Source of the DNA: a virus
Direction: 5' to 3' (one strand)
DNA: 40,352 nucleotides
Virus record (IMG/VR): IMGVR_UViG_3300042988_000485
Span: 1 to 40,352 of that record
Shown: piece after piece, positions 1 through 40,352 of the stretch
Layout of the letters: every line of letters begins with the position of its first letter
Position numbering within the stretch: position 1 is the first letter of the stretch
Notes under the pieces: model-generated
Databases searched by the model: none
What the model was told of the DNA's origin: nothing
Seen by the model: the letters and a program-made list of their open reading frames with translations, nothing else
Translations under genes and position numbers: made by a program

Positions 1-127
1 TCTTTCAGAAAAATTACAATTTGCTTTAATCCACGGAATAAAATTACCATGCGATAATTGGCTTTTAATTTTTGCCAAAATCTCACCGGCTCGAATCGCA
101 TCCGCAACCGTTGACCGCATTTTCCCT
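1..127. repeat. Terminal direct repeat, left copy
   Basis: Bases 1-127 are identical to 40226-40352. A 127-base exact overlap is what a de Bruijn assembler using k=127 leaves on a circular contig. It is therefore best read as a sign of circularity (circular or circularly permuted genome), not as a biological terminal repeat. The DUF3102-like gene reads in frame across the junction, which supports this. Confidence 0.95.
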
Positions 128-198
128 TCAATCTCAGAATGTAGCCTGTTAAGCTCGGCCCCGGCAGATTCGATAGATACTTGAGGATACTCAGCCAT
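1..198 (-). CDS. DUF3102-like protein, N-terminal part (cut by contig end)
   Basis: The ATG at 198-196 opens a frame whose 66 codons run to base 1 and continue at 40225 on the other side of the circle. The whole protein is 243 aa. Residues 27-75 match the DUF3102 pattern: an alpha-helical stretch, then GEILAKIK, HGNFIPWIK, and FSERTAYNY. In this phage family such proteins are often compared with ParB or KorB-like helix-turn-helix regions, but no biochemical function is established. The start overlaps the stop of the KilAC gene by 8 nt, so the two are probably translationally coupled. The domain call is from the visible motif; the role is unknown. Confidence 0.85.
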   Translation of the reverse strand, partial: MAEYPQVSIESAGAELNRLHSEIEGKMRSTVADAIRAGEILAKIKSQLSHGNFIPWIKANCNFSER

Positions 199-583
199 GG
201 TAGTACTCCAATAATTTGGGAAGAATCCAGGCGAGCCCCGCGCCTGTAAAGAGTGTAGTTTTTTTCATTCCTGCCGGAGTCTGTTTTATAACAACCTTAA
301 AATGGTGCTTCATGTGTTGATATGGCTGGTTATCACGTTCAAGGATTCGCGTCTCTCTAAGCGCACCGAATAGCCGATTCCGGCCAATATCTCTGCCGGT
401 TACTTCTTTTATTTTATCTCCAAGTATTTTCGACGCTTCGTCAAACCCGTAACATTGGCCGTCGTCCATAACCGCTTGGCCAAACTCTGCTATAGGTTTT
501 AATTTTTCGATGACTTCTGACAACCGGATAACAAGCGCTTGTGAAGCATTTAATACTTCGGCGATTTCCATGGAATTGTCCAT
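191..583 (-). CDS. KilAC-domain protein (antirepressor C-terminal domain)
   Basis: This 130-aa protein is almost entirely a KilAC domain, the C-terminal DNA-binding module of phage antirepressors. It shows a LKPIAEFGQAVMD start, the GRNRLFGALRETRIL helix, NQPYQ, and a TTLFTGAGLAWILPKLL end. The usual N-terminal Bro-N, KilA-N or Ant domain is absent, so it may act as a small stand-alone regulator. The ATG at 583 is chosen because GGGGGCG lies just upstream; the frame extends further only to a weak TTG at 664. It is the first gene behind the promoter at 728-757 and a strongly structured leader. Regulation by attenuation is inferred from that leader. Confidence 0.85.
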   Translation of the reverse strand: MDNSMEIAEVLNASQALVIRLSEVIEKLKPIAEFGQAVMDDGQCYGFDEASKILGDKIKEVTGRDIGRNRLFGALRETRILERDNQPYQHMKHHFKVVIKQTPAGMKKTTLFTGAGLAWILPKLLEYYHG

Positions 584-592
584 AACGCCCCC

Positions 593-669
593 AAAAAAGA
601 AAAGCGGCCAATTGCCTCCCCTGCCAGGGTTAGGGATCGCGGGCGCAATCCTTAAGGCAATCAACCGCT
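593..669 (-). terminator. Attenuator-like branched hairpin with U-run before the KilAC gene
   Basis: In the minus-strand RNA the segment 669-656 pairs with 616-603 over 14 bp. Three of these pairs are G-U wobbles that exist only in the minus-strand transcript. The stem encloses two further hairpins, GGAUUGC/GCGAUCC (loop GCCC) and CCCU/AGGG. The outer stem is followed at once by UUUCUUUUUU, and the KilAC ribosome binding site and ATG lie only about 10 nt further on. The shape is that of an intrinsic terminator or attenuator inside the leader. Confidence 0.7.
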
Positions 670-727
670 CTCAGATAGTAGCCCGCCCGGGCCGCTTTGT
701 CGAGACTGGCAGCACTCGACGATGCCT

Positions 728-757
728 ATAGTACTCGATCCCCGGCCCCGCTGTCAA
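728..757 (-). promoter_or_regulatory. Sigma70-like promoter upstream of the KilAC gene
   Basis: On the minus strand there is a perfect TTGACA (757-752) and TACTAT (733-728), separated by 18 bp. Transcription should begin near 722 and enter a leader of about 130 nt before the U-run at 602-593. Bases 584-812 hold no gene; besides this promoter and the leader hairpins they contain the CACCATCCCC motif at 784-793. Confidence 0.7.
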
Positions 758-783
758 GCGGCTTTAGGATTGTACGCCGATGC

Positions 784-793
784 GGGGATGGTG
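784..793 (-). promoter_or_regulatory. CACCATCCCC motif, copy 1
   Basis: The 10-mer CACCATCCCC on the minus strand sits in the loop and 3' side of an ATGCG/CGCAT hairpin, 26 bp upstream of the -35 box of the KilAC promoter. The same 10-mer occurs in two other non-coding segments (5729-5738 and 30793-30802). It may be an operator or an RNA motif; its function is unknown. Confidence 0.35.
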
Positions 794-812
794 AACGCAT
801 AGGGCGGTATTC

Positions 813-1067
813 TTAAAGCAAGCTACCCCACAAAAACGCCGAAAACGCTTCGCTATGGTCATGCGGCACAAAGTCGCGCTTGATATGGTGAAGCTCGCGG
901 TACTCTAAAGACTTGCGATTTATCCAAGACTGGAACTCGCCGTAGTCTTGTAATAATATCTCCGCATATTGGCGTATATTATTGCACCAGGCAAGATATC
1001 GCGTTTGCGTTACCGGATATGCAGCTTCCCACTCTGCCCGAGTAGTCGGGAGATTGTCCATGTTCAT
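813..1067 (-). CDS. Hypothetical protein, 84 aa
   Basis: I do not recognise this family. The protein is soluble, rich in Trp, Tyr and His, and has no membrane segment. It starts MNMDNLPTTRAEWEAAYPVT and ends with an aromatic tail. The ATG at 1067 is preceded by GGAGGTGCGC and overlaps the stop of the upstream gene by four bases (ATGA), which fixes the start. It is the last gene of the accessory block before the 230-bp KilAC regulatory region. Confidence 0.8.
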   Translation of the reverse strand: MNMDNLPTTRAEWEAAYPVTQTRYLAWCNNIRQYAEILLQDYGEFQSWINRKSLEYRELHHIKRDFVPHDHSEAFSAFLWGSLL

Positions 1068-1264
1068 ACGCGCACCTCCAACGTATCCTGCCAGCCCGGG
1101 ACCTCCGCTTGCTTGCACGCGCCGTCGGTCGTGTCCCATCTTGGATGTCCAAACATCGGGGATAGGTTCGGCTCGGGCTTAGACTCGAACCACCACCACG
1201 TCGAGTCGAAATCCTGGCAGAGGTATTGAGCCCAGGGCGGCGCGTCGGTCCAGGATGGTTTCAC
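1064..1264 (-). CDS. Hypothetical protein, 66 aa (GTG start)
   Basis: This is a small Trp-rich protein (8 Trp in 66 residues) containing STWWWFESKPEPN and FGHPRWDTT, with two Cys. The GTG start at 1264 follows GGGGGAGAA and overlaps the upstream stop as GTGA. No family is recognised. The tight overlap on both sides supports it as a real member of the operon. Confidence 0.75.
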   Translation of the reverse strand: MKPSWTDAPPWAQYLCQDFDSTWWWFESKPEPNLSPMFGHPRWDTTDGACKQAEVPGWQDTLEVRV

Positions 1265-1467
1265 TTCTCCCCCTTCGCCCCGCGGTAGTGCGCGAGGGCC
1301 TCCCCGACTATAGAAAACGGGCTTGGAGGTGATCCGTTTACGGCTTCGATGTAATTAGCTGCGTGTTCCAGCGCCTCGCCTAGCTCGATCTCTAGCGGGG
1401 TGAGGACGGGCTTGGATTGATCCCTATGGCTATTCGGCCCATCCATTCCGCATACATCATAATCCAT
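1261..1467 (-). CDS. Hypothetical protein, 68 aa
   Basis: This is a small protein of unknown function. Its C-terminal half is helical and acidic (PLEIELGEALEHAANYIEAV, then a conserved-looking EALAHYRG end). The ATG at 1467 follows GAGGGAAGAG. Its 5' end overlaps the preceding 58-aa frame by 11 nt and its stop overlaps the next GTG, so it is translationally linked on both sides. Confidence 0.75.
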   Translation of the reverse strand: MDYDVCGMDGPNSHRDQSKPVLTPLEIELGEALEHAANYIEAVNGSPPSPFSIVGEALAHYRGAKGEK

Positions 1468-1633
1468 CTCTTCCCTCCCCCTCCTTGCGCTCGGCGTCGG
1501 CTATTCGGCGAAGCATTTTGTTTATTTCGTCTTTCGCTCGCCAATCATCTTTGGGGTCGCTTGAATATATAGAAATTACTCCGTGCCTTTTCAGCCTGCA
1601 AAGCAACAAAGCACATTCCCTTAATATGCTCAT
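1457..1633 (-). CDS. Small hypothetical protein, 58 aa
   Basis: The short frame MSILRECALLLCRLKRHG...ERKEGEGRDGL fills the gap between its neighbours exactly. Its ATG (1633-1631) overlaps the TGA of the 49-aa gene upstream (ATGA), and its end overlaps the next gene by 11 nt. A GGGGAGGGG purine run precedes the start but is very close to it. It is basic overall, with two Cys in the N-terminal helix. Support comes mainly from the chain of overlaps. Confidence 0.6.
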   Translation of the reverse strand: MSILRECALLLCRLKRHGVISIYSSDPKDDWRAKDEINKMLRRIADAERKEGEGRDGL

Positions 1634-1779
1634 CCCCTCCCCCCATCCGCCTCGGGGCGCTTGATTGGAGGATAGAGCTTTTCCCTTATGATTTTTATTT
1701 CACCATTTTTGATTATGGCCGTTAACTTGCATCCATAATCTTTTTGGGTAGGCTTTTCAAAACTTACAACGCGCTTCAC
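1630..1779 (-). CDS. Small hypothetical protein, 49 aa (GTG start)
   Basis: The GTG at 1779 overlaps the TGA of the preceding 227-aa gene (GTGA) and follows GGAGGTGGAGAA, a strong ribosome binding site. The protein (MKRVVSFEKPTQKDYGCKL...) is basic, with a beta-like centre LTAIIKNGEIKIIREKLYPP. It ends in ATGA with the next gene. The function is unknown. Confidence 0.65.
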   Translation of the reverse strand: MKRVVSFEKPTQKDYGCKLTAIIKNGEIKIIREKLYPPIKRPEADGGRG

Positions 1780-2459
1780 TTCTCCACCTCCTCATCGGCT
1801 AGGGCGGCGCGGGGTTCAAGGATAGCCTCTAGGGCATCAAGGGCTTCTCGTTTTTCGTCATCTAGCCCGGTTATTAGCGCACGATGAGCTAGCTGCCCAG
1901 CCTCCCGCATCCTCTCCACCTTCGCCGTGAGGGCTCGCGCATTCGCGTATGCTTTCTCTAGCGCCTTGCATCCCTGCTCATAGGCCCATGCTATCCGACG
2001 GCCCGCCGTCTCATTGTCTCCGTGGGTCTGGGTTATATCCGCGAACGAGCTCTCTCGCCTCGGTTTCCAGTCTAAAAACTGCGGATATATACAGTCGCCT
2101 TCATCCGGCTTGGTGCAGTCTGCCGCATCGCCCGTCGGAGTTCTTCCGCACGTCGCGCAACAACGTCCACCGAGGTAGTTTTTAAGCTTGGCGTCTACGT
2201 GGGCCTGGATGAGGGCGGCGGCTTCGGCGTCGGAAAGCTCATAGCCGTTCGAAAACTCGTCTTCCTCGCCGTATCGATGCTCTGCTCGTATCTTCTCTAT
2301 CAGCGTATTTATCTCCCGCACGTCCTCCGGCGCAGAGGGGGCGGCTTGGTATAATCCTGCGTCAATCAATTCGTTTACAATATCTTGAGTTTTATTCCCT
2401 CGCGTATATTTCCTAATAATGGCATAAAGCCAATTATATCGGTCTAGGTCATCGCTCAT
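1776..2459 (-). CDS. Hypothetical protein with Cys cluster, 227 aa
   Basis: This mostly helical, acidic protein contains a central cysteine cluster (residues about 99-123: GRCCATCGRTPTGDAADCT, then GDCIYPQF) that could bind zinc. The C-terminal half is a long helix rich in Ala, Arg and Glu. The N-terminus DRYNWLYAIIRKY looks like a recognition helix but cannot be assigned. The ATG at 2459 lies within the end of the upstream gene (11-nt overlap). Accessory function is likely; the family is not recognised. Confidence 0.75.
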   Translation of the reverse strand: MSDDLDRYNWLYAIIRKYTRGNKTQDIVNELIDAGLYQAAPSAPEDVREINTLIEKIRAEHRYGEEDEFSNGYELSDAEAAALIQAHVDAKLKNYLGGRCCATCGRTPTGDAADCTKPDEGDCIYPQFLDWKPRRESSFADITQTHGDNETAGRRIAWAYEQGCKALEKAYANARALTAKVERMREAGQLAHRALITGLDDEKREALDALEAILEPRAALADEEVEK

Positions 2460-2736
2460 TCGTCGTCTCCTTTATGCGCTTGCCGCAATTCCAGCATGTG
2501 TGCTTAGTATGCTCGTCGGACCATAGCGGGTGAGGCGATGGACCATTAACACACTCGCACACCTCGGGCGCTTGGTAGCGGGTGAGGAGGGCGATAGCGT
2601 CGCGAATATCGTTATCCTCGATGTTGTCCATGACACCGCCCATGTCAACATGCCCCTGCTCGTACCAATCGGCGCCTAGTTCGAGCGCTTTTATAATCTG
2701 GTCGCGCTCCTCCTCTGATAGCGTGAGGGCGGTCAT
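2449..2736 (-). CDS. Hypothetical protein with C-terminal zinc-ribbon-like motif (paralogue A), 95 aa
   Basis: The N-terminal half is helical (EEERDQIIKALELGADW). The C-terminal part reads YQAPEVCEC...CWNCGKRIK, giving a CxC and a CxxC that could form one zinc site. A second gene at 7106-7354 carries the same layout and the same QAPEVCEC and NCGKRIK ends, with closely similar DNA, so the two are paralogues within this genome. The start overlaps the upstream stop (ATGA). The function is unknown. Confidence 0.8.
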   Translation of the reverse strand: MTALTLSEEERDQIIKALELGADWYEQGHVDMGGVMDNIEDNDIRDAIALLTRYQAPEVCECVNGPSPHPLWSDEHTKHTCWNCGKRIKETTNER

Positions 2737-3122
2737 TGGGTGGCCTCAAGCCATTCAGGTCGATGGGTCTTTACCCATTCGTTGACGTTGATTGTTTTTT
2801 CGCATACCACTTCCATCGCCCATACTTTGTATTCTTTTTCTATTACAGCGATGAAAGCCCTTTCAGCTTCTACCATTGCAGCACTCGGCTCTGTACTTTC
2901 GTCTGGGTCTCCGTAGTCCTGATCGAGCGCATCAAGGACATCGACGAGCGGTTCGCAATGCGCATAATTCGGCTTCATCCGCGCATATCCGCATATTGCA
3001 ATTGTCTCGGGAAGCCCTTCTATGTTTTCAAGAATACCCTCGATAGCCTCATCTTCTGTTTCGTACATGATCCGTTCAGCTTCCGGAGTATCCCATCTTT
3101 CTGGAATCCTTTCTTCGCTCAT
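2733..3122 (-). CDS. Hypothetical acidic protein, 129 aa
   Basis: This is a strongly acidic protein (MSEERIPERWDTPEAERIMY, many Glu and Asp) with no membrane segment and a C-terminal WVKTHRPEWLEATQ. The ATG at 3122 follows AGGAGGGGGTAGG, an excellent ribosome binding site. No family is recognised. Acidity and small size are compatible with a host-interacting protein, but that is speculation. Confidence 0.75.
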   Translation of the reverse strand: MSEERIPERWDTPEAERIMYETEDEAIEGILENIEGLPETIAICGYARMKPNYAHCEPLVDVLDALDQDYGDPDESTEPSAAMVEAERAFIAVIEKEYKVWAMEVVCEKTINVNEWVKTHRPEWLEATQ

Positions 3123-3123
3123 C

Positions 3124-3444
3124 CTACCCCCTCCTTACAGCGTCGATCTCGGCGGCGGTAGCGAGACGGGGAGGAGTGGGCTTCAGGGGCTCTTCGGGCG
3201 CTGGATCTGGGTCGTTTATGTGCATGAAAATGCAATCAGCCGCCGAATGATGACCATGGCCATTCTTATCTACGACACATCCGCACGAAGGACAATGCTT
3301 CTCCTTCTCCCTGCGCTTCTCGGCGCGGTGGGCCTCGTACTCGTCAATGAGTACCTGTAGGTCATCTTTTTTTGCATAATCCATAACTACCTGAAGTAGT
3401 TGCCTAGCCGCCCGCTTACTCCAGTCCTTGCGCCATCCGCTCAT
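3124..3444 (-). CDS. Hypothetical protein with CPSC zinc-knuckle-like motif, 106 aa
   Basis: A basic helical N-terminus (WRKDWSKRAARQLLQVVMDY) leads into KEKHCPSCGCVVDKNGHGHH, where CxxC-x-C and a His cluster suggest a metal site, followed by a Pro-rich acidic stretch. The ATG at 3444 overlaps the upstream stop and is preceded by a weak GGAGGCC. Function unknown. Confidence 0.75.
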   Translation of the reverse strand: MSGWRKDWSKRAARQLLQVVMDYAKKDDLQVLIDEYEAHRAEKRREKEKHCPSCGCVVDKNGHGHHSAADCIFMHINDPDPAPEEPLKPTPPRLATAAEIDAVRRG

Positions 3445-3617
3445 TTGGGGGCCTCCTGTCCTGGATATTGAGTATCAATAACAAACTGCAAAATGGCCCG
3501 TTTTTGGAAATCGTGCAAATCAGCCCGGCGGACAAGCTCAATTACCGCATGAATAGTTGTCGAGTACGGATCATCTATCATGACCTGATATTCAAGCGTT
3601 TGCATTACACAATTCAT
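3441..3617 (-). CDS. Hypothetical protein, 58 aa
   Basis: This small mixed alpha/beta protein begins MNCVMQTLEYQVMIDDPYST. The ATG at 3617 is chosen over the one at 3632 because GGAGGCGGGGAG precedes it with normal spacing and because it overlaps the stop of the 53-aa gene upstream (ATGA). Function not recognised. Confidence 0.75.
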   Translation of the reverse strand: MNCVMQTLEYQVMIDDPYSTTIHAVIELVRRADLHDFQKRAILQFVIDTQYPGQEAPK

Positions 3618-3775
3618 CTCCCCGCCTCCCATTCCTTCATCAACCGCGCTGCTTCCTTGTAGCTGATCTCAACCCACTGCCCGCCGCGCCCGCCTTCGTG
3701 ACGATACCAAGTTACCTCGCCTTGCAGCACGACGCCCTTGATCTTGAGCGTCCGCCGGTCGCCTTCTTGCATCAT
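3614..3775 (-). CDS. Small hypothetical protein, 53 aa
   Basis: The short frame MMQEGDRRTLKIKGVVLQGE...ARLMKEWEAGR is packed between its neighbours with overlaps at both ends. The 5' GCATGATG overlaps the upstream TGA and the 3' end forms ATGA with the next gene. The content suggests a beta-strand-rich, basic fold. No family is recognised. Confidence 0.7.
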   Translation of the reverse strand: MMQEGDRRTLKIKGVVLQGEVTWYRHEGGRGGQWVEISYKEAARLMKEWEAGR

Positions 3776-3945
3776 GCGCTAGCCCTCCCCGCGTTATCCT
3801 CTGCTATTTTAAGCCGACCCTTAAGCTCAGCTATGAACATATCGCACTCATATGAATCTTTAGCAAAATGGACTTGTTCTCCATTTAACGATATATGATA
3901 CCCTTGGTCCGCCCCATAAAACACGCAGCTTATTTCATTTGCCAT
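3772..3945 (-). CDS. Small hypothetical protein, 57 aa, first gene behind promoter P3962
   Basis: The protein begins MANEISCVFYGADQGYHISL and reads as a short beta meander followed by a helix. The ATG at 3945 follows GGGGGAAAC. An upstream in-frame ATG at 3963 is excluded because it lies inside the -10 box of the promoter at 3962-3989 and would not be in that transcript. The leader would be only about 10-12 nt, just enough for the ribosome binding site. Function unknown. Confidence 0.75.
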   Translation of the reverse strand: MANEISCVFYGADQGYHISLNGEQVHFAKDSYECDMFIAELKGRLKIAEDNAGRASA

Positions 3946-3961
3946 GTTTCCCCCTTCTCCC

Positions 3962-3989
3962 ATTATATCGCATCGCGGTTAATTGTCAA
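3962..3989 (-). promoter_or_regulatory. Consensus sigma70 promoter P3962
   Basis: On the minus strand there is a perfect TTGACA (3989-3984), a 16-bp spacer and a perfect TATAAT (3967-3962). The -35 box lies inside the inverted repeat GCGGTT-N7-AACCGC (3973-3991), which could be an operator. The site closely resembles the promoter at 6258-6286, with CTATTTA upstream and ACCG...GATGCG in the spacer. Confidence 0.85.
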
Positions 3990-3992
3990 CCG

Positions 3993-4160
3993 CTAAATAG
4001 GAAAATTCTTTTCTATCTTCTCCTGTTCTTCGAGTAAGCTCTTTTCTAGCGCAAAATATACGCAATTAGCCAATATCGCTGGTCGACCTGGCAATACCTC
4101 ATCAGCCCATACCGATATGGCCTCGGACAATTTAGTTTTCACGTTCTTTGAAAGTTCCAT
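3993..4160 (-). CDS. Small hypothetical protein, 55 aa
   Basis: The short helical protein MELSKNVKTKLSEAISVWAD...EEQEKIEKNFPI resembles small ribbon-helix-helix or helical regulators in size, but I cannot assign it. GGAGGGTGAATA precedes the ATG, which overlaps the upstream stop as TAATG. Its stop lies 4 bp before the -35 box of P3962, so a new transcription unit starts immediately after it. Confidence 0.75.
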   Translation of the reverse strand: MELSKNVKTKLSEAISVWADEVLPGRPAILANCVYFALEKSLLEEQEKIEKNFPI

Positions 4161-4369
4161 TATTCACCCTCCGGATTCAGCTTGAGCCATTCGCGCGCGT
4201 CGGCCGGGCAGCCCTCTATTGATTCTGCTCCGGTCTCGAAGATCGGGCATTCTGTACAACTCCACCCATCTCCGTCGTCGCGGCCTAAACATGGAAGTCC
4301 GTGCCGATAAACGTCATGGTCCCACTTCGCCGTCCGCTCCATACGCTCGTGGTCTTTAGCGGTTGCCAT
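4160..4369 (-). CDS. Hypothetical Cys-containing protein, 69 aa
   Basis: The protein has four Cys and a His-rich first half (ERTAKWDHDVYRHGLPCLGR, then WSCTECPIF and EGCPADAREW), compatible with a small zinc-binding fold. The start at 4369 follows GAGGCGCGAGA and lies 14 nt inside the upstream gene. No family is recognised. Confidence 0.75.
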   Translation of the reverse strand: MATAKDHERMERTAKWDHDVYRHGLPCLGRDDGDGWSCTECPIFETGAESIEGCPADAREWLKLNPEGE

Positions 4370-5048
4370 TCTCGCGCCTCCTCTCTTGCTTCTTGATTTC
4401 AGCTCGAAGCATCGATTCTAGTTTTTTGTTTTGAGCGTCCCCTGCGGCGGCCCCTGCGGCGGCCCATGCGGCGTCCCCTGCGGCGTCCCCTGCGGCGGCC
4501 CCTGCGGCGGCCCATGCGGCGTCCCCTGCGGCGTCCCTTGCGGCGTCCCCTGCGGCGTCCCTTGCGGCGGCCCATGCGGCGGCCCCTGCGGCGGCCCATG
4601 CGGCGGCCCATGCGGCGTCCCCTGCGGCGGCCCATGCGGCGGCCCCTGCGGCGGCCCGTAATTTTTCGTTTCCGGTTTTTAGAAACTTTATTACGACTTC
4701 CGGAGCCTCCCATAGATGGATAACCGATAGCGCGCACCAGCGGGAGAACCGCGCAAATACCTTCGCGGCATTTATCACCGCGATGTATTTGCGGTTAGAC
4801 GCCGCAAGCTTGTCTTCTTTTTCGTCCACATCGCCCCATGACTCGACCATGTAGACCATCGGCCCGTGGTTATACTGTAGCGCATCGATGACGCGCCGCG
4901 AAGAATGCAAGCCGCACGAACATGCTTCGATCCCGCCTTTGATGTGATGCGTCTTTCCGACATCAACCTTCCGCCCGTCACCATTCGGCAATATAGGTTC
5001 CGATGCGAACCACCAACCCTGTATAGCGTTTTTCTTTTGTACCTTCAT
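4356..5048 (-). CDS. DUF7666-like phage protein with Ala-rich tetrapeptide repeat tail, 230 aa
   Basis: Residues 1-130 look like the phage family I know as DUF7666: WWFASEPILPNGDGRKVDVG, CSCGLHSS, ALQYNHGPMVYMVE, and a later LWEAPEVVIKFLKTGNEKLR. From about residue 132 the protein is 18 tandem tetrapeptides of the type [G/W/R][A/D]AA, followed by a charged coil (NKKLESMLRAEIKKQERRRE). The function is unknown; the tail should form a long Ala-rich helix with a regular stripe of Gly/Trp/Arg. The repeat DNA makes several other frames appear open, but only this one has a ribosome binding site and a conserved N-terminus. The family name is from memory. Confidence 0.8.
   Translation of the reverse strand: MKVQKKNAIQGWWFASEPILPNGDGRKVDVGKTHHIKGGIEACSCGLHSSRRVIDALQYNHGPMVYMVESWGDVDEKEDKLAASNRKYIAVINAAKVFARFSRWCALSVIHLWEAPEVVIKFLKTGNEKLRAAAGAAAWAAAGDAAWAAAWAAAGAAAWAAARDAAGDAARDAAGDAAWAAAGAAAGDAAGDAAWAAAGAAAGDAQNKKLESMLRAEIKKQERRRENGNR
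4438..4657. repeat. 12-bp tandem repeat, about 18 units
   Basis: The plus strand shows units such as CCTGCGGCGGCC, CATGCGGCGTCC and CTTGCGGCGTCC in head-to-tail order. The unit is a multiple of three, so copy-number change keeps the frame. It encodes the [G/W/R][A/D]AA tail of the DUF7666-like protein. Confidence 0.9.
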
Positions 5049-5185
5049 AATCCTGCCTCCCTTTCTTTCCAGTCCTGAAACCTGTTCTCCGCCGCCCGTT
5101 CCTTGACGTACTCCTCGAACTCCTCGGGGTCCATGTCGCGCGGGTCGATGGTGTCCATGAAGTCGTCATCGTCAGCGAAGATCAT
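5045..5185 (-). CDS. Small acidic protein, 46 aa
   Basis: This very acidic short protein begins MIFADDDDFMDTIDPRDMDP and ends with a charged helix (EEYVKERAAENRFQDWKERE). It overlaps both neighbours by ATGA. No strong ribosome binding site is seen, so it probably depends on translational coupling. Function unknown; DNA-mimic or anti-host roles are possible for such acidic phage peptides but cannot be shown here. Confidence 0.7.
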   Translation of the reverse strand: MIFADDDDFMDTIDPRDMDPEEFEEYVKERAAENRFQDWKEREAGL

Positions 5186-5337
5186 AAGTCGGCCTCTTTT
5201 ATGTACCCGTTATCAGTCGCCCATCTATCAAGCACTTCATTTTTGAATATGTCTTCGGGGTTATATTCGTATGCGATATATTCTTTTACCGCATCATCGT
5301 CAACATCAATACAGTCTTTAAGATTACGATATTTCAT
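5182..5337 (-). CDS. Small acidic protein, 51 aa
   Basis: The frame MKYRNLKDCIDVDDDAVKEY...DRWATDNGYIKEADL starts at 5337 behind GGGGGACAAGGC and overlaps both neighbours (ATGA at each end). It is acidic and predicted soluble. No family is recognised. Confidence 0.7.
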   Translation of the reverse strand: MKYRNLKDCIDVDDDAVKEYIAYEYNPEDIFKNEVLDRWATDNGYIKEADL

Positions 5338-5462
5338 GCCTTGTCCCCCAAGAGCTTCTTGAGAAGCGCGGTAAGCTCATCGACCGCCGCCCTGGTTTCT
5401 TGCGCGCCCTCGCGGATCTTCTTGAGCGCATCGCGTAACTGTTCAATGTTCGTCTTGTCCAT
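5334..5462 (-). CDS. Small coiled-coil protein, 42 aa
   Basis: The sequence MDKTNIEQLRDALKKIREGA...LTALLKKLLGDKA is one continuous heptad-like helix. The ATG at 5462 follows GGAGGACAAG at good spacing. It is the first coding sequence after the roughly 300-bp non-coding RNA-like segment. Function unknown. Confidence 0.75.
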   Translation of the reverse strand: MDKTNIEQLRDALKKIREGAQETRAAVDELTALLKKLLGDKA

Positions 5463-5490
5463 CTTGTCCTCCTTGTACCAATCGAAAACT

Positions 5491-5573
5491 TGGAAGCGGC
5501 ACGAATCGAACGTGCTCCGGTCGGGCTTCTGCCTAGGAGAGTTTCCGACCATGCGCCATCACACCGCGCCCCC
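5491..5573 (-). ncRNA. tRNA-like structure without a normal anticodon loop
   Basis: Read on the minus strand, a 7-bp acceptor stem (GGGGGCG with CGCUUCC, two G-U pairs) and a perfect T-arm (GCACG, loop UUCGAUU, CGUGC) can be drawn. A D-arm-like GUGU/GCAU and a central stem GUCGG/CCGAC also form. The total is 83 nt with discriminator A and no encoded CCA. The central loop is 20 nt instead of 7 and has no U33, so it is not a standard tRNA. It may be a decayed tRNA, a tRNA mimic, or part of a larger RNA. Confidence 0.4.
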
Positions 5574-5583
5574 ATGCCCCTGG

Positions 5584-5762
5584 ACTACGCGCCAGGGAAT
5601 CGCGCTTCGGTTAGCAAAAGGGGCGCGCCCTCACTTTTGCCGCGTAGCCGTCGCCCGCTGCCTTTTTCCACACCCTTACGGGCCGCAGGTCAACAAGGTC
5701 TTTACCCTGCGTTTACTGGTTAGCGCCGGGGGATGGTGGCTCCCCCTTGGGCCGTGCCCGCG
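5584..5762 (-). ncRNA. Candidate structured RNA upstream of the tRNA-like element
   Basis: This non-coding stretch between two small genes has several stable minus-strand stems. These include GGGGGA/UCCCCC (loop GCCACCA), CGCAGG/CCUGCG, CCC-GUAA-GGG with a GNRA tetraloop, GCAAAAG/CUUUUGC enclosing GGG/CCC, and CCCUGG/CCAGGG. The loop of the last one (CGCGUAG) is perfectly complementary to CUACGCG upstream, so a 7-bp pseudoknot is possible. No reading frame with a ribosome binding site occurs here. No promoter was seen directly in front, so it would be co-transcribed from P6258. Confidence 0.4.
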
Positions 5763-5924
5763 CTACGCCTTGATTATCTCGACTCCGAGCATCTTAGCCG
5801 CTCCGGCTCCGAGCTCTTCGCGCTCTTCCATCGAGAGCGATTTCAGCTCGTTCATCGAGACAGTGGGATATCCGGGCGAACCGAAATACGCCCTAATCGC
5901 CTGTACGTTCGTCATCTTTTCCAT
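5763..5924 (-). CDS. Small phage protein, 53 aa
   Basis: The sequence begins MEKMTNVQAIRAYFGSPGYP, continues VSMNELKSLSMEEREELGAG, and ends in AKMLGVEI. It resembles a small hypothetical family common in phages and prophages that opens with a NVQAIRxYF motif and ends with an ELGxxAAxxLGV helix. TAGGAGGATAGT before the ATG is a strong ribosome binding site. The function of the family is unknown. Confidence 0.8.
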   Translation of the reverse strand: MEKMTNVQAIRAYFGSPGYPTVSMNELKSLSMEEREELGAGAAKMLGVEIIKA

Positions 5925-5961
5925 ACTATCCTCCTAAGCCGACGCCTTATCGCGTCCGCGC

Positions 5962-6204
5962 TTATATCGCCGCTATCGCGTTGTGAAAATTGCGGTTCGC
6001 TACGACCACGCGGTCCTGGAACCGGCGGCGCACGTCAAGCTGGAGCGCCAGGACGCCGAGGTTGACTTCAGCCAGCTCCATGAGCTTCGCCGAATTGTCC
6101 ATGTCCGCTACGAACCGCGCCCGTACCTGATCGATGGTCCCTAATTCATCCGGCTTCTCGATGATCTCTACCATCTCTTTCCCGGTCCAGTTGTACCGCT
6201 TCAT
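5962..6204 (-). CDS. Hypothetical protein, 80 aa, first gene behind promoter P6258
   Basis: The protein MKRYNWTGKEMVEIIEKPDE... is mostly helical, with a basic C-terminal region (VRRRFQDRVVVANRNFHNAI). GGGGGAGACC precedes the ATG at 6204. It is the first gene of the transcription unit driven from 6258-6286. No family is recognised. Confidence 0.8.
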   Translation of the reverse strand: MKRYNWTGKEMVEIIEKPDELGTIDQVRARFVADMDNSAKLMELAEVNLGVLALQLDVRRRFQDRVVVANRNFHNAIAAI

Positions 6205-6257
6205 GGTCTCCCCCTTATCAGCCGCGCCCCTTTGGGCTTTCCGTACCCTACACTTCC

Positions 6258-6286
6258 ATACTAGCGCATCGGTTATCGGTTGTCAA
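6258..6286 (-). promoter_or_regulatory. Sigma70-like promoter P6258
   Basis: On the minus strand there are TTGACA (6286-6281), a 17-bp spacer and TAGTAT (6263-6258). The spacer contains a tandem AACCGAT AACCGAT directly behind the -35 box. The sequence shares CTATTTA..GTTGACAA and ACCG.GATGCG with P3962. The leader before the ATG at 6204 is about 45 nt and carries a small GCCC-AAAG-GGGC hairpin. Confidence 0.8.
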
Positions 6287-6336
6287 CTATAAATAGATAA
6301 GTTTATTATTTTTATTTTAGGCATACTTGGCACGGT

Positions 6337-6525
6337 TTATTCCATGTCCATGGGGTCGGTCAAGGGCTCGGAAGGTTTAGCTTCGCCGGCCCAAGTTGTA
6401 ACTACCTCGTTTTGAAGGACGGCCCGGGCAAACTCAACCATACCTATCATCTCAATAAGGCCAGCATCCCCAGACTTTCTAATAGTAATTTTACCGGCGT
6501 CGTCTTCTATCATTATCCTACGCAT
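6337..6525 (-). CDS. Hypothetical protein, 62 aa
   Basis: MRRIMIEDDAGKITIRKSGD... starts as a beta hairpin and is followed by a helix (LIEMIGMVEFARAVLQNEVV). GGGAGGAAGTAA precedes the ATG, which directly follows the upstream stop (TAAATG). It is the last gene before P6258. Function unknown. Confidence 0.75.
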   Translation of the reverse strand: MRRIMIEDDAGKITIRKSGDAGLIEMIGMVEFARAVLQNEVVTTWAGEAKPSEPLTDPMDME

Positions 6526-6906
6526 TTACTTCCTCCCTGCTAATGCTTCCAAGAGCCTGTCCGGACAATCCGGCACAAGCTTCCACCTATACGGCCCGCC
6601 AAGCGGAGCCCCGGCGGTCCCGTCTAGCCGGTCATGCACCCAATGGGCCGATCCTTCGTCGAGCTGATACATGACCCGATATGGTTCTAGCCGCGCTACA
6701 GGCTCCATGTACGGTCCAACTCCCCATACAGCATAGAGGGCGATGCAGTAGTCGCCGTCTGCCGGGCGCGTCACGGCGGGGTCTAGCCATTCCTTGCCGG
6801 GGACGTGGCCCTTGTCGTATGAGCTTTGCATAAGCAGGGCGAAGCCGAGGATGAGAGCAAAGATAGCGCACCATTTCAGGTTACGGATCATATGGCGCTC
6901 GGTCAT
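6526..6906 (-). CDS. Membrane-anchored hypothetical protein, 126 aa
   Basis: Residues about 11-28 (LKWCAIFALILGFALLMQSS) form one hydrophobic segment after a basic N-terminus, so the protein should be anchored in the inner membrane with a C-terminal domain outside. The rest is Trp-, Tyr- and Pro-rich with two Cys. The ATG at 6906 follows GGAGGTATAATT. No family is recognised; superinfection exclusion is one of several possible roles. Confidence 0.75.
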   Translation of the reverse strand: MTERHMIRNLKWCAIFALILGFALLMQSSYDKGHVPGKEWLDPAVTRPADGDYCIALYAVWGVGPYMEPVARLEPYRVMYQLDEGSAHWVHDRLDGTAGAPLGGPYRWKLVPDCPDRLLEALAGRK

Positions 6907-6908
6907 AA

Positions 6909-7109
6909 TTATACCTCCTCGGCGGCTAGCGCGGCTGGCTTGCGTTCAAGTTTCAGTTCGACAGGGTCAAGATAAAAAACAGGTCCTCTGAATCCGCAGG
7001 CGCACCACACGCTATTCCCCTCGTATCCCTCTGGCCCGTGTAGTTTGTGCCCGCATTCTTTTTCTAAGTGCGAAAACGGGCATTTATATTCAGAATAATC
7101 AAAGTTCAT
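6909..7109 (-). CDS. Small zinc-ribbon-like protein, 66 aa
   Basis: The Cys pattern YKCPFSHLEKECGH followed by VWCACGFRGPVF resembles the Lar or zinc-ribbon small phage proteins (CPxxx...C..CGxxGP), but the first CxxC is altered, so the assignment is weak. The ATG at 7109 is chosen because it overlaps the upstream stop (ATGA) and follows AAAGGGGCTGAT. Function unknown. Confidence 0.75.
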   Translation of the reverse strand: MNFDYSEYKCPFSHLEKECGHKLHGPEGYEGNSVWCACGFRGPVFYLDPVELKLERKPAALAAEEV

Positions 7110-7354
7110 ATCAGCCCCTTTATGCGCTTGCCGCAATTAGCGCATTCTTTATACGACAACTCGTAGCACACTGGTTCAGACTCTTTGCACTCGCACACCT
7201 CGGGCGCTTGGTCGCGGGAGAGGAGGGCGATATATTTATCGCAGGCAAGCGCCTCATCGGTCCAGCTTTCGCTAAGGAGCAATTCTTTAGCATCGGTAAG
7301 CGCTACGACTAAGCCTAGCCGATCACCCTCTGAAAGCCTAATCCCCTCCATCAT
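7106..7354 (-). CDS. Hypothetical protein with C-terminal zinc-ribbon-like motif (paralogue B), 82 aa
   Basis: The protein shares its C-terminal layout with the gene at 2449-2736: RDQAPEVCEC, then a pair of Cys in ECANCGKRIKGL. The N-terminal halves differ in sequence but both are helical. The double ATG at 7354-7349 follows GAGGAGGA and overlaps the upstream TGA. It is probably a duplicated accessory gene; the role is unknown. Confidence 0.8.
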   Translation of the reverse strand: MMEGIRLSEGDRLGLVVALTDAKELLLSESWTDEALACDKYIALLSRDQAPEVCECKESEPVCYELSYKECANCGKRIKGLI

Positions 7355-7788
7355 TCCTCCTCGCAAGCAAACCCGAGCCGCTTGCAGAGCTTTTCCTTCC
7401 ATAATTCAAGCGCCAAGATGCGCGCATCCTGTTCCGCGTCATCCTTGTCGGCTTGCCGGTCGTGACTTTTCAAGTCCTCGATATCATGCGCGAGTTCGCC
7501 ATAGGGAGGCACGATCAGCCGCTTATGCGGCCCCGTCTCGCCTTCCATCTTCGACGGATGCCAGGGCTCGGGCGGGTCAAGGGAGATTTCGTATCCCCGT
7601 CCCTTGCTACGATAGATGAGCGTCCGCTTGTCATCACCGATTATCGCATTAATCCGAGCGCGTATGGCTTCCTCACTGAAACGCAACGTCACGCAAGCCT
7701 CGTTTATGCTTTTGTACTTGATCATCCGACGCTCTATTGGCCTAGCTTCCGTGCCAAGCGGGGTGATGTAGAGGGCTGTATGGATCAT
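7351..7788 (-). CDS. Hypothetical protein, 145 aa
   Basis: The N-terminal part (MIHTALYITPLGTEARPIER, then INEACVTLRFSEEAIRARI) looks like a small HTH-containing region of the kind seen in phage regulators. The C-terminal 60 residues are a highly charged helix. The ATG at 7788 overlaps the preceding stop (ATGA). An upstream in-frame ATG at 7875 would overlap the previous gene by 90 nt and lacks a ribosome binding site. Family not recognised. Confidence 0.75.
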   Translation of the reverse strand: MIHTALYITPLGTEARPIERRMIKYKSINEACVTLRFSEEAIRARINAIIGDDKRTLIYRSKGRGYEISLDPPEPWHPSKMEGETGPHKRLIVPPYGELAHDIEDLKSHDRQADKDDAEQDARILALELWKEKLCKRLGFACEEE

Positions 7789-8216
7789 TTGCTCGCCATC
7801 CTTGCCTTGTAGGCTACTACGTCGGAGCGGGAGAGGAAGGCGCGGGCACGAATAACTTGGTTGCCATGAGAACACAACTCATGATCGGACCACGGCATAT
7901 CGCAACTACACGGACAGACGCCCCAACAATCCCAATCTCTATGCGCGCCAATAGCTCCGTCATATTTAATAACTTCTTCCATTCTTGGTACCCAAGTATC
8001 AAGATATTCGTCGGAGAGTGGAGCGAGAATAGGTTCCTCCTCCATCCTCACCCCGTCATCCTCCACCGTAAGCAGGTTAGCCGCTACCCTCGCGCCCCCT
8101 AGGGCCTCGCGGATGTCATGCGGAAGGGTGCATCGGTCGTTCTCCGCGTCAAGGGTGGCGAAGAGCTTAGCGCTGCGCTTGATGAATGCGCCCACTGAAT
8201 CGTCGTTGAATCTCAT
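7785..8216 (-). CDS. Hypothetical protein with CWGVCPCSC cluster, 143 aa
   Basis: Residues about 95-115 read DWDCWGVCPCSCDMPWSDHELCSHG, six Cys and two His in a short stretch, which suggests one or two metal sites. The first 85 residues are helical and acidic. The start overlaps the upstream stop (ATGA). I know of no matching family. Confidence 0.75.
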   Translation of the reverse strand: MRFNDDSVGAFIKRSAKLFATLDAENDRCTLPHDIREALGGARVAANLLTVEDDGVRMEEEPILAPLSDEYLDTWVPRMEEVIKYDGAIGAHRDWDCWGVCPCSCDMPWSDHELCSHGNQVIRARAFLSRSDVVAYKARMASK

Positions 8217-8554
8217 GCCATGGCCTCCACGGCTTCCGCCGCCGCTTCCTTCATCGCTACCTTGGCGAGATAGTCCGCGTGCCGTTTCCGAGACCGGGCA
8301 ACCTGCCGCTTTGCCCGCGCGAACTCCTCGCGGTCGTTCTTCTCGTCGTTGTGAGACATCTTCTTCGCGATGTACCGGAGCTGATCGAAGCAGTACCTAT
8401 CGTACTTCTTGCGCCATTTCGCCTTGAGCTTCGGGACGAAGAAACCGATGATGCGCTTCCAGAGCGGATACCGCTTGCGGTGCTTTTCCGCTACCTTCTT
8501 CGCCTCGGGCTGTACCCACGCTCTCCGGTCTTTCCACTGCCTTTCCCTTGCCAT
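8213..8554 (-). CDS. Very basic protein, 113 aa
   Basis: MARERQWKDRRAWVQPEAKK... is extremely rich in Lys and Arg (for example KLKAKWRKKYDRY and RAKRQVARSRKRH) with an Ala-rich acidic end. It is likely to bind nucleic acid or ribosomes, but no domain is recognised. The ATG at 8554 has GGAG five bases upstream. A GTG two codons earlier is possible. Confidence 0.75.
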   Translation of the reverse strand: MARERQWKDRRAWVQPEAKKVAEKHRKRYPLWKRIIGFFVPKLKAKWRKKYDRYCFDQLRYIAKKMSHNDEKNDREEFARAKRQVARSRKRHADYLAKVAMKEAAAEAVEAMA

Positions 8555-8563
8555 AGTCACTCC

Positions 8564-8656
8564 TTATCGATCTATCATCGTGATTATCAGATTGATAATG
8601 CTACACGCTAGAGACATAATCGACATTACCAAAATGACCGCTATATGGTTTTCCAT
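8564..8656 (-). CDS. Micro-membrane protein, 30 aa
   Basis: This tiny frame begins MENHIAVILVMSIMSLACSI and continues INLIITMIDR. It is one transmembrane helix with short polar ends. It is the first frame behind promoter P8675 with an ideal GGGGGAACGG ribosome binding site. The predicted transcript start is about 12 nt before the GGGGG run's end, so it heads the unit, and it is followed directly by GGAGTGACT and the next gene. Such peptides can be holin or toxin-like, or regulate membrane enzymes; nothing more can be said. Confidence 0.65.
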   Translation of the reverse strand: MENHIAVILVMSIMSLACSIINLIITMIDR

Positions 8657-8674
8657 CCGTTCCCCCTTGCTAGT

Positions 8675-8703
8675 ATCGTATACCCTCTTTATCAGTCTGT
8701 CAA
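8675..8703 (-). promoter_or_regulatory. Sigma70-like promoter P8675
   Basis: On the minus strand there are TTGACA (8703-8698), a 17-bp spacer and TACGAT (8680-8675). It lies just behind the terminator at 8725-8751, so the accessory unit starts afresh here. Its spacer end AAGAGGGTATA is shared with the promoter at 37758-37786. Confidence 0.8.
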
Positions 8704-8724
8704 GAAAAATCGTAGTTTATTTAT

Positions 8725-8751
8725 AAAAAAGCCGCCCCGAGTGGAGCGGCT
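8725..8751 (-). terminator. Rho-independent terminator after the lysis genes
   Basis: The minus-strand RNA forms AGCCGCUCC / GGGGCGGCU (9 bp, one wobble) with loop ACUC, followed by UUUUUU. It ends the structural and lysis operon. The plus strand lacks a U-run on its side. Confidence 0.9.
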
Positions 8752-8791
8752 ATACCCGATACGATATACCGGACAGGGTATTGACATTGTT

Positions 8792-8809
8792 TATACCTTT
8801 CATGGTATA
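8792..8809. repeat. Inverted repeat TATACC-N6-GGTATA
   Basis: A perfect 6-bp-arm palindrome lies between the last lysis gene and the terminator. On the plus strand it lies directly behind a TTGACA at 8781-8786, which makes it operator-like in position. Function unknown. Confidence 0.4.
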
Positions 8810-8818
8810 GAGTTGTAT

Positions 8819-9301
8819 CTACTTCAACACGCCATAAAGGACCCCGGCCACACCTACCGCGAGACCGCCGATGCCGATGCCTTTCCATATACGGGCGGAC
8901 TTTTCAGCCTTCACGCGCGCGCGTACCTCTAGGACGTTCGCGGCAAGGAAGGCGGAAACCATTTCCTTTTCACCTTCCGATAAGCTCTCGAACTGCTCGC
9001 TCAACTGCGTCAAGTATTGCGAGAGCTCGGCGCTTGTGGTCAGGGAGTTTTGTAGCAACGATAGCAGCGTCTCGGAGTCCGAGCCCCAGCTCTCTATCTC
9101 TTCTCTCAATTGCTGAAAGAGTAAGTCTAGTTCCGGCGTATCGCTCGGCTTGCTGGATGACGATAAGCTCGCTTCTTGCGGCGGCTCGGGCAAGCTCTCG
9201 CTGTCCTGCGCGGTAAGCGGCCACATAGCCAGCGCCGAAAGCACTACCAAGCAGCACAAGACAAATGCAAGCCGCGAGGAGGAGTTTTTTCCATCCCACA
9301 T
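8819..9301 (-). CDS. Membrane protein with N- and C-terminal hydrophobic segments, 160 aa (spanin/lysis-associated candidate)
   Basis: An N-terminal hydrophobic segment (RLAFVLCCLVVLSALAMWPL) is followed by a Ser/Glu/Leu-rich region of about 85 residues with coiled-coil character and a C-terminal hydrophobic stretch (IGIGGLAVGVAGVLYGVLK). It lies after the holin-like genes, so a role in envelope disruption is likely. The first 330 nt also encode a second, spanin-like frame (8970-9299). The ATG at 9301 overlaps the upstream TGA; a GTG at 9304 is also possible. The family is not recognised. Confidence 0.65.
   Translation of the reverse strand: MWDGKNSSSRLAFVLCCLVVLSALAMWPLTAQDSESLPEPPQEASLSSSSKPSDTPELDLLFQQLREEIESWGSDSETLLSLLQNSLTTSAELSQYLTQLSEQFESLSEGEKEMVSAFLAANVLEVRARVKAEKSARIWKGIGIGGLAVGVAGVLYGVLK
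8970..9299 (-). CDS. Rz-like inner-membrane spanin candidate, 109 aa, nested frame
   Basis: One N-terminal transmembrane helix (KLLLAACICLVLLGSAFGAG) is followed by a long charged helical region (ELARAAARSELIVIQQAERY ... ILDAVERAVRELIGR). This is the shape and size of Rz-type i-spanins. The frame is entirely inside the 160-aa gene in another frame and would start at a GTG (9299). Overlapping spanin genes are well known, but which of the two frames is expressed, or whether both are, cannot be decided by eye. Confidence 0.45.
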   Translation of the reverse strand: MGWKKLLLAACICLVLLGSAFGAGYVAAYRAGQRELARAAARSELIVIQQAERYAGTRLTLSAIERRDRELGLGLRDAAIVATKLPDHKRRALAILDAVERAVRELIGR

Positions 9302-9438
9302 CACGCCGCCTTTATAGCGTACTCTTCGATATCAAAACACTTGCCGAACCACATGCGCCATACACAAAACATTTTTTCGCCGCCCTTTTTGTAGCGGCTC
9401 CGATACGTAAGCGGAAGAAGCTGTTTAAGATACCACAT
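9301..9438 (-). CDS. Small conserved-looking phage protein, 45 aa
   Basis: MWYLKQLLPLTYRSRYKKGG... with KMFCVWRMWFGKCFDIEEY resembles a small protein often found beside holin genes in prophages (WYLKQLLPLxYR, VWRMWxGRCF). GGGGGTCTAG precedes the ATG, which directly follows the upstream TAG. The role is unknown; no transmembrane helix is obvious, but it is aromatic and basic. Confidence 0.75.
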   Translation of the reverse strand: MWYLKQLLPLTYRSRYKKGGEKMFCVWRMWFGKCFDIEEYAIKAA

Positions 9439-9567
9439 CTAGACCCCCTTCATGATCGCTATTACGATGACAAGCAAAAGGCACGTGCCGAAGCCATAGA
9501 AGAACTGCCGGTACGTTTTCACCTTGCCCCATACCCACGCCCACACCTTCGCTAAAAAGTCTTTCAT
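9439..9567 (-). CDS. Small single-pass membrane protein, 42 aa
   Basis: A Trp- and Lys-rich N-terminus (MKDFLAKVWAWVWGKVKTYR) leads into one transmembrane helix (GFGTCLLLVIVIAIM). The ATG at 9567 has AAAGGAGACGAC upstream and overlaps the previous stop. It is probably part of the holin set or a holin regulator, judged by position only. Confidence 0.75.
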   Translation of the reverse strand: MKDFLAKVWAWVWGKVKTYRQFFYGFGTCLLLVIVIAIMKGV

Positions 9568-9893
9568 GTCGTCTCCTTTTCCGTTGACGAAATCTTGGCC
9601 TTGAGTAAGCCTATGATTTCTGCCGGTAGCTTTACGATGAGCGGATACCCTAGTTGCGCCGTGGCCCACGCTACGCCCGCACGTGACAGGATATCGAAGA
9701 TACCGCCATCGAACAGACAGGCCGCCCCGAAACAAGCAGCCGGAAGCCCGCACCATGCGATGATTGAGGCAAGCGGCTTCTCCGGCTTTTGCCACATCTC
9801 TATGCCAGCCTTCACCCATTCGATGATCCCTACCGCTACGTAGGCGATAAGAACCGCTTTTTGAATCATCGCTAAAATCTCAGAAAAATCCAT
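9564..9893 (-). CDS. Holin-like protein, 109 aa
   Basis: Three hydrophobic stretches (residues about 12-30, 42-62 and 68-90) and a charged C-terminus fit a class I holin, which would form the inner-membrane lesion that releases the lysin. The ATG at 9893 has AAGGTGAGC upstream; a GTG two codons earlier is possible. Its place between the metallophosphoesterase/HTH genes and the spanin-like genes supports a lysis role, but the sequence family is not recognised. Confidence 0.6.
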   Translation of the reverse strand: MDFSEILAMIQKAVLIAYVAVGIIEWVKAGIEMWQKPEKPLASIIAWCGLPAACFGAACLFDGGIFDILSRAGVAWATAQLGYPLIVKLPAEIIGLLKAKISSTEKETT

Positions 9894-9895
9894 GC

Positions 9896-10159
9896 TCACC
9901 TTCCTTTCAGCATCGCGTATCGTCTCCGCGCTGTGTGCGTCGTGACGCCAAGCTCGCGCGCTAGGTCTTCTTGATTACATTCGTTCCATAGTTTCAAAAT
10001 AATCGGGTCGAGCCGTGCCCAGTCTACTACGTGCCCCCGGTTCGTCTTAGGGCGGCACCGCGCACGGATGGCTTCGGCCTCTGCGTTCACCTTATCAAAG
10101 TCTACAGCACAAGAGGCGGTTTTATCAATTCCCGAAGATCCATCTTGTCCGTCCCCCAT
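9896..10159 (-). CDS. Small helix-turn-helix protein, 87 aa
   Basis: The C-terminal 40 residues (LDPIILKLWNECNQEDLARE, then LGVTTHTARRRYAMLKGR) form a clear helix-turn-helix of the sigma-like or MerR-like short type, preceded by a disordered Gly/Ser-rich start. The ATG at 10159 follows GGAGGACAATACAA and lies 58 nt inside the metallophosphoesterase gene. It is a candidate regulator of late or lysis genes, based on the motif alone. Confidence 0.75.
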   Translation of the reverse strand: MGDGQDGSSGIDKTASCAVDFDKVNAEAEAIRARCRPKTNRGHVVDWARLDPIILKLWNECNQEDLARELGVTTHTARRRYAMLKGR

Positions 10160-10860
10160 TTGTATTGTCCTCCTTCTTCGCATTCAAACCAGCATAGCCC
10201 GATTGAAACTATACCGCCGCAAACCCTTCCCCCAAACTTGGTATGCCACTGCCATGCAGGAAGCCTGATAACCTGCACATCATCCTTTATCAATTCAGCG
10301 TAGATATGAGCGTGGCTTCTCAATATCACGTTAGGCATCGGCTCCCCGTATGCCCTGTTTCTACGTTGCGCGTCAATTACTTCTTTAGCCATCGCCGTGA
10401 ACTCATGGTACGGCGCGCGCGTAGATGAAAGATGATGCTTGCAATCAAAAATAGTTTCGTTGACCGATATCATTTCGTGTCCGCCTACTAGCGTAGCGTC
10501 CACCATATCGGCAAGCACGGCTTCCCAGTCCTCATCGTTTCCCGTGTGATATCCGGTTCCGTAGATGATGACGATGTTTTCTGCCCCTGCTTGTCGGATC
10601 GCCTCTGCCGCTATTTCGCACTGCATCCTCCGATCTGTCGTGATAAGCTCAGTACCGCCCGACTTGTCGCCCTTTCCGTCTATCGCGTCTCCGTTGACTA
10701 TGAGCGTATGGATAGGCTTTCGACGGGCAAGCGCTGAAAGGTAAAAGCGCCACACATCGGCCTGGACCCTTCCGATCTCGCCGTCAACCTGCCATTCCGG
10801 CGGGGTAAGGCCGAACAAATGGCCACAATGCAAGTCTCCAATTGCTACCACGCTTTTCAT
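10102..10860 (-). CDS. Metallophosphoesterase, 252 aa
   Basis: The calcineurin-like fold is shown by GDLHCGH (D9, H11), NGDAIDG (D58), GTGYHTGND (in place of the usual GNHE, H105) and RSHAHIY (H183, H185). These residues form the two-metal site of this superfamily, which hydrolyses phosphomonoesters or diesters. The substrate is unknown. Late-region phosphoesterases in phages may process nucleotides or nucleic acid ends. The start overlaps the downstream end of the metallopeptidase-like gene by ATGA. The superfamily call is secure; the substrate is not. Confidence 0.85.
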   Translation of the reverse strand: MKSVVAIGDLHCGHLFGLTPPEWQVDGEIGRVQADVWRFYLSALARRKPIHTLIVNGDAIDGKGDKSGGTELITTDRRMQCEIAAEAIRQAGAENIVIIYGTGYHTGNDEDWEAVLADMVDATLVGGHEMISVNETIFDCKHHLSSTRAPYHEFTAMAKEVIDAQRRNRAYGEPMPNVILRSHAHIYAELIKDDVQVIRLPAWQWHTKFGGRVCGGIVSIGLCWFECEEGGQYKWGTDKMDLRELIKPPLVL

Positions 10861-11138
10861 TCAACTACCCTTGTAGGTACTCGGAAGCCAGCTTCATACA
10901 ACGCCCCGGCCAATAGATAGATAGTGCGGTGCTTTAGGCTAAGTTTTAATTCTACTTTATATGCTTCGAGCCATTCGTGAATGAGGGTTTCTTCTTGGAT
11001 TGGCTTCGCAAGCTGGCAATTTATATGTATTTTTATATTGTCACCATCAGTCCATCCTCGTCTATCCTCACCATCGTCCTCGTCCATATATTTTTCTATC
11101 TCGTAATCCTTCCCGACTACCTGTGTGTATTCCTTCAC
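10857..11138 (-). CDS. Metallopeptidase-like small protein (HExxE variant), 93 aa
   Basis: The centre reads LIHEWLEAY followed 10 residues later by LKHRTIYLLAGALYEAG. This recalls small phage zinc-peptidase-like proteins with HExxH plus a downstream HxxI helix, but here the second His of the motif is Glu. Catalysis is therefore uncertain. The N-terminus is acidic. It sits between the lysin and the metallophosphoesterase. Confidence 0.6.
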   Translation of the reverse strand: MKEYTQVVGKDYEIEKYMDEDDGEDRRGWTDGDNIKIHINCQLAKPIQEETLIHEWLEAYKVELKLSLKHRTIYLLAGALYEAGFRVPTRVVE

Positions 11139-11146
11139 GTATCCCC

Positions 11147-11839
11147 CTAGCTAAAAAGTAGGTCGAGCCAATCGACGGAATACCAGAGCCCGCCGATGTA
11201 CGGATCGTTCCTCATCGCTACGTGAGTATTAGCTAACGACCATCCTCCTCCTTCGAGGCTCGCCTTGAGCCCCGGCCACTTTGCGCACCATGCCTTGATC
11301 TCGTTCGAGTTCCACCACTCGCCCCACTTCTCCTTGAGTACGTCATCATAGGTTCCCGGTCTGAGTAAAAGAACGGCGTGAATATGCCGAGCCGAGCATC
11401 CAGGCGCGGCCACTGAAAGCCCGGAGTCGCCCGCAGGCCCGAGAGGCGAGCCCTTGTAGATAAGATGGCCTCTAGCCGATTCCCATCGCTCCGGGATGCC
11501 CTCGGGGAAGATTCGGTCCTGTTGTCCTAGCTCGTGCGCGTAGAAGTGCGCGATGCGAAAGACAAAGCTTTCGTCCGGGGCGATGAGGTCTAACCAAGTT
11601 ACGTCCTTATTCCCGCCAGCGTCCTTAATAGGATGCCATACGGTCCTGCCAGCGAGGATTGGCGATACCACGGGATATTCTTTATAGGTCTTAATATATG
11701 GATATGGTAAAGCCATGTCGACGGCAAAATGGCCGCGCGGAGTTTTGAAGGTAGTTGTGTCAGGGCCGAATGCACAAGTCTTAGTAGCCCGAGGGAACGG
11801 ATGGGAAAACTCTCTACGGAAAGCATCTAAGGTCATCAT
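11147..11839 (-). CDS. M23-type peptidoglycan endopeptidase (endolysin candidate), 230 aa
   Basis: The LytM/M23 zinc site is visible: GHFAVD (H37 and D41) and, further on, RHIHAVLLL (H152, H154), with a GDSGLS turn between. Such enzymes cut the peptide cross-links of peptidoglycan. The protein lacks a signal peptide, so export would depend on the holin encoded downstream. The ATG pair at 11839 follows GGGGGT. No separate cell-wall-binding domain is obvious. Its place after the tail genes and before the holin supports an endolysin; a tail-associated lysin is the alternative. Confidence 0.75.
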   Translation of the reverse strand: MMTLDAFRREFSHPFPRATKTCAFGPDTTTFKTPRGHFAVDMALPYPYIKTYKEYPVVSPILAGRTVWHPIKDAGGNKDVTWLDLIAPDESFVFRIAHFYAHELGQQDRIFPEGIPERWESARGHLIYKGSPLGPAGDSGLSVAAPGCSARHIHAVLLLRPGTYDDVLKEKWGEWWNSNEIKAWCAKWPGLKASLEGGGWSLANTHVAMRNDPYIGGLWYSVDWLDLLFS

Positions 11840-11844
11840 ACCCC

Positions 11845-12243
11845 CTACGCGAGCGCGCGCTTCTCTTTCTCAGCCCTGAATATCTCCGTAGCTTTTATCG
11901 AGCGGGGAAGGTTCGCCTTGACCCGACCGTTAGCCCCGGCAAGCATAGCCCATTCCGCTACGCCATGTAAAACTTCCATCCCCGGCTCAATAACTCCCGA
12001 CACCGCCATTAGATAGTCGTGGTACTTACACTCATGGTCCCGGACGCTCTCCGCAAGCCTAGCCGCGATGCGCTCAATCTCCTCCTCGGCAAGCGCCGAC
12101 TTCCGCACAAGCGCCACGCCGTCCTTCCCGACCTTCATACTAGCCCCACCGCTAACGATGGTCTTGATTATAGCATATACAATCAATAAAGCAAGGAGGA
12201 CGACGATTCCAGCGATCAGCATTTCCGGCCAGGTGTCAAGCAT
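11845..12243 (-). CDS. Membrane-anchored protein, 132 aa
   Basis: Residues about 8-31 (LIAGIVVLLALLIVYAIIKT) form one transmembrane helix, followed by a mainly helical cytoplasmic or periplasmic domain. That domain has a charged region (LAEEEIERIAARLAESVRDH) and a single Cys. Its position between the tail fibre and the lysin suggests a lysis accessory or an export-related protein. The family is not recognised. Confidence 0.7.
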   Translation of the reverse strand: MLDTWPEMLIAGIVVLLALLIVYAIIKTIVSGGASMKVGKDGVALVRKSALAEEEIERIAARLAESVRDHECKYHDYLMAVSGVIEPGMEVLHGVAEWAMLAGANGRVKANLPRSIKATEIFRAEKEKRALA

Positions 12244-12251
12244 GTTGCCTC

Positions 12252-14237
12252 CTATGTATTCCCGGTCAAGGTATTTCCCGTACCAAGGTCATTTATTTCC
12301 GTGTCGCAGCTTGTGTTTATATTCCCGCAAACATTATTATAGTTTGCGCCAGCTGCTAATGAAATACCATATCCAGTGCCGGCTCCTGTATTCGTCATAT
12401 TGGTTATATTGTTATTGCTTATTGAATTATATGTAGCGGTTACATATATTCCACGAGAGTTAGGAGCGCCGTTAAAATCATCGCCAATAATACGATTACC
12501 GACAATGGTGTTATAACTTCCAGCCACTGCAATTGGGTTCACCGAAGCAGAGCACGACCATGTTCCGGTGAATGTTATCATATTGCCATTACCACAATTA
12601 TTATCACCCGATACATAAACCCCATATACCGAAGCCGCACAAGTCCACGTTCCAGAAAATGTTATATTATTGCCAAAACATACAGTATTAGTTCCATCCC
12701 ATAAATATATAGCCACTGTAATTTTAGTAGAGCCAGAACTTGCAACCGTGCCACTAAAAACTATAGTATTGCCAGATATTGTTCCCTTTGTATGATATTG
12801 TGACATATATATTCCAAATAACTGACCAGTAGCTCCGTCGCCAATGATTGATATAGAATTATTACTAATATTTTTGCTAGTAGCGCCTCCGTTTATACCC
12901 ATGGCATCAGCAGTTGTAGTTATTTCTATATCGTTTTCGCTAATATTATTAGCGCTTGATATAATTGCCTTTGGAGCCGATCCGCTTAATGTTATTTTGT
13001 TTGTATATATATATGCTCCTGTAGTTGCAGAGGTTTCTATCCCTTGATAACCACCTATGATAACATTATGCGAAATATGGACGTTGCTACCTTGGTATAC
13101 ATATACTCCAGCCCCCCGAGTACTTGCATATGTCCCAGTAATATTTATTGACAAGTTGTCTACCATTGCATTCTCTATATCATTTAAATACACTACGTTT
13201 GACGTAGAATTAGCGCTTGCGTCAAAATGTATAATAGTTGCGCCACAGCCTTCGCCCACTAAGCTTACATTATCAAAATCCATTAGTATGGCATACGCGC
13301 TTGCCGATACAAGAGAAACATAATAATTTCCCTTTAATAGCTGCACCTTTCCAGCGCCCTCAGAGCCAACCTTAGCAAGAGCAGAATTGATAACTAATTC
13401 ATCATTAGTTCCCGTGCAGTGATAATCTGCTTGGTCTGGATTGTCAAACGGTGCAATGGTAACCATATTCGTCCTCGATAAGTCTTGATTCGGCAAGCCA
13501 GAAACGGCAAGCCGGGCGCGTGTCGAGGTAGACTTACTCCAAGCCCCAGACGGCACACGTACTGATAGAATAGTCTCCCCGATCCCGCCTACGGTCTTTT
13601 GACATGAGACCCCGCATATCCTGACATCAATGTCTACTAGTTCCTGCTCGCTGGTTCCAGTAGGCATGGTATGGCTAATCGTCAGGGTCCATAGGTCGCC
13701 CTCATCGAAATATGGATGCCAGCCCCTCAAAGCGAGCGTGTACATATCGTGCGGCTTTAGTTCCTTTTTCAGATAATCGCCTACGTCTTCAAGGTGAGCA
13801 TTGGACGCCATGAAGTCGTTAGCTACCTTATACTCTTTCTCCCCGCGCTTCTCTACGTCGCCATAGTCCGTATAATTCCACACCCTGCCCGTGCCTTCAC
13901 CTGAAAGCATGTAAACTATTTTGCCCTTAATAGCGAAGTTGCCAAGCTCTGATGGTGCGCCGGTATCGTTGTAAAACTGGATAGTTGCACGGTCAAGGTA
14001 TGAGGTCGTATCAAATATGCTAACCGCTAATGCAGGATTTCCTGGTTCAGCGGGCGAAAGGACCGCATCGGTCAAACCTACAATCTTTTTAGTGACTTCG
14101 GCTTTATGGTACTTGGCCTCCCAAGTGTTTTGCCGAGGAGCGGTTGCCGACTCGTTTCCGGGCGGCGGCTGTTCGCCGGTCGGATAACCTTCTCCGGTCA
14201 AAGGATTGATCTGATCAAACTGCGTAAACTCAATCAT
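12252..14237 (-). CDS. Tail fibre/spike with right-handed beta-helix, 661 aa
   Basis: Residues about 1-230 look like a virion-binding and beta-sandwich region. From about 260 the protein becomes a parallel beta-helix of the pectate-lyase type: repeated Asn-rich rungs such as NVHISHNVIIGGYQGIETSA and NISENDIEI, many N-I-S/T steps and VSLVGEGCGATIIHFDA at the helix entry. Such spikes bind or cleave surface polysaccharide; no catalytic residues can be named. The DNA of this region is visibly AT-richer than its neighbours, which fits exchange of receptor-binding modules. Confidence 0.8.
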   Translation of the reverse strand: MIEFTQFDQINPLTGEGYPTGEQPPPGNESATAPRQNTWEAKYHKAEVTKKIVGLTDAVLSPAEPGNPALAVSIFDTTSYLDRATIQFYNDTGAPSELGNFAIKGKIVYMLSGEGTGRVWNYTDYGDVEKRGEKEYKVANDFMASNAHLEDVGDYLKKELKPHDMYTLALRGWHPYFDEGDLWTLTISHTMPTGTSEQELVDIDVRICGVSCQKTVGGIGETILSVRVPSGAWSKSTSTRARLAVSGLPNQDLSRTNMVTIAPFDNPDQADYHCTGTNDELVINSALAKVGSEGAGKVQLLKGNYYVSLVSASAYAILMDFDNVSLVGEGCGATIIHFDASANSTSNVVYLNDIENAMVDNLSINITGTYASTRGAGVYVYQGSNVHISHNVIIGGYQGIETSATTGAYIYTNKITLSGSAPKAIISSANNISENDIEITTTADAMGINGGATSKNISNNSISIIGDGATGQLFGIYMSQYHTKGTISGNTIVFSGTVASSGSTKITVAIYLWDGTNTVCFGNNITFSGTWTCAASVYGVYVSGDNNCGNGNMITFTGTWSCSASVNPIAVAGSYNTIVGNRIIGDDFNGAPNSRGIYVTATYNSISNNNITNMTNTGAGTGYGISLAAGANYNNVCGNINTSCDTEINDLGTGNTLTGNT

Positions 14238-16426
14238 TTTGACCTCTTTGCAATTACAATCGTTCCGGTATCAGCATAGACGCATTCTAGACCGGTAGGC
14301 TCTACAGCTATGTCAGGGAAATAATCTGTATTCGGCAGGTTGTAATAGAACTCTGTACCCTCCGTGTTCTCGTTCCCTACCAGCGCCGACTTTGCTTCCC
14401 ATAGGCAAGAGAGCGCCGAACCCTTATAGTAGTAGACACCTTCCACGGTTATCTTGTTTGCAATTGGATTCTGAGTGGTAGTAGCCTTTCCGAATACATC
14501 AGGGATAACGCCCCTTGATACAGTCTCATCATCGCTTGTCATATGCGACGCCATTTCAAGCGTGCCGTGTTTTGTAATGTGCATGTATCGCGCGAGGCTT
14601 GCGTCTGCTACTTCCTTCGCTCTATCCAGGGCTACACCGTTACGGTCTATGAATCCCCACGGGATTTGATATGGCACGTCTTCCGAGACGCATCCAATCT
14701 GTAGATACGTTCCGCTCGCCTCATTAGCCGCGGCACACACCCCGGCCGTGCCATCTGTTGCGTTTTGGACGTAGAACTGTTTGCTTAGACCTTGTGTCAG
14801 CATAACGCCATCGTATCGGCTATCAAGAGAGTCAGTAGTAATAGTAAGTTTCACAGAATCACGAGAAGCGTCAACAAGCGTATGGGTTAGATAATACATA
14901 GCCCAACCCGTACCGGAATGCGTTTCGGTTCCCGAAGTGTATGACCCTCCTGTTACTCCGTCATATTCCTGGATCTTAAAAGTAATCGAGTTGCCATCTT
15001 CAAGGTATACAAACGCTTGCAGCGTCAATGACATGCCTTCATCGAATGTAGGCTGTGCGGCGGTGTCGGATATGCTCTGAATCAATGACAGATTCCCTGG
15101 GGCTCCGGTCAAGTTGCAAGAATACGTCCCAAATAACGGCCTAGTGGAACTACGTGCAATCGCCGCGCCGGTTCCCGCGCATGTCCAGCTATTCCCGATG
15201 GTCGTATTTTCAAATCCACTATTCCCGACGTAATTGTAGATTTCCTTTTTAGCCGATAACCAGACAAACTCATGCCAAAGTGAATTATTACTAGGCGTAG
15301 CCCTGGCGAGATAGTAATTATCAAACGTCCGCGCGGTCCGTACCCTACGCCTGACAAGCTGCTTCATAAAGTCGTCTGCTGATATATGAACTATAGTAAG
15401 CTGACCAACATTGGTTGACGGCTGGAAAGTTCCAGCATCGCACGTACCGTAAAATAGCTGTTCGAACGGCGCATCGGTCGCTTCGGCTATCGAGAATAAA
15501 GGCTGTTCGATTGTAAGGCCGATGCTATTCGCTAGATACTTTTGGCTAGCGGTCCCGTTGTACGATCCAGACTCAGGCGCATACGTTGCGTATTGATCGG
15601 TACAAAACTCGCCAGACTGAGATCGGAGCGCAGCCTTGGCCGTTGTGGCCTTGTACCCATCTTTTGATTCAAAGCCTAATGAATGGCAGTATGGCTTAGT
15701 TACGTCGCATCTCGTCCGGCCTATCGCACACTGTTGGAAGCCCCAATAGGCATGTTCGTTGTTAATGTTTTGGAAATGGTTTAGAATCTGAGCGGCGGTC
15801 GCTTCTAATCCAGGATATACTTTTATATAATTGATATAGCAGTCTACATTATTTCCAGGGGAGAAAAGACAGAGCTTGCGGATATTATTCATGAATACGT
15901 TAGTAGTTACAGCTAATGCGCCGTTATTATAAATGGTGATAGAACCGAGGCTAACAACTACCGTAAGCCTATGCCACGTTTGAAGTGTTGCGTCAGAAAC
16001 ATATTGATGCGCCAATTGTGCCGAAGCGGTAGTTATCGCGGCTCCACCGGCTCCGGCCAGATTCTGGTACACCTTTACGCCGAGCTTGTCACTCGTAGCG
16101 TCGTAGTAGAGCGCCACATACGCCCCATCATACGCATCGGCGTAGAACTTGCAGAACATTTGATCGGTCGCCACATCATACGCAAAGTTCGGCTTGACGT
16201 AGCATTCAAACGTAATAGGGACCGTAAACGGGTAGCACGTGTAGAATGTAGATTGATCGAGGCTATATCCGCCTTGCGCCGGTTCATCTACCGCGTTCGT
16301 GTAGTATGTATCAGTGCCAGATATAGGAGCATACTCGATCCTGCGAGGGTCTATGTATACCCGGGTTTCCTGAGTAGCAGAGGCAGAGAGTCTTCCACGG
16401 GCAAGCGCTGAAAGATTTTTAATCAT
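14234..16426 (-). CDS. Tail tip/receptor-binding protein with LamG-like domain, 730 aa
   Basis: Residues about 50-215 form a concanavalin/LamG-like sandwich (FTVPITFECYVKPNFAYD, FYADAYDGAYVALYYD, WHRLTVVVSLGSITIYNNGA). A second carbohydrate-binding-like jelly roll is seen around 400-520 (GNSGFENTTIGNSWTCAGTG). Both domain types bind sugars. It follows the tape measure and overlaps the beta-helix fibre by ATGA, the usual place of baseplate or tip proteins. The exact subunit identity is not certain. Confidence 0.7.
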   Translation of the reverse strand: MIKNLSALARGRLSASATQETRVYIDPRRIEYAPISGTDTYYTNAVDEPAQGGYSLDQSTFYTCYPFTVPITFECYVKPNFAYDVATDQMFCKFYADAYDGAYVALYYDATSDKLGVKVYQNLAGAGGAAITTASAQLAHQYVSDATLQTWHRLTVVVSLGSITIYNNGALAVTTNVFMNNIRKLCLFSPGNNVDCYINYIKVYPGLEATAAQILNHFQNINNEHAYWGFQQCAIGRTRCDVTKPYCHSLGFESKDGYKATTAKAALRSQSGEFCTDQYATYAPESGSYNGTASQKYLANSIGLTIEQPLFSIAEATDAPFEQLFYGTCDAGTFQPSTNVGQLTIVHISADDFMKQLVRRRVRTARTFDNYYLARATPSNNSLWHEFVWLSAKKEIYNYVGNSGFENTTIGNSWTCAGTGAAIARSSTRPLFGTYSCNLTGAPGNLSLIQSISDTAAQPTFDEGMSLTLQAFVYLEDGNSITFKIQEYDGVTGGSYTSGTETHSGTGWAMYYLTHTLVDASRDSVKLTITTDSLDSRYDGVMLTQGLSKQFYVQNATDGTAGVCAAANEASGTYLQIGCVSEDVPYQIPWGFIDRNGVALDRAKEVADASLARYMHITKHGTLEMASHMTSDDETVSRGVIPDVFGKATTTQNPIANKITVEGVYYYKGSALSCLWEAKSALVGNENTEGTEFYYNLPNTDYFPDIAVEPTGLECVYADTGTIVIAKRSK

Positions 16427-18279
16427 TACCAGTCCCTCGATGAGGCTGCCACGGTGCCACGGATTCTAGAGGATAATTCCTTTTCAGAAACAAGCGAACC
16501 ATGAACGATATATGTGACACCTCCAACTCCTTTGTTTCCGCCAAGCGGTATAACTGCCTCAGACCTTCCAGCCTCGCCAAGGAGCGCAAGCGTTCCGCCC
16601 GGCCTTGCAGGAACAATACCACCCTTAGCCATAGGTATTGCTTTTACTAGTCCGGCCGCAGCGTATCCAGCCGCAGCTACCGCAGCATATCCAGCCGCTC
16701 CGGCAGGGTTGAACGTAGGGCCAGGGACAAGCGCGGCAAGAGCTAGCGCGGACCATTCCTTGGCGAATGCGGTTATGACTGCAGCTATGGCATTCAATCC
16801 AGCCTTCCCAAATGCCTTCCAGCCTTCCTCGCCGGTAATAAGAGCCGTTCCAAAAGCCTCAGCCAAGGTCATTGCCTGATCCATGACCGCCTGAGTAATA
16901 GCCTTTTGCATGGCTTCGGTTTGTTCAAGCTTTTCAAGGTACTGACCGGCGCCTTCCGCGCCCTCTTCCCATAACGCGCCTTGAAGATACGCAAGCCGCT
17001 GGGCCTCTGCATTAAGCGCTTTTTTATTTTCGATTATCTTGTTGTCAAGATCGATCTGCCGCTGAGTGGCTTCGGCTATCATCTCTTGCGCTCTTTCCTC
17101 TACCGCGGAACGCGACTCTATAGCTCTTTCTTTAGCCTCTTCGTTTGCAATTGCATCCTGTATTCTTTTTGTTTCATCATCAGCTACTTTTTTTCGCTTA
17201 GCGTTGTCTTCGCCTTCTTTCTTAATAGCTATTTCGTTCATGTTCATCAAGCGGACGCGGAGGTTTAATAATTCCTGATAGTGCCGTTGCTGCTTTTCTG
17301 TTCCCCTAGCCCATTCCCCATATATATTTTGATTGTTATCTTTTAACTTTTTCATTTCTTCGCCAATGGCTTGTATGGCCATTTTGGCATTATTGCTATC
17401 TAATAATTCTCCAGGCTTTAATTCCTTCAGATCAAGCTGAATTCCTACTATAATAGTTTCGTTTGAAATCTTATCTGCTATATCATTAAATAGTTCCGTT
17501 ATCCCCGATTGTTTCGCCATCAACGCCAAGCTTTTACCGAAAGCTTCGTTAACCTCTCCTATTGCCTTTTTAAGCTGTAAATATGATCCTGTAGCCGTAT
17601 TCGCAGCGCTAGCAGCAGCTCCGCCAAATTGGCTATTCAATTCTCCTATAATTACCCGTTGCGCTGATGCTAAATCATTAATATCTATGAATTGCTTAAT
17701 AAGTTTTTCCTGAGCATCAGTAAGCTGTACACCAACCCGGCGCAATGCGGAAAGTCCCTGTACTGGATCATTTAATGCTTTCCCTACTAAAACAGTAGCG
17801 CTTTGAAGATCCATTTTCATGACGGTAGCCATATCAGCTATAGCGCTAGTAGCTTGCGGGAATATAGTCTGCCCTATTTGTTTAAATGTTAACAGAACAG
17901 CCTGTGCTTGATTTATTGCATCATCATCAAAAAGGGTAAGCTTAGAAAGCTTTTCCGCAGATTCAACTAACTGAACTAATGACATATCGGAGCCAGTAGA
18001 TTTAAGCGTAGACTTTAGGTTTGAAAGCGACCTTTCAGATTCAACAGCACCCATAATAAGACTATCTATAGACGCGGCTACACCCTTTATTGCTCCGATA
18101 AGCATCCTAGCACCTGCGACTGGACCCTGCATGACATCTCGCATTTTAGAGAATGTTTTTGCTAGCTTAGACCCTTTGGTTTCTGCTGAATCGGTCGTCT
18201 TGCTAAGCTTATCTAAATTAGAAATAGCCTTTGATACTTCGGCTTCAACGAGGATTTTCAGTTCATCAGTTATTGCCAT
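16426..18279 (-). CDS. Tail tape measure protein, 617 aa
   Basis: The protein is helical throughout, with the family phrase LNDPVQGLSALRRVGVQLT, a large coiled region (about 300-440), and Ala-rich hydrophobic stretches (LALAALVPGPTFNPAGAAGY). The C-terminal AKGGIVPARPGG and LGEAGRSEAVIPLGG are typical of phage tape measures. It sets tail length; 617 aa is short for a siphovirus and implies a tail of roughly 90 nm by the usual 1.5 Angstrom per residue rule. The start lies inside the frameshifted tail chaperone gene, as in lambda. Confidence 0.93.
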   Translation of the reverse strand: MAITDELKILVEAEVSKAISNLDKLSKTTDSAETKGSKLAKTFSKMRDVMQGPVAGARMLIGAIKGVAASIDSLIMGAVESERSLSNLKSTLKSTGSDMSLVQLVESAEKLSKLTLFDDDAINQAQAVLLTFKQIGQTIFPQATSAIADMATVMKMDLQSATVLVGKALNDPVQGLSALRRVGVQLTDAQEKLIKQFIDINDLASAQRVIIGELNSQFGGAAASAANTATGSYLQLKKAIGEVNEAFGKSLALMAKQSGITELFNDIADKISNETIIVGIQLDLKELKPGELLDSNNAKMAIQAIGEEMKKLKDNNQNIYGEWARGTEKQQRHYQELLNLRVRLMNMNEIAIKKEGEDNAKRKKVADDETKRIQDAIANEEAKERAIESRSAVEERAQEMIAEATQRQIDLDNKIIENKKALNAEAQRLAYLQGALWEEGAEGAGQYLEKLEQTEAMQKAITQAVMDQAMTLAEAFGTALITGEEGWKAFGKAGLNAIAAVITAFAKEWSALALAALVPGPTFNPAGAAGYAAVAAAGYAAAGLVKAIPMAKGGIVPARPGGTLALLGEAGRSEAVIPLGGNKGVGGVTYIVHGSLVSEKELSSRIRGTVAASSRDW

Positions 18280-18918
18280 GCTGTTTCTCCCGTTGCGCAG
18301 CGCATCTATCTAGTATCTCGATACACGCCAATTGCTGCGGCGTGCATCTTCGCCAATCGCCTAATCCGTGCGCCTTGACCATCTTCCAGAATCTAATGGC
18401 AAGCCAAACGTCCGCACGGTCATAGCTGTCGAACTCTTCCCCTTTAACCTCGTAAGCGTTCCCGCCGTCTGATAGTTGACGCCCAGCAGGAACTACGATC
18501 CATTCAGGCCGCTCCCTGCCAGGGCTTAGCCATCCGCCTACCCATAATGAGTAGGCAATGGCTAGTTTTTTTCGTCAGGCTCTCCGACGCCGTCCATCAT
18601 GTTCTTGATATGCAGCGCCACTTCCGACATCATCCGAGCCATCCAGGTAGGGCCCCGGAGCGCTAGCCACTCCGCAGCGGTTGTAGCGTCCGGGTATCCT
18701 TCAATCTTCGTAACTCCCCGCCTGAAATATTCAGCCGAGTTGATCTTGATTTTTACCCGAGGATTTTTACCCGAACCGATATGGGTATACTCGTAATACT
18801 CAAGCTCGGCCTGTTCATCGATGGTCAAGAATTGGAGATAGAACTTGATAGGGCTTTCCGCCTTCGCGTTCCCATTCTCCTCTGGAATAAAAACCTCATT
18901 CGCATTCGTGTTAAGCAT
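18266..18918 (-). CDS. Tail assembly chaperone fusion (gpGT-like) made by -1 frameshift, 217 aa
   Basis: Translation of the 118-aa chaperone can slip back one base at A AAA AAC (18571-18565) just before its TAG and continue for 99 aa (LAIAYSLWVGGWLSPGRERP ... EILDRCAAQREK) to the TGA at 18266, inside the start of the tape measure gene. An 8-bp hairpin lies 8 nt downstream. This is the arrangement of lambda G/GT, where the fusion product loads onto the tape measure. The extension has no ribosome binding site of its own. The fusion length is from direct codon counting. Confidence 0.88.
18536..18571 (-). promoter_or_regulatory. Programmed -1 ribosomal frameshift site
   Basis: The slippery heptamer A AAA AAC (18571-18565) is in the correct zero frame (GAA AAA AAC TAG). 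Eight nt later a hairpin begins: GCCUACUC / GGGUAGGC with loop AUUAU (18556-18536). An outer AGCCAU/AUGGCU stem (18563-18558 with 18533-18528) can extend it. Confidence 0.9.
18562..18918 (-). CDS. Tail assembly chaperone (gpG-like), 118 aa
   Basis: This is the unshifted product: MLNTNANEVFIPEENGNAKA ... EVALHIKNMMDGVGEPDEKN. AGGAGGGTCTTT precedes the ATG. Position between the tail tube and the tape measure, and the slippery end of the gene, identify it by synteny with lambda gpG; the sequence itself is not diagnostic. Confidence 0.85.
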   Translation of the reverse strand: MLNTNANEVFIPEENGNAKAESPIKFYLQFLTIDEQAELEYYEYTHIGSGKNPRVKIKINSAEYFRRGVTKIEGYPDATTAAEWLALRGPTWMARMMSEVALHIKNMMDGVGEPDEKN

Positions 18919-18940
18919 AAAGACCCTCCTTTATTCTTCT

Positions 18941-19375
18941 TTAGGCCAGCGTGGGAAGATGCGTCATGTTCATCTTCGCAGAGAACGTAGACTTCCCGCC
19001 CGCAGTAGAACCAGTGTCGGTCCCGCTGATATATCCGCGCAAGGTGAACGTCTTCCCGCCGTCGAAAAGCTTGATAACCTGCGGCGCAACGGAAGAACAA
19101 ACAAGCGCGTTAAATATAGCCAGCTGCTGAGCGTTGGTCAGATCGAGCCCACCGGAGAAGTCAAGGCTATACGAAGGCATTCCGGGAATAACCTTTTTCA
19201 GCTTGTCCCCGAAGCCGGTATACTCGATGTCTTCTCGCGTCCAGCTTTTGCTATAGGTATCGATATAGGGAATGGTCGTACAGGTTCCACCCGATATCGA
19301 AATCACGTCAGCAGTACACGTGCAGGTACCTCCGGTAAGGCGCTTAATCGTGACAGTAAAACCAGTAGTAACCAT
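18941..19375 (-). CDS. Major tail tube protein, 144 aa
   Basis: The protein is beta-rich with Gly, Thr and Ser (MVTTGFTVTIKRLTGGTCTC, YISGTDTGSTAGGKSTFSAK). Its size and its place directly before the tail chaperones are those of siphovirus tail tube proteins. GAGGAG lies nine bases before the ATG. No sequence family is certain; the call is from fold-like composition and synteny. Confidence 0.75.
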   Translation of the reverse strand: MVTTGFTVTIKRLTGGTCTCTADVISISGGTCTTIPYIDTYSKSWTREDIEYTGFGDKLKKVIPGMPSYSLDFSGGLDLTNAQQLAIFNALVCSSVAPQVIKLFDGGKTFTLRGYISGTDTGSTAGGKSTFSAKMNMTHLPTLA

Positions 19376-19377
19376 GG

Positions 19378-19998
19378 TTAATGTCTCCTCTCAACTTGGT
19401 TTAGCGTTTCCATAACGCCCCGAGAATATGCTATACGCTCGCGCGCGATGATTAGGTTTTCCTGATCGTTCGCCGTCTGCGATTCAAGCCGATTCCTCAT
19501 GTATCGCAAGTAATCCTTTCCGTCGTCTTCGTAAGCGTAGGTCTTGCAGGTATCGTATAAAAGCCCGCCCTCGGGTATTACAATCTTAGCGCCTACCGCC
19601 GTAGCGAAACCCATCATCCAGTAGAACATATTCCGGCGCGAGTATTCAGCGTCAGCGGAGAAGTCTACGCCATAGAGCCATATCTCCTCATAACCGCGCA
19701 TGATGGCATAAGCCAGGATCATTACTACCGTACCGTTGAACCGTTTCCCGTAGTTCTTTTCAAGCTCCTCGATAGGGAACCGCTCTCCGTTCGGTATCGT
19801 CACTTCCTTCATGTAAATCTTGCACCCAAGGGCTTGAAGTTTTTCAGGACTATATACTCCGTCGTGAATCTCGAAACAAGCATCGACCCTAGGTAGTTCC
19901 TGTCCTACGCTAAACGTTGACCATATGTCGAAGGTCTTATCCTCGAACGGTGCATTGAGTCGCGTAGAACCGCCGCCAACTATTGCTAGCTTATTCAT
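19378..19998 (-). CDS. Rossmann-like MptE/DUF115-type protein, 206 aa
   Basis: The N-terminus LAIVGGGSTRLNAPFEDKTF with DIWSTFSVGQELPRVDACFE and later EEIWLYGVDFSADAEY and AKIVIPEGGLL matches a phage family I know as related to DUF115/MptE-like or glycosyltransferase-like nucleotide binders. Members occur in phage structural gene clusters. The reaction is unknown; a role in decorating virion or host sugars is a guess. It is inserted between the tail tube and tail-completion genes, overlapping the 57-aa gene by ATGA. Confidence 0.7.
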   Translation of the reverse strand: MNKLAIVGGGSTRLNAPFEDKTFDIWSTFSVGQELPRVDACFEIHDGVYSPEKLQALGCKIYMKEVTIPNGERFPIEELEKNYGKRFNGTVVMILAYAIMRGYEEIWLYGVDFSADAEYSRRNMFYWMMGFATAVGAKIVIPEGGLLYDTCKTYAYEDDGKDYLRYMRNRLESQTANDQENLIIARERIAYSRGVMETLNQVERRH

Positions 19999-20168
19999 GC
20001 GCCCGCCTTGATCTTGGGTGACTTCCCGAGCGCCGCGAGAGCATAGGTCATGACCGGCTGGCCTCCGTCTACGGCAAGCTGAGTCTTGAACTCGAAGCCG
20101 TCTATATTGGCTTCAATCTCTCGATACCCCGTAATTTCCGTTTCCTGTTCATCAAAAATAATCTTCAT
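19995..20168 (-). CDS. Small hypothetical protein of the tail module, 57 aa
   Basis: MKIIFDEQETEITGYREIEA... reads as a compact beta protein ending in a basic tail (LGKSPKIKAGA). GGGGGAAGCG precedes the ATG at 20168, and the stop overlaps the next ATG. It lies between the tail terminator and the Rossmann-like protein. Function unknown. Confidence 0.75.
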   Translation of the reverse strand: MKIIFDEQETEITGYREIEANIDGFEFKTQLAVDGGQPVMTYALAALGKSPKIKAGA

Positions 20169-20177
20169 CGCTTCCCC

Positions 20178-20570
20178 CTATGTATAGCTATACTCGATCT
20201 CGTATTCAGCGGTGAACACGTATCGCTTAGTATCCTCGTTGTAAACTTCGCGCATCCCAGCAGGCATAATGCTATAGACTGTCATCCCGCCTATCGTTCC
20301 ATTCTTTCCACGCAAGAGGGTCCGAACAGCGAGTATTCCAGTCCTGGCCGCTGCCTTTTTATCTCCTACCGAGTCAAACTGTATCCGGGCTTTCCCTGTA
20401 TCTGTAGCGCTAAATGAATGCACTCCGTCAGTGTCAATGATATTCCGATAAACAAGGTACGGAAGCACGGTAAGGTCTTCCGCCTTCATCCAGTGAATGC
20501 GCGTAGAGTAAACATTGGTAACAGGCGTAGACCCTTTTAATGCGGTATCAAGCGCGGCTTCGATATTCAC
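20178..20570 (-). CDS. Tail completion/terminator protein (DUF3168-like), 130 aa
   Basis: MNIEAALDTALKGSTPVTNV, LPYLVYRNI, RIQFDSVGDKKAAARTGILA and a beta-rich end (YVFTAEYEIEYSYT) follow the pattern of DUF3168 tail terminator proteins (gpU-like fold) that cap the tail tube. Length is normal. It overlaps the HK97 gp10-like gene by ATGA. Confidence 0.8.
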   Translation of the reverse strand: MNIEAALDTALKGSTPVTNVYSTRIHWMKAEDLTVLPYLVYRNIIDTDGVHSFSATDTGKARIQFDSVGDKKAAARTGILAVRTLLRGKNGTIGGMTVYSIMPAGMREVYNEDTKRYVFTAEYEIEYSYT

Positions 20571-20968
20571 TTAACCGCCTCCTGCAGCGCCTGCGATAAA
20601 ACGCCCGCGTTGAACTGATGCACCTTATCTTTAGTCTGATAGACCGCTATTCGCATGTACGGTTGCATTGGATAATTTGGCATGTCTGGTCTGCCATATT
20701 CGACCGCTGCAGCGTATTCGAGATTGGTCCCTATATGCGCGGTATTGCTATCTCCGGGCGCGCTCACGGTCTCGCTCTCGTTTGCTTTTTCCCCGGGCTG
20801 GCTATTGAGCCCACCATTCGTGCTCGATAGCTTCCAGCTTATAGAGTTGCGTAAATGTCCAGTTAAAACAGGTGCATCTAGTACCGCTTGTCCGTGGACG
20901 ATAACGCACGTTCCCGCGAGCATTTTCCTAACTGTCTCCGGCCCAAGCGCCTTGGCATAATCACGCAT
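20567..20968 (-). CDS. HK97 gp10-like neck/tail-completion protein, 133 aa
   Basis: The family phrases APVLTGHLRNSISW, IGTNLEYAAAVEYG and YMRIAVYQTKDKV are clear. HK97 gp10-like proteins act at the head-tail junction. The gene abuts the preceding neck gene and overlaps the tail terminator gene. Confidence 0.88.
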   Translation of the reverse strand: MRDYAKALGPETVRKMLAGTCVIVHGQAVLDAPVLTGHLRNSISWKLSSTNGGLNSQPGEKANESETVSAPGDSNTAHIGTNLEYAAAVEYGRPDMPNYPMQPYMRIAVYQTKDKVHQFNAGVLSQALQEAVK

Positions 20969-21282
20969 TAGAGCACCTCCTTACAGAGGATCTCTTGATG
21001 ATGGCCGGCCTTGATATAAGAGGGACGGACGAAGACGACATCGAAGCGCCGGGTTCCGTACCCTATTTTATTCGCCGTTGTAACCGTAGTGGCAACGCTT
21101 GTCATGATCTTGTGGGTAGGGTGATAGACCGTAGCCCCATCCTGGAATGATTCATGCCCTGAAACAGTTCCCCACGCGCCCGAGAAGCTTGTACAAGTAC
21201 ACGTATTCCCCTCATATGGGAACGTGCAAGAGAGTGATTGAGTAATCTTGGAAAAGGTATACTTATACCATTTGTCAATCAA
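20968..21282 (-). CDS. Neck/head-closure protein candidate, 104 aa
   Basis: MIDKWYKYTFSKITQSLSCT..., TVYHPTHKIMTSVA and FDVVFVRPSYIKAGHHQEIL suggest a small beta-barrel of the head-closure type, and the gene lies exactly where head-closure proteins are encoded (after the gp6-like connector, before gp10). Identity rests mainly on synteny. Confidence 0.65.
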   Translation of the reverse strand: MIDKWYKYTFSKITQSLSCTFPYEGNTCTCTSFSGAWGTVSGHESFQDGATVYHPTHKIMTSVATTVTTANKIGYGTRRFDVVFVRPSYIKAGHHQEILCKEVL

Positions 21283-21919
21283 TGGTAGCCCCCAAGAAAG
21301 TCCCGCGCTTATCGTTGTACTGTTCGCGCTTTACTCCGGTTCCCATGCTCATATAGCCGAACCGATACCGAAGCGAGTTCACTATCGAAAGCGGGTATCC
21401 AGCGGAAATGGAATTAGCCTCGCGCGTGTAGGAATAGTCGATAATCCTCTCCGACGTGATACCCTGATTAGCTACAGAGTCAAGGAGATACCCGACCATC
21501 TGAGCCGCGTACATGGGAAGCATGGCGGGCCACTGGACAAGGTAGAGCGATATAGACGCCTCTGCCTCGGTCACTATGGGCTCGGTTACGGTAATCGCAG
21601 TATCAGATATAGTAGCGATAGTCCGGTATCCGTCATTCCTCACGCTCCCCGAGATATCAATATAATCCCCGACTGCCCATCCAACCGTAGCCGCCGCCAT
21701 CCCCCCGTCTAAACAGGTGAGGGTATAGGTCGTCCCTACTCCGGTAGGCGTAATGTCTCCGCTGAATGAAACGTCGTTATTGCGGAACCGCCTACCACAT
21801 ATAGAGGCTATGTCCTCTTCGATGGCAGGGATGAAAAGCGCAATCTGGGCGTCCCGCGTTGCATCGGTAGAGGTTATCCCGAGGAATGCTTTTGCGCTCG
21901 CAGTAGTTAGGATAGCCAT
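21275..21919 (-). CDS. Head-tail connector (gp6-like adaptor) with inserted beta domain, 214 aa
   Basis: The N-terminus MAILTTASAKAFLGITSTDA and AQIALFIPAIEEDIASICGR, and the C-terminal helices (LPMYAAQMVGYLLDSV, VNSLRYRFG), follow the HK97 gp6/SPP1 gp15 connector pattern. Between them, residues about 48-120 form a Thr/Gly-rich beta insert not usual in short (about 100 aa) connectors. GGAG lies eight bases before the ATG. It is the first gene after the terminator at 21938-21990. Confidence 0.75.
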   Translation of the reverse strand: MAILTTASAKAFLGITSTDATRDAQIALFIPAIEEDIASICGRRFRNNDVSFSGDITPTGVGTTYTLTCLDGGMAAATVGWAVGDYIDISGSVRNDGYRTIATISDTAITVTEPIVTEAEASISLYLVQWPAMLPMYAAQMVGYLLDSVANQGITSERIIDYSYTREANSISAGYPLSIVNSLRYRFGYMSMGTGVKREQYNDKRGTFLGATID

Positions 21920-21937
21920 ATTTCACGCTCCATAATA

Positions 21938-21990
21938 GAAAAAGCGGTCGGCCCCCCAAGGGAAGGAGGAAACCCACAAGGGGCCGCCGC
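21938..21990 (-). terminator. Rho-independent terminator inside the structural operon
   Basis: On the minus strand GCGGCGGCCCC (21990-21980) pairs with GGGGCCGACCGC (21955-21944), with small bulges, and is followed by UUUUUC. It separates the highly expressed capsid genes from the neck and tail genes, which fits partial termination to lower downstream expression. Confidence 0.8.
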
Positions 21991-21994
21991 ACGG

Positions 21995-23086
21995 TTACGC
22001 GATTTCAAGCCATCCCCTCAAGACGCACGATACCGGGCCCGAGAACGCAGTGATACCTATAGCACTCACCTTGATATCAGCCCCGGCCGTAAACTTAATC
22101 GGGACAGGCAGTTCGACATACTCGCTACCATTCGATATCAGCGCTTCGGCGTATGGATAGAAAAGCCCTGGGGTAATAAAACCGCTATAGTCTTCCATCG
22201 TAGATCGAAGCGTCATTCGGGCAGTCTGTACCTTCGTATCGTTCGGAGTAGCGGCGGCGAAGTTGATACCTGATACATAAAGGTTATATCTGGCGGGTAC
22301 AGTATAGAATCCATCACGGGCCAAAAGGTATCCAGCTGATATGCTAGCATAGACAGTATTAGGCGAAGCCTGGAGTTGTAGCACGATTGCAGCCACAGGA
22401 GCCCCGCCGCTTCCAGCCGCTACGACGCGCATGTTATTGATGCGATACGTATCAGTCAATGCCGCTCCGCCAGATCCGTCGATATCTACTGCGCTGGCGC
22501 CATTCAGAACGACATATATTTTCTTTTCAACGAAGGCAGAGGTCAGATAATAAAGCTCTACCACCTGAGCGCCTGCAGTTGCAGACTTGTCAACGATGGT
22601 ATAAGCCCTGGCAGAATCGCAAGCACCACCACCCGAGAAACCGCCGCCGATTACCAGCGTACCAGTAGCAGCATCAGTAATGTCCGTTATGTATCCGAAC
22701 TCAGGATTGGTTCCCTTAGGATCAAGAAGTACAATATCGCCAACGGCCACACCTGTAGCCGCAGTAAAATCAACGTCAGCATCTATCAAAGTTGTCGCGG
22801 TTCCAGTGGCATCACACTTGATAGTCTGATCAGCACCTTCCGCGTTCCCCTTAATAACCGTTCCCGCGTCTCCTGCGTTACCAGCAGCTATACGCCACTG
22901 AGCGGCAGCGGCGGGCCATACATATCCGGCGCCAGTAACCCATATATCCTCTTCCGAGGTCCCGACAGCAGCATTATATCCGATCTTGGTGAAGGTCTCG
23001 GAGCCCTGTACGCGCCCCTTGGCTATTGCCATCCTATAATCAAATCCACTCTTTTCCGCAATCTCAGTAAGCCTAGGCGTTGACAT
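21995..23086 (-). CDS. Capsid-module protein, probably head decoration, 363 aa
   Basis: The protein is rich in Ala, Gly, Thr and Val with a beta-sandwich look (AGDIVLL-like and VELYYLTSAFVEKKIYVVLN stretches, ending in VSCVLRGWLEIA). The ATG at 23086 follows GGGGGTACAAA. Its position after the major capsid and beta-helix genes and before the terminator suggests a head-bound accessory protein. No family can be named. Confidence 0.6.
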   Translation of the reverse strand: MSTPRLTEIAEKSGFDYRMAIAKGRVQGSETFTKIGYNAAVGTSEEDIWVTGAGYVWPAAAAQWRIAAGNAGDAGTVIKGNAEGADQTIKCDATGTATTLIDADVDFTAATGVAVGDIVLLDPKGTNPEFGYITDITDAATGTLVIGGGFSGGGACDSARAYTIVDKSATAGAQVVELYYLTSAFVEKKIYVVLNGASAVDIDGSGGAALTDTYRINNMRVVAAGSGGAPVAAIVLQLQASPNTVYASISAGYLLARDGFYTVPARYNLYVSGINFAAATPNDTKVQTARMTLRSTMEDYSGFITPGLFYPYAEALISNGSEYVELPVPIKFTAGADIKVSAIGITAFSGPVSCVLRGWLEIA

Positions 23087-23130
23087 TTTGTACCCCCTGC
23101 CGCGCTCTCGCGTGTCTTTCGGCAATCCTA

Positions 23131-23168
23131 TTGAATAACCAGGGCCGACCGATTAAGGCCAGCCCTGG
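23131..23168 (-). terminator. Terminator-like hairpin between two capsid-module genes
   Basis: CCAGGGCUGGCC and GGUCGGCCCUGG form a 12-bp stem (two wobbles) with loop UUAAUC, followed by UUAUUCAAU. The U-run is weak, so it may act as a leaky terminator or a 3'-end stabiliser. Confidence 0.55.
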
Positions 23169-23176
23169 GCCGTTGA

Positions 23177-24385
23177 TTAGCTCGACGTAGCGATACCACC
23201 ACCACCGGAAGCAGTCACAGCCGAATTGGCAATGAACGCAGTACCAGCGACGTTGCACCACGAAGTCCAGCCGTACAGAGCACAGCTATCAATCAAGATG
23301 CCCTTATTGTTCGAAGACGCGCCCACAATGTAGATAGCAGAGGTCGAAAGAATCGCCCCCTTGCTTACGCGCCAATTCTGGAACGTGCACCGCTTGAAGA
23401 ATATCTGACCGCCGATAGTATCAGCCGCATCTACTCTAACAGCCGCGCAATCCGAAGTAGCGCTGTCCTGCAGGAAGTAGCAATCCTCGAAGAAGTTCTG
23501 ACCCTGTACTCCGGTCATCCTGACAAGCCCGCTCGCGGCGGTCCTGACAGAATTGTTATCGCCGAACCAGCAATGCTTAAACTCGGTCTCGCTGGCAGTG
23601 TCGATGAGAACCGGCGCACCAGTAGCGACGGAAAGCGTATTAGCAGTAAAGGCCGCGCGGAAGTGACAATTCTCGAACTTATTCCTATTCGCGTGGACAG
23701 TAACAGCTAACAGCGAAAGCGCCTGGGTGCCCTCATTGGCGATGTACATATTTATGAAGCAGTTATTCGATCCGGTCATGTCGATCATGGTCGGGATGTA
23801 AGAGGTGATCGAAGTAATGCCGCCAGCCGAGGCCGTGATGGCTACAGAGATAGTCAGGGTCAGGGCTGCGACAGCCGTGACAGTGAAGGTGTCAGTATGC
23901 GCACCAGCACAGATCCCCTGCATCCCCACTACCCAACCATCGGTAACAAACGATCCCGTCGCGCGGGTAATCGTAAGGCCAGCAGCCGGGACGGTCATCG
24001 TCGCGGTCGTGGTAACGGTCGTAGTGGTGATTCGGTTGCGGCTCATGTAACCGCAGCCCTTCCCCATGCCATAGAGCGTAATGCCCCACTTCGCCCAAGT
24101 GAGCGTATGGGTCATCGAAAGCGAGTTCGAGCCAGAGGCGTCGGCAGGGCTGAAATACGCGATACCATCGCCACGCCCAGAGGTACACTTGTCATAAGCT
24201 GCCTCTAGGGTAGCAAGGGGATGCGCGATAGACCTACCATCGGCGTTGTCCGAACCATTGCCGGAATCCACAAAAAACCACGTGCCCATAATAGGCGGAA
24301 GGGAGCCTATATCAGCGATAGTATTTAAGGCGTTTCCCAATCCCTTCGATATGGCGCTTGATTCTTGAAACTTAGTAACTCCCAT
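23177..24385 (-). CDS. Beta-helix protein in the capsid module, 402 aa
   Basis: The start FFVDSGNGSDNADGRSIAHP with LATLEAAYDKCTSGRGDGIA is the classic entry of pectate-lyase-like beta-helix proteins. The rest has rung-like Asn/Cys/Phe turns (NRNKFENCHFRAAF, EFKHCWFGDNNSV, NFFEDCYFLQDSA, FFKRCTFQNWRV). It lies directly behind the major capsid gene, not in the tail fibre region, so it may be a head fibre or capsid decoration. Enzymatic residues cannot be identified. Confidence 0.75.
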   Translation of the reverse strand: MGVTKFQESSAISKGLGNALNTIADIGSLPPIMGTWFFVDSGNGSDNADGRSIAHPLATLEAAYDKCTSGRGDGIAYFSPADASGSNSLSMTHTLTWAKWGITLYGMGKGCGYMSRNRITTTTVTTTATMTVPAAGLTITRATGSFVTDGWVVGMQGICAGAHTDTFTVTAVAALTLTISVAITASAGGITSITSYIPTMIDMTGSNNCFINMYIANEGTQALSLLAVTVHANRNKFENCHFRAAFTANTLSVATGAPVLIDTASETEFKHCWFGDNNSVRTAASGLVRMTGVQGQNFFEDCYFLQDSATSDCAAVRVDAADTIGGQIFFKRCTFQNWRVSKGAILSTSAIYIVGASSNNKGILIDSCALYGWTSWCNVAGTAFIANSAVTASGGGGIATSS

Positions 24386-24396
24386 TTTTCTACTCC

Positions 24397-25374
24397 TTAC
24401 GCGCTCGTGGCGAGGCCGGTGATTTCCCCGTGGTATTCCTCGGGGCCGTAGTCGAAGCCGAACTGCGTGTAGAGGAACCCGCCGCGAGCCGCACCGTTCA
24501 CGACGCTGGAGGGAACGAACATAACGTCTACGCCGTTCTCCATGACAGACTGGGGCTCCACGTTTCCATCAGCGGGATACGCCACAGGAAGGAACACGGG
24601 GCGGCACACAGACAGCTCGACAAGGTGCACGACCGAGGTAGACTGCTGAGGAGAATAGATAACTTTGATCGGGGTGTTGGTACCAGCACCCGGGACCAGG
24701 AACTCATTGATAGCCACGCCGCCAAGAGTCCGATCCATAGGCGCATAGCCGTAGATATCGGAAAGCATCTGAATGTTGAACGTATTGGCCACAATGGCGA
24801 CATTGTCAAAGGGGGCGCCCGAATCGACCATCTCCCTGACAAGCTCCTCGATCATTTCCTTGGAAAGCTTGAGCCCGCCAGCCGCGACGGTGTTAGTAGA
24901 AACAGCCTCACCAAGTCCGCGGGTCTTAACGTTGGTAGAAGTGGCGCTCTCAGCGGTATAGGCACCCTGGAGAAGTGAGTACTCCATATTGGACGCCATC
25001 TGCATGAGGCCCGCTTTCTTCTGGAAGTCCAGCATAGAAAGAACAGGCGCGCCAGTTAGATCATTCACGCCCGAGAAACTACCGGCCAAGGACTCGGCCA
25101 TGAAGGTAGTCTGGACGTCATATTTCATGATCTGGATAGCGTTGGTATCCTGGCCACGGGTAACCGTGGTAGGAGTCCCGGCAGCGGCGGCCGTGGTTTC
25201 AGCCTGAGTATCCTGGCTAGCAGCGCTCAGGGTCCAGGGCTGTGCGATGGGGAAGGTGCGCGAATAACAGCGCGCCGTCCGGGGGGCTATCGCGTTAAGG
25301 AACGGCGCCTTACTTTTGCCATAGAGGTACAGCACCCCCCGGTAGTTGACAGTGTCCGAATAAGTCAATGCCAT
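24397..25374 (-). CDS. Major capsid protein (HK97 fold, SU10/DUF5309-like), 325 aa
   Basis: The pattern is that of SU10-type (DUF5309) major capsid proteins: VTRGQDTNAIQIMKYDVQTT near the N-arm, MEYSLLQGAY in the spine helix, a loop with DNVAIVANTFNIQMLSDIYG, and a C-terminal domain ending VLELSVCRP-like strands. It follows the scaffold gene and uses GGGAGC six bases before its ATG. The preceding 60 bp hold two hairpins that may protect the mRNA. Confidence 0.82.
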   Translation of the reverse strand: MALTYSDTVNYRGVLYLYGKSKAPFLNAIAPRTARCYSRTFPIAQPWTLSAASQDTQAETTAAAAGTPTTVTRGQDTNAIQIMKYDVQTTFMAESLAGSFSGVNDLTGAPVLSMLDFQKKAGLMQMASNMEYSLLQGAYTAESATSTNVKTRGLGEAVSTNTVAAGGLKLSKEMIEELVREMVDSGAPFDNVAIVANTFNIQMLSDIYGYAPMDRTLGGVAINEFLVPGAGTNTPIKVIYSPQQSTSVVHLVELSVCRPVFLPVAYPADGNVEPQSVMENGVDVMFVPSSVVNGAARGGFLYTQFGFDYGPEEYHGEITGLATSA

Positions 25375-25387
25375 AAAAATGCTCCCT

Positions 25388-25429
25388 ACGTCTCACGACG
25401 TTGGTTTGATTCCATGCGCCATACGGCGC
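25388..25429 (-). promoter_or_regulatory. Two hairpins in the major capsid gene leader
   Basis: GCGCC-GUAU-GGCGC (25429-25416) and ACGUC-GUGA-GACGU (25401-25388, a GNRA tetraloop) lie between the scaffold stop and the capsid ribosome binding site. They may stabilise the mRNA end or block an upstream cleavage site. No U-run follows, so they are not terminators. Confidence 0.5.
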
Positions 25430-25433
25430 CGTC

Positions 25434-26099
25434 TTACTTCTTACGAATAGTCTGCAGCTTGCCTTGGAGCGCCAACACTAAATCAGCATCACCCTTGGCA
25501 AGCGCTTCTTCGTACTGCGCTTCTAAGTCTTTAGGCTTTACAGGTTCACCGCCTCTAACCGGAGGAGGATTCCCGCCAAGCCTTCCCATGACCTCAGCGT
25601 TGACGGTCTCGGTTTTCCATCCATCCAAGAGTTCGACAAGCCCCTTGAGGTTGGCATCCGTTTCGTCGTCATTCGCACCGATGAACCGATCCGCAAGCGC
25701 CGCCGGGATCTTCTTCTCTGAAAGCACCGCAACGGCCCGCGCCCTCTGAGCTTCCCTAGTCGCCCTGGCCTCTTTTTCGGCATTCTCTTTTTCGAGCTTT
25801 TCAACCCGTTCAAGAGCTGCCGCAAGTTCAGGGTCTTTCGGCTTCGGCCCGAGCTTCTTGATCTCTTCCGCGACTATACCCGGGAGCTTTTCAGCCCGGA
25901 ACTTCGCATCGTGATTATCAACCCTCTTTGACGTTTCCGACTCAAGGATCGATTTCAAGTACTCGTTTTCCCCCATTACCTTTCTTGCGATATCCGGGCC
26001 GTCGATCTTGACGTATCCCTTGGACATCTCGGCAATGGCTGCCTTAGCTTCCTCGCGCCTAGTCTCAGGCACAAGCCCATAGAGTTCATCGATTGTCAT
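25434..26099 (-). CDS. Capsid scaffold protein, 221 aa
   Basis: The protein is helical and charged. It has a long coiled region (LAAALERVEKLEKENAEKEA, TREAQRARAVAVLSEKK), a Pro/Gly hinge (GGNPPPVRGGEPVKP), and a short C-terminal helix-basic tail (LQGKLQTIRKK). This is the layout of phage scaffolds, whose C-terminus binds capsid subunits. CAAGGAGAATACC precedes the ATG. It is the first large gene behind promoter P26162. Confidence 0.8.
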   Translation of the reverse strand: MTIDELYGLVPETRREEAKAAIAEMSKGYVKIDGPDIARKVMGENEYLKSILESETSKRVDNHDAKFRAEKLPGIVAEEIKKLGPKPKDPELAAALERVEKLEKENAEKEARATREAQRARAVAVLSEKKIPAALADRFIGANDDETDANLKGLVELLDGWKTETVNAEVMGRLGGNPPPVRGGEPVKPKDLEAQYEEALAKGDADLVLALQGKLQTIRKK

Positions 26100-26161
26100 T
26101 GGTATTCTCCTTGTTTCCCCGGTCGAGCGTTAAATCCCGCCAGTCCATCACAATTATCGCC

Positions 26162-26190
26162 ATCATAAACGATTCCCTAGATTTTGTCAA
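26162..26190 (-). promoter_or_regulatory. Sigma70-like promoter P26162 (scaffold and capsid genes)
   Basis: On the minus strand there are TTGACA (26190-26185), a 17-bp spacer and TATGAT (26167-26162). The -35 box lies in the last codons of the small gene upstream. The sequence AATCGTTTATGATGGC around the -10 is identical to that of the terminase promoter at 30697-30725. Confidence 0.82.
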
Positions 26191-26305
26191 GTCGTCTCCG
26201 CTTCCACTTAGCGGCTTCTCGATAAGTATCGAAGTAGATTCCCCAATACTCCCATTGCGTTATTTTGCGCGTCACGAAGTCCATGCACACCCTACGTATC
26301 TTCAT
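26177..26305 (-). CDS. Small basic protein, 42 aa
   Basis: MKIRRVCMDFVTRKITQWEY... ends AKWKRRRLDKI. It is a basic, aromatic peptide with GGGAGGATGTGATAA before its ATG. It lies between the MuF/small gene and the scaffold, with P26162 embedded in its 3' end. No family is recognised; a DNA- or RNA-binding role is possible. Confidence 0.65.
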   Translation of the reverse strand: MKIRRVCMDFVTRKITQWEYWGIYFDTYREAAKWKRRRLDKI

Positions 26306-26308
26306 TTA

Positions 26309-26521
26309 TCACATCCTCCCTTGGGCATTGTTGTATTCCATTGCCCGCTCAGCTTGGTCCATGGCTTGCTCAAGAAGTTCATGCGCGGCCTTTCGGTCAA
26401 TAGGACTGACCGCCTCCCCAGATAAGGTAAGATTAGCCTGCGTTTGATAGATAACAGGCTTAATCTTCCCCCTTTTTGTTACTCGCTCAGTAAAGGCCCC
26501 ATAAGTCACTGCGATTGTCAT
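26309..26521 (-). CDS. Small hypothetical protein of the head module, 70 aa
   Basis: MTIAVTYGAFTERVTKRGKI ... with a helical Ala/Glu-rich end (RKAAHELLEQAMDQAERAME). The ATG at 26521 follows AAAGGAGGCAAAGGA and overlaps the MuF stop (ATGA); an upstream in-frame ATG would lie deeper in MuF. Function unknown. Confidence 0.75.
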   Translation of the reverse strand: MTIAVTYGAFTERVTKRGKIKPVIYQTQANLTLSGEAVSPIDRKAAHELLEQAMDQAERAMEYNNAQGRM

Positions 26522-27489
26522 TCCTTTGCCTCCTTTGCCTTCGGCCATCCCTTATCGGCGGTCCAGCCTTTCGCCTCTGCCCAATCAGTATATTTCACAT
26601 ATGGGACGATTTCCTCATCCCTAATGCGCCTAAACTCGGGCTCGAAGCCCGCGATAACGTCGATATATGAGCATCGACAATTTATGTCCTCTGCGGGGTC
26701 GCCAAATAGACCCGGCCCTGCCGTAGTCATTCCGTGGATACTCCACTCGCCATCCTCGTCCGCAAGTTCCCCGTCAAGCGAGCCGTGAGAATCCCGAGTA
26801 CGCGCGTCTAGCGTTGCTACCCATTGCTTGCGAGCCTCTATGCCGATTTCGCCTAGCTCATCCGTGGTATGAAGCCTTCCAAGAGTATAGTCCCGGGTGC
26901 TTTCGGTCCTGGTAATCTGCATGGCTTTAGAGAGTGAAACGGTGATATCGTCCCGAAGCTTCCTAGCCGCCTTCTGATAGCTTTCACCGGCCGCGATGCC
27001 CTGAGCTATATGCTGCTGTACTTTTATCTTGTCCGTCTGCTGGTAATTGCGATATCGCTCCTCGAAGTCTTCCCCAGCCACATCTGCATAGGCCGCTTCA
27101 CGGATTGCATCGACTGGCAGGACCGGCCAAGATATTTCAACGCCCGTAGCCTGATCGACGGCCCATCTTGACCCATACGCCCCGGACGCGAAAGACTCAC
27201 GGGCCGACTCATCTGTGATGTTGATGGCCTTGCCCGTTACTTTGCGATACTCAGCTGCTACGGAATCTTGCATAGCCTGTAACCGCCCGTACTTCCTGGC
27301 CTCCTCGATGCTAGGCGGCTCCCCCATACTCGCGTACAGTTTCCCTAGCTGAGCCTCAAGATTGACAAAAGCGTCGCGGTATGTCTTAGCCAAGCGGCGC
27401 TCCTGGGCTTTTAGTTCTGCCTCGTGGATCGCATTGGCCTGAGCCTGAGCCTTGGCTAGCTTCGCGTTTTCCGCATCAAGCTCCGGCAT
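26518..27489 (-). CDS. MuF-like minor head protein, 323 aa
   Basis: The C-terminal MuF domain is clear: ITRTESTRDYTLGRL, VATLDARTRDSHGSLDGE, and GDPAEDINCRCSY with the conserved CRC. The N-terminal 100 residues are helical and charged. MuF proteins are co-packaged head proteins near the portal; in some phages the domain is fused to toxins, but here nothing follows it. The gene overlaps the portal gene by 14 nt. Confidence 0.9.
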   Translation of the reverse strand: MPELDAENAKLAKAQAQANAIHEAELKAQERRLAKTYRDAFVNLEAQLGKLYASMGEPPSIEEARKYGRLQAMQDSVAAEYRKVTGKAINITDESARESFASGAYGSRWAVDQATGVEISWPVLPVDAIREAAYADVAGEDFEERYRNYQQTDKIKVQQHIAQGIAAGESYQKAARKLRDDITVSLSKAMQITRTESTRDYTLGRLHTTDELGEIGIEARKQWVATLDARTRDSHGSLDGELADEDGEWSIHGMTTAGPGLFGDPAEDINCRCSYIDVIAGFEPEFRRIRDEEIVPYVKYTDWAEAKGWTADKGWPKAKEAKE

Positions 27490-28840
27490 TCACTTCCTCA
27501 GTCTTTTGGGCAAGCTGTTCCGTCATGAGCCGGTCGGCCTCTTCTTGCTCCTTGGCAGATTCCTCTAGCGCCTTTAGTTCTTTGACCTTATCAGGTATCA
27601 CGCTATCCGGGAAAAGCCCTATCAGTACTTCGTCCGAGAGCTTCCCGAGCCCGAGCATGACCGCTACCCTAGCCGTCTGTTCGATGTCGTCCGGGAGGTT
27701 GCGCTGCCAGTCTATCGTTACGTCTGTATTCTGGCTCTCACCGGTCAGGGTCTGGTTAATGCCCTTCAAGAGCTTAATGCGGTCCTGTAGGCCGCGCATG
27801 AAATAGGTCGTAATCTGGGTGCATAGGTATTCAAACCCGAGGAGTTTGTACTTGGCCGCAACTCCGCTCGGGGTGTTAAAGGCTTCATCGTTTGGGTTGA
27901 ACAATTGTAGCATTTCGTAGATGAGCCGCTCGAAGATATCCGCCGCACTCTGGGGAAAGGTTGAATCGATGTTCTTTGTGAGATAGGCGACCTTATCAGT
28001 GACGCTCCCCGTGCCCTCAAGCAAGAGCTTTTCGAGATATTTGACCCTACCCGAAAGAAGCTTTTCCTCTAGCGATATCCCGTCCGGGCTGTCCAGTGGC
28101 TCCTTATTTATCTCCCCGGCTACCAGGAGGAGCGCTCTAGCTACGCCCTGCAGGTCGTTCGCGTAGTTCTCGGATATGATCTTGTCATAGGCATCGATGA
28201 GCGCTATGCAATGGTCGAAGATGTTCCGCGAGTCCATGTCTACAGTGTAGCGAACCACCGGGACGCGCTTGTAACCGTGTGGCCTCGCATCGTCATAAGG
28301 CTCAAACTCTGCCGAATCGGTCTTCCTGACGAAGGTCTGTATTGATATAGCATCATAGACTTCCGCAATAGTAGATCGATCCTTCTCATGCCAATATCTA
28401 ATAAATCCTTCGAGCTTAGGTTTCAGGCTCTTTGACCATATCGGAATTGATTGCGCTATAGGAACCTGAGCGAAGTACTTCTGTCCTGATTCCTGCCAGT
28501 GTAGCTCGAACGCCTCGCCATGGGTACATCCAACGCGCAAAAGCTCCGAGGTAATAAGCCCCTCATCGTTCGCGTCGAAAGTCGCCTCGATGTCTGAATC
28601 GAAGCCAGTACCCTTGTACTGGATATTACCCTCTTTCCCGAGGTATCCGCATACCATGTTAACCGCGCGCCTAGCGAAGGGCACGGCTATACGGTTGTCC
28701 GGCTCCTCCTTGGCCTCCGGTTCATAGATGGCCGGGTTATTTCCAAGGACATACGCGGCCTGCTTCGCTACGGTTAATTGCCTAGCGGAATCCGCCCTGA
28801 TTAGTTCTTTCAGTTGTTCGGTCGTTATCATATTAGCCAC
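27476..28840 (-). CDS. Portal protein (SPP1 gp6-like), 454 aa
   Basis: Family features: NRIAVPFARRAVNMVCGYLG near the N-terminus, a beta wing with EAFELHWQESGQKYFA, HCIALIDAYDKIISENYAND in the stem region, and a C-terminal crown helix with Glu-rich ends. The dodecameric portal forms the DNA entry channel. A GTG at 28840 overlaps the terminase stop; an ATG three codons later is the alternative start. Length is normal for the family. Confidence 0.93.
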   Translation of the reverse strand: MANMITTEQLKELIRADSARQLTVAKQAAYVLGNNPAIYEPEAKEEPDNRIAVPFARRAVNMVCGYLGKEGNIQYKGTGFDSDIEATFDANDEGLITSELLRVGCTHGEAFELHWQESGQKYFAQVPIAQSIPIWSKSLKPKLEGFIRYWHEKDRSTIAEVYDAISIQTFVRKTDSAEFEPYDDARPHGYKRVPVVRYTVDMDSRNIFDHCIALIDAYDKIISENYANDLQGVARALLLVAGEINKEPLDSPDGISLEEKLLSGRVKYLEKLLLEGTGSVTDKVAYLTKNIDSTFPQSAADIFERLIYEMLQLFNPNDEAFNTPSGVAAKYKLLGFEYLCTQITTYFMRGLQDRIKLLKGINQTLTGESQNTDVTIDWQRNLPDDIEQTARVAVMLGLGKLSDEVLIGLFPDSVIPDKVKELKALEESAKEQEEADRLMTEQLAQKTEEVNAGA

Positions 28841-30293
28841 CGCCTATGAATTGAGTCATTTGCCAAATATAGCCCGCGCTCAGGTTGTCTACTTGGTCGT
28901 CGTGTTCTTTACCGAGCCCGTCGAACCGCATTAGCTCATCGATCCATGCGTCATTCCATGGACAGCGAACGACATGGACATGGTTCGGCGCCTCGAATAT
29001 CGGTTCTAGCGGTGTCGCCCTGGTTCCCTTGTCTCCCCGCTTGCACTGTATCGGGCTCCATGATATCTGAGGAAGCGCATTCCTGAGATAGTAGAATGCA
29101 TCCTTGGCGTCAAGCGAGACCTCTACGCCTTGCCTTACGGTAGGCCCGTCCGCTGTCACAGTAGCCTTAATCTGTCCGTCACGCTTCGCCGCATCATCCC
29201 GGAATCTTGATACTCCCGCTACCCATAAATGCGGTACGGGGTCTCCGGGTCGGCGCTCGAAACAGAGCTTCGTCCCGCTGGTATAGTCCGGGTCGTCCCC
29301 CGCCCGCTGTTTAGCCGTATGCGCCAAGTCCCATACCCTGGCCCATCGTTTCTCAGGCACTTCCGTAAGCCATTCAATGTTTCCCACATTGAAGCGCCCG
29401 CCGGTCCTCGGAAGCGGGTTGCAGTCGAAGAGGGCAGCGGCTGAATACTTTCCCAGAATGGCGTACTGGGTCTCGTACCATTGTTTCGGGTATCGTTCCT
29501 CGAATAAGTATTCGGTTGGGTACTGTCCTTCACCCTTGTAATCCTCCGCCCTGGCCGGGAAGGTCAAAAGCTCAAATCTTGGGAAGAGTGGATCTTCCTC
29601 CATCGCCTTCTTGATGCGTCCCGATATGTCGTCCTGATGCCATTGCGTAGCCAATACAATTACGATAGAAACAGGCGCGGCGCGGGTCATAAAGTCGTCC
29701 GTGAACGCCTTCCACGCGCTATCCCGTTGAACCTTGCTTTCGGCTTCCGCACGGCCCGAGCAATAGTCGTCCAGAATACCAAGAACATAGCCCGAGCCGG
29801 TCAAATGCCCTTGAAGGCCAGTAGCCATCAATCCACCGCCGGCGCTGGTTAGATAGTGGTCTTTCCGGTTGGTATCATCAGAGAGCCTGACAAGCGGGTA
29901 TAACTCGCGGTATGCGGGTGATTCTACAATCCTACGGGCTTCGGCTGAAAACTCGACCGCCTTATCGGCCGCAAAAGATACCTGCATGACCTCTGCCTTA
30001 GGGAACTCGCCCAGAAAGTGAGGGCCAAGGTGCGTTGAAACGATTTGGGACTTACCGGCTCGGGGATGAACATTGATTAGGAGGAACGTTGACCGCCCCT
30101 CCCGATAGTCTGCAATCGCTTTATCGATCCGCTCGCATATCTTCCGCGTATGAAAGCCGACAGTGAAGGGCGACATTCCCCGCCAGCACTTACGCATAAA
30201 CGCAAGATGGCTCTTCCGCGCCGTCCGCCGGTCCCGCTCCTCCGTCAATTGGAGGTACTCAATCTTCTGCTCGCGGGTGAGCGGCATACTCAT
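28833..30293 (-). CDS. Terminase large subunit, 486 aa
   Basis: The ATPase has Walker A HPRAGKS (76-82), Walker B LGILDD (171-176) and coupling motif ATQWHQDD (215-222). The C-terminal RNase H-like nuclease begins with ARVWDLAHT and contains DDPDYTSG and a final DDQVDNLSAGYIW. It pumps and cuts genome DNA with the small subunit. The start overlaps the small-subunit gene by ATGA. All key residues appear intact. Confidence 0.96.
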   Translation of the reverse strand: MSMPLTREQKIEYLQLTEERDRRTARKSHLAFMRKCWRGMSPFTVGFHTRKICERIDKAIADYREGRSTFLLINVHPRAGKSQIVSTHLGPHFLGEFPKAEVMQVSFAADKAVEFSAEARRIVESPAYRELYPLVRLSDDTNRKDHYLTSAGGGLMATGLQGHLTGSGYVLGILDDYCSGRAEAESKVQRDSAWKAFTDDFMTRAAPVSIVIVLATQWHQDDISGRIKKAMEEDPLFPRFELLTFPARAEDYKGEGQYPTEYLFEERYPKQWYETQYAILGKYSAAALFDCNPLPRTGGRFNVGNIEWLTEVPEKRWARVWDLAHTAKQRAGDDPDYTSGTKLCFERRPGDPVPHLWVAGVSRFRDDAAKRDGQIKATVTADGPTVRQGVEVSLDAKDAFYYLRNALPQISWSPIQCKRGDKGTRATPLEPIFEAPNHVHVVRCPWNDAWIDELMRFDGLGKEHDDQVDNLSAGYIWQMTQFIGGG

Positions 30294-30688
30294 TCGCCCG
30301 CCTTTAGCTCCGCTATCCGCCTATCGAGGTCGGTATCCGTCAAATCGGAGTACTGAATCGGCCCGCCATTCGGCCCGCTTATCTCGTGCGCGTCCCGATA
30401 TTCATCATGATTCTTTAGCCAGAATATAGCGCCTGTACATGCAGTGTAGGCTAACCGCTCCTCCCAAAACTCCTTAATCCTGGCTTTAGCGTCTTTAATG
30501 AGGTAAGAATAATCCTCTTTCTTTTCGTTGTCTGCTAGGCTCTGCCTACTGGTATATCCAAGCGCCCGGGCGAGGCCGGTCATTGTGGGGGGCTTATCGG
30601 CTCCGTCTTTGACTTCAAGTGATAGAAAATATGCATCTATTGCGGCTTCTAATTCTTCCGGGCTGTTAATCTTAGAAGGTCTTCCCAT
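30290..30688 (-). CDS. Terminase small subunit, 132 aa (possibly leaderless mRNA)
   Basis: MGRPSKINSPEELEAAIDAY, TMTGLARALGYTSRQSLADN (helix-turn-helix) and GAIFWLKNHDEYRD are typical of terminase small subunits that recognise the packaging site. No ribosome binding site precedes the ATG, and the promoter at 30697-30725 would start transcription 1-3 nt before it, so the mRNA may be leaderless. It overlaps the large-subunit gene by ATGA. Confidence 0.9.
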   Translation of the reverse strand: MGRPSKINSPEELEAAIDAYFLSLEVKDGADKPPTMTGLARALGYTSRQSLADNEKKEDYSYLIKDAKARIKEFWEERLAYTACTGAIFWLKNHDEYRDAHEISGPNGGPIQYSDLTDTDLDRRIAELKAGE

Positions 30689-30696
30689 AGTCTGCC

Positions 30697-30725
30697 ATCA
30701 TAAACGATTTTCAGTTATATGTCAA
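30697..30725 (-). promoter_or_regulatory. Sigma70-like promoter P30697 (terminase genes)
   Basis: On the minus strand there are TTGACA (30725-30720), a 17-bp spacer and TATGAT (30702-30697). The predicted start at about 30690 is adjacent to the ATG of the terminase small subunit. The AATCGTTTATGATGGC core is shared with P26162. Confidence 0.82.
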
Positions 30726-30732
30726 GCTATAG

Positions 30733-30828
30733 GAAAGCCCCTTACGGGGGCGGGTCGGCGGCGTGGTAGCCTATAGGCCGTGCCGCAAGGAGGGGGATGG
30801 TGGCATCCGAAGGGCGAATGCTTGACCC
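30733..30828 (-). ncRNA. Candidate short untranslated RNA / packaging-site region upstream of terminase
   Basis: The promoter at 30829-30857 would transcribe about 90 nt with no reading frame. That stretch carries a GGAUG-CCAC-CAUCC hairpin, a GCGGC/GCCGC stem, and a GCCCC-CGUAA-GGGGC hairpin followed by UUUCC (terminator-like, weak). Being directly upstream of terS, the DNA could alternatively hold the cos or pac site. It shares GGGGGATGGTGGC and CCCTTACGGG with the 5.7-kb non-coding region. Confidence 0.4.
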
Positions 30829-30857
30829 ATCTTATCCCTATTCCCTTTATCCGTCAA
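30829..30857 (-). promoter_or_regulatory. Sigma70-like promoter P30829
   Basis: On the minus strand there are TTGACG (30857-30852), a 17-bp spacer and TAAGAT (30834-30829). It begins 6 bp after the stop of the 58-aa gene and is followed by about 100 bp without a gene before P30697. Confidence 0.65.
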
Positions 30858-30862
30858 GCCGT

Positions 30863-31039
30863 TTAGCGAGATATGGCATTCTCCCCCCTATAGCCTGGAA
30901 ACTGAGCGTCTAGCTCGATCCTTGCGGCTGCTATGTCTAGCTCTTCTTGGCTTAACTGCCATTTGTAATCACCAAACAATGCCTCGATAGATACGCGCAT
31001 TGCTTCTCGAATGTCATCATTAAGCGATTCGCAGGTCAT
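30863..31039 (-). CDS. Small hypothetical protein, 58 aa
   Basis: MTCESLNDDIREAMRVSIEA ... LSQEELDIAAARIELDAQFP is an acidic helical protein. AAAAGGTGGGCAGATAA precedes the ATG at 31039. It is the last gene of the accessory block before the terminase promoter region. Not recognised. Confidence 0.7.
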   Translation of the reverse strand: MTCESLNDDIREAMRVSIEALFGDYKWQLSQEELDIAAARIELDAQFPGYRGENAISR

Positions 31040-31054
31040 TTATCTGCCCACCTT

Positions 31055-31309
31055 TTACTTGCCCATTTTGCTAGACCTTTCTCCCGGCTTCGGGAAGATG
31101 GTGTCTTGAGCTTGCCCAAGGTCTATCGCAGTTTTTATAGCCTCTTGCAATGTCATGGTCGTGAACATACCAGCCCTAAACGCCACATTCCACGGGCTAA
31201 CAGATACGACGCCATAATGTTCGGGCTTGTCCTCCTTATGCGTTCCCGGCCTCTCCCATATCCCCGCCGCGTACATCTGCTCTTCTATGCTGATCTTAGG
31301 CTTCTTCAT
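31055..31309 (-). CDS. Hypothetical protein (paralogue of the gene at 32255), 84 aa
   Basis: The N-terminus MKKPKISIEEQMYAAGIWER closely matches MKRKPLISIEDQLAHLGGLW of the gene at 32255-32449; the remaining parts differ. GAGGCG lies four bases before the ATG at 31309; an ATG at 31321 is possible. It overlaps the upstream gene by 14 nt. The shared short N-terminal segment may be a docking or DNA-binding motif; the function is unknown. Confidence 0.75.
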   Translation of the reverse strand: MKKPKISIEEQMYAAGIWERPGTHKEDKPEHYGVVSVSPWNVAFRAGMFTTMTLQEAIKTAIDLGQAQDTIFPKPGERSSKMGK

Positions 31310-31490
31310 ATTTCGCCTCATCGTACCCTAAAATAACGTTACGAATCGGACAGTCTCGGTGAATCCTTCTGGCGCATTCTGTTGGCAAAGGGAATGCCTG
31401 CTTTTCGCACCACCCTGTACAATAAGCATCCGCCGCGATCTTGCGCCCCATATTCGCCCATTCACCACGCAACGATTCAGCCTTGCTCAT
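31296..31490 (-). CDS. Hypothetical Cys-containing protein, 64 aa
   Basis: MSKAESLRGEWANMGRKIAA, then YCTGWCEKQAFPLPTECARR and HRDCPIRNVIL: four Cys that could form a small metal site. GGCGAAGAA precedes the ATG. It overlaps both neighbours. Not recognised. Confidence 0.7.
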   Translation of the reverse strand: MSKAESLRGEWANMGRKIAADAYCTGWCEKQAFPLPTECARRIHRDCPIRNVILGYDEAKYEEA

Positions 31491-31705
31491 TTCTTCGCCT
31501 CCCCATACTCCGCCGCGATTTCCTCGAATGCCTCTTGGACGCTTCCGGGCGCGTAGCCTATCCCTAGCATGAATCGTCGGACTTGGTTCAAAAACTCCGT
31601 TGCGGTCGTGTCATTATCGATCCATACTTCTAGATGTTCGTCGTTTTGTTCGCCTAATTCGTCGTGGAAGTTATAGACCAGGGTTGTCCGGTTATTGTCC
31701 ATCAT
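31487..31705 (-). CDS. Hypothetical acidic protein, 72 aa
   Basis: MMDNNRTTLVYNFHDELGEQ ... EVWIDNDTTATEFLNQVRRF: a small alpha/beta protein, acidic at the C-terminus. GGAGGAATGATGG gives a strong ribosome binding site at a double ATG overlapping the upstream TGA. Function unknown. Confidence 0.75.
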   Translation of the reverse strand: MMDNNRTTLVYNFHDELGEQNDEHLEVWIDNDTTATEFLNQVRRFMLGIGYAPGSVQEAFEEIAAEYGEAKK

Positions 31706-32064
31706 TCCTCCCTAGCCTCCGCCACTATGCCATCAGGCCCATATAATGGCTCGCTTATGCTTATCTCAACTACTGGCCTTTCAGACCCATCAGGCATAAT
31801 CTGATTAATCCCTTCTAACGTCTTTTTTGTGAATGCTTTCCAGCTATAAAGCTCATTACCCATTATCACTGCATCATCATTGATAGGCTCAATGCCTTTT
31901 TCGGTACATCTCATGCGAACCATGATCGATATTCCATGTTTCATACATAGATCAGCGATACGATTTGCAAGCCGCTTTTTAGCTGATTCATATGGCGGTC
32001 TTGCAGGTTGGTCATCTGGATAATAATCTGCATTAAGTGAGCGCATGTAAAACTCGCCCATCAT
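31702..32064 (-). CDS. Hypothetical protein, 120 aa
   Basis: MMGEFYMRSLNADYYPDDQP ... with a basic helix (YESAKKRLANRIADLCMKHG) and a beta-rich second half. The double ATG at 32064 follows GTGGGAAGA and overlaps the preceding stop; a longer form from 32127 would overlap the upstream gene by 67 nt. No family is recognised. Confidence 0.75.
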   Translation of the reverse strand: MMGEFYMRSLNADYYPDDQPARPPYESAKKRLANRIADLCMKHGISIMVRMRCTEKGIEPINDDAVIMGNELYSWKAFTKKTLEGINQIMPDGSERPVVEISISEPLYGPDGIVAEAREE

Positions 32065-32258
32065 TCTTCCCACTCGAACACGTACGGCGCGCTCTGGCCT
32101 ACCGGATGCCGCCCACGCTTGCCCCACATCTCTACTCGTGTAGTCCCCTTCTTGCGGGTCTTGGCGGTCCTCACGGCTTGAGGCTCTAAGAAGTTAGCGA
32201 TGGCCGCAGCTTCTAGAGTGTCGTATTCTATCCCGTTGCATATTGTCTTCGTTTTCAT
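32061..32258 (-). CDS. Small basic protein, 65 aa
   Basis: MKTKTICNGIEYDTLEAAAI ... LEPQAVRTAKTRKKGTTRVE: a helical segment followed by a strongly basic stretch, as in small phage DNA-binding proteins. GTAGGGCTAA precedes the ATG, which overlaps the upstream stop. It is a DNA-binding candidate from composition only. Confidence 0.7.
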   Translation of the reverse strand: MKTKTICNGIEYDTLEAAAIANFLEPQAVRTAKTRKKGTTRVEMWGKRGRHPVGQSAPYVFEWEE

Positions 32259-32449
32259 TTAGCCCTACTTATGTCTACGATGATTGTGGGGAGTCCTTTC
32301 CCATCGTACCCATGCCCGACAATTAAAGACTCAAACGAAACAGGCTTGTTCAATAAATTGGTAACGGATATTTTCAAGCCCTTCTTTTCCCACAGCCCGC
32401 CCAAGTGCGCAAGCTGGTCCTCTATGCTGATAAGGGGTTTGCGCTTCAT
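32255..32449 (-). CDS. Hypothetical protein (paralogue of the gene at 31055), 64 aa
   Basis: It shares the N-terminal ISIEDQL...GLWEKKG block with the gene at 31055-31309, then diverges into a beta-rich end (GLPTIIVDISRAK). The ATG at 32449 overlaps the lipoprotein stop (ATGA). Function unknown. Confidence 0.75.
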   Translation of the reverse strand: MKRKPLISIEDQLAHLGGLWEKKGLKISVTNLLNKPVSFESLIVGHGYDGKGLPTIIVDISRAK

Positions 32450-32718
32450 TCGGCGACTCCATCCACCCACTGCGTAGTGGACTTCCCATTTGACGAAGTT
32501 TGTTTTTGCGGCAAAAAACTACCTTCCCCGATTGAAAAATATCTATGATAACCCGCATCATAGAACCGATAGATTTTTACCCCATCTATTTCAAAAAGAA
32601 ACTCTACTTCAAAGTTCGCGTCCGTACCCGTTTTTACCCCAGCCGACACTCCGGGCTTAGCACATGAGCCAAGAATAACTAACGCAATAACCATGAATAA
32701 CATAAATACTCGCTTCAT
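32446..32718 (-). CDS. Small lipoprotein, 90 aa (DUF4884-like)
   Basis: The signal peptide MKRVFMLFMVIALVILGSC ends in a lipobox LGSC with Cys19, so the mature protein should be lipid-anchored on the cell envelope. The mature part (FEVEFLFEIDGVKIYRFYDA, then YHRYFSIGE) resembles a small phage/bacterial lipoprotein family I recall as DUF4884. GGAGGAATCT precedes the ATG at 32718. Superinfection exclusion (a surface lipoprotein blocking receptors) is a plausible role; an outer-membrane spanin is less likely, since the lysis genes are far away. Confidence 0.8.
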   Translation of the reverse strand: MKRVFMLFMVIALVILGSCAKPGVSAGVKTGTDANFEVEFLFEIDGVKIYRFYDAGYHRYFSIGEGSFLPQKQTSSNGKSTTQWVDGVAE

Positions 32719-32954
32719 AGATTCCTCCATCCTTCCCGGGCCTTCCCGGTCTGCACAAGATCCATGAGCCATTCCAGCCGCGAAAATCTAGCCGCCTTTT
32801 GCTTCTCGTCCTCGTACTCGGTCCCGCAATCCTTGCACCTTGAATATTCTTGCATCGAGGTACCGGCGAAGGTCTGCTTCCCCTTGTCGGCTGAATACTC
32901 TACGCGCCTTGATAGTATATCACGGTTCGCCGATCCGCACTTGGGGCAGGTCAT
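32715..32954 (-). CDS. Zinc-ribbon protein, 79 aa
   Basis: MTCPKCGSANRDILSRRVEY and YSRCKDCGTEYEDEK supply two CxxC pairs, a four-Cys zinc ribbon. The rest is a charged helix. The ATG at 32954 overlaps the upstream TGA (ATGA); an ATG at 32966 is possible. Proteins of this type in phages are usually of unknown function. Confidence 0.75.
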   Translation of the reverse strand: MTCPKCGSANRDILSRRVEYSADKGKQTFAGTSMQEYSRCKDCGTEYEDEKQKAARFSRLEWLMDLVQTGKAREGWRNL

Positions 32955-33136
32955 AACATTGTCCATATCATGGCAATAATGGAAAACACTGTTCCAGAAG
33001 CCATAAAAACAAACATGCAAATAGCAATGACCATCCGAAATGGTTTTTCACATATCCACGCATGGAATGATGCCATAGTGCCCCACACTAATGCCCATAA
33101 CACTAAAAAAGTCAGAGCCATTTTAGCGGCTATCAT
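32951..33136 (-). CDS. Two-pass membrane protein, 61 aa
   Basis: Two hydrophobic helices (MALTFLVLWALVWGTMASF and MVIAICMFVFMASGTVFSII) are joined by the short loop HAWICEKPFR. It is coupled to both neighbours by ATGA. It is a small inner-membrane protein of unknown role; it is unlikely to be the main holin because it lies in the early block. Confidence 0.75.
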   Translation of the reverse strand: MIAAKMALTFLVLWALVWGTMASFHAWICEKPFRMVIAICMFVFMASGTVFSIIAMIWTML

Positions 33137-33711
33137 ATTTTCAGCTCCGGGATATCGAGCGCCTTTGCTAGGTAGACCTCATCCCGTGCGCCGCGTGATT
33201 CTTCCCATCCTGGCAGTAAGTAGATAAAATCGCAATCGCACATGGCTATAAGGTCTTCGCGCATATAGTCGCTCCGCTGTTTGTATTTTGAAACCACGCT
33301 TAATTCAGTAGGCATGACAGGATCATATCCCAAAAGCGTCAATGTCCCCCGAGCGGCCGCGAACTCGGCTTGATACGTCGCCTCATGCCCGGTTATCGGC
33401 CCGCTGATGTAAACCTTCTTCTTCGGCGTCCTTGGCTGCATGTCGAACCAATGGGCGAAGAGTAGGCAGCATATCGCATGGGCTAAATGTGGGAGCCCTG
33501 ATTCCTTGTCGATGATACGTCCGAGCGCATAGGCGATGATATGCCGGAGTGCCGCGCTCTTGTATCGCCGCTTCGAGTCCGGCACCCGTTTCCAGTTGTC
33601 CGGCTCGTACTTCTTGGCCCCATGCTCTAGCACACGCACCACGTCCTCTAGGGCGTCGAATGGCATAAGGGACCAATCTGCTTTTCCAAAGTCGTACTTA
33701 ACGCCGTCCAT
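33133..33711 (-). CDS. Two-domain nucleotide hydrolase: dATP/dGTP diphosphohydrolase-like plus DUF4406, 192 aa
   Basis: Residues 1-93 match the phage dATP/dGTP diphosphohydrolase N-terminal family (DUF5664): KYDFGKADWSLMPFDALEDV, HGAKKYEPDNWKRV, SGLPHLAHAICCLLFA. Residues 98-192 match DUF4406, related to nucleoside 2-deoxyribosyltransferases: KVYISGPITGHEATYQAEFA, MREDLIAMCDCDFIYLLPGW, RDEVYLAKAL. The two steps could turn a dNTP into dNMP and then free base. No PurZ gene is present, so there is no evidence for a 2-aminoadenine genome. The start overlaps the 75-aa gene. Confidence 0.85.
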   Translation of the reverse strand: MDGVKYDFGKADWSLMPFDALEDVVRVLEHGAKKYEPDNWKRVPDSKRRYKSAALRHIIAYALGRIIDKESGLPHLAHAICCLLFAHWFDMQPRTPKKKVYISGPITGHEATYQAEFAAARGTLTLLGYDPVMPTELSVVSKYKQRSDYMREDLIAMCDCDFIYLLPGWEESRGARDEVYLAKALDIPELKI

Positions 33712-33925
33712 CGTATCCGCCCTCCTCTACCTCATCGAACAGGTCCGCACCTTTTATTACCGCTGTAGGCTTGTTATCCCTGAATAACGCCGCACAGGTC
33801 GCTATCGTGTCCCGCACCGATTCCGCCGCGAGCGCCTGGATGACGTGCTCGGGCTTTATAAAGTACCGCCGGGCTATGTCGTCGATCATCTTGGACGCTT
33901 CTCGGGTTATCTCTTCACGGGTCAT
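33698..33925 (-). CDS. Hypothetical helical protein, 75 aa
   Basis: MTREEITREASKMIDDIARR, FIKPEHVIQALAAESV and an acidic end (ADLFDEVEEGGYDGRR). The ATG at 33925 overlaps the TGA of the 27-aa membrane peptide (ATGA); the frame is open upstream to 33952 but those bases encode the peptide. No family is recognised. Confidence 0.7.
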   Translation of the reverse strand: MTREEITREASKMIDDIARRYFIKPEHVIQALAAESVRDTIATCAALFRDNKPTAVIKGADLFDEVEEGGYDGRR

Positions 33926-34005
33926 CGATTCTGCATCCATTTTATGATACATAATACTAAAATACCTCCAGCGATCCCGATTAAAAGGCTTAGTACATAT
34001 GTCAT
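33922..34005 (-). CDS. Micro-membrane protein, 27 aa
   Basis: The short frame MTYVLSLLIGIAGGILVLCI plus IKWMQNR is one transmembrane helix with a basic cytoplasmic end. GGGGGAGAG lies directly before the ATG, which overlaps the end of the 168-aa gene, and its TGA overlaps the next ATG. The perfect packing argues it is a real gene; the function is unknown. Confidence 0.65.
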   Translation of the reverse strand: MTYVLSLLIGIAGGILVLCIIKWMQNR

Positions 34006-34508
34006 CTCTCCCCCTTCTCCATCCCTTCTAGAATCTCTTGGAAGGCCTTTGTATTGACGCCGACCTGTAGCATTTCGTTCTTCACGCTGTCGATGGTCCG
34101 GCTTCTCTCACGCTTAGAATAATCCGTCCAGCTCTTGAGCCGCCCGAATATCATTTCCTTCCGCCTCGGGCTTGTCCTAATCTCCTCCGGGATTTCCTCT
34201 AGTGTTTTTACCTTGCGCGCTACCGGCTTCCCGTCTTCGACCGTAGCGTAGAAGTACATCTCGAAACCGGCCCCGAGTTTTTGCTTTATTATGTCCCGAA
34301 ACTCGCTCCATGTCGCGCCCTGCTTGTATCCAGACCCTGGATAAGACCACATCCCGGAATTATAGTAGCACGTCACAAGCGCATGGAACGTCCTTCGTTG
34401 CGCCGCCGTTCCTGTAGCTACATCGTCAAGAGCATAAATCCTGCCCACGATAGGCTCGTCCTTCGAGAGGGCTATATACTCACCGTCGGGCAGGATCTGG
34501 ATTGTCAA
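34002..34508 (-). CDS. Hypothetical protein of the recombination module, 168 aa
   Basis: MTIQILPDGEYIALSKDEPI, RRTFHALVTCYYNSGMWSYP, EFRDIIKQKLGAGFEMYFYA and a basic end (RRKEMIFGRLKSWTDYSKRE). It is coupled to the coiled-coil gene by ATGA. Genes in this position, after SSAP and SSB, are often recombination accessory proteins, but I cannot name a family. Confidence 0.75.
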   Translation of the reverse strand: MTIQILPDGEYIALSKDEPIVGRIYALDDVATGTAAQRRTFHALVTCYYNSGMWSYPGSGYKQGATWSEFRDIIKQKLGAGFEMYFYATVEDGKPVARKVKTLEEIPEEIRTSPRRKEMIFGRLKSWTDYSKRERSRTIDSVKNEMLQVGVNTKAFQEILEGMEKGER

Positions 34509-35488
34509 AGCTTGATGCTCGCCTCTGATTTAATAGCGGCAACCTGCTTTATGATGCACTCAATAAGGCGCTTCGCTTCCGGGCTTTTAACGGCGGGAAT
34601 CGCGATTGCCTCAAGAGCCACAACGTAAGCAAGCACCTTCTCGCGGTCACCAGCCATAGCGGCCTTCGCATCAGCGTCAGCCTTTGCCCTGGCTATCCTT
34701 GACTCCTCTTGCGCCTTTTCCTTTGCTGCCTTCGCCTCGGCTTCCGCCTTTGCGGATAACTCTTTGCGGACTCGTTCGGTTTCTTCTTGCGCTTGCCGTA
34801 TTAATGCTTCTTGTTTATCGCGTTCCGCCCTAATCTCGGCTTCCTTGGCCTTCGCCTCGGCTTCCGCTTTTGCGGCCTCAGCCTTAAGCCTGATATTTTC
34901 TTCGGCTATCCGAGCGCGTTCTATCTCCTCTTCTGCGGCGCGCGCCGCCATTTCCTCTGCCTCTTTGCGCGCCTTCTCTTCACGAGCCTCGAAAGCTACC
35001 CGCGAATCCTCCAATAGCCGAGCAAAAGCCTCGTCGGTTAATGTCCCAACCGCGTACACCGTCCCGCAATCTGGGCAATACTTTTCTAGCTGGCTTATTC
35101 TGTCTTCGGTTATTTTTTGTATACGAGCCTCCTCTTGCCGTTCTACAAACTTCTCCTTTTCTAACAAGTCATTTTCGATCGGCTTCGTTACGCCTTCAAT
35201 CAAATTATATATTGCATCAATAAATCGGCCTTCCACAAGAATATTTTCTTTCAATTTTTTCCTAGTGGCTTCGGCCGCGCATCTAATTTCCCGAAGTTGT
35301 AACCGCCCCGACCTCGCTAAAGCCATTTCAGCCTTCTGCGATACGTTGGTAATAACTAATCCTCGGGTTTTTTCTTCCCATTCTGCGGCCTGAGTAAAGA
35401 ACTCAGTGAATGCGTCAAGAACGGTTTGCGCTTTCGTTCTTTCCATTCCACTTTTTTCTACGATAACCGCAAGCTCTTTCGTTTCCAT
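34505..35488 (-). CDS. Long coiled-coil protein of the recombination module, 327 aa
   Basis: A helical N-terminal domain (res. 1-130) contains LQLREIRCAAEATRKKLKEN. A CPDCGTVYAVG motif (about 138-148) and a very long Ala/Glu/Lys coiled coil (about 165-275) follow, then a short helical end. Similar proteins sit beside phage single-strand annealing proteins. It may act as a recombination or replication accessory. No catalytic motif is seen. Confidence 0.75.
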   Translation of the reverse strand: METKELAVIVEKSGMERTKAQTVLDAFTEFFTQAAEWEEKTRGLVITNVSQKAEMALARSGRLQLREIRCAAEATRKKLKENILVEGRFIDAIYNLIEGVTKPIENDLLEKEKFVERQEEARIQKITEDRISQLEKYCPDCGTVYAVGTLTDEAFARLLEDSRVAFEAREEKARKEAEEMAARAAEEEIERARIAEENIRLKAEAAKAEAEAKAKEAEIRAERDKQEALIRQAQEETERVRKELSAKAEAEAKAAKEKAQEESRIARAKADADAKAAMAGDREKVLAYVVALEAIAIPAVKSPEAKRLIECIIKQVAAIKSEASIKL

Positions 35489-35514
35489 TATTCCCCCTTA
35501 TATGCGCATGATAA

Positions 35515-35901
35515 TCAAAAAGGTATTCCCTCATCTTCGCGCGCGGGAACGTCGGCCGCCTGAGTCTCACCCGATTTCGTAACCGGCTTGAACTCGACAT
35601 GCTCCGCGACTACGATGATTTTAGATTGCGCCTTTCCTTCGGTCGTCGTCCATCGATTCTGTTTAAGCCGTCCAACGACGCGAACTCCGCGCCCCTTCTC
35701 AAGCCTTCCGCAATTCTCCGCAAGCTTCCCCCAGGTCTCGCAATCGAAGAATGAGACTTCCTTTTCCCATTCCTCGCCCTTCTTAAATGACCGATTCGTA
35801 GCGATTGAGAATGCACAGACCGCCGTACCGCTATTAGTATACTTGACCTCCGGGTCTCGCGTGAGATTGCCTTCTAGCAAAACAGAATTAAGATTATTCA
35901 T
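35515..35901 (-). CDS. ssb: Single-stranded DNA-binding protein, 128 aa
   Basis: The OB-fold begins [20 protein letters not shown], continues YTNSGTAVCAFSIATNRSFK, FFDCETWGKLAENC and GVRVVGRLKQNRW, and ends with the acidic tip DEGIPF that recruits partners. It coats ssDNA in replication and recombination. The ATG at 35901 overlaps the annealing-protein stop (TAATG); longer starts have no ribosome binding site. Short compared with bacterial SSB (about 170 aa) but normal for phages. Confidence 0.95.
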   Translation of the reverse strand: MNNLNSVLLEGNLTRDPEVKYTNSGTAVCAFSIATNRSFKKGEEWEKEVSFFDCETWGKLAENCGRLEKGRGVRVVGRLKQNRWTTTEGKAQSKIIVVAEHVEFKPVTKSGETQAADVPAREDEGIPF

Positions 35902-36704
35902 TACGCCCCCCCTGCGCTGTCGCCGTTGTGATATACGTCTAGCCGCTCTTCGGCTACCGCTTCCCATTTTTCAAATATGCCCTTGACGTAATCCAAATCG
36001 GCCAGGGACGGTTCGAGGTCGCGCCCGCCCGGGTGCATGTCAGCGGTTATGTCCTTCTTGTCTTCCACGCTAAAAACGTCGCTTTTGTCGGGATACTTTA
36101 TCACGTAAAGTCCCGCAACCTTATTCCTCCACTCAAGCAGCGCACCGCGCGTCCCGTCTCCGCTCTTGGTTACTTCCCCGCGTGGAGCTGGAGGCGAGAG
36201 CTTGCCGTCAGATCCGGTTACGTCAGCCAATGCAGCGTCGGAAGCAGGAAGGCCAGAGACTACTGGCTCGCGGTATTTTGATCCGTCGAAGTTCCCAAGG
36301 TACACGTCAGCCGCTACGCCGAGCATCTTTAGAGCTACCGAGAGAGCGTCGGTCGTCGCCATTTTGTAGGCTTCATCTGAGTTATGCGGTCCGCTTGATT
36401 CTTTCGCTACCAACATCGAACCACCGATTCCGGGGATAGGCTCGCTCCATTCGTCAACAGTCTTGACGCGGACGGCTACCTCAGAGAATGCAAATACCTC
36501 CACGCCTTCGCCAGCCTCGCGCCATAGCCGCTTAATCTCATACGTCCATCCGATACCGCACGGGCCGAAGGCTTCGGTCATGGCCTGATAACGCCATTGC
36601 GGGTTTATGTCCGATTTACCCTTGAGCCTACCCGCCCCGATGGTTTTCAGGGCAGTCGTGGGCGGCTGTTTCAGCTTATCCCATAAGTCAAGATTGCCCA
36701 TCAT
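35901..36704 (-). CDS. Probable single-strand annealing protein (Rad52/Sak-like), 267 aa
   Basis: [56 protein letters not shown] and [20 protein letters not shown] follow a phage family usually placed with Rad52- or ERF-like annealing proteins (DEAxKxAxTDAL helix). The C-terminal 100 residues are a variable linker and a helix. The neighbouring SSB supports a recombination role. GGGGGAATG precedes a double ATG at 36704. Confidence 0.8.
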
Positions 36705-37243
36705 TCCCCCTTCTCCGACAAAAGGCCAAGATCGGCCGCCCTATGGCTTTTCTTCGCCTCGGGCAAAATAGCCTTAAGCGCCTTTTTTAATCCTGCGTCT
36801 GCATCGTCAACCTGTATCGTGACAATATGCGCGAGTAGTTGCCGTACGATCCGAGAATCAGCCTGGAATCTTGAGCCGCCGCACCACATCGGCATACAGG
36901 AAAAATCGAGGTCCGCGCCCCGGAGGTCCGCGCCCCGGAGGTCCGCGCGCTGGAGGTCCGCGTGCTGGAGGTCCGCGCGCTGGAGGTCCGCGCGCTGGAG
37001 GTCCGCGCCCCGGAGGTCCGCGCCCCGGAGGTCCGCGCCCCGGAGGTCCGCGCCCCGGAGGTCCGCGCCCCGGAGGTTCGCGCGCAGGAGGTCCGCGCGC
37101 TGGAGGTCCGCGCGCCGGAGGTTCGCGCGCAGGAGGTCCGCGCGCTGGAGGTCCGCGCGCTGGAGGTCCGCGCGCTCTCCGCCCTTGCCCTCTATCCATG
37201 CCTTATGCTTCTTCAGGATAGCCGCAAGCTCTTTCTTTTCCAC
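36701..37243 (-). CDS. Pentapeptide-repeat protein, 180 aa (GTG start)
   Basis: Residues about 24-118 are 18-19 tandem A(D/N)LXX repeats ([15 protein letters not shown]), which fold into a right-handed quadrilateral beta-helix. A Cys-containing cap ([14 protein letters not shown]) and a helical domain (res. 130-180) follow. Some such proteins mimic DNA and bind gyrase, but most phage members are of unknown role. GGGGGAGTAG precedes the GTG. Several false frames appear across the repeat because the 15-bp unit keeps them open. Confidence 0.85.
36908..37180. repeat. 15-bp tandem repeat of the pentapeptide-repeat gene
   Basis: Units such as GAGGTCCGCGCCCCG and GAGGTCCGCGCGCTG follow one another about 18 times. 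Exact neighbouring copies of GAGGTCCGCGCCCCG suggest recent expansion. The unit is a multiple of three, so copy number can change without frameshift. Confidence 0.9.
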
Positions 37244-37564
37244 CTACTCCCCCTTCTCCGGCTCGGATAAAACGTTGCGCTTCTTTACTTCGCGGTATAA
37301 TTCAATCCCAGCCCCATCTGTTCCATCTTTTTTTATTCTAATTCCATAAAAATAATAGCCGCTGCTAACTACTCCTTTTAGTCGAACCAGTATTTTTTGT
37401 GGGCCGTATTCTACTATTTCACCATGGACAAACCCATCTGAAAGCAATTTTATCTCGTACTTTAATTGGCGCTTTCTTTTTTGCACAGCTCTTAATTCAA
37501 GCCCTAAATCTTCTTCGCTCGATTCCAGCATCGCAAGCTCTCTTTCTAACTCGGTTAATTCCAT
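37244..37564 (-). CDS. Hypothetical protein with N-terminal coiled coil, 106 aa
   Basis: MELTELERELAMLESSEEDL and GLELRAVQKRKRQLKYEIKL form a coiled coil, followed by a beta domain (VHGEIVEYGPQKILVRLKGV). The ATG at 37564 follows GAGGAGTAGG; upstream in-frame Met codons would lie in the previous gene. It directly precedes the pentapeptide-repeat gene. Function unknown. Confidence 0.75.
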   Translation of the reverse strand: MELTELERELAMLESSEEDLGLELRAVQKRKRQLKYEIKLLSDGFVHGEIVEYGPQKILVRLKGVVSSGYYFYGIRIKKDGTDGAGIELYREVKKRNVLSEPEKGE

Positions 37565-37565
37565 C

Positions 37566-37751
37566 CTACTCCTCATTCTCCGGCTTGGCATACCACATCG
37601 CCCCGCCCTTCGCCTCAGGCCCCCTCGCCGAGAATAGCACCGAATCCGGGAACCCGCATTCCCTGACCACCTCCACAGGAACAGTGAAGCGGAAATACTC
37701 CCGCCCGGCGTTGTTCTTGTGCCGCAGTAACTTCAATCTCCATGTCTTCAT
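37566..37751 (-). CDS. AbrB-like small protein, 61 aa (possibly leaderless mRNA)
   Basis: MKTWRLKLLRHKNNAGREYF with FRFTVPVEVVRECGFPDSVL recalls SpoVT/AbrB swapped-hairpin DNA-binding proteins (xxVPxEVxxxxGFxxxxxV), a weak but visible match. The promoter at 37758-37786 would start transcription at or within a base or two of the A of this ATG. A longer form from 37790 (13 more residues) is only possible on read-through transcripts, because its codons span the -35 and -10 boxes. Confidence 0.65.
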   Translation of the reverse strand: MKTWRLKLLRHKNNAGREYFRFTVPVEVVRECGFPDSVLFSARGPEAKGGAMWYAKPENEE

Positions 37752-37757
37752 GCCGGT

Positions 37758-37786
37758 AGTATATACCCTCTTTTGCATTCTGTCAA
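37758..37786 (-). promoter_or_regulatory. Sigma70-like promoter P37758
   Basis: On the minus strand there are TTGACA (37786-37781), a 17-bp spacer and TATACT (37763-37758). The -35 box overlaps the stop of the HNH gene. AAGAGGGTATA before the -10 is shared with P8675. Only six bases separate the -10 from the ATG at 37751. Confidence 0.82.
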
Positions 37787-38073
37787 CCATCGATTTCAGC
37801 TTTTATTTCCGCCACAAGCTTTCGGACCGCCTCGGGATTCCCGCCGATGTCTAGCGCCGCGTTACATTCAAGCGAACAGGCGGCCGCGAGGTTTCGCCGA
37901 TGATGGATAACCGCCTCGCCGTACATGCTGATAAGGTGTTTTTTCTTCGGGATACGGTGCGCAAGCTGTACGCCGTTCTTGAATGGGCCTCCGCAATGTT
38001 CGCACCGCCATCCCTGGGCGTCTGCCAGCTCTTCGCGCATTTCGCCAACATGAAACGCGAGGGCCTCTGTCAT
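37783..38073 (-). CDS. HNH-type zinc nuclease-like protein, 96 aa
   Basis: CEHCGGPF (C24, C27), LAHRIPKKKH (H39), VIHHRRNLAAACSLECNAAL (H58, N61, C66, C70, N71): the pattern of small HNH proteins with two Cys pairs holding the finger. Possible roles are DNA nicking, packaging or recombination. The gene overlaps the DUF1064 gene by ATGA. Confidence 0.8.
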   Translation of the reverse strand: MTEALAFHVGEMREELADAQGWRCEHCGGPFKNGVQLAHRIPKKKHLISMYGEAVIHHRRNLAAACSLECNAALDIGGNPEAVRKLVAEIKAEIDG

Positions 38074-38426
38074 GCCTTAACCTCTCGGAAATCATATTCC
38101 GGGAATAAGCGAAGAAACATTTTTTTCTTGAGCTTGTAAACCTCAGTCGAATGCCCTTTCACGTCTTCTATGACGCGCTTTCGGTTCCCTTTTTCTTTGT
38201 ATGAAAAATCGGCCCTATAAATAATTGGCCGCTGTACGCCATAAACTGGATGCGTAAATTTATCTTGAAGAGCGAACGTCGGTTGTAATGCAAGATCTGA
38301 AATCATCCCCTTCATAACAAGAATTAGTAACTCGGCGTATCTATTCATTTCAGCCATTGACGCAAAAATGATACCGTCCATGGTTCTCTTAGACTTATCG
38401 GATACACGAATACGCGCGCCCCTCAT
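38070..38426 (-). CDS. DUF1064-family PD-(D/E)XK nuclease-like protein, 118 aa
   Basis: The family phrases are clear: DGIIFASMAEMNRYAEL, ISDLALQPTFALQ, YRADFSYKEKG, RVIEDVKGHSTEVYKLKKK. E26, D73 and D88-V-K90 make a PD-(D/E)XK active site. Phage members are thought to act as Holliday-junction or branched-DNA nucleases. It lies between the replication and recombination genes, in keeping with that. Confidence 0.85.
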   Translation of the reverse strand: MRGARIRVSDKSKRTMDGIIFASMAEMNRYAELLILVMKGMISDLALQPTFALQDKFTHPVYGVQRPIIYRADFSYKEKGNRKRVIEDVKGHSTEVYKLKKKMFLRLFPEYDFREVKA

Positions 38427-38608
38427 CCCTTCGCCTCCTCGATGCTCTTCAAAAGTTCTGCCGATTGCGCTACTCTATTCGCGTAATCATTCGCAAAAAG
38501 GCGCTCTTGCATCCTCAGCCCACGCTCAACGCCGATGAAACGCAACACATTAACCGCAGCGTCCACGACCAGCGCAACAGTTAATATAATCCCGATAGTG
38601 TTACTCAT
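38423..38608 (-). CDS. Small membrane protein, 61 aa
   Basis: One N-terminal transmembrane helix (TIGIILTVALVVDAAVNVLR) is followed by a helical cytoplasmic tail (RVAQSAELLKSIEEAKG). It overlaps both neighbours by ATGA. Function unknown. Confidence 0.75.
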   Translation of the reverse strand: MSNTIGIILTVALVVDAAVNVLRFIGVERGLRMQERLFANDYANRVAQSAELLKSIEEAKG

Positions 38609-39051
38609 CCCTTCGCCTCCTCTGCAAACCTCATCTTCATTTCCGCCTCTGACCGGTAAAGCATCTTCTTCAAAAGGTCCGCCATGATCTTCGCGGCCGC
38701 TTCCCGATTCTCAAGTTTTTGTTCTTCGCTCATCGTCGTATCCTCGGGTATGTATCGCTGATAAGCGGCTGGAGCTTCTTGCGCCTTCGCTGTCCTCACG
38801 ATGTCCCACGCCTTTTTATAATGTTCGATCCTCGGGAGGTTGCATCCCCACGGTAATTCAATCTCCCAGAGCGCCGCCGATAGCGCGTCCAGAATATCTA
38901 CATCGACCGTATCAAGCCATGCGCAAATGTTCGCGGCCTGGAAGCCGGTGTACTTCGCACCGTACTGCGCCTCAGTGTTTTGTAAAAGTTGGCGTGAAGG
39001 GGTGATCGGGCATCCCGCCGGGATTCTGTTTGTACTTGGCAACGTCTCCAT
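38605..39051 (-). CDS. Hypothetical protein of the replication module, 148 aa
   Basis: METLPSTNRIPAGCPITPSR, NICAWLDTVDVDILDALSAA and a charged helical C-terminus. GGGGGTAGAAT precedes the ATG, which lies 80 nt inside the replisome organiser gene in another frame. A helicase-loader role would fit the position but no ATPase motif is present. Not recognised. Confidence 0.7.
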   Translation of the reverse strand: METLPSTNRIPAGCPITPSRQLLQNTEAQYGAKYTGFQAANICAWLDTVDVDILDALSAALWEIELPWGCNLPRIEHYKKAWDIVRTAKAQEAPAAYQRYIPEDTTMSEEQKLENREAAAKIMADLLKKMLYRSEAEMKMRFAEEAKG

Positions 39052-39688
39052 ATTCTACCCCCTTGCGCTTACCGTTATTGCGCTCCCATGTCACAATAGC
39101 TGATTTCCAGTTTTTCATATGAACGCGGCCGACCATCCACCCATTCGATTCGTAGTAAGCGATGAATGCCTCCGCGTCTATACCGTTTTTGCGTTCTTGA
39201 CAGTATTCTGAAACTTCTCCAAGCGTAGGCTTTTTGAAAGTAACACGGGGCGGACGCGGAGCGGGAGCCTCTTCTTCTATCCTAACCTCACCTATACTAT
39301 CCTTACCTAACCTAACCTGCGTATCCAGTTTGTATACAGGTTGTGTACATTCTGTATACGAACCGTTATCCTTGATTAAAAGTTGCGCCTTTTCTTCGGC
39401 GTGAAGCGTTTCTTTGTAGCGGTCTTTCGATATGTAATTATGTATACGCCAATGCTTTATGACGACGACCCCGGATTCAAACGATATCAAGAACCGTTTC
39501 GCTAGCAGGATCTTAAAGTCGTCGTCCGAAGCCCTTACCGTCCGCTGGATGCGTCTAGGGTTGTTTATGAAGCCGTCATCGTCAGCCCTCATGCAGAGAT
39601 GGAAATAGAAGTTTTGGGCTGTCGATGGCATCTCAATGAAGGCGTCGGAATCCGTTATTTTTTGGCTGAACATACGCCGGTCCGCCAT
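38972..39688 (-). CDS. Phage replisome organiser (DnaD-like replication initiator), 238 aa
   Basis: The N-terminal winged helix has the family phrases MADRRMFSQKITDSDAFIEM, YFHLCMRADDDGFINNPRRI and ISFESGVVVIKHWRIHNYI. A variable linker (res. about 105-150) is encoded by the iteron-like DNA. The C-terminal domain has YCQERKNGIDAEAFIAYYES, GWMVGRVHMKNWKSAIVTWE. Such proteins bind the phage origin and load the host helicase. The start follows the DUF3102-like gene directly. Confidence 0.92.
   Translation of the reverse strand: MADRRMFSQKITDSDAFIEMPSTAQNFYFHLCMRADDDGFINNPRRIQRTVRASDDDFKILLAKRFLISFESGVVVIKHWRIHNYISKDRYKETLHAEEKAQLLIKDNGSYTECTQPVYKLDTQVRLGKDSIGEVRIEEEAPAPRPPRVTFKKPTLGEVSEYCQERKNGIDAEAFIAYYESNGWMVGRVHMKNWKSAIVTWERNNGKRKGVEYGDVAKYKQNPGGMPDHPFTPTFTKH
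39281..39361. other. Candidate replication origin (iterons inside the initiator gene)
   Basis: CCTAACCT (39281) and CCTTACCTAACCTAACCTG (39301-39319) form short purine/pyrimidine direct repeats. TGTATACAG, TGTGTACAT and TGTATACGA start at 39331, 39342 and 39353, exactly 11 bp apart. This lies in the linker of the initiator gene, as lambda ori lies in gene O. Confidence 0.55.
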
Positions 39689-39691
39689 CTG

Positions 39692-40352
39692 TTACCCCTT
39701 CCCTTGTAATTGATTCGCTATACCCTTACATACTTTTATTATATTATAACAAGCTTCTATCCTCCGGTTATCATCGGAGAGCGTTTCAAGATAATCCATA
39801 ATCGCATCAATGAACGGGTCGTTTTTCCCTTCATGCGAAATACGAATGCGTTCTTTGAAGTCTATGCGCTTCTTGATAAGATTCGTTTGTTCGGCTACCA
39901 ATTTTCCGATATCCCCAAAATCAAATGGAGGAGGCTGTTTATCAACGCGCGCTTGATGCTCTCGCTCCATGTCAGCTTGCATTTTACTCATTCTCTCGCG
40001 GTATTTTTTTTCTTCATCCGCCAGCTTATCGTCTGTCCCTCTCCGCCAACCTTCAGGCTTCTCCCCTGTTTTCAAAAAAGAATTGACGCGTAAATCAGCC
40101 TTCTTTTTTTCGCTCATGTGCGCCTGGGCTTCTAGTGTTTCAACCTGCTTATATGCTTCTTGCAAATTTGCAACCGTTGCAATTTTGCTAGAGTGTGAAT
40201 GAAGCCCTATATAGTTATAGGCCGTTCTTTCAGAAAAATTACAATTTGCTTTAATCCACGGAATAAAATTACCATGCGATAATTGGCTTTTAATTTTTGC
40301 CAAAATCTCACCGGCTCGAATCGCATCCGCAACCGTTGACCGCATTTTCCCT
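39692..40352 (-). CDS. DUF3102-like protein, C-terminal part (cut by contig end)
   Basis: This is the continuation of the gene that starts at 198. Within this copy the frame is open from the right edge of the window to the stop at 39692. After the DUF3102 segment come a charged helical stretch (QVETLEAQAHMSEKKKADLR, then KYRERMSKMQADMEREHQA) that looks like a coiled coil, a Pro-Pro-Pro turn, and a helical tail. It is followed directly by the replisome organiser gene, so it may belong to replication control or partition. An internal start at 40345 would give 217 aa, but the rejoined 243-aa form has the complete domain. Confidence 0.85.
   Translation of the reverse strand, partial: GKMRSTVADAIRAGEILAKIKSQLSHGNFIPWIKANCNFSERTAYNYIGLHSHSSKIATVANLQEAYKQVETLEAQAHMSEKKKADLRVNSFLKTGEKPEGWRRGTDDKLADEEKKYRERMSKMQADMEREHQARVDKQPPPFDFGDIGKLVAEQTNLIKKRIDFKERIRISHEGKNDPFIDAIMDYLETLSDDNRRIEACYNIIKVCKGIANQLQGKG
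40226..40352. repeat. Terminal direct repeat, right copy
   Basis: This is an exact copy of bases 1-127. Collapsing the two copies gives a 40,225-bp circle and restores one uninterrupted reading frame, from the start codon at 198 through base 1 and on to the stop at 39692. Confidence 0.95.

Follow-up and report, generated by a model that had tools for sequence, protein, structure and literature searches.

A tRNA-shaped element without an anticodon loop in a gene-free block of a viral operon, and comparable elements in other phages

In a virus whose genes almost all abut or overlap, what occupies a stretch of 300 bp that holds no gene? The window analysed here spans all 40,352 bases of a virus record from IMG/VR, linear by classification, with genes for terminase, portal, an SU10-type capsid protein, tape measure and replication, nearly all of them on the minus strand. 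A preliminary description had called the gap between the ORFs at 5763–5924 and 5334–5462 exceptional for such a genome. This is borne out: together with a gap of 283 bp at 18280–18562, it is one of the two longest in the window. Since the reader was hunting for oddities when the block was picked, some selection is built into this choice. A plus-strand ORF (5341–5937) runs antisense to both genes flanking the block. Elsewhere, the genes at 4356–5048 and 36701–37243 have stretches of 75–81% G+C in a genome of 52%; the protein encoded at 4356–5048 has a DUF7666 domain with DAAWAAAW/DAAGDAAW repeats.

Anatomy of the block and of its tRNA-shaped end

The features of the block and its surroundings, all on the minus strand, are as follows, in 5' to 3' order.

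6258–6286, minus: likely promoter of the operon that includes the block, TTGACA-17-TAGTAT, sigma-70-like
5763–5924, minus: upstream gene, 53 aa, an orphan
5463–5762, minus: gene-free block, flanked by two small minus-strand genes
5719–5767, minus: possible three-way junction from the stop codon of the 53-aa gene, loop GCCACCA (z = -2.6, p = 0.012, in a segment chosen post hoc)
5614–5640, minus: hairpin GCAAAAG...CUUUUGC, weakly terminator-like by eye and not listed on the minus strand by the terminator scan
5578–5597, minus: hairpin CCCUGG-CGCGUAGU-CCAGGG just 5' of the tRNA-like element, its loop complementary to 5648–5642
5491–5573, minus: tRNA-shaped element of 83 nt, with G1 at 5573 and an A73-like base at 5491
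5567–5573, minus: acceptor 5' strand GGGGGCG, making 7 of 7 pairs with 5498–5492, two of them G-U, including G3-U70
5551–5564, minus: D-like arm GUGUG-AUGG-CGCAU, 5 bp, with a 4-nt loop containing GG (constrained fold)
5519–5550, minus: 6-bp stem GGUCGG/CCGACC with a 20-nt loop, AAACUCUCCUAGGCAGAAGC (5544–5525), replacing the anticodon loop
5499–5515, minus: T-arm GCACG-UUCGAUU-CGUGC (5515–5499), the sole perfect T-arm in the window
5491–5498, minus: acceptor 3' strand CGCUUCC and discriminator A; CCA is not encoded
5334–5462, minus: downstream gene, 42 aa, starting 29 nt past the tRNA-like element, with a strong Shine-Dalgarno site, AAGGAGG

Read from G1, the element runs GGGGGCG / CG / GUGUG-AUGG-CGCAU / GGUCGG-AAACUCUCCUAGGCAGAAGC-CCGACC / GGA / GCACG-UUCGAUU-CGUGC / CGCUUCC / A, and its stem pairs are intact throughout (23 of 23). 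The 20-nt loop is without U33. G1 is preceded by a U, which is a common context for RNase P, and G3-U70 in combination with A73 is the identity signature of alanine tRNA. A tRNA-shaped 3' end with intact acceptor and T-arm, and a 20-nt loop in place of the anticodon loop, had been proposed from inspection; all of these parts are present in the sequence, and above chance. The Shine-Dalgarno site of the 42-aa gene begins 17 nt past A73. No promoter belonging to the element itself was found.

Chance, folding and the search for relatives

Dinucleotide shuffles put the expected number of perfect T-arms at 0.09 per 40 kb. When the upstream 110 nt were shuffled while the T-arm and acceptor 3' strand were kept fixed, a 7/7 acceptor together with a canonically spaced cloverleaf arose in 51 of 20,000 shuffles; a 7/7 acceptor partner by itself is cheap, appearing in 13% of shuffles. 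The joint chance of T-arm and cloverleaf is approximately 2e-4 per 40-kb window. The tRNA-like element is therefore very probably real, owing to the rarity of both the perfect T-arm and the cloverleaf. Folding of the isolated 83-mer gives a minimum-energy structure of -31.8 kcal/mol that does not contain the cloverleaf, compared with -31.1 kcal/mol for the structure that does, and thus the cloverleaf is supported by its pattern and not by energy.

The block as a whole folds with ordinary stability. The minus-strand RNA had been credited with at least five stable hairpins, but its fold does not rise above chance (z = +0.67, with 150 of 200 shuffles folding equally well or better); the plus strand gives z = +0.50, and no sliding window of 60 or 100 nt is unusual in fold stability. 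A hairpin with a GUAA tetraloop is present as described (CCC-GUAA-GGG, 5682–5673). Both strands of a suggested 7-bp loop-to-upstream pairing, CTACGCG (5648–5642) with CGCGTAG (5592–5586), are likewise present, but 1.3% of shuffles match it, which is mild evidence at best. On present evidence, the upstream 190 nt of the block require no special explanation. The proposal that the locus encodes a tRNA mimic, a decayed tRNA or a new structured RNA is thus supported for its last 83 nt, as tRNA-derived or tRNA-mimicking, and is not supported for a structured pseudoknot RNA of 300 nt.

The block shares GCCACCATCCCCC (5740–5728) with the intergenic region at 30.7 kb (30804–30792) on the same strand (p = 0.003 between regions), and a shorter CACCATCCCC is found in a third intergenic region, at 793–784. 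The second of these regions contains a separate, compact candidate small-RNA gene on the minus strand (30689–30863), just 5' of the terminase small subunit. It comprises a promoter (TTGACG-17-TAAGAT), a predicted 90-nt RNA that has the outer stem GGGUC/GACCC (z = -2.4) and an unpaired CCCCCUCCUU complementary to Shine-Dalgarno sites, and a terminator-like GCCCCCGUAAGGGGC-UUUCC, followed by a second promoter (TTGACA-17-TATGAT).

The element was assigned to no RNA class covered by the searches, in agreement with the earlier impression that no known phage RNA class fits. ARAGORN reports no tRNA or tmRNA gene in it and RF00005 gives no match even at E <= 10. Against Rfam, the block has no match at gathering thresholds and, at E <= 10, just an 11-bit piece of beta_tmRNA. 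With the tRNA family (RF00005) the element shares the 7-bp acceptor, the 5-bp T-arm with its UUCGAUU loop, the spacing of the arms and A73; it differs in having a 20-nt loop instead of the 7-nt anticodon loop, and a 4-nt D-loop, and its score lies below any threshold. It resembles the tRNA-like domain of tmRNA (RF00023, RF01850) in the absence of an anticodon loop, in G3-U70, in the T-arm and in the weak beta_tmRNA match, but that match is far under the 84-bit gathering score. A tmRNA was rejected, as the element has neither a tag reading frame nor the 5' tRNA-domain consensus GGAUUCGACGGG, in addition to the empty searches. A class II tRNA-Leu(UAG) reading of the 3' half was also rejected by eye: U33 is absent, the anticodon stem is unpaired and the variable arm is too tight.

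Searches of IMG/VR, phages and plasmids gave no homologue of the block, and neither flanking protein (53 aa and 42 aa) had one in the databases searched. The exact 25-mer of T-arm and acceptor is absent from 84,980 GTDB species genomes and from IMG/VR contigs, among which the host may be unsampled; matches of 15 and 14 nt in two genomes (G018 and G043) were set aside as chance. Searches for close relatives by way of the terminase, MCP, helicase loader, DUF7666 protein and the 53-aa and 126-aa neighbours found none. The best relatives were a 59%-identical terminase, in contigs otherwise unrelated, and one 32%-identical MCP; alignment of the terminase against bacterial genomes gave no relative.

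Anticodon-less tRNA-like elements in other phages

A scan of IMG/VR with the bare T-arm 17-mer returned 76 loci. Because the T-arm was the search key, its identity among these loci is no evidence of kinship. Approximately 21 of the 76 are tRNAs according to ARAGORN, and a few resemble tRNA 3' halves at attachment sites, four of which (L147, L192, L164 and L186) look like the 3' half of tRNA-Arg. Other loci are tRNA-like and are without an anticodon arm.

Two of the latter, L151 (minus strand, about 550–470) and L204 (1469–1549), are intergenic elements of metagenomic phages with a 25-nt middle hairpin. Both are laid out as acceptor, a conserved CUGGYGCUA...GC region, long hairpin, GAAG and T-arm, and both have the U(-1)/G(+1) context seen in the window. 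The two share homology (p = 0.001), their acceptors differ by compensatory changes, and neither matches Rfam. A ‘tmRNA*’ call by ARAGORN in L204 was dismissed as false, because the tag falls within a coding frame. Similarity of the window element to L151 and L204 beyond the T-arm gives p = 0.11 and 0.24, respectively. A shorter element of 46 nt, GGGTAG-GCGGTATGGCCGCG-(AT or GC)-T-arm-CTACCC, separates a stop codon from the following gene start in seven contigs (L159, L175, L201, L208, L194, L196 and L213); in L159 the gene that follows resembles a DNA polymerase processivity factor.

Arrays of acceptor and T-arm units are found in Streptococcus phages (L218, L219 and L220–L230; Javan623, Javan527, Str-PAP-1, Javan454, LYGO9 and others), where they are largely unannotated. 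Each unit of 43–48 nt consists of a 6–8-bp acceptor, an 8–15-nt linker with GG and a T-arm, and up to five T-arms occur in a gene-free block of up to ~900 bp ahead of the packaging (terminase/HNH) genes. In one unit, represented by six distinct sequences, all 13 of 13 pairs hold, three pairs having changed on both sides, and the covariation score was equalled in none of 500 shuffles. A second unit has two doubly compensated pairs among three sequences, a score that 51 of 500 shuffles reach and that is weak alone. The units in Javan527, Javan454, LYGO9 and others share with the window element the acceptor, the GG linker, the T-arm, the missing anticodon arm and the gene-free setting; in contrast, they are shorter, are without the middle stem and are arrayed before packaging genes, and a link of descent would be conjecture.

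The compensatory changes, together with the positions of these elements, argue that phages maintain tRNA-like RNAs that have no anticodon. We tentatively suggest that unrelated phage lineages maintain an unrecognised class of such RNAs (acceptor and T-arm, sometimes also a middle stem) in gene-free operon blocks, the covarying Streptococcus-phage arrays included, and that the window element may be a member. No description of phage RNAs of this kind was found in the literature searched, which lay mostly outside subscription papers.

A putative processing role and its alternatives

That the element has a maintained non-coding function is somewhat favoured. The leading proposal for that function, plausible but short of probable, is that an unannotated tRNA-like RNA recruits tRNA enzymes of the host, in the simplest case RNase P and RNase Z, so that a polycistronic transcript is processed. 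The RNA encoded by the final 83 nt would keep the features that host tRNA enzymes recognise, namely A73, a GG-bearing D-like arm and an acceptor stacked on a perfect T-arm, with the anticodon loop dispensed with. Transcription would take place within the operon that starts near 6258; host RNase P would then cut after a U, before G1 (5573), and RNase Z or exonucleases would trim past A73 (5491). As a result, the 53-aa and 42-aa messages would be separated and a small stable RNA released, in the manner of a tRNA-style punctuation mark. The shape itself is present in the DNA; transcription, cutting and any tail addition or charging we infer.

RNase P is known to cleave model hairpins consisting of acceptor stem, T-stem and T-loop alone, as well as several phage RNAs (PMC11143913); the predicted window RNA would contain the same three parts. 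Since the acceptor/T-arm stack is common to all of the elements described here and suffices for RNase P on model hairpins, processing or the release of a small RNA is the most economical role. In favour of this reading are the rare perfect T-arm and cloverleaf, the fully paired stems, the U(-1)/G(+1) context, the same-strand promoter and the comparable elements in other phages. Against it, no relatives of the element were found, homology to L151 and L204 is not demonstrable, the unconstrained fold slightly favours another structure, and the element has no promoter of its own.

The main rival, though an unlikely one, is a disabled tRNA gene. On this view the phage once had a tRNA here, extra bases entered its anticodon loop, its D-loop was shortened, and the sequence is now drifting. 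Phages often carry tRNA genes, and two indels would be enough, as the spacing is canonical apart from the 20-nt loop and the 4-nt D-loop. However, loss of function would have left no mismatch in any stem, there is neither a U33 nor an anticodon arm that could be recognised, the ARAGORN and RF00005 searches came back empty, and the exact 25-mer occurs in no GTDB species genome or IMG/VR contig. With a single sequence to judge by, the intact pairs and the comparable elements in other phages lead us to lean, no more than that, towards a maintained tRNA-like RNA. A pseudo-tRNA is known from Bacillus cereus: tRNA-Other is tRNA-like, has no role in translation and lies within a larger transcript, but its anticodon is that for Trp and it sits beside a genomic island, whereas the window element sits inside a phage operon (PMC3399842).

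Less likely still, a CCA-tailed form of the RNA may act as a tRNA decoy or alanine acceptor, occupying a host tRNA enzyme or absorbing a tRNA-cutting defence nuclease. The acceptor/T-arm geometry with G3-U70 and A73 would suit such a candidate role, and among known defence nucleases Cas12a3 attacks the acceptor end of tRNA and contacts the T-arm (PMC12851939); G3-U70 is, however, missing from both L151 and L204 and from the majority of the 46-nt elements. Charging by the host AlaRS is possible because the element bears the alanine signature, but is otherwise unsupported.

Chance resemblance in G+C-rich spacer DNA would agree with the lack of an energy signal and with a spacer G+C content of 63% versus 52%, which favours pairing, but the joint probability calculated above makes it very improbable. 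Capture of a host tRNA gene's 3' end in an attP site, as at the four tRNA-Arg-like loci, would account for the 3' part being the best preserved, but is at least as improbable, because the window has no match to a tyrosine or serine integrase (PF00589, PF00239; the record may be incomplete) and none of the 84,980 genomes, which may not sample the host, holds an exact copy, and the element retains the 5' acceptor partner that an attP copy would be without.

tRNA finders require an anticodon, and phage RNAs that rely on acceptor and T-arm alone are therefore missed in annotation. If such RNAs are real, phages would borrow host tRNA-processing or tRNA-binding enzymes for purposes beyond translation, and the elements would be candidates, open to test, for a role in punctuating mRNA or in diverting defences that cut tRNA.
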